This document shows, piece after piece, positions 1-14,224 of a stretch of 14,224 nucleotides of DNA. Numbering within the stretch: the stretch's first letter is position 1; every line of letters begins with the position of its first letter. Under the pieces are notes generated by a model that searched no databases, was not told the origin of the DNA, and saw only the letters and a program-made list of their open reading frames with translations. The DNA comes from Streptosporangiaceae bacterium. Lineage in GTDB: Bacteria > Actinomycetota > Actinomycetes > Streptosporangiales > Streptosporangiaceae. Location: the NCBI GenBank assembly GCA_025934635.1, contig JAICWX010000227.1, forward strand, positions 1 through 14,224. The letters are read 5' to 3'. The translations under genes and the position numbers were made by a program.

Positions 1-2
1 AC

Positions 3-656
3 GAGGCCGAACGGCGACGCTGGACGGCGTACCGGCGCGACGCGGACCGCGAGCGCTTCCTGGCCGGCTGCGTGCTGGCCAAGGCGGCGCTGGCCCGGTC
101 GGCCGGCCTGCGCCCGGCCGACGTGCGCTTCGACCGGGCCTGCGGCCAGTGCGGCGAGCCGCACGGCAAGCCGTCCATGCGGGGCGGCACCCTGCAGCAC
201 TCGGTCGCGCACTCCGGTGACCTGGTCGCGGTGGCCGTGGCCCATCACCCGGTCGGGGTGGACGTCGAGCAGCTCGACGAGCGCCCGCATCCGCTGGGCG
301 GGGACGGCGACCCGGACGCGCTGGCCCGCCTCGTCATGTCCGGTACCGAGCAGTCCGCGCTCAGCGCCCTCCCCCCGCCCGACCGCCCCCGGGCCTTCCT
401 GGTCGCCTGGACCAGGAAGGAAGCCGTGACCAAGGCGACCGGCGACGGCCTGCGGGCCGCCTTCAGCGAGGTCGTGGTGGCGGCCGACGCCGGGCCGCCC
501 CGGCTGGTGTCCTGGCCCTACGAGCGCTCGCCGCGGGCGGTGACCCTGCTCGACCTGGACGCGGCGGCCGGGTACGTGGCGGCGCTCGCGGTCCTGGGTC
601 CCTGCCCGGCGGTGACGCCCCGGGACGGCTCGGCGCTCCTGGCCGGGCTGGCCTGA
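3..656 (+). CDS. 4'-phosphopantetheinyl transferase, Sfp type (5' end cut by window)
   Basis: The reading frame is open to the left edge of the window, so the N-terminus is missing. An internal GTG at 72 is not a convincing start because family-like sequence (ERFLAGCVLAKAALAR) lies partly upstream of it. Seen: the N-terminal-domain signature FDRACGQCGEPHGKP (about 129-173), the Mg/CoA-binding motif VGVDVE (252-269, Asp at 261-263 and Glu at 267-269), and the helix motif WTRKEAVTKATGDGL (from 408). These are the hallmarks of Sfp-type enzymes, which transfer the phosphopantetheine arm of CoA to a Ser of acyl- or peptidyl-carrier proteins of PKS, NRPS or fatty acid synthases. No carrier-protein or biosynthetic genes lie in the window, so the partner is unknown. 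It ends 63 bp before lutA and could be co-transcribed with it, but there is no functional link. Confidence 0.9.
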   Translation, partial: EAERRRWTAYRRDADRERFLAGCVLAKAALARSAGLRPADVRFDRACGQCGEPHGKPSMRGGTLQHSVAHSGDLVAVAVAHHPVGVDVEQLDERPHPLGGDGDPDALARLVMSGTEQSALSALPPPDRPRAFLVAWTRKEAVTKATGDGLRAAFSEVVVAADAGPPRLVSWPYERSPRAVTLLDLDAAAGYVAALAVLGPCPAVTPRDGSALLAGLA

Positions 657-719
657 CGCCCGGGGCGCCGTGCGGCAGGCCGGACGGGGTCTTGTACCGT
701 GGCGGGCGGAGGCGGCTTG

Positions 720-1457
720 ATGCGTATCGGCTTGTTCGTGACGTGCCTGACCGACACGCTGTACCCGGACACCGGCCGGGCCGTGGTGACGGTGCTGGAA
801 CGGCTCGGCCATCAGGTGGATTTCCCGGCGGCCCAGGCGTGCTGCGGCCAGATGCACTTCAACACCGGGTACCGGCGCGAGGCGGTGCCGATGGCGCGCG
901 GGTTCGCGGCCGCCTTCGGCGGCTACGAGGCGGTCGTCACCCCGTCGGCCTCGTGCGCCTCGATGATCCGGGAGTACTACCCGGCGCTGGCGGAGGAGGC
1001 GGGCGACCCGGGGCTGGCCCGGGCGGTGGCCGAGGTGGCGCCGCGCACCCACGAGCTGTCCGTGTTCCTGACCGGCGTGCTCGGGGTGACCGACGTGGGC
1101 GCCTACTTCCCGCACACGGTGACCTACCACCCGACCTGCCACGGGCTGCGGATGCTGAAGGTGGGCGACGCCCCGCTGCGGCTGCTGCGCGCGGTGCGCG
1201 GCCTGAAGCTGGCCGACCTGCCCGACGCCGAGGCGTGCTGCGGGTTCGGCGGCACCTTCGCGGTCAAGAACGCCGACGTGTCGGCGGCCATCTGCGCGGA
1301 CAAGGTGACGGCGGTCCGGCAGAGCGGGGCCGAGGTGCTGTGCGCGGCGGACAACTCGTGCCTGATGCACATCGGCGGGGCGCTGCAGCGGCAGCGATCC
1401 GGGGTGGCCGTCATGCACCTGGCCGAGATCCTGGCCCGGACCGAGGCGGCGCGCTGA
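720..1457 (+). CDS. lutA: LutA, L-lactate utilization Fe-S oxidoreductase subunit
   Basis: 245 aa, the usual size for LutA/YkgE. It carries two cysteine-rich CCG modules: QACCGQMHFNTGY (CC at residues 41-42) and ACCGFGGTFAVKN (CCG at 173-175), with further Cys at 79 and 140. These are the signature of heterodisulfide-reductase-type Fe-S subunits. With LutB and LutC it forms the cytoplasmic complex that oxidises L-lactate to pyruvate (established for Bacillus lutABC). Start: ATG 720 is preferred because GGAGG (708-712) sits 7 nt upstream; an in-frame GTG at 699 would add seven Gly-rich residues and lacks this spacing. A TANNNT-like hexamer (TACCGT, 695-700) could be a -10, but no clear -35 is seen. 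It overlaps lutB by 1 nt (TGATG). Confidence 0.93.
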   Translation: MRIGLFVTCLTDTLYPDTGRAVVTVLERLGHQVDFPAAQACCGQMHFNTGYRREAVPMARGFAAAFGGYEAVVTPSASCASMIREYYPALAEEAGDPGLARAVAEVAPRTHELSVFLTGVLGVTDVGAYFPHTVTYHPTCHGLRMLKVGDAPLRLLRAVRGLKLADLPDAEACCGFGGTFAVKNADVSAAICADKVTAVRQSGAEVLCAADNSCLMHIGGALQRQRSGVAVMHLAEILARTEAAR

Positions 1458-2905
1458 TGGCACTGGGAGAGATGCCGACCTACCTGGGCATGCCCTCGTT
1501 CCCGGTGGCGGCCAGGACCGCGGTGGCCGACTCGCAGCTGCGGGCCAACCTGACCCACGCCACCCACACGATCCGGGCCAAGCGGGCCGGCGCGGTCGCC
1601 GAGCTGGCCGACTGGGAGCAGCTCCGCCAGGCGGCCAAGGCGATCAAGGACCACACCCTGGCCCACCTGGACACCTACCTGCTCCGGCTGGAGGAGAACG
1701 TCACCCGGGCGGGCGGCCAGGTGCACTGGGCCCAGGACGCCGGCGAGGCCAACGCGATCGTGGCCGGCCTGGTCCGCGCGGCCGGCGCCGACGGCGTGGT
1801 CAAGGTGAAGTCGATGGCGACCCAGGAGACCGGGCTGAACGAGGCGCTGGCCGCCGACGGCATCAGCGCGCTGGAGACCGACCTGGCCGAGCTGATCGTC
1901 CAGCTCGGCCACGACCGCCCCAGCCACATCCTGGTGCCGGCCATCCACCGGAACCGGGCCGAGATCAGGGAGATCTTCCGCACCGAGATGCCGGACGCCC
2001 CGGCCCACCTGACCGACGACCCGCCGGCGCTGGCCGCCGCGGCGCGCTCGCACCTGCGCCAGGCGTTCCTGTCCGCGCGGGTCGGCGTGTCCGGCGCGAA
2101 CTTCGCCATCGCCGAGACCGGGTCGCTGGTCGTGGTCGAGTCCGAAGGCAACGGCCGGATGTGCGTGACGCTGCCGCGCACGCTGATCTCGGTGGTGGGG
2201 GTGGAGAAGATCCTGCCGTCGTGGCGGGACCTGGAGGTGTTCCTGGCCCTGCTGCCGCGGTCGTCCACCGCCGAGCGGATGAACCCGTACACCTCGACCT
2301 GGACCGGGATCACGCCGGGGGACGGTCCGGAGAACTTCCACCTGGTGCTGCTGGACAACGGCCGCACCTCGGCGCTGGCCGACCCGACCGGCCGCCAGGC
2401 GCTGCGCTGCATCAGGTGCTCGGCCTGCCTGAACGTGTGCCCGGTGTACGAACGGGCCGGCGGCCACGCCTACGGCTCGCCCTACCCGGGCCCGATCGGC
2501 GCGATCATCTCCCCGCAGCTGCGCGGCGTCACCGACCCGGTGGACGCGTCGCTGCCGTTCGCCTCCACCTTGTGCGGCGCCTGCTACGAGGTGTGCCCGG
2601 TCGCCATCAACATCCCGGAGGCCCTGGTCCACCTGCGCGCCAAGGTCGTCGACGCGAAACGAGAAAAGACCATTTCCGCCGAACGGGTGGCCTTCTCCCT
2701 CTCCGGCCGCGTCCTTCGCTCCCCTCGGCTGCTCGCCGCCGCCCAGCGGGCCGCCTCGGCCAGCCGCACCGTGGTCGCCCGGAAGGGCCGGATCAGGCGG
2801 CTGCCGCCGCCGCTGAGCGGCTGGACCGAGACCCGCGACGCCCCCGCCCCGCCGCCGGAGTCCTTCCGCGCCTGGTGGGCCAGGACCCGGGGCAACCGGT
2901 CATGA
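1457..2905 (+). CDS. lutB: LutB, L-lactate utilization LUD-domain Fe-S protein
   Basis: 482 aa, the expected LutB length. Residues about 65-300 form the LUD (DUF162) domain, with typical segments VKVKSMATQETGLNEAL, FAIAETGSLVVVESEGNGR and TLPRTLISVVGVEKI. The C-terminal part has a ferredoxin-like cluster motif CIRCSACLNVCPVY (Cys 318, 321, 324, 328) and a second motif CGACYEVCPVAI (Cys 373, 376, 380), so it probably carries two 4Fe-4S clusters that pass electrons from lactate. Its ATG overlaps the lutA stop, and its own stop overlaps the lutC start (ATGA), indicating translational coupling. The basic C-terminal tail (about 415-482) is less conserved. No lactate permease (LutP) or GntR-type LutR regulator is present in the window. 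Confidence 0.95.
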   Translation: MALGEMPTYLGMPSFPVAARTAVADSQLRANLTHATHTIRAKRAGAVAELADWEQLRQAAKAIKDHTLAHLDTYLLRLEENVTRAGGQVHWAQDAGEANAIVAGLVRAAGADGVVKVKSMATQETGLNEALAADGISALETDLAELIVQLGHDRPSHILVPAIHRNRAEIREIFRTEMPDAPAHLTDDPPALAAAARSHLRQAFLSARVGVSGANFAIAETGSLVVVESEGNGRMCVTLPRTLISVVGVEKILPSWRDLEVFLALLPRSSTAERMNPYTSTWTGITPGDGPENFHLVLLDNGRTSALADPTGRQALRCIRCSACLNVCPVYERAGGHAYGSPYPGPIGAIISPQLRGVTDPVDASLPFASTLCGACYEVCPVAINIPEALVHLRAKVVDAKREKTISAERVAFSLSGRVLRSPRLLAAAQRAASASRTVVARKGRIRRLPPPLSGWTETRDAPAPPPESFRAWWARTRGNRS

Positions 2906-3693
2906 GCGCCTCCGCCAGGGACCGGATCCTGTCCCGGATCCGCACCGCCAACCGCGCCGCCCGGGTCGACGGGGCGCCGGCCGGCCGCGGCCCGGCGGAC
3001 GGCCAGGCCGGCGCCGGCGCTGACCCCGGCGCCGACCCGGGTGCCGCCGCCGACGCGGCCTACGCGGCGCTGTCCCGCGACTACCTGCGGGCCCACCACG
3101 ACGCCGGGGCGAACGACATCACCGCCCTGTTCGCCGAACGCGCCGCCGACTACCGCGCCGTCGTCGAGCGTGTCCCGGAATCCGGCCTGCCCGCCGCTAT
3201 CGCCCGCGTGCTGTCGGCCCGGGCCGCGGCGGCCCCGGCCGCCCCGGCCCCGGCCGCCCCGGCCCCGGCCGCCGCCGCCCCGGCCGCCGCCGCCTTTGTC
3301 GTCCCGGACGGGCTCCCCGACGGCTGGCTGGCCGAATTGCCCGCCGGGATCACGCTGGCCCGCGACGAGCCCCCGCTGCCGCCGGCCGAGCTCGACCGGC
3401 TGGCGGGCGTCGTCACCGGCTGCGCGGCCGCCATCGCCGAGACCGGCACGATCATCCTGGACCACGGCCCGGCCCAGGGCCGCCGCGCGCTCACCCTGGT
3501 CCCCGACTTCCACCTGGTCGTCGTCCAGGCCGCCCAGATCGCGGCCGACCTGGCCGACGCGTTCGCCCGGCTCGACCCGGGCCGCCCGCACACCCTCATC
3601 TCCGGCCCCTCGGCCACCAGCGACATCGAGCTCATCCGGGTCGAAGGCGTGCACGGCCCCCGCAACCTGCACGTCCTGATCACCGAGGCCTGA
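2902..3693 (+). CDS. lutC: LutC, L-lactate utilization LUD-domain protein
   Basis: 263 aa. The conserved C-terminal half shows the LUD-domain signature of LutC/YkgG: CAAAIAETGTIILDHG, RRALTLVPDFHLVVV and GPSATSDIELIRVEGVHGP followed by LHVLI. It is the third subunit of the lactate oxidation complex. The ATG lies inside the lutB stop (ATGA overlap). There is no good independent Shine-Dalgarno, so translation probably depends on lutB. Oddities: a Gly/Ala/Asp-rich stretch near residues 30-52 and an Ala-Pro low-complexity insert at residues 108-131, between the N-terminal helical part and the catalytic fold. The insert probably acts as a flexible linker and makes this LutC slightly longer than typical homologues. 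Confidence 0.92.
   Translation: MSASARDRILSRIRTANRAARVDGAPAGRGPADGQAGAGADPGADPGAAADAAYAALSRDYLRAHHDAGANDITALFAERAADYRAVVERVPESGLPAAIARVLSARAAAAPAAPAPAAPAPAAAAPAAAAFVVPDGLPDGWLAELPAGITLARDEPPLPPAELDRLAGVVTGCAAAIAETGTIILDHGPAQGRRALTLVPDFHLVVVQAAQIAADLADAFARLDPGRPHTLISGPSATSDIELIRVEGVHGPRNLHVLITEA
3223..3294 (+). repeat. Ala-Pro codon repeat inside lutC
   Basis: About 24 consecutive codons are GCC/GCG or CCG/CCC, giving iterated AAPAAPAP-type peptide. The DNA is a slippery CCGGCCGCCC-type tandem repeat and is likely to vary in length between strains. It remains in frame and encodes a linker. Confidence 0.8.
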
Positions 3694-3734
3694 CGCCCCG
3701 GCATCCGCCCCCGTCACCGGCCACGGCGCCCGGT

Positions 3735-3798
3735 AACGACATCGATGCCCCATCCATGTCGTGGTGGCGGCATCGATGCTCCATCGATGTCGTTGTCA
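3735..3798. repeat. Tandem ATCGAT repeat bounded by a 13-bp inverted repeat
   Basis: AACGACATCGATG (3735-3747) is exactly inverted as CATCGATGTCGTT (3782-3794). Overlaid on this are two direct copies of CATCGATGCYCCATCSATGTCGT (3740-3762 and 3771-3793), 31 bp apart. The arrangement could be a paired operator or a terminator hairpin for lutABC, which ends 41 bp upstream. No T-run follows, so I favour a protein-binding site or extruded structure. The binding protein is not known. Confidence 0.7.
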
Positions 3799-3814
3799 GG
3801 TTCGCCGTGCCGCG

Positions 3815-3842
3815 CCAGGTGCGTACCTGGCGTACCTGGCGC
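3815..3842. repeat. CGTACCTGG direct repeat with hairpin potential
   Basis: CCAGGT-GCGT-ACCTGG forms a short hairpin at 3815-3830. CGTACCTGG occurs twice in tandem at 3822-3830 and 3831-3839. Function is unknown; this could be part of the lut terminator or a regulator site. Confidence 0.45.
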
Positions 3843-4101
3843 ACCGGGGGTATCGCCGGCCTCAGTATCGAGACGTGTTCCGCCGCTGAGCCGCACCCAC
3901 CGGGGGCAGTCGGGCATTGATCGGGCTTTGTCCGCGGTTGTGGTCGTTATAGCCGCCAGAACTGCCGGCAAATCGCGGATAAGTCCTCGCGAGGCGAGGC
4001 GGGGCGGGGCGTGAGCCGCGGTCGCGGGCGCCGCTGGGAGGCGGCCGGACGGTGATCGCTGCGGGCGAACGCGGAGCGGAAACAAAACTGGGCTCTTTTT
4101 T

Positions 4102-4122
4102 CTTGAGTGTGTATGACTCAAG
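4102..4122 (+). promoter_or_regulatory. HAIR operator for heat-shock repressor HspR
   Basis: The sequence is CTTGAGT (4102-4108), seven bases, then ACTCAAG (4116-4122). This matches the HAIR consensus CTTGAGT-N7-ACTCAAG exactly. HspR is known to repress dnaK, clpB and lon in Streptomyces through HAIR sites, with DnaK as co-repressor. The site ends 16 bp before the lon ATG, between promoter region and ribosome binding site, so it should repress lon at normal temperature and release on heat shock. Confidence 0.93.
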
Positions 4123-4132
4123 CTTTGGAGGC

Positions 4133-4154
4133 CACTCAATGAGTGAAACACTCA
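4133..4154 (+). promoter_or_regulatory. Alternating CACTCA/TGAGTG boxes over the lon start codon
   Basis: CACTCA (4133-4138), one base, TGAGTG (4140-4145), AAA, CACTCA (4149-4154) make two overlapping perfect inverted repeats centred on the ATG at 4139. The core ACTCA/TGAGT is shared with the HAIR half-sites just upstream. They could be accessory HspR half-sites or mutually exclusive mRNA hairpins. The codons they overlap (MSETLT) are normal Lon N-terminus, so partial coincidence is possible. Confidence 0.45.
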
Positions 4155-6550
4155 CGCTGCCGGTGCTGCCCCTCGATGACGAGGTGGTGCTGCCGGGGAT
4201 GGTGGTGCCGCTGGAGACATCGCAGACGGAGGTTGGCGCCGCGATCGACGCGGCCCGGATGCCGTCCCGGCAGGTTCCCGGCATGCGTTCGGAGATAAAG
4301 GCACGGGTGCTGCTCGTGCCGCGACTGGCTGACCGCGGGCTCGCGGGCGTCGGCACCCTCGCCGTGGTGGAGCAGGTCGGGCGGCTGCCCGGCGGGCAGC
4401 CCGGCGCGGTGGTGCGCGGCACGTCCCGAGTCAAGATCGGCTCGGGGACCACGGGTCCCGGTGCGGCGCTGTGGGTGGAAGGCACCGTGGTCGAGGAGAC
4501 CGGGGCCGGACCGCGGGCCGAAGAACTCGCCCAGCAGTACAAGTCCCTGATCACCAGCATGCTGCAGCAGCGCGGCGCCTGGCAGGTCATCGACGCGATC
4601 CAGCAGCTCACCGACGCGTCCGCGATCGCGGACCGGGCGGGCTACTCGTCTTACCTCTCGACCACCCAGAAGCTGCAGCTGCTCGAGACCTCTGACCTGG
4701 TCGAGCGCCTGGAGCTGGTGGTCGGCTGGGCCAAGGACCAGCTGGCCGAGCTGGAAGTGGCCGAGTCCATCCGCAAGGACGTCTCCGAGGGCATGGAGAA
4801 GCAGCAGAAGGAATTCCTGCTGCGCCAGCAGCTCTCCGCCGTCCGCAAGGAGCTCAACGAGCTGACCGGCGGGGGCAAGGGCGAGACCGAGGAGGACGAC
4901 TACCGCAAGCGCGTCGAGGACGCCGACCTGCCGGAGAAGGTCCGCGAGGCCGCGATGCGCGAGGTCGACAAGCTCGAGCGGACCTCGGACCAGTCGCCCG
5001 AAGTCGGCTGGATCAGGACCTGGCTCGACACCGTCCTCGACATCCCGTGGAACGAGCGGACCGAGGACGCCTACGACATCGCCGGCGCGCGGCGGATCCT
5101 CGATGAGGACCACACCGGGCTCGATGACGTCAAGGACCGGATCATCGAGTACCTGGCCGTGCGCAAGCGGCGCAGCGACCGCGGCCTCGGGGTCGTCGGC
5201 GGCCGGCGTTCCGGTGCCGTGCTCGCCCTGGTCGGCCCGCCCGGCGTCGGCAAGACGTCGCTCGGCGAGTCGGTCGCGCGGGCCATGGACCGCAAGTTCG
5301 TCCGGGTCGCGCTGGGCGGCGTGCGGGACGAGGCGGAGATCCGCGGTCACCGGCGTACCTACGTCGGCGCGCTGCCCGGCCGCATCGTCCGTGCCATCCG
5401 CGAGGCGGGCACGATGAACCCGGTCGTGCTGCTGGACGAGGTCGACAAGATCGGCAGCGACTTCCGGGGCGACCCGGCGGCCGCGCTGCTCGAGGTGCTC
5501 GACCCGGCGCAGAACCACACCTTCCGCGACCACTACCTCGAGGTCGACCTCGACCTGTCCGACGTGGTGTTCCTGGCCACGGCGAACGTGCTCGACTCGA
5601 TCCCCGGGCCGCTGATCGACCGGATGGAGCTGGTTCAGCTCGACGGCTACACCGAGGACGAGAAGGTCGCCATCGGCCGGGACCACCTGCTGCCGCGGCA
5701 GCTGTCCAAGGCGGGCCTGAACGCCGAAGAGGTCACGCTGACCGACGACGCGCTGCGGCTCATCGCGGCCGAGTACACCCGCGAGGCGGGCGTCCGGTCG
5801 CTGGAGCGGGCTATCGCCCGGGTGCTGCGCAAGGTCACCGCCAAGGAGGCCCTGGAGGAGGGCACGCTGCCGGCTACGGTCAGCGCCGCCAACCTCAAGG
5901 ACTACCTCGGCCGGCCCCGCTTCACCCCGGAGACCAGGCTCACGTCGGGCGACCGCCGCACGGCGGTGCCGGGCGTGGCAACCGGCCTGGCAGTGACCGG
6001 TGCGGGCGGCGACGTGCTGTACATCGAGGCGTCCCTCGCGGATGCCGAGACCGGCGACACCGGGGTCACGCTCACCGGCCAGCTCGGTGACGTGATGAAG
6101 GAATCGGCCCGGATCGCGCTGTCCTACCTGCGCTCCCACGGGGCCGAGCTCGGCCTGCCGGTGGGCGACCTCAAGGACCGCGGCGTGCACGTGCACGTGC
6201 CGGCCGGCGCGGTGCCCAAGGACGGCCCGAGTGCGGGCGTCACCATGACCACCGCGCTCGCCTCGCTGCTGTCCGGCCGCCCCGTGCGGTCCGACGTGGC
6301 GATGACCGGTGAGGTCTCGCTGACCGGGCGGGTGCTGCCCATCGGCGGCGTCAAGCAGAAGCTGCTCGCCGCCCACCGGGCCGGGATCACTACCGTGCTG
6401 ATCCCGCAGCGGAACGAGCCGGACCTGGATGACGTCCCGGCCGAGGTGCTCGAGAAGCTGGACGTGCACACCATGGCCGATGTCCGGGACGTGCTCGAGC
6501 TCGCGCTCGAGCCCGCCGAGATCCCGCAGGCGGCCGGAGTGGCCGCCTGA
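4139..6550 (+). CDS. lon: ATP-dependent Lon protease
   Basis: 803 aa, the usual length for bacterial LonA. Order: N-terminal substrate-binding LON domain (about 7-205), coiled-coil linker rich in charged residues (about 210-310), AAA+ module with Walker A GPPGVGKT (366-373) and Walker [10 protein letters not shown] (Asp433-Glu434), sensor region, then the S16 protease domain with catalytic Ser698 in PKDGPSAG and Lys741 in GGVKQK. All key residues are intact. It is a cytoplasmic hexamer that degrades misfolded and short-lived regulatory proteins. Start: ATG 4139 has GGAGG (4127-4131) 7 nt upstream and gives the typical Lon N-terminus; upstream in-frame starts would put the HspR operator inside the gene. 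Regulation by HspR through the HAIR site is very likely. Downstream it converges on the 6572-8776 gene with only 21 bp between them. Confidence 0.97.
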
Positions 6551-6571
6551 CGGGTAACGGCCCTGGCCGGC

Positions 6572-8776
6572 CTAGCTGGCGCTGGCGCCGGGTTCGTCGT
6601 CCTGCGGGACGGCGCCCGGCGCCTCCGGCTCGCCCGGATGGACGGCGGCCGGGAACACGTCCGTGCCGGACAGATCCCAGATGAAGCCAGGCTGGGCAGC
6701 CCCGGCCGATCCCGCATTGGCTGAACCGGCCCCGGTTGAGCCAGCTCCCGTTGAGCCGGCCCCAGCTGAGCCAGCACTGAGAACCAGGCCGGCCGCGCGG
6801 GATGGCACGGTGAAGTCGGGCGCCTGCGGCGGCGCGTAGTCGAGGGGAACCGGGGCCGCCGCGAAGCCGAGGCTCGGCCGGGTCGGCAGCTGCACCCGCG
6901 TCGGGAAGTCGGGGAAGTCGTCGCCCTCGCGGGCCAGTGGCCGCGGCGGGAAGTCCGGGTCCGGCGACGTGCCGAACTCGAACGGCGCGGGCAGCATGGC
7001 GTCGGGCGGCATGGCGGGCAGGTCGGCCATGTCACCGGGTACCCGGATGCCGGGACCCGGATCCAGCGGGAGGGCGCTGTTCGCCGTCATCGGCAGCGAC
7101 CCGAACGTGCGCCCGGGCTCCGCCGCGGGCGCCCACGGCGGCCCGGGGTAGCCGTCGGCCAGCCCCTTGACCGCCTTGGCGGCCTTGGGGGCCGGGGTCA
7201 TGGCCGGGCGGAACGGCGCGCCCGGAGCGTGCGGCCCGCTGGCCGAAGCCTGCATCTCACCCAGGCCACCGCCGGTAAAGCCCCCGGTCGCCGTCCAGCT
7301 GGCGGGCGGTCCCGGCGGCGACTCAGGGACCCCAGAGAACCCCAGGGCCGTGGGGGGCGGCTGCACCCGGCTCAGCCCGCTGAGCCCGGCGATGGCCAGC
7401 GGTGACCCGGATGCCAGCTCGGGCTTGCGGTGCTCGTGCAGGCCGCGGGGCCGGGCCCGGCTCGACGCGGCCTCCGCCGCCGCCCGGGCCTTTTCCCGCC
7501 GGGAGCGCATGGCCAGGAGCAGCACGACGAGCAGCGCGATCAGCCCGGCCAGGCCCGCCACCGCGTAACGGACCAGCGAACTGGCCAGGGAGCCGTCGCT
7601 CGCCTGGTGCGCCGCGGCCGTCGACAGCCGCTGGGGCTGGTGCGACGGGACCGGCGCGCCGGCCGCGGCCGGGGTGGCAGGCTGGCTGATCCCGTTGAGG
7701 CTCGCGGCCAGGCTGACCGCCCGGGCCGCGTCGATGGTGCCGAGCCCGGCGCCCGGGATGCTGGTGCGGGCCGGGGTCACGCTCCCGGCCAGCACCTGAC
7801 TCACCTGGGCGCCGGTGAGGTGCGGGAACCTGGACAAGATGAGCGCGGCCACGCCGGACACGATGCCGCTGGACACGCTGGTGGAACTGATCGGCGCGTA
7901 GCCGCCGGACGGCGACGCGGCGGTCAGGCTGACGCCGGGCGCGGTCAGCGTCACGAAGGAATGCCTGCTGCTGAACGAGGCGACCTGCCCGTTCCGGGCG
8001 ACGGCCCCCACCGCGATGACGCCGGGGTAGGCGGCCGGGTAGTCCACCAGGCCGGCCCCTTCGCCGTCGTCGCCCGCCGGGGCGATCAGGATCACGTCCT
8101 TGCTCAGCGCGTTCGCCACCGCCGCCTGCTCGGCCGGGCTGCCGCCGGCCGCGGCCGGGTTGCCCTGGCCGGTCACGCCGCCCGTGCCCGGGTCCATCGG
8201 CAGCTCGATGATCCGGGCGCCGTGGTCGACCGCGTAGGTGATGCCCGCGGCGATGGCCCCGGGCAGCTTCCCGGCGATGGCCTGGTCGGCGTTCAGCGGG
8301 TCGTTGAATTCCAGCGAGACCCGGATGGAGAGGATCTTCGCCGCGGGGGCGACGCCGAGGATGCCGTCGGCGTGGCCGGTGCCGTGCCCGTGCCCGGCGA
8401 TGATCCCGGCCACCGCGGTCCCGTTGACGCCCCAGAACGGCCCGCCCGCGGTCCGGCCCGAGCCGGACAGATCCGGTCCGGTCGTCACCGACCCGGCCAG
8501 GTCGGGATGCCGGGGGTCGACGCCGGTGCCGAGCACGGCCACGGTGACCCCGGCCCCCTGAGTGGACGGCCAGGCCTGGGTCACGTGCAGGCGGCCCAGC
8601 CACCATTCCTGGGCCTGCACCGGGTCACTCGCCAGCACCACCTCACCCGCCCGCACGGCGTCACCGGCGCGCGCGTCACCGGCGGCTGCGGCCGAGGCCG
8701 GCCAGGAAACAGCGACGATGGCGGCCAGGCCTGCGGCAACCGGGATCAGGGTGCTGCGAAGCGATGGGTGTGACAC
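6572..8776 (-). CDS. Membrane-anchored subtilisin-like (S8) protein, probable pseudoprotease
   Basis: 734 aa from GTG 8776. Seen in order: signal peptide (residues 1-32, Arg7, hydrophobic 10-25, ASAAAA), subtilisin-fold domain (about 55-360), low-complexity linker, TM helix (about 402-423) followed by basic MRSRREKAR, then a ~300-residue Pro/Gly/Ala-rich tail predicted cytoplasmic. This plan resembles mycosins (MycP) of type VII secretion, but no ESX genes are here. Catalytic positions are altered: VAVLGTGVD has Gly83 for the Asp of VAVx[13 protein letters not shown] has Asn118 for the His of HGT; APAGDDG has Asp236 for the oxyanion Asn of AAGN. Only Ser300 in STSVSSG remains, in a degraded GTSMAxP box. 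It is thus probably non-proteolytic, perhaps a binding or sensory protein (inference). The start is chosen for the signal peptide; GGAGG at 8791-8795 is rather far (14 nt). A start at 9010 would bury the signal peptide and overlap the DUF3263 control region. Confidence 0.85.
6723..6782 (-). repeat. Four 15-bp repeats encoding GAGST-type pentapeptides
   Basis: Units at 6723-6737, 6738-6752, 6753-6767 and 6768-6782 each read GAGCCRGCNCCNGTT-like on the plus strand. They encode repeated Gly-Ala-Gly-Ser-Thr / Asn-Ala-Gly-Ser-Ala pentapeptides in the cytoplasmic tail of the pseudoprotease. The repeat is probably length-variable between strains. Confidence 0.75.
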
Positions 8777-8955
8777 TTGGTCAGATATCTCCTCCGGGCT
8801 GGCCGAGCAGGCCTGCGGTAGCGAAGTTTCCGACCCGGCCTCTGTAATCGTGCCATGCGGCCGCCGCCCGTGGAATGCGTCACCGGCGAATTGTTTGGCC
8901 GATGGGCGCCAGCGCAATCCGGGCACCGGCCTCACCTGGGTACACCCGCCCCCGG

Positions 8956-8986
8956 CGGGTACGGTCAGCTGTCGGGTACGGTCAGC
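8956..8986. repeat. Two direct 14-bp repeats upstream of the DUF3263-otsB pair
   Basis: CGGGTACGGTCAGC occurs at 8956-8969 and again at 8973-8986, 17 bp apart. They end 24 bp before the DUF3263 start, within the 234-bp divergent region shared with the S8 gene. The spacing and place suggest a regulator-binding site, or overlap with the promoter (TACGGT matches TANNNT). No regulator is known to me for this motif. Nothing else is recognisable in 8777-8955. Confidence 0.6.
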
Positions 8987-9010
8987 AGTAACCGGGCCGG
9001 AGGAGGTCAT

Positions 9011-9256
9011 ATGTCCGGGTTGTCAGAGGCTGACTTGCGGATCCTGGCGTTTGAGCGGCGCGGCTGGCGCTCGTCGGGGGTGAAGGAGCAGGCCATCGCC
9101 GACGTCCTCGACATGTCGGCTACCCGGTACTACCAGCTGCTGAACGAGCTCATCGACCGGCCGGAAGCGCTCGCCGCCGACCCGGTGCTGGTCAAGCGGC
9201 TGCAGGCGCAGCGGGCCCGGCGCCAGCGGATGCGGTCGCCGCGGAAGGCCAGGTGA
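9011..9256 (+). CDS. DUF3263 family protein (small helix-turn-helix-like)
   Basis: 81 aa, with the DUF3263 pattern: LSEADLRILAFERRGWR, VKEQAIADVLDMSATRYYQL, then LIDRPEALAADPVLVKRL and an Arg/Lys-rich C-terminus (RARRQRMRSPRKAR). The middle segment looks like a helix-turn-helix similar to sigma-factor region 4, so DNA binding is plausible, but the family has no established function. The start ATG 9011 has AGGAGG at 9001-9006 (4-nt gap, or GGAGG at 8999-9003). Its TGA overlaps the GTG of otsB (GTGA), so the two are translationally coupled, which may tie it to trehalose control. Confidence 0.88.
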   Translation: MSGLSEADLRILAFERRGWRSSGVKEQAIADVLDMSATRYYQLLNELIDRPEALAADPVLVKRLQAQRARRQRMRSPRKAR

Positions 9257-10074
9257 CGCTGCCCCGGCCGCGCACCGCGGCCGGCCAGGCCGGCCTGGCC
9301 GCGCTGCTGGCGGACCCGCGGCACGCGCTGATCGCGGCGGACTTCGACGGCACGCTGTCCCCGATCGTCGCCCGCCCGGGCGACGCCCGGGCCCATTCAG
9401 GCGCGGTGCCCGCGCTGACCGCGCTGGCCGGGGTGGTCGGCACGGTCGCGGTCATCACCGGCCGGCCCGCGGCGGAGGCGGTGACCCTGGGCGGCCTCGC
9501 GGCCATCCCGGGACTGGTGGTGATCGGCCACTACGGCTGGCAGCGCTGGCAGGACGGCCAGCTGGCCGACGCGCCGCCCCCGGCCGCGGTGGCGGCCGCC
9601 CGCGCGGCCCTGCCCGGCGTGCTCCGCGCGGCGGGCGCCCCCGACGGCACTTGGGTCGAGGACAAGGGGCACGCGATGGCCGTGCACACCCGCGGCGCGG
9701 CCAGCCCGGAGGATGCGCTGGCCCGCCTCCGCGGCCCGCTCGGCGACCTCGCCGAACGCCTGGGGCTGGCCGCGGAATCCGGCCGCCTGGTCATCGAGCT
9801 GCGCCCGCCGGGCGTGGACAAAGGGACCGCGCTGACCGGTCTGGCCGGCGAGCGGGCCGCCCGTTCGGTCCTGTTCTGCGGGGATGACCTCGGGGACCTG
9901 CCCGCCTTCGCCGCGGTGCGCGCGCTGCGGGCCGGCGGCGTCCCCGGCTGCGCCGTGGCCAGCGCCAGCGCGGAATCGCCGCGGGTGGCCGACGCGGCCG
10001 ACCTGGTGGTGGCCGGACCCGGCGGGGTGGTAGACCTGCTCACGGCGCTGGCCGGCCAGCTCACGAAGAATTGA
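9253..10074 (+). CDS. otsB: Trehalose-6-phosphate phosphatase OtsB
   Basis: 273 aa HAD-superfamily phosphatase of the trehalose-phosphatase family. Motif I is DFDGTLSPI (nucleophile Asp30, acid/base Asp32), motif II lies in AVITGR (66-71), the family segment is VEDKGHAMAVH (135-145) with ELRPPGVDKGTAL (Lys190), and motif III is FCGDDLGDLPAF (Asp211, Asp212, Asp215). It dephosphorylates trehalose-6-phosphate to trehalose in the cytoplasm. It starts at GTG 9253, overlapping the DUF3263 stop by 4 nt (GTGA), and faces otsA with a 28-bp gap, so the two trehalose genes are convergent rather than in one operon. Confidence 0.95.
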   Translation: MTLPRPRTAAGQAGLAALLADPRHALIAADFDGTLSPIVARPGDARAHSGAVPALTALAGVVGTVAVITGRPAAEAVTLGGLAAIPGLVVIGHYGWQRWQDGQLADAPPPAAVAAARAALPGVLRAAGAPDGTWVEDKGHAMAVHTRGAASPEDALARLRGPLGDLAERLGLAAESGRLVIELRPPGVDKGTALTGLAGERAARSVLFCGDDLGDLPAFAAVRALRAGGVPGCAVASASAESPRVADAADLVVAGPGGVVDLLTALAGQLTKN

Positions 10075-10102
10075 ACCGAACGAGTGAGCTGCTACGCCCC
10101 GG

Positions 10103-11686
10103 TCAGGACCCGAGCGACGCGAGCTGGTCGCCCAGCCACCGGGCCGGCGGATCCGCCGCGGCCGTGGCGGCGAGCGCGGCGCTGCGCCGCTGGCGCTCGG
10201 CCGCGGGCATGGCCAGCGCCTGGTGCAGGGCCTCGGCCGTCTCGGTGATGTCGAACGGGTTGACCAGCAGGGCGTCGGCGGCCAGGGTCGCGGCCGCGCC
10301 GGCCTCGCGGGAGAGCACCAGCGCGCAGCCGCGCTCGGAGAGCACCGGGCCCTCCTGGGCGACCAGGTTCATGCCGTCCCTGATCGGGTTGACGAGCAGC
10401 ACGTCGGCCAGCGAGCACGCGGCCAGCGACCGCGGGTAGTCGTCCTTCACCTCCAGGATCAGCGGGTTCCAGTCCGCGGTGCCGAACTCCCCGGTGATCT
10501 CGAGGGCGAGCTGCCGCACCCGTTCGGTGTAGGCGCGGTACTCCGCCAGGTCGGAGCGGGACGGGTAGGCGAAGGCCAGGTGGACGACCCGGCCCCGCCA
10601 TTGCGGCCGGGTCGTGAGCAGCTCGCGGTACGCGACCAGGCCGCGGACGATGTTCTTGGACAGCTCGGTGCGGTCGACCCGGACGATCAGCTGGCGGTCG
10701 CCCGCGGCCTGGCGCAGGATGCCCGCGTGGGCCTGGACGTCCCCGGCCCGGGCGCGCTCCCGCAGGGCGGAGGCGTCCACGCCGAGCGGGTGGACGGCGA
10801 CCTCGGTGACGTGCCCCCGGTAGGTCACCCACCCGGCCGGCCCGCCGGGCCGGTCCGCGCCGCCCCGCTCGCCGTCAGCCCGCTCTCCGTCCGCAGGCCC
10901 GGCATCGGCCCGTACGACGTCGGCCCGCACCACATCGGCACCGAGCAGCGCGGCGCAGCAGTCCATGAACGCCGCGGCCCATCGCCCGGCGTGGAAGCCG
11001 GCCCGGTCCGCGCCGAGGATGCCGTCGAGCAGCGCCCGGGCGATGTCGGCCGGGAGCATCCGGTAGTAGTCCGGCGTTGCCCAGGGCGTATGGCAGAAGT
11101 ACCCCACGCCTGCCCGGCGGGCGGCGTCGCCCAGCCGCTCCCGCAGCAGCCGCGGGACCAGGCACAGGTGGTAGTCCTGGATCAGGATCCGCAGGCGGCG
11201 GGAGGCAGGCCGGTCCTGGCCGGCCTGCCGGGTTCCCGCCTCCTGGACCCCCGCCTCCTGGGCCAGGGCGTCGGCGAACATCTCGTTGTAGGCGACATAG
11301 GACTCCCAGTCGCGGCGGAACCCGGCCCCGAACTGCGGCTGGTCGGGGGTGTCGAAAAGCTGGTGGAGCAGGAACCACAGGGTCGAGTTGGCCATGTTGT
11401 TGTAGGCGCGGCCGAAGATGCCCGGCGGGATGTCGAGCATCCGCACCGGGATGTCGGCCCGCAGGCCCTCGCCGGGATCGCCGCCCTGCCGGGCGACCAC
11501 GCGGTCCGCGTCGCTGAGGGCGGCGCAGATCCAGGTGGCGCTGGACCCGGGGCCGAGTGCGGCCAGCCCGTCGGTAACCCCGGCGATCATGCCGCCGCCG
11601 CCCCGCCGCCCGGTCAGCGAGCCGTCGGCACCGAACTGGTACGAGATCGGGCCGCGGTTGGACGCCACGAGCACTCGCTGGTTCAT
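10103..11686 (-). CDS. otsA: Trehalose-6-phosphate synthase, GT20 family
   Basis: 527 aa GT20 glycosyltransferase that joins UDP-glucose and glucose-6-phosphate into trehalose-6-phosphate. Seen: N-terminal VASNRGPISY and glycine loop GRRGGGGMIAGV, QDYHLCLVPRLLR, YFCHTPWATPDYYRML (in place of HIPFP of the E. coli enzyme; this is the form I associate with actinobacteria), VRVDRTELSKNIVRGL with nucleotide-binding Arg/Lys, AFAYPSR, and NPIRDGMNLVAQEGPVLSE. A low-complexity Ala/Asp/Gly insert follows GADVVRADVVRADAG, before WVTYRGHVTEV; it is probably a surface loop. Its distance from classical OtsA leaves room for a different acceptor, but otsB next door supports trehalose. The start ATG 11686 lacks a Shine-Dalgarno, so the transcript may be leaderless. 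Confidence 0.9.
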   Translation of the reverse strand: MNQRVLVASNRGPISYQFGADGSLTGRRGGGGMIAGVTDGLAALGPGSSATWICAALSDADRVVARQGGDPGEGLRADIPVRMLDIPPGIFGRAYNNMANSTLWFLLHQLFDTPDQPQFGAGFRRDWESYVAYNEMFADALAQEAGVQEAGTRQAGQDRPASRRLRILIQDYHLCLVPRLLRERLGDAARRAGVGYFCHTPWATPDYYRMLPADIARALLDGILGADRAGFHAGRWAAAFMDCCAALLGADVVRADVVRADAGPADGERADGERGGADRPGGPAGWVTYRGHVTEVAVHPLGVDASALRERARAGDVQAHAGILRQAAGDRQLIVRVDRTELSKNIVRGLVAYRELLTTRPQWRGRVVHLAFAYPSRSDLAEYRAYTERVRQLALEITGEFGTADWNPLILEVKDDYPRSLAACSLADVLLVNPIRDGMNLVAQEGPVLSERGCALVLSREAGAAATLAADALLVNPFDITETAEALHQALAMPAAERQRRSAALAATAAADPPARWLGDQLASLGS

Positions 11687-11694
11687 AGTCCGGC

Positions 11695-11700
11695 AGGCTA
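11695..11700 (-). promoter_or_regulatory. Possible -10 element giving a leaderless otsA transcript
   Basis: On the minus strand TAGCCT (TANNNT) is followed by eight bases and then the otsA ATG, the spacing expected when transcription begins at the start codon. The lack of a Shine-Dalgarno agrees. No good -35 is visible. Confidence 0.3.
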
Positions 11701-11737
11701 GAGCATCCCTACGCGGGCCACACGGCGCCCCCTGAGG

Positions 11738-11743
11738 TATTCT
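11738..11743 (+). promoter_or_regulatory. Possible -10 element of the riboswitch transcript
   Basis: TATTCT fits TANNNT and lies 29 bp before the riboswitch P1 stem, so transcription would start near 11750, giving a short lead-in to the aptamer. No clear -35 is seen 17 bp upstream. Confidence 0.3.
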
Positions 11744-11772
11744 GAAGACAGCTTGAACAAAACTGAATATCG

Positions 11773-11910
11773 CTCATCCAGAGGGGTGGAGGGATCGGCC
11801 CTGCGAAGCCCCGGCAACCTAGCGCGCACGCATGCCCGTCGTAAACGGCGAGGCGCGCGGCATGGTGCCAACTCCGACCCGTGGTCAAGGTGACCACTGG
11901 GAAAGATGGG
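11773..11910 (+). promoter_or_regulatory. SAM-I (S-box) riboswitch aptamer
   Basis: The S-box core is clear: GAGGGATCGGCCCTGCGAAG, CCCCGGCAACC and GGTGCCAACTCC. Pairings I can trace: P1 CTCATC (11773-11778) with GATGGG (11905-11910, one G-U pair); P2 GGGGT (11783-11787) with GCCCC (11808-11812); P3 built on GCGCGC arms around 11822-11859; the pseudoknot UCGG (11795-11798) with CCGA (11874-11877); P4 GTGGTCA (11881-11887) with TGACCAC (11891-11897). The P1 3' strand runs straight into the Shine-Dalgarno of the next gene, with no terminator hairpin between, so SAM binding most likely blocks translation. It should lower expression of 11927-13195 when SAM is plentiful. Confidence 0.95.
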
Positions 11911-11926
11911 AAGGAAGTCCTCGCCG

Positions 11927-13195
11927 GTGACCACAGCAACGACACGAACAGCCCCCGCGTCCTCCGGATTCGGCTACGCCACCGGGCTCTCCTGCCGCGA
12001 ATGCGGCCACGTCTACGAGCTCGGCCCGTACTACGCCTGCGAAGAGTGCTTCGGCCCGCTGGAAGTCCGCTACGACTACCCGGCGCTGACCCGGGCGGAC
12101 ATCGAAGCCGGCCCGCCGAACATGTGGCGCTACGCGCCGCTGCTCCCGGTCCCGCCGGACATCGCGTCCCGGCCCACCACCGAGCCCGGCTACACCAAGC
12201 TGATCCGCGCCGACAACCTCGCCCACGCGCTGGGCATGCGCCGCCTGTGGGTCAAGGACGACCGGGGCAACCCGACGCACTCGTTCAAGGACCGGGTGGT
12301 CGCGGTGGCCCTGTCCGCCGCCACCGAGATGGGCTTCAAGGTGCTGGCCTGCCCGTCCACCGGAAACCTGGCCAACGCGGTGGCTGCCGCGGCGGCGCGG
12401 GCCGGGGTGCGCTCGGTGGTCATGGTGCCCGCCGACCTGGAACTGCAGAAGATCATCACCACCTCGGTCTACGGCGGCACGTTCATCACCGTGGACGGCA
12501 CCTACGACGACGTGAACCGGCTGGCCTCCGAGCTGGCCGGCGAGCACCCGGACTGGGCCTTCGTCAACGTCAACGTCCGGCCCTACTACGCCGAGGGGTC
12601 CAAGACGCTCGGCTTCGAGATCGCCGAGCAGCTCGGGTGGCGGCTCCCCGAGCAGGTCGTGGTGCCGATCGCGTCGGGCGCGCAGCTGGTGAAGGTGGAC
12701 AAGGGCTTCACCGAGCTGACCTCGCTCGGACTGGTGCCGCCGGCCCCGTGGCGGGTGTTCGGGGCGCAGGCGACCGGCTGCTCGCCGGTGTCGGCCGCCT
12801 TCGCGGCCGGCCACGACGTGGTCCGGCCGGTCCGCCCGGACACCATCGCCAAGTCGCTGGCCATCGGCAACCCGGCCGACGGTCCCTACGTGCTCGACGT
12901 GGTGCGCCGCACCGGCGGGTCGATCGCCGACGTGAGCGACGACGAGGTGGTCGACTCCATCCGGCTGCTCGCGGCCACCGAGGGCATCTTCGGCGAGACC
13001 GCCGGCGGCGTCACCCTGGGCGTGCTGCGCAAGCTGCTCAAGGAGGGCCGGCTCGACCCGGACGCCGAGACCGTGATCATCAACTCCGGCGACGGGCTCA
13101 AGACCCTGGACGCGGTCGCCGATGCGGTGGACGTGCCCGACCCGATCAGGCCCACCCTCGACGCATTCACCGAGCGGTATCCGGCGGTCGGCTAG
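11927..13195 (+). CDS. thrC: Threonine-synthase-family PLP enzyme, probable homocysteine-forming enzyme of methionine synthesis
   Basis: 422 aa, fold-type II PLP enzyme of the threonine synthase family. N-terminal zinc-ribbon-like motif CRECG...YACEEC (Cys 23, 26, 38, 41); PLP lysine Lys121 in GNPTHSFKDR; phosphate cup PSTGNLAN (143-150). Start: GTG 11927, because AAGGA (11911-11915) precedes it; an in-frame ATG at 11906 lies inside the riboswitch P1 stem and has no ribosome site. Usual annotation would be threonine synthase (O-phosphohomoserine to threonine). Context argues otherwise: a SAM-I riboswitch in front and a CysO-like sulfur carrier behind suggest O-phosphohomoserine plus protein thiocarboxylate to homocysteine, as I recall for MetM in Streptomyces. 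Late motifs also differ from classical ThrC: GETAGGV where EPASA is usual and NSGDGLKTL for TGHGLKD. Family assignment is firm; substrate is inferred. Confidence 0.9.
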   Translation: MTTATTRTAPASSGFGYATGLSCRECGHVYELGPYYACEECFGPLEVRYDYPALTRADIEAGPPNMWRYAPLLPVPPDIASRPTTEPGYTKLIRADNLAHALGMRRLWVKDDRGNPTHSFKDRVVAVALSAATEMGFKVLACPSTGNLANAVAAAAARAGVRSVVMVPADLELQKIITTSVYGGTFITVDGTYDDVNRLASELAGEHPDWAFVNVNVRPYYAEGSKTLGFEIAEQLGWRLPEQVVVPIASGAQLVKVDKGFTELTSLGLVPPAPWRVFGAQATGCSPVSAAFAAGHDVVRPVRPDTIAKSLAIGNPADGPYVLDVVRRTGGSIADVSDDEVVDSIRLLAATEGIFGETAGGVTLGVLRKLLKEGRLDPDAETVIINSGDGLKTLDAVADAVDVPDPIRPTLDAFTERYPAVG

Positions 13196-13209
13196 CGCGC
13201 CCGGTAACG

Positions 13210-13248
13210 CGGACCTTCTCGAGCACGGACTTTCTCCCGAGCACGGAC
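13210..13248. repeat. Imperfect CGGAC-YTTCTC-GAGCA repeats before the sulfur-carrier gene
   Basis: CGGAC occurs at 13210, 13226 and 13244, each followed by a C/T-rich stretch; GAGCACGGAC is exact at 13221-13230 and 13239-13248. They fill the gap between the PLP enzyme and the carrier gene. The pyrimidine-rich repeats could be an untranslated spacer or a binding site; they may also be a decayed duplication. Confidence 0.5.
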
Positions 13249-13273
13249 CTCTCTCTCACACGGAGGCAATGTC

Positions 13274-13585
13274 GTGGCTGTGCAGGTGCGCATCCCCACC
13301 ATCCTGCGGACTTACACCGACGGCGCGGCGGAGGTGACCGCGATGGAGGGGACCCTCCGCGAGGTCATCGCCGGCCTGGACGCCGCCTATCCCGGGCTGG
13401 GCGGCCGGATCCTTGACGACACCGGGAAACTGCGTCGTTTTGTTAACGTCTACGTCGGCGACGAGGATGTGCGGTTCGCGCAGGGCCTCGACACGCCGGT
13501 ACCAGCCGGGGAACGGGTTTCCGTCATCCCCGCAGTGGCTGGCGGGGCGCCCGTGACGGCAGAGAACACGGGCCAGATGACGTGA
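13274..13585 (+). CDS. CysO/MoaD/ThiS-like sulfur carrier protein with C-terminal extension
   Basis: 103 aa ubiquitin-like beta-grasp protein. The segments RIPTILRTYTDG, KLRRFVNVYVGDEDVRF and VSVIPAVAGG closely resemble mycobacterial CysO, whose C-terminal Gly-Gly is adenylated and converted to a thiocarboxylate that hands sulfur to the PLP enzyme CysM. Here Gly90-Gly91 is followed by 12 extra residues (APVTAENTGQMT), so a protease must trim it before it can carry sulfur, as for QbsE-type carriers. Start GTG 13274 has GGAGG (13262-13266) 7 nt upstream; an ATG at 13269 is out of frame. It lies 78 bp after the ThrC-like gene on the same strand with no terminator between, so it is probably co-transcribed under the SAM riboswitch. 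Neither a MoeB-type activating enzyme nor a Mec/JAMM protease is in the window. Confidence 0.9.
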   Translation: MAVQVRIPTILRTYTDGAAEVTAMEGTLREVIAGLDAAYPGLGGRILDDTGKLRRFVNVYVGDEDVRFAQGLDTPVPAGERVSVIPAVAGGAPVTAENTGQMT

Positions 13586-13662
13586 TTGGTGGGTAAGTGG
13601 CGGCAGGCACCCTCCGCACAAGGTAAGGTCAGTTCCGGTCGCCGTCGGACGGGGACGGGTTT

Positions 13663-13729
13663 TGCGTTAGCGCATTTAACCGCCGCCGCCGTTGTCGATC
13701 GACGGGTTCCGCGGTTGCAAGGGCGGAAC
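13663..13729 (+). other. Structured leader of the cold-shock gene
   Basis: The 178-bp gap before the cold-shock gene contains a small hairpin TGCG-TTAG-CGCA (13663-13674), a palindrome GTCGATCGAC (13694-13703), and a 7-bp stem GTTCCGC (13706-13712) with GCGGAAC (13723-13729). A TANNNT hexamer, TAAGGT (13624-13629), could be its -10, giving a leader of about 125 nt. Long folded leaders are typical of csp mRNAs, where they act as temperature-sensitive elements. No function is shown here. Confidence 0.4.
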
Positions 13730-13763
13730 TCGAGGCCCGAGCGAAGTTAGGGAGTTGTTTGGA

Positions 13764-13967
13764 ATGGCTCAGGGCACCGTCAAGTGGTTTAACCCGGACA
13801 AGGGATACGGCTTCATTGCCGTCGACGGTGGCAAGGACGTTTTCGTCCACTTCTCCGCGATCCAGTCGGATGGGTACCGCACCCTCGAAGAGGGACAGCG
13901 GGTCGAGTTCGAGATCACGCAGAGCGACCGGGGCGCGCAGGCCGACAAGGTTATCGTGGTCTCTTAG
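13764..13967 (+). CDS. cspA: Cold-shock protein, CspA family
   Basis: 67 aa single cold-shock domain, the standard length. It begins [20 protein letters not shown], containing RNP1 (KGYGFIAV, about 13-20), followed by RNP2 VFVHFSAI (about 26-33); the end is [20 protein letters not shown]. It is a five-stranded beta-barrel that binds single-stranded RNA/DNA and acts as an RNA chaperone in the cytoplasm. The start ATG 13764 has AGGGAG (13749-13754) 9 nt upstream. It is likely monocistronic, with its own leader and a strong terminator. It belongs to the SC-type Csps common in actinomycetes, several of which are constitutive rather than cold-induced. Confidence 0.97.
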
Positions 13968-14022
13968 TTCGCTCGTGGCCCCGGCTGGTAGCGGGACCAC
14001 AGATCTGCCGGGTTCTGCCGGC

Positions 14023-14049
14023 CGGCCCGGCCCCACCGGGGCCGGGCCG
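14023..14049 (+). terminator. Strong GC hairpin after the cold-shock gene
   Basis: CGGCCCGGCCCC (14023-14034) pairs perfectly with GGGGCCGGGCCG (14038-14049) around the loop ACC: a 12-bp G+C stem 55 bp after the stop codon. The tract after it (ACGTACTTTC) has only a short T-run, as is usual for actinobacterial terminators. Confidence 0.8.
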
Positions 14050-14224
14050 ACGTACTTTCAGGCCTGATCCGCCGCCTCTCCCCTCGGACCTGGCGGCTTC
14101 CAGCGGCACGTAACCCCTACCTATGTTCTCTTCGGCATGCCCGGAACCGGGCCTTGCCGCGTCGGCTCCAGGTTCTCGCCGGGAGCCCGAGTCGCACGAG
14201 TGCGCTGGCCAAGCGGCCACGATG

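Follow-up and report, generated by a model that had tools for sequence, protein, structure and literature searches.

The window, a 14,224-nucleotide stretch of DNA from a Streptosporangiaceae bacterium, carries a SAM-I (S-box) aptamer, a threonine-synthase-family gene and a sulfur-carrier gene in succession on the same strand; the two genes are referred to here as metM and metO (Table 1). In cmscan, the aptamer aligned with the full RF00162 model (positions 1–108) at 64.6 bits, against a gathering threshold of 44.4 bits, and was the single Rfam match in the window at that threshold. The MetM protein matched PF00291 (PALP, 229.8 bits) and TIGR00260 (thrC, 265.7 bits; cut-off 167.1), and the carrier reading frame, 13274–13585, matched PF02597 (ThiS), the ThiS/MoaD-type family. 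The 3′ neighbor of metO is a cold-shock gene, and Mec, the JAMM peptidase encoded beside cysO, is not found beside the window carrier. MetM and MetO were described in Streptomyces albulus by Hasebe et al. (2024, AEM 90:e01247-24), as cited in PMC12172450. PMC12172450 names MetM as a homocysteine synthase of Streptomyces, and reports that S. albulus metM has a SAM riboswitch upstream and prevents methionine auxotrophy.

Table 1. Features of the window, with positions, strand and basis of assignment.
Feature	Position	Strand	Basis
Phosphopantetheinyl transferase, LutABC-like lactate utilization cluster, Lon, subtilase	within 72–11686		
DUF3263/NapA-like, trehalose phosphatase, trehalose-phosphate synthase	within 72–11686		
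SAM-I (S-box) aptamer, RF00162	11771–11912	+	cmscan, 64.6 bits, E 2.2e-13
Aptamer P1 3′ strand GATGGG (11905–11910), continuing into the Shine-Dalgarno-like stretch GGGAAGGAAG; probable translational switch	11905–11918	+	motif
metM, PLP enzyme of the threonine-synthase family, N-terminal four-cysteine motif; predicted to make homocysteine from O-phosphohomoserine	GTG 11927–13195	+	PF00291, TIGR00260
metO core, ubiquitin-fold sulfur carrier ending PAVAGG	13274–13546	+	PF02597, MetO clade, fold
12-residue MetO C-terminal tail past Gly-Gly, and stop codon	13547–13585	+	pLDDT <50
Conserved DNA from metO to the cold-shock gene, overlapping the tail end; probably promoter and leader of the cold-shock gene	13571–13690	+	11-locus alignment
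Cold-shock protein gene	13764–13967	+	profile match

A genome collection contained at least 593 matching stretches, of which we kept the best 80 (64–96% identity); since these are the closest relatives, conservation among them speaks for the clade and not for all ThrC-like proteins. Among the best 80 of at least 593, the nearest named record was JAJKHX010000158.1, a MAG from Hopland soil that bears the label Nocardiopsis and whose MetM is 96% identical; the next were MAGs labelled Streptosporangiaceae, Actinomycetota or Actinobacteria. Judged by these neighbors, the host is probably an uncultured soil actinobacterium of Streptosporangiaceae type. Streptomyces anulatus (L199) was also present, with an S-box directly upstream. 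The first-pass annotation had placed an S-box directly before a threonine-synthase-family gene and proposed a survey of the three elements. The aptamer placement is borne out well beyond the window: cmscan detected RF00162 immediately 5′ of metM in 80 of 80 of these best matches (a regular expression caught 71), and the survey found a carrier adjoining metM in 67 of the 80, at least one of the 13 carrier-less loci (L188) ending at a contig edge. One MAG labelled Spirochaetaceae (L158) has an S-box together with a MetM that shares 73% identity with the actinobacterial protein; this record is probably mislabelled or contaminated.

We compared the interval between aptamer and start codon in 81 loci, namely the window and the best 80 of at least 593 matches. 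Both P1 strands were detected by motif in 80 loci, the metM start lay 9–21 nt past P1 in 80 (unresolved in one), and the Shine-Dalgarno-like stretch overlapped or adjoined P1. This arrangement suggests that S-box control of metM is probably translational, with P1 abutting the Shine-Dalgarno sequence: P1 stabilized by SAM would mask that sequence and turn translation off. The GTG start at 11927, already chosen in the first-pass annotation, is preferred over an ATG at 11906, because the ATG falls within the P1 3′ strand and the GTG, 16 nt past P1, fits the conserved spacing. An inverted repeat, GAG...CCTC, lies between P1 and the start codon in 54 of the 81 loci and is absent in the window, so we claim no expression-platform hairpin there. 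The aptamer was absent from the free-standing MFE fold of the leader (z 0.75) and was recovered by the covariance model. A sigma-70 promoter search gave zero matches, and terminator matches occurred only at chance level.

We then aligned 36 MetM rows (35 relatives and the window) with 11 classical ThrC rows, a comparison that contained no S. albulus row and left out L009 and the contig-cut L071. The PLP lysine in SFKDR is retained in MetM. At 50 positions the two groups differed, each position being constant in at least 35 of 36 MetM rows and at least 10 of 11 ThrC rows. Numbered by alignment with Thermus thermophilus ThrC, Ser155 and Arg160, which we take to be part of the substrate-phosphate site, were replaced by Asn and Tyr in 36/36 MetM rows, and were Ser and Arg in 11/11 ThrC rows; the window protein thus carries Asn and Tyr, unlike the classical ThrC of related genomes. 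The four cysteines of the N-terminal motif were invariant across 15 MetM rows; that alignment, like the relative search of the genome collection, used 14 of 35 full MetM loci, the pattern having missed the other 21. One further ThrC-like protein, L073 (in genome G036), was placed in neither group: it is 40% identical, has TFKAR instead of SFKDR and mixes MetM and ThrC residues, and neither an S-box before the gene nor a carrier within the fetched stretch was detected. AlphaFold modeled MetM poorly, with a mean pLDDT of 67.9, and this model was set aside; a 592-residue apparent MetM–MetO fusion (P0010) was rejected as a frameshift product whose linker reads the MetO start out of frame.

The TIGR00260 score above cut-off could also be read as the signature of a second threonine synthase, or of a mixed-activity enzyme, put under SAM control so that the aspartate pathway stays balanced. 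There is a precedent in Microcystis, where, according to PMC12172450, a metO-like gene of the sulfur-carrier family (47.25%) adjoins thrC, and the ThrC protein, 51.6% identical to S. albulus MetM and described there as having no SAM riboswitch, acts in vitro as a threonine synthase and deaminase, homocysteine formation not being demonstrated there. The Microcystis activity counts against reading every homologue as MetM. For the clade studied here, we consider a second threonine synthase or a mixed-activity enzyme quite unlikely: SAM control and a neighboring sulfur carrier would be unexpected for threonine synthesis, and the 50 fixed or nearly fixed differences include the Ser155 and Arg160 positions.

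The genomes of relatives bear on the same point. Our set comprised 41 genomes, the nearest MAG (G001, 74% complete) and 40 relatives, and MetM was defined in it as the TIGR00260 copy following a same-strand S-box. TIGR00260 matches were found in all 41, with an S-box directly before one copy in 36. Elsewhere in 35 of these 36 genomes lay a second, higher-scoring copy, usually beside a ThrB match, and this coexistence of a classical ThrC argues against the threonine-synthase reading. The second classical thrC that the first-pass annotation had suggested looking for is therefore present in 35 of the 36 relatives with S-box and metM; G001, which is 74% complete, yielded neither a classical ThrC nor any ThrB match above the cut-off, a point in favor of that alternative, and in this strain metM may therefore be the sole thrC-type gene, as in the case that the first-pass annotation named as contrary to its reading.

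MetX (E 1e-90 or better) was present in 12 of the 41 genomes (9 of the 36 MetM genomes and 3 of the 5 others), and thus missing in 27 of the 36, where fragmented MAGs can hide genes in assembly gaps; its absence likewise speaks against a second threonine synthase. Weaker TIGR01392 matches (134–149 bits, in G001, G011, G014 and G024) were not counted, and the 500-bit cut-off was reached by no genome or control. MetA was found in none of the 41 genomes, its control being detected in 8 of 14. The bypass of acetyl-homoserine proposed in the first-pass annotation thus fits the absence of metX from 27 of 36 genomes and of metA from all 41, but may not hold in the genus of G001, which has a contig-cut MetX with 83–88% identity to the G015 and G011 copies and a PF01053 match, likewise truncated at a contig end, that may be MetY. 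No MetX was found in G002, of the same genus and 91% complete. Since MetX occurs in the same-genus G001, the classical route may coexist with MetM/MetO there, and MetM/MetO may be redundant.

Across 98 genomes drawn from the whole class (thresholds E 1e-100 or better for MetM, E 1e-60 or better for MetX), MetM was present in 72 and MetX in 49: 29 genomes had both, 43 only MetM, 20 only MetX and 6 neither, so that 92 of 98 had at least one. MetM occurred in 43 of 49 MetX-less genomes and 29 of 49 MetX genomes (Fisher p 0.0025; p 0.0016 for the 80 better genomes), p-values that are only a guide because the genomes are related and not independent. The MetM/MetO route thus appears widespread in actinobacteria, and SAM-switched in the relatives examined. 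A ThiF-family protein was found in 40 of the 41 genomes, G020 having no match and G021 a weaker one.

We next considered the carrier. AlphaFold modeled MetO with block means of pLDDT 80–96 for residues 1–90 and values below 50 for residues 90–103. Its best solved relatives, in sequence and in fold, are CysO of Mycobacterium tuberculosis (3dwg) and of Amycolatopsis (4n6e), with 3dwg_C as top Foldseek match and 53% identity to the nearest solved structure, CysO. CysO passes sulfur to a fold-type II PLP enzyme. This resemblance would favor the view that the carrier is CysO of the cysteine route, lying beside metM by chance, which we nevertheless regard as extremely improbable. In a tree of 33 MetO carriers (adjacent to metM, including that of the window) and 39 CysO-type carriers (near Mec; 4 of the 39 loci were missed by the carrier regular expression and recovered by tblastn), the window carrier fell in a MetO clade cleanly separated from CysO with support of 100/100, which refutes that view. 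The relatives moreover have a separate CysO-clade gene near Mec, and adjacency of carrier and metM is conserved, extending to 32 of the 36 genomes with S-box and metM. Its place in this tree identifies the window carrier as MetO, which is paralogous to CysO. Of the earlier description as a CysO-like carrier on the same strand, the ubiquitin-fold carrier at 13274–13585 stands and the affiliation changes from CysO to MetO.

Not every MetM genome has an adjacent MetO. Thirteen named genomes have MetM but lack an adjacent carrier (among the best 80 of at least 593 matches); we searched eight of these, together with two controls. Nocardioides daejeonensis (G128) and N. alcanivorans (G130) each had exactly one carrier at E 0.001, and Pseudonocardia, Lentzea and Allokutzneria had one close and one distant carrier each. 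All six full-length close carriers of the MetO-less genomes, those of both Nocardioides species included, grouped with CysO in the tree, from which distant carriers and fragments were left out, and are neighbors of Mec; two MAGs (G132 and G133) gave only fragments. The controls, S. anulatus and Streptosporangium saharense, had one carrier per clade, S. saharense with two more distant matches; in S. anulatus, Mec was not seen within the 3.3 kb fetched around the CysO-type gene. At 38 of 39 CysO loci, a weak tblastn match to MetM (E 1e-6 or better) marks a putative CysM. A Pfam search with two open reading frames of L081 gave zero matches. A third carrier type (L213 and L215), ending in ILPSVAGG or IIPSVAGG and 39–42% identical, was observed in the Lentzea (L178) and Allokutzneria (L192) genomes.

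The existence of MetM genomes lacking a MetO-clade carrier would fit an enzyme that uses O-phosphohomoserine with free sulfide or another donor, the carrier belonging to another pathway. We hold this to be quite improbable: MetO adjoins metM in the large majority of the best 80 of at least 593 loci and forms its own clade, and the MetO-less genomes placed in the tree keep a CysO-clade carrier. Hasebe et al., in their Streptomyces report, are also said to name MetO thiocarboxylate as the sulfur donor and O-phosphohomoserine as the substrate, with metO downstream of metM. Given the CysO-clade carriers retained by these genomes, CysO may serve as the sulfur source of MetM in lineages without MetO. 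Literature searches, whose coverage was incomplete, found no paper on MetM working with CysO. Taken together, the S-box, the ThrC paralogue, the MetO-clade carrier and the second thrC agree with the MetM/MetO reading of the first-pass annotation, and make it highly likely that the window locus is a MetM/MetO operon that would produce homocysteine from O-phosphohomoserine and MetO-borne sulfur.

As translated, the Gly-Gly of the window MetO is internal, being followed by 12 residues, absent from the first-pass description, and then a stop codon. Among 32 genomes with adjacent MetO, the tail had 0 residues in 20, one in 9 and two in 1, with 10 in G015 and 15 in G001; among 67 named loci (of the best 80 of at least 593), it had 0 in 54, one in 8 and two in 2, and the remaining three, near the window, had 9 (L126), 10 (L122) and 15 (L121), the last two apparently being the loci of G015 and G001. 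CysO-type carriers (35 of 39 parsed) had tails mostly of 0 or 2 residues, with a maximum of 21. Among the best 120 database relatives of the window carrier, 68 had a 12-residue tail, 10 had none, 41 had other lengths and one was unparsed. Mean pairwise identity in these 68 was 51% for the tail versus 88% for the core. In L124 and L125, DNA resembling the tail end lies beyond a stop codon; in other relatives the tail DNA is read in another frame (for example, G001) or the reading frame continues much further. From identity, post-stop DNA and frame changes, the tail does not look as if it were under selection as protein.

The DNA around and after the tail end (13571–13650) contains GTAANGTC, conserved in 11 of 11 aligned loci, which probably reflects the promoter of the cold-shock gene. 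A conserved leader directly before that gene (13690–13763) was aligned over 14 loci including the window. It had no Rfam match even at E 10, and its consensus fold was weak: double-sided changes affected 2 of 19 pairs, and covariation contributed almost nothing to the energy; it is possibly an undescribed regulatory RNA.

As established for CysO, the thiocarboxylate is made on a free Gly-Gly end. Because of this requirement, the MetO tail would have to be cut, and by analogy trimming is probably performed by Mec; HcyD and QbsD are precedents for tail cutting. Mec (PF14464) was found in 39 of 41 genomes, including 32 of 32 with adjacent MetO. In 38 genomes no more than about 410 bp separated it from the CysO match; in G039 the distance was about 730 bp. 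It was the single match in 34 of the 39; G033 had a second strong match, and G030, G039, G036 and G025 had weaker extras. In the nearest genome, G001, Mec is the sole Prok-JAB match. We put at about even the chances of a broader proposal, in which MetO of this lineage is a pro-carrier that arose by stop-codon loss, its tail being no more than translated DNA from ahead of the next gene, and is trimmed by Mec, and CysO feeds both cysteine and homocysteine synthesis in MetM lineages without MetO. If true, one carrier-plus-peptidase hub would be common to both sulfur amino acids, and homocysteine synthesis in a soil lineage would depend on trimming by Mec. Literature searches with incomplete coverage found no paper on the MetO carrier tail.

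From these elements we infer the following mechanism. When SAM is low, P1 of the S-box would open and free the Shine-Dalgarno sequence, and MetM and MetO would be made. The MetO precursor would be trimmed after Gly-Gly, most likely by Mec, and the trimmed carrier charged to the thiocarboxylate by a MoeZ-type protein. MetM would take O-phosphohomoserine from the threonine pathway, eliminate phosphate and put the carrier sulfur on the gamma carbon, rather than water on the beta carbon, yielding homocysteine, perhaps via a MetO–homocysteine adduct also released by Mec. Standard models and databases give genes of the metM type the name 'threonine synthase'. New here are the contact between P1 and Shine-Dalgarno sequence, the MetO tail and the occurrence of a CysO-clade carrier alone in some MetM genomes; the locus yields testable predictions on carrier maturation and its sharing with cysteine synthesis.

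Compared with classical ThrC, MetM has the same family, PLP lysine and presumably substrate, O-phosphohomoserine, but differs in its 50 fixed or nearly fixed changes, its S-box control and its four-cysteine motif, the first two Cys columns of which are gaps in 10 of 11 classical ThrC rows. The window shares with CysO/CysM/Mec cysteine synthesis a ubiquitin-fold carrier with a PAVAGG end, whereas its carrier is of another clade, paired with another PLP enzyme and not beside Mec. HcyS/HcyD/HcyF of Wolinella leads to homocysteine by way of a protein thiocarboxylate and includes a metallopeptidase that cuts off a tail; it differs in using O-acetylhomoserine and a MetY-type fold-type I enzyme. The closest counterpart is MetM/MetO of Streptomyces, which likewise combines a ThrC-like MetM, an upstream SAM riboswitch and a MetO carrier; in S. 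anulatus, whose homologue is 64% identical, S-box, MetM and carrier have the same layout, but a single Cys follows Gly-Gly where the window lineage has its 12-residue tail.
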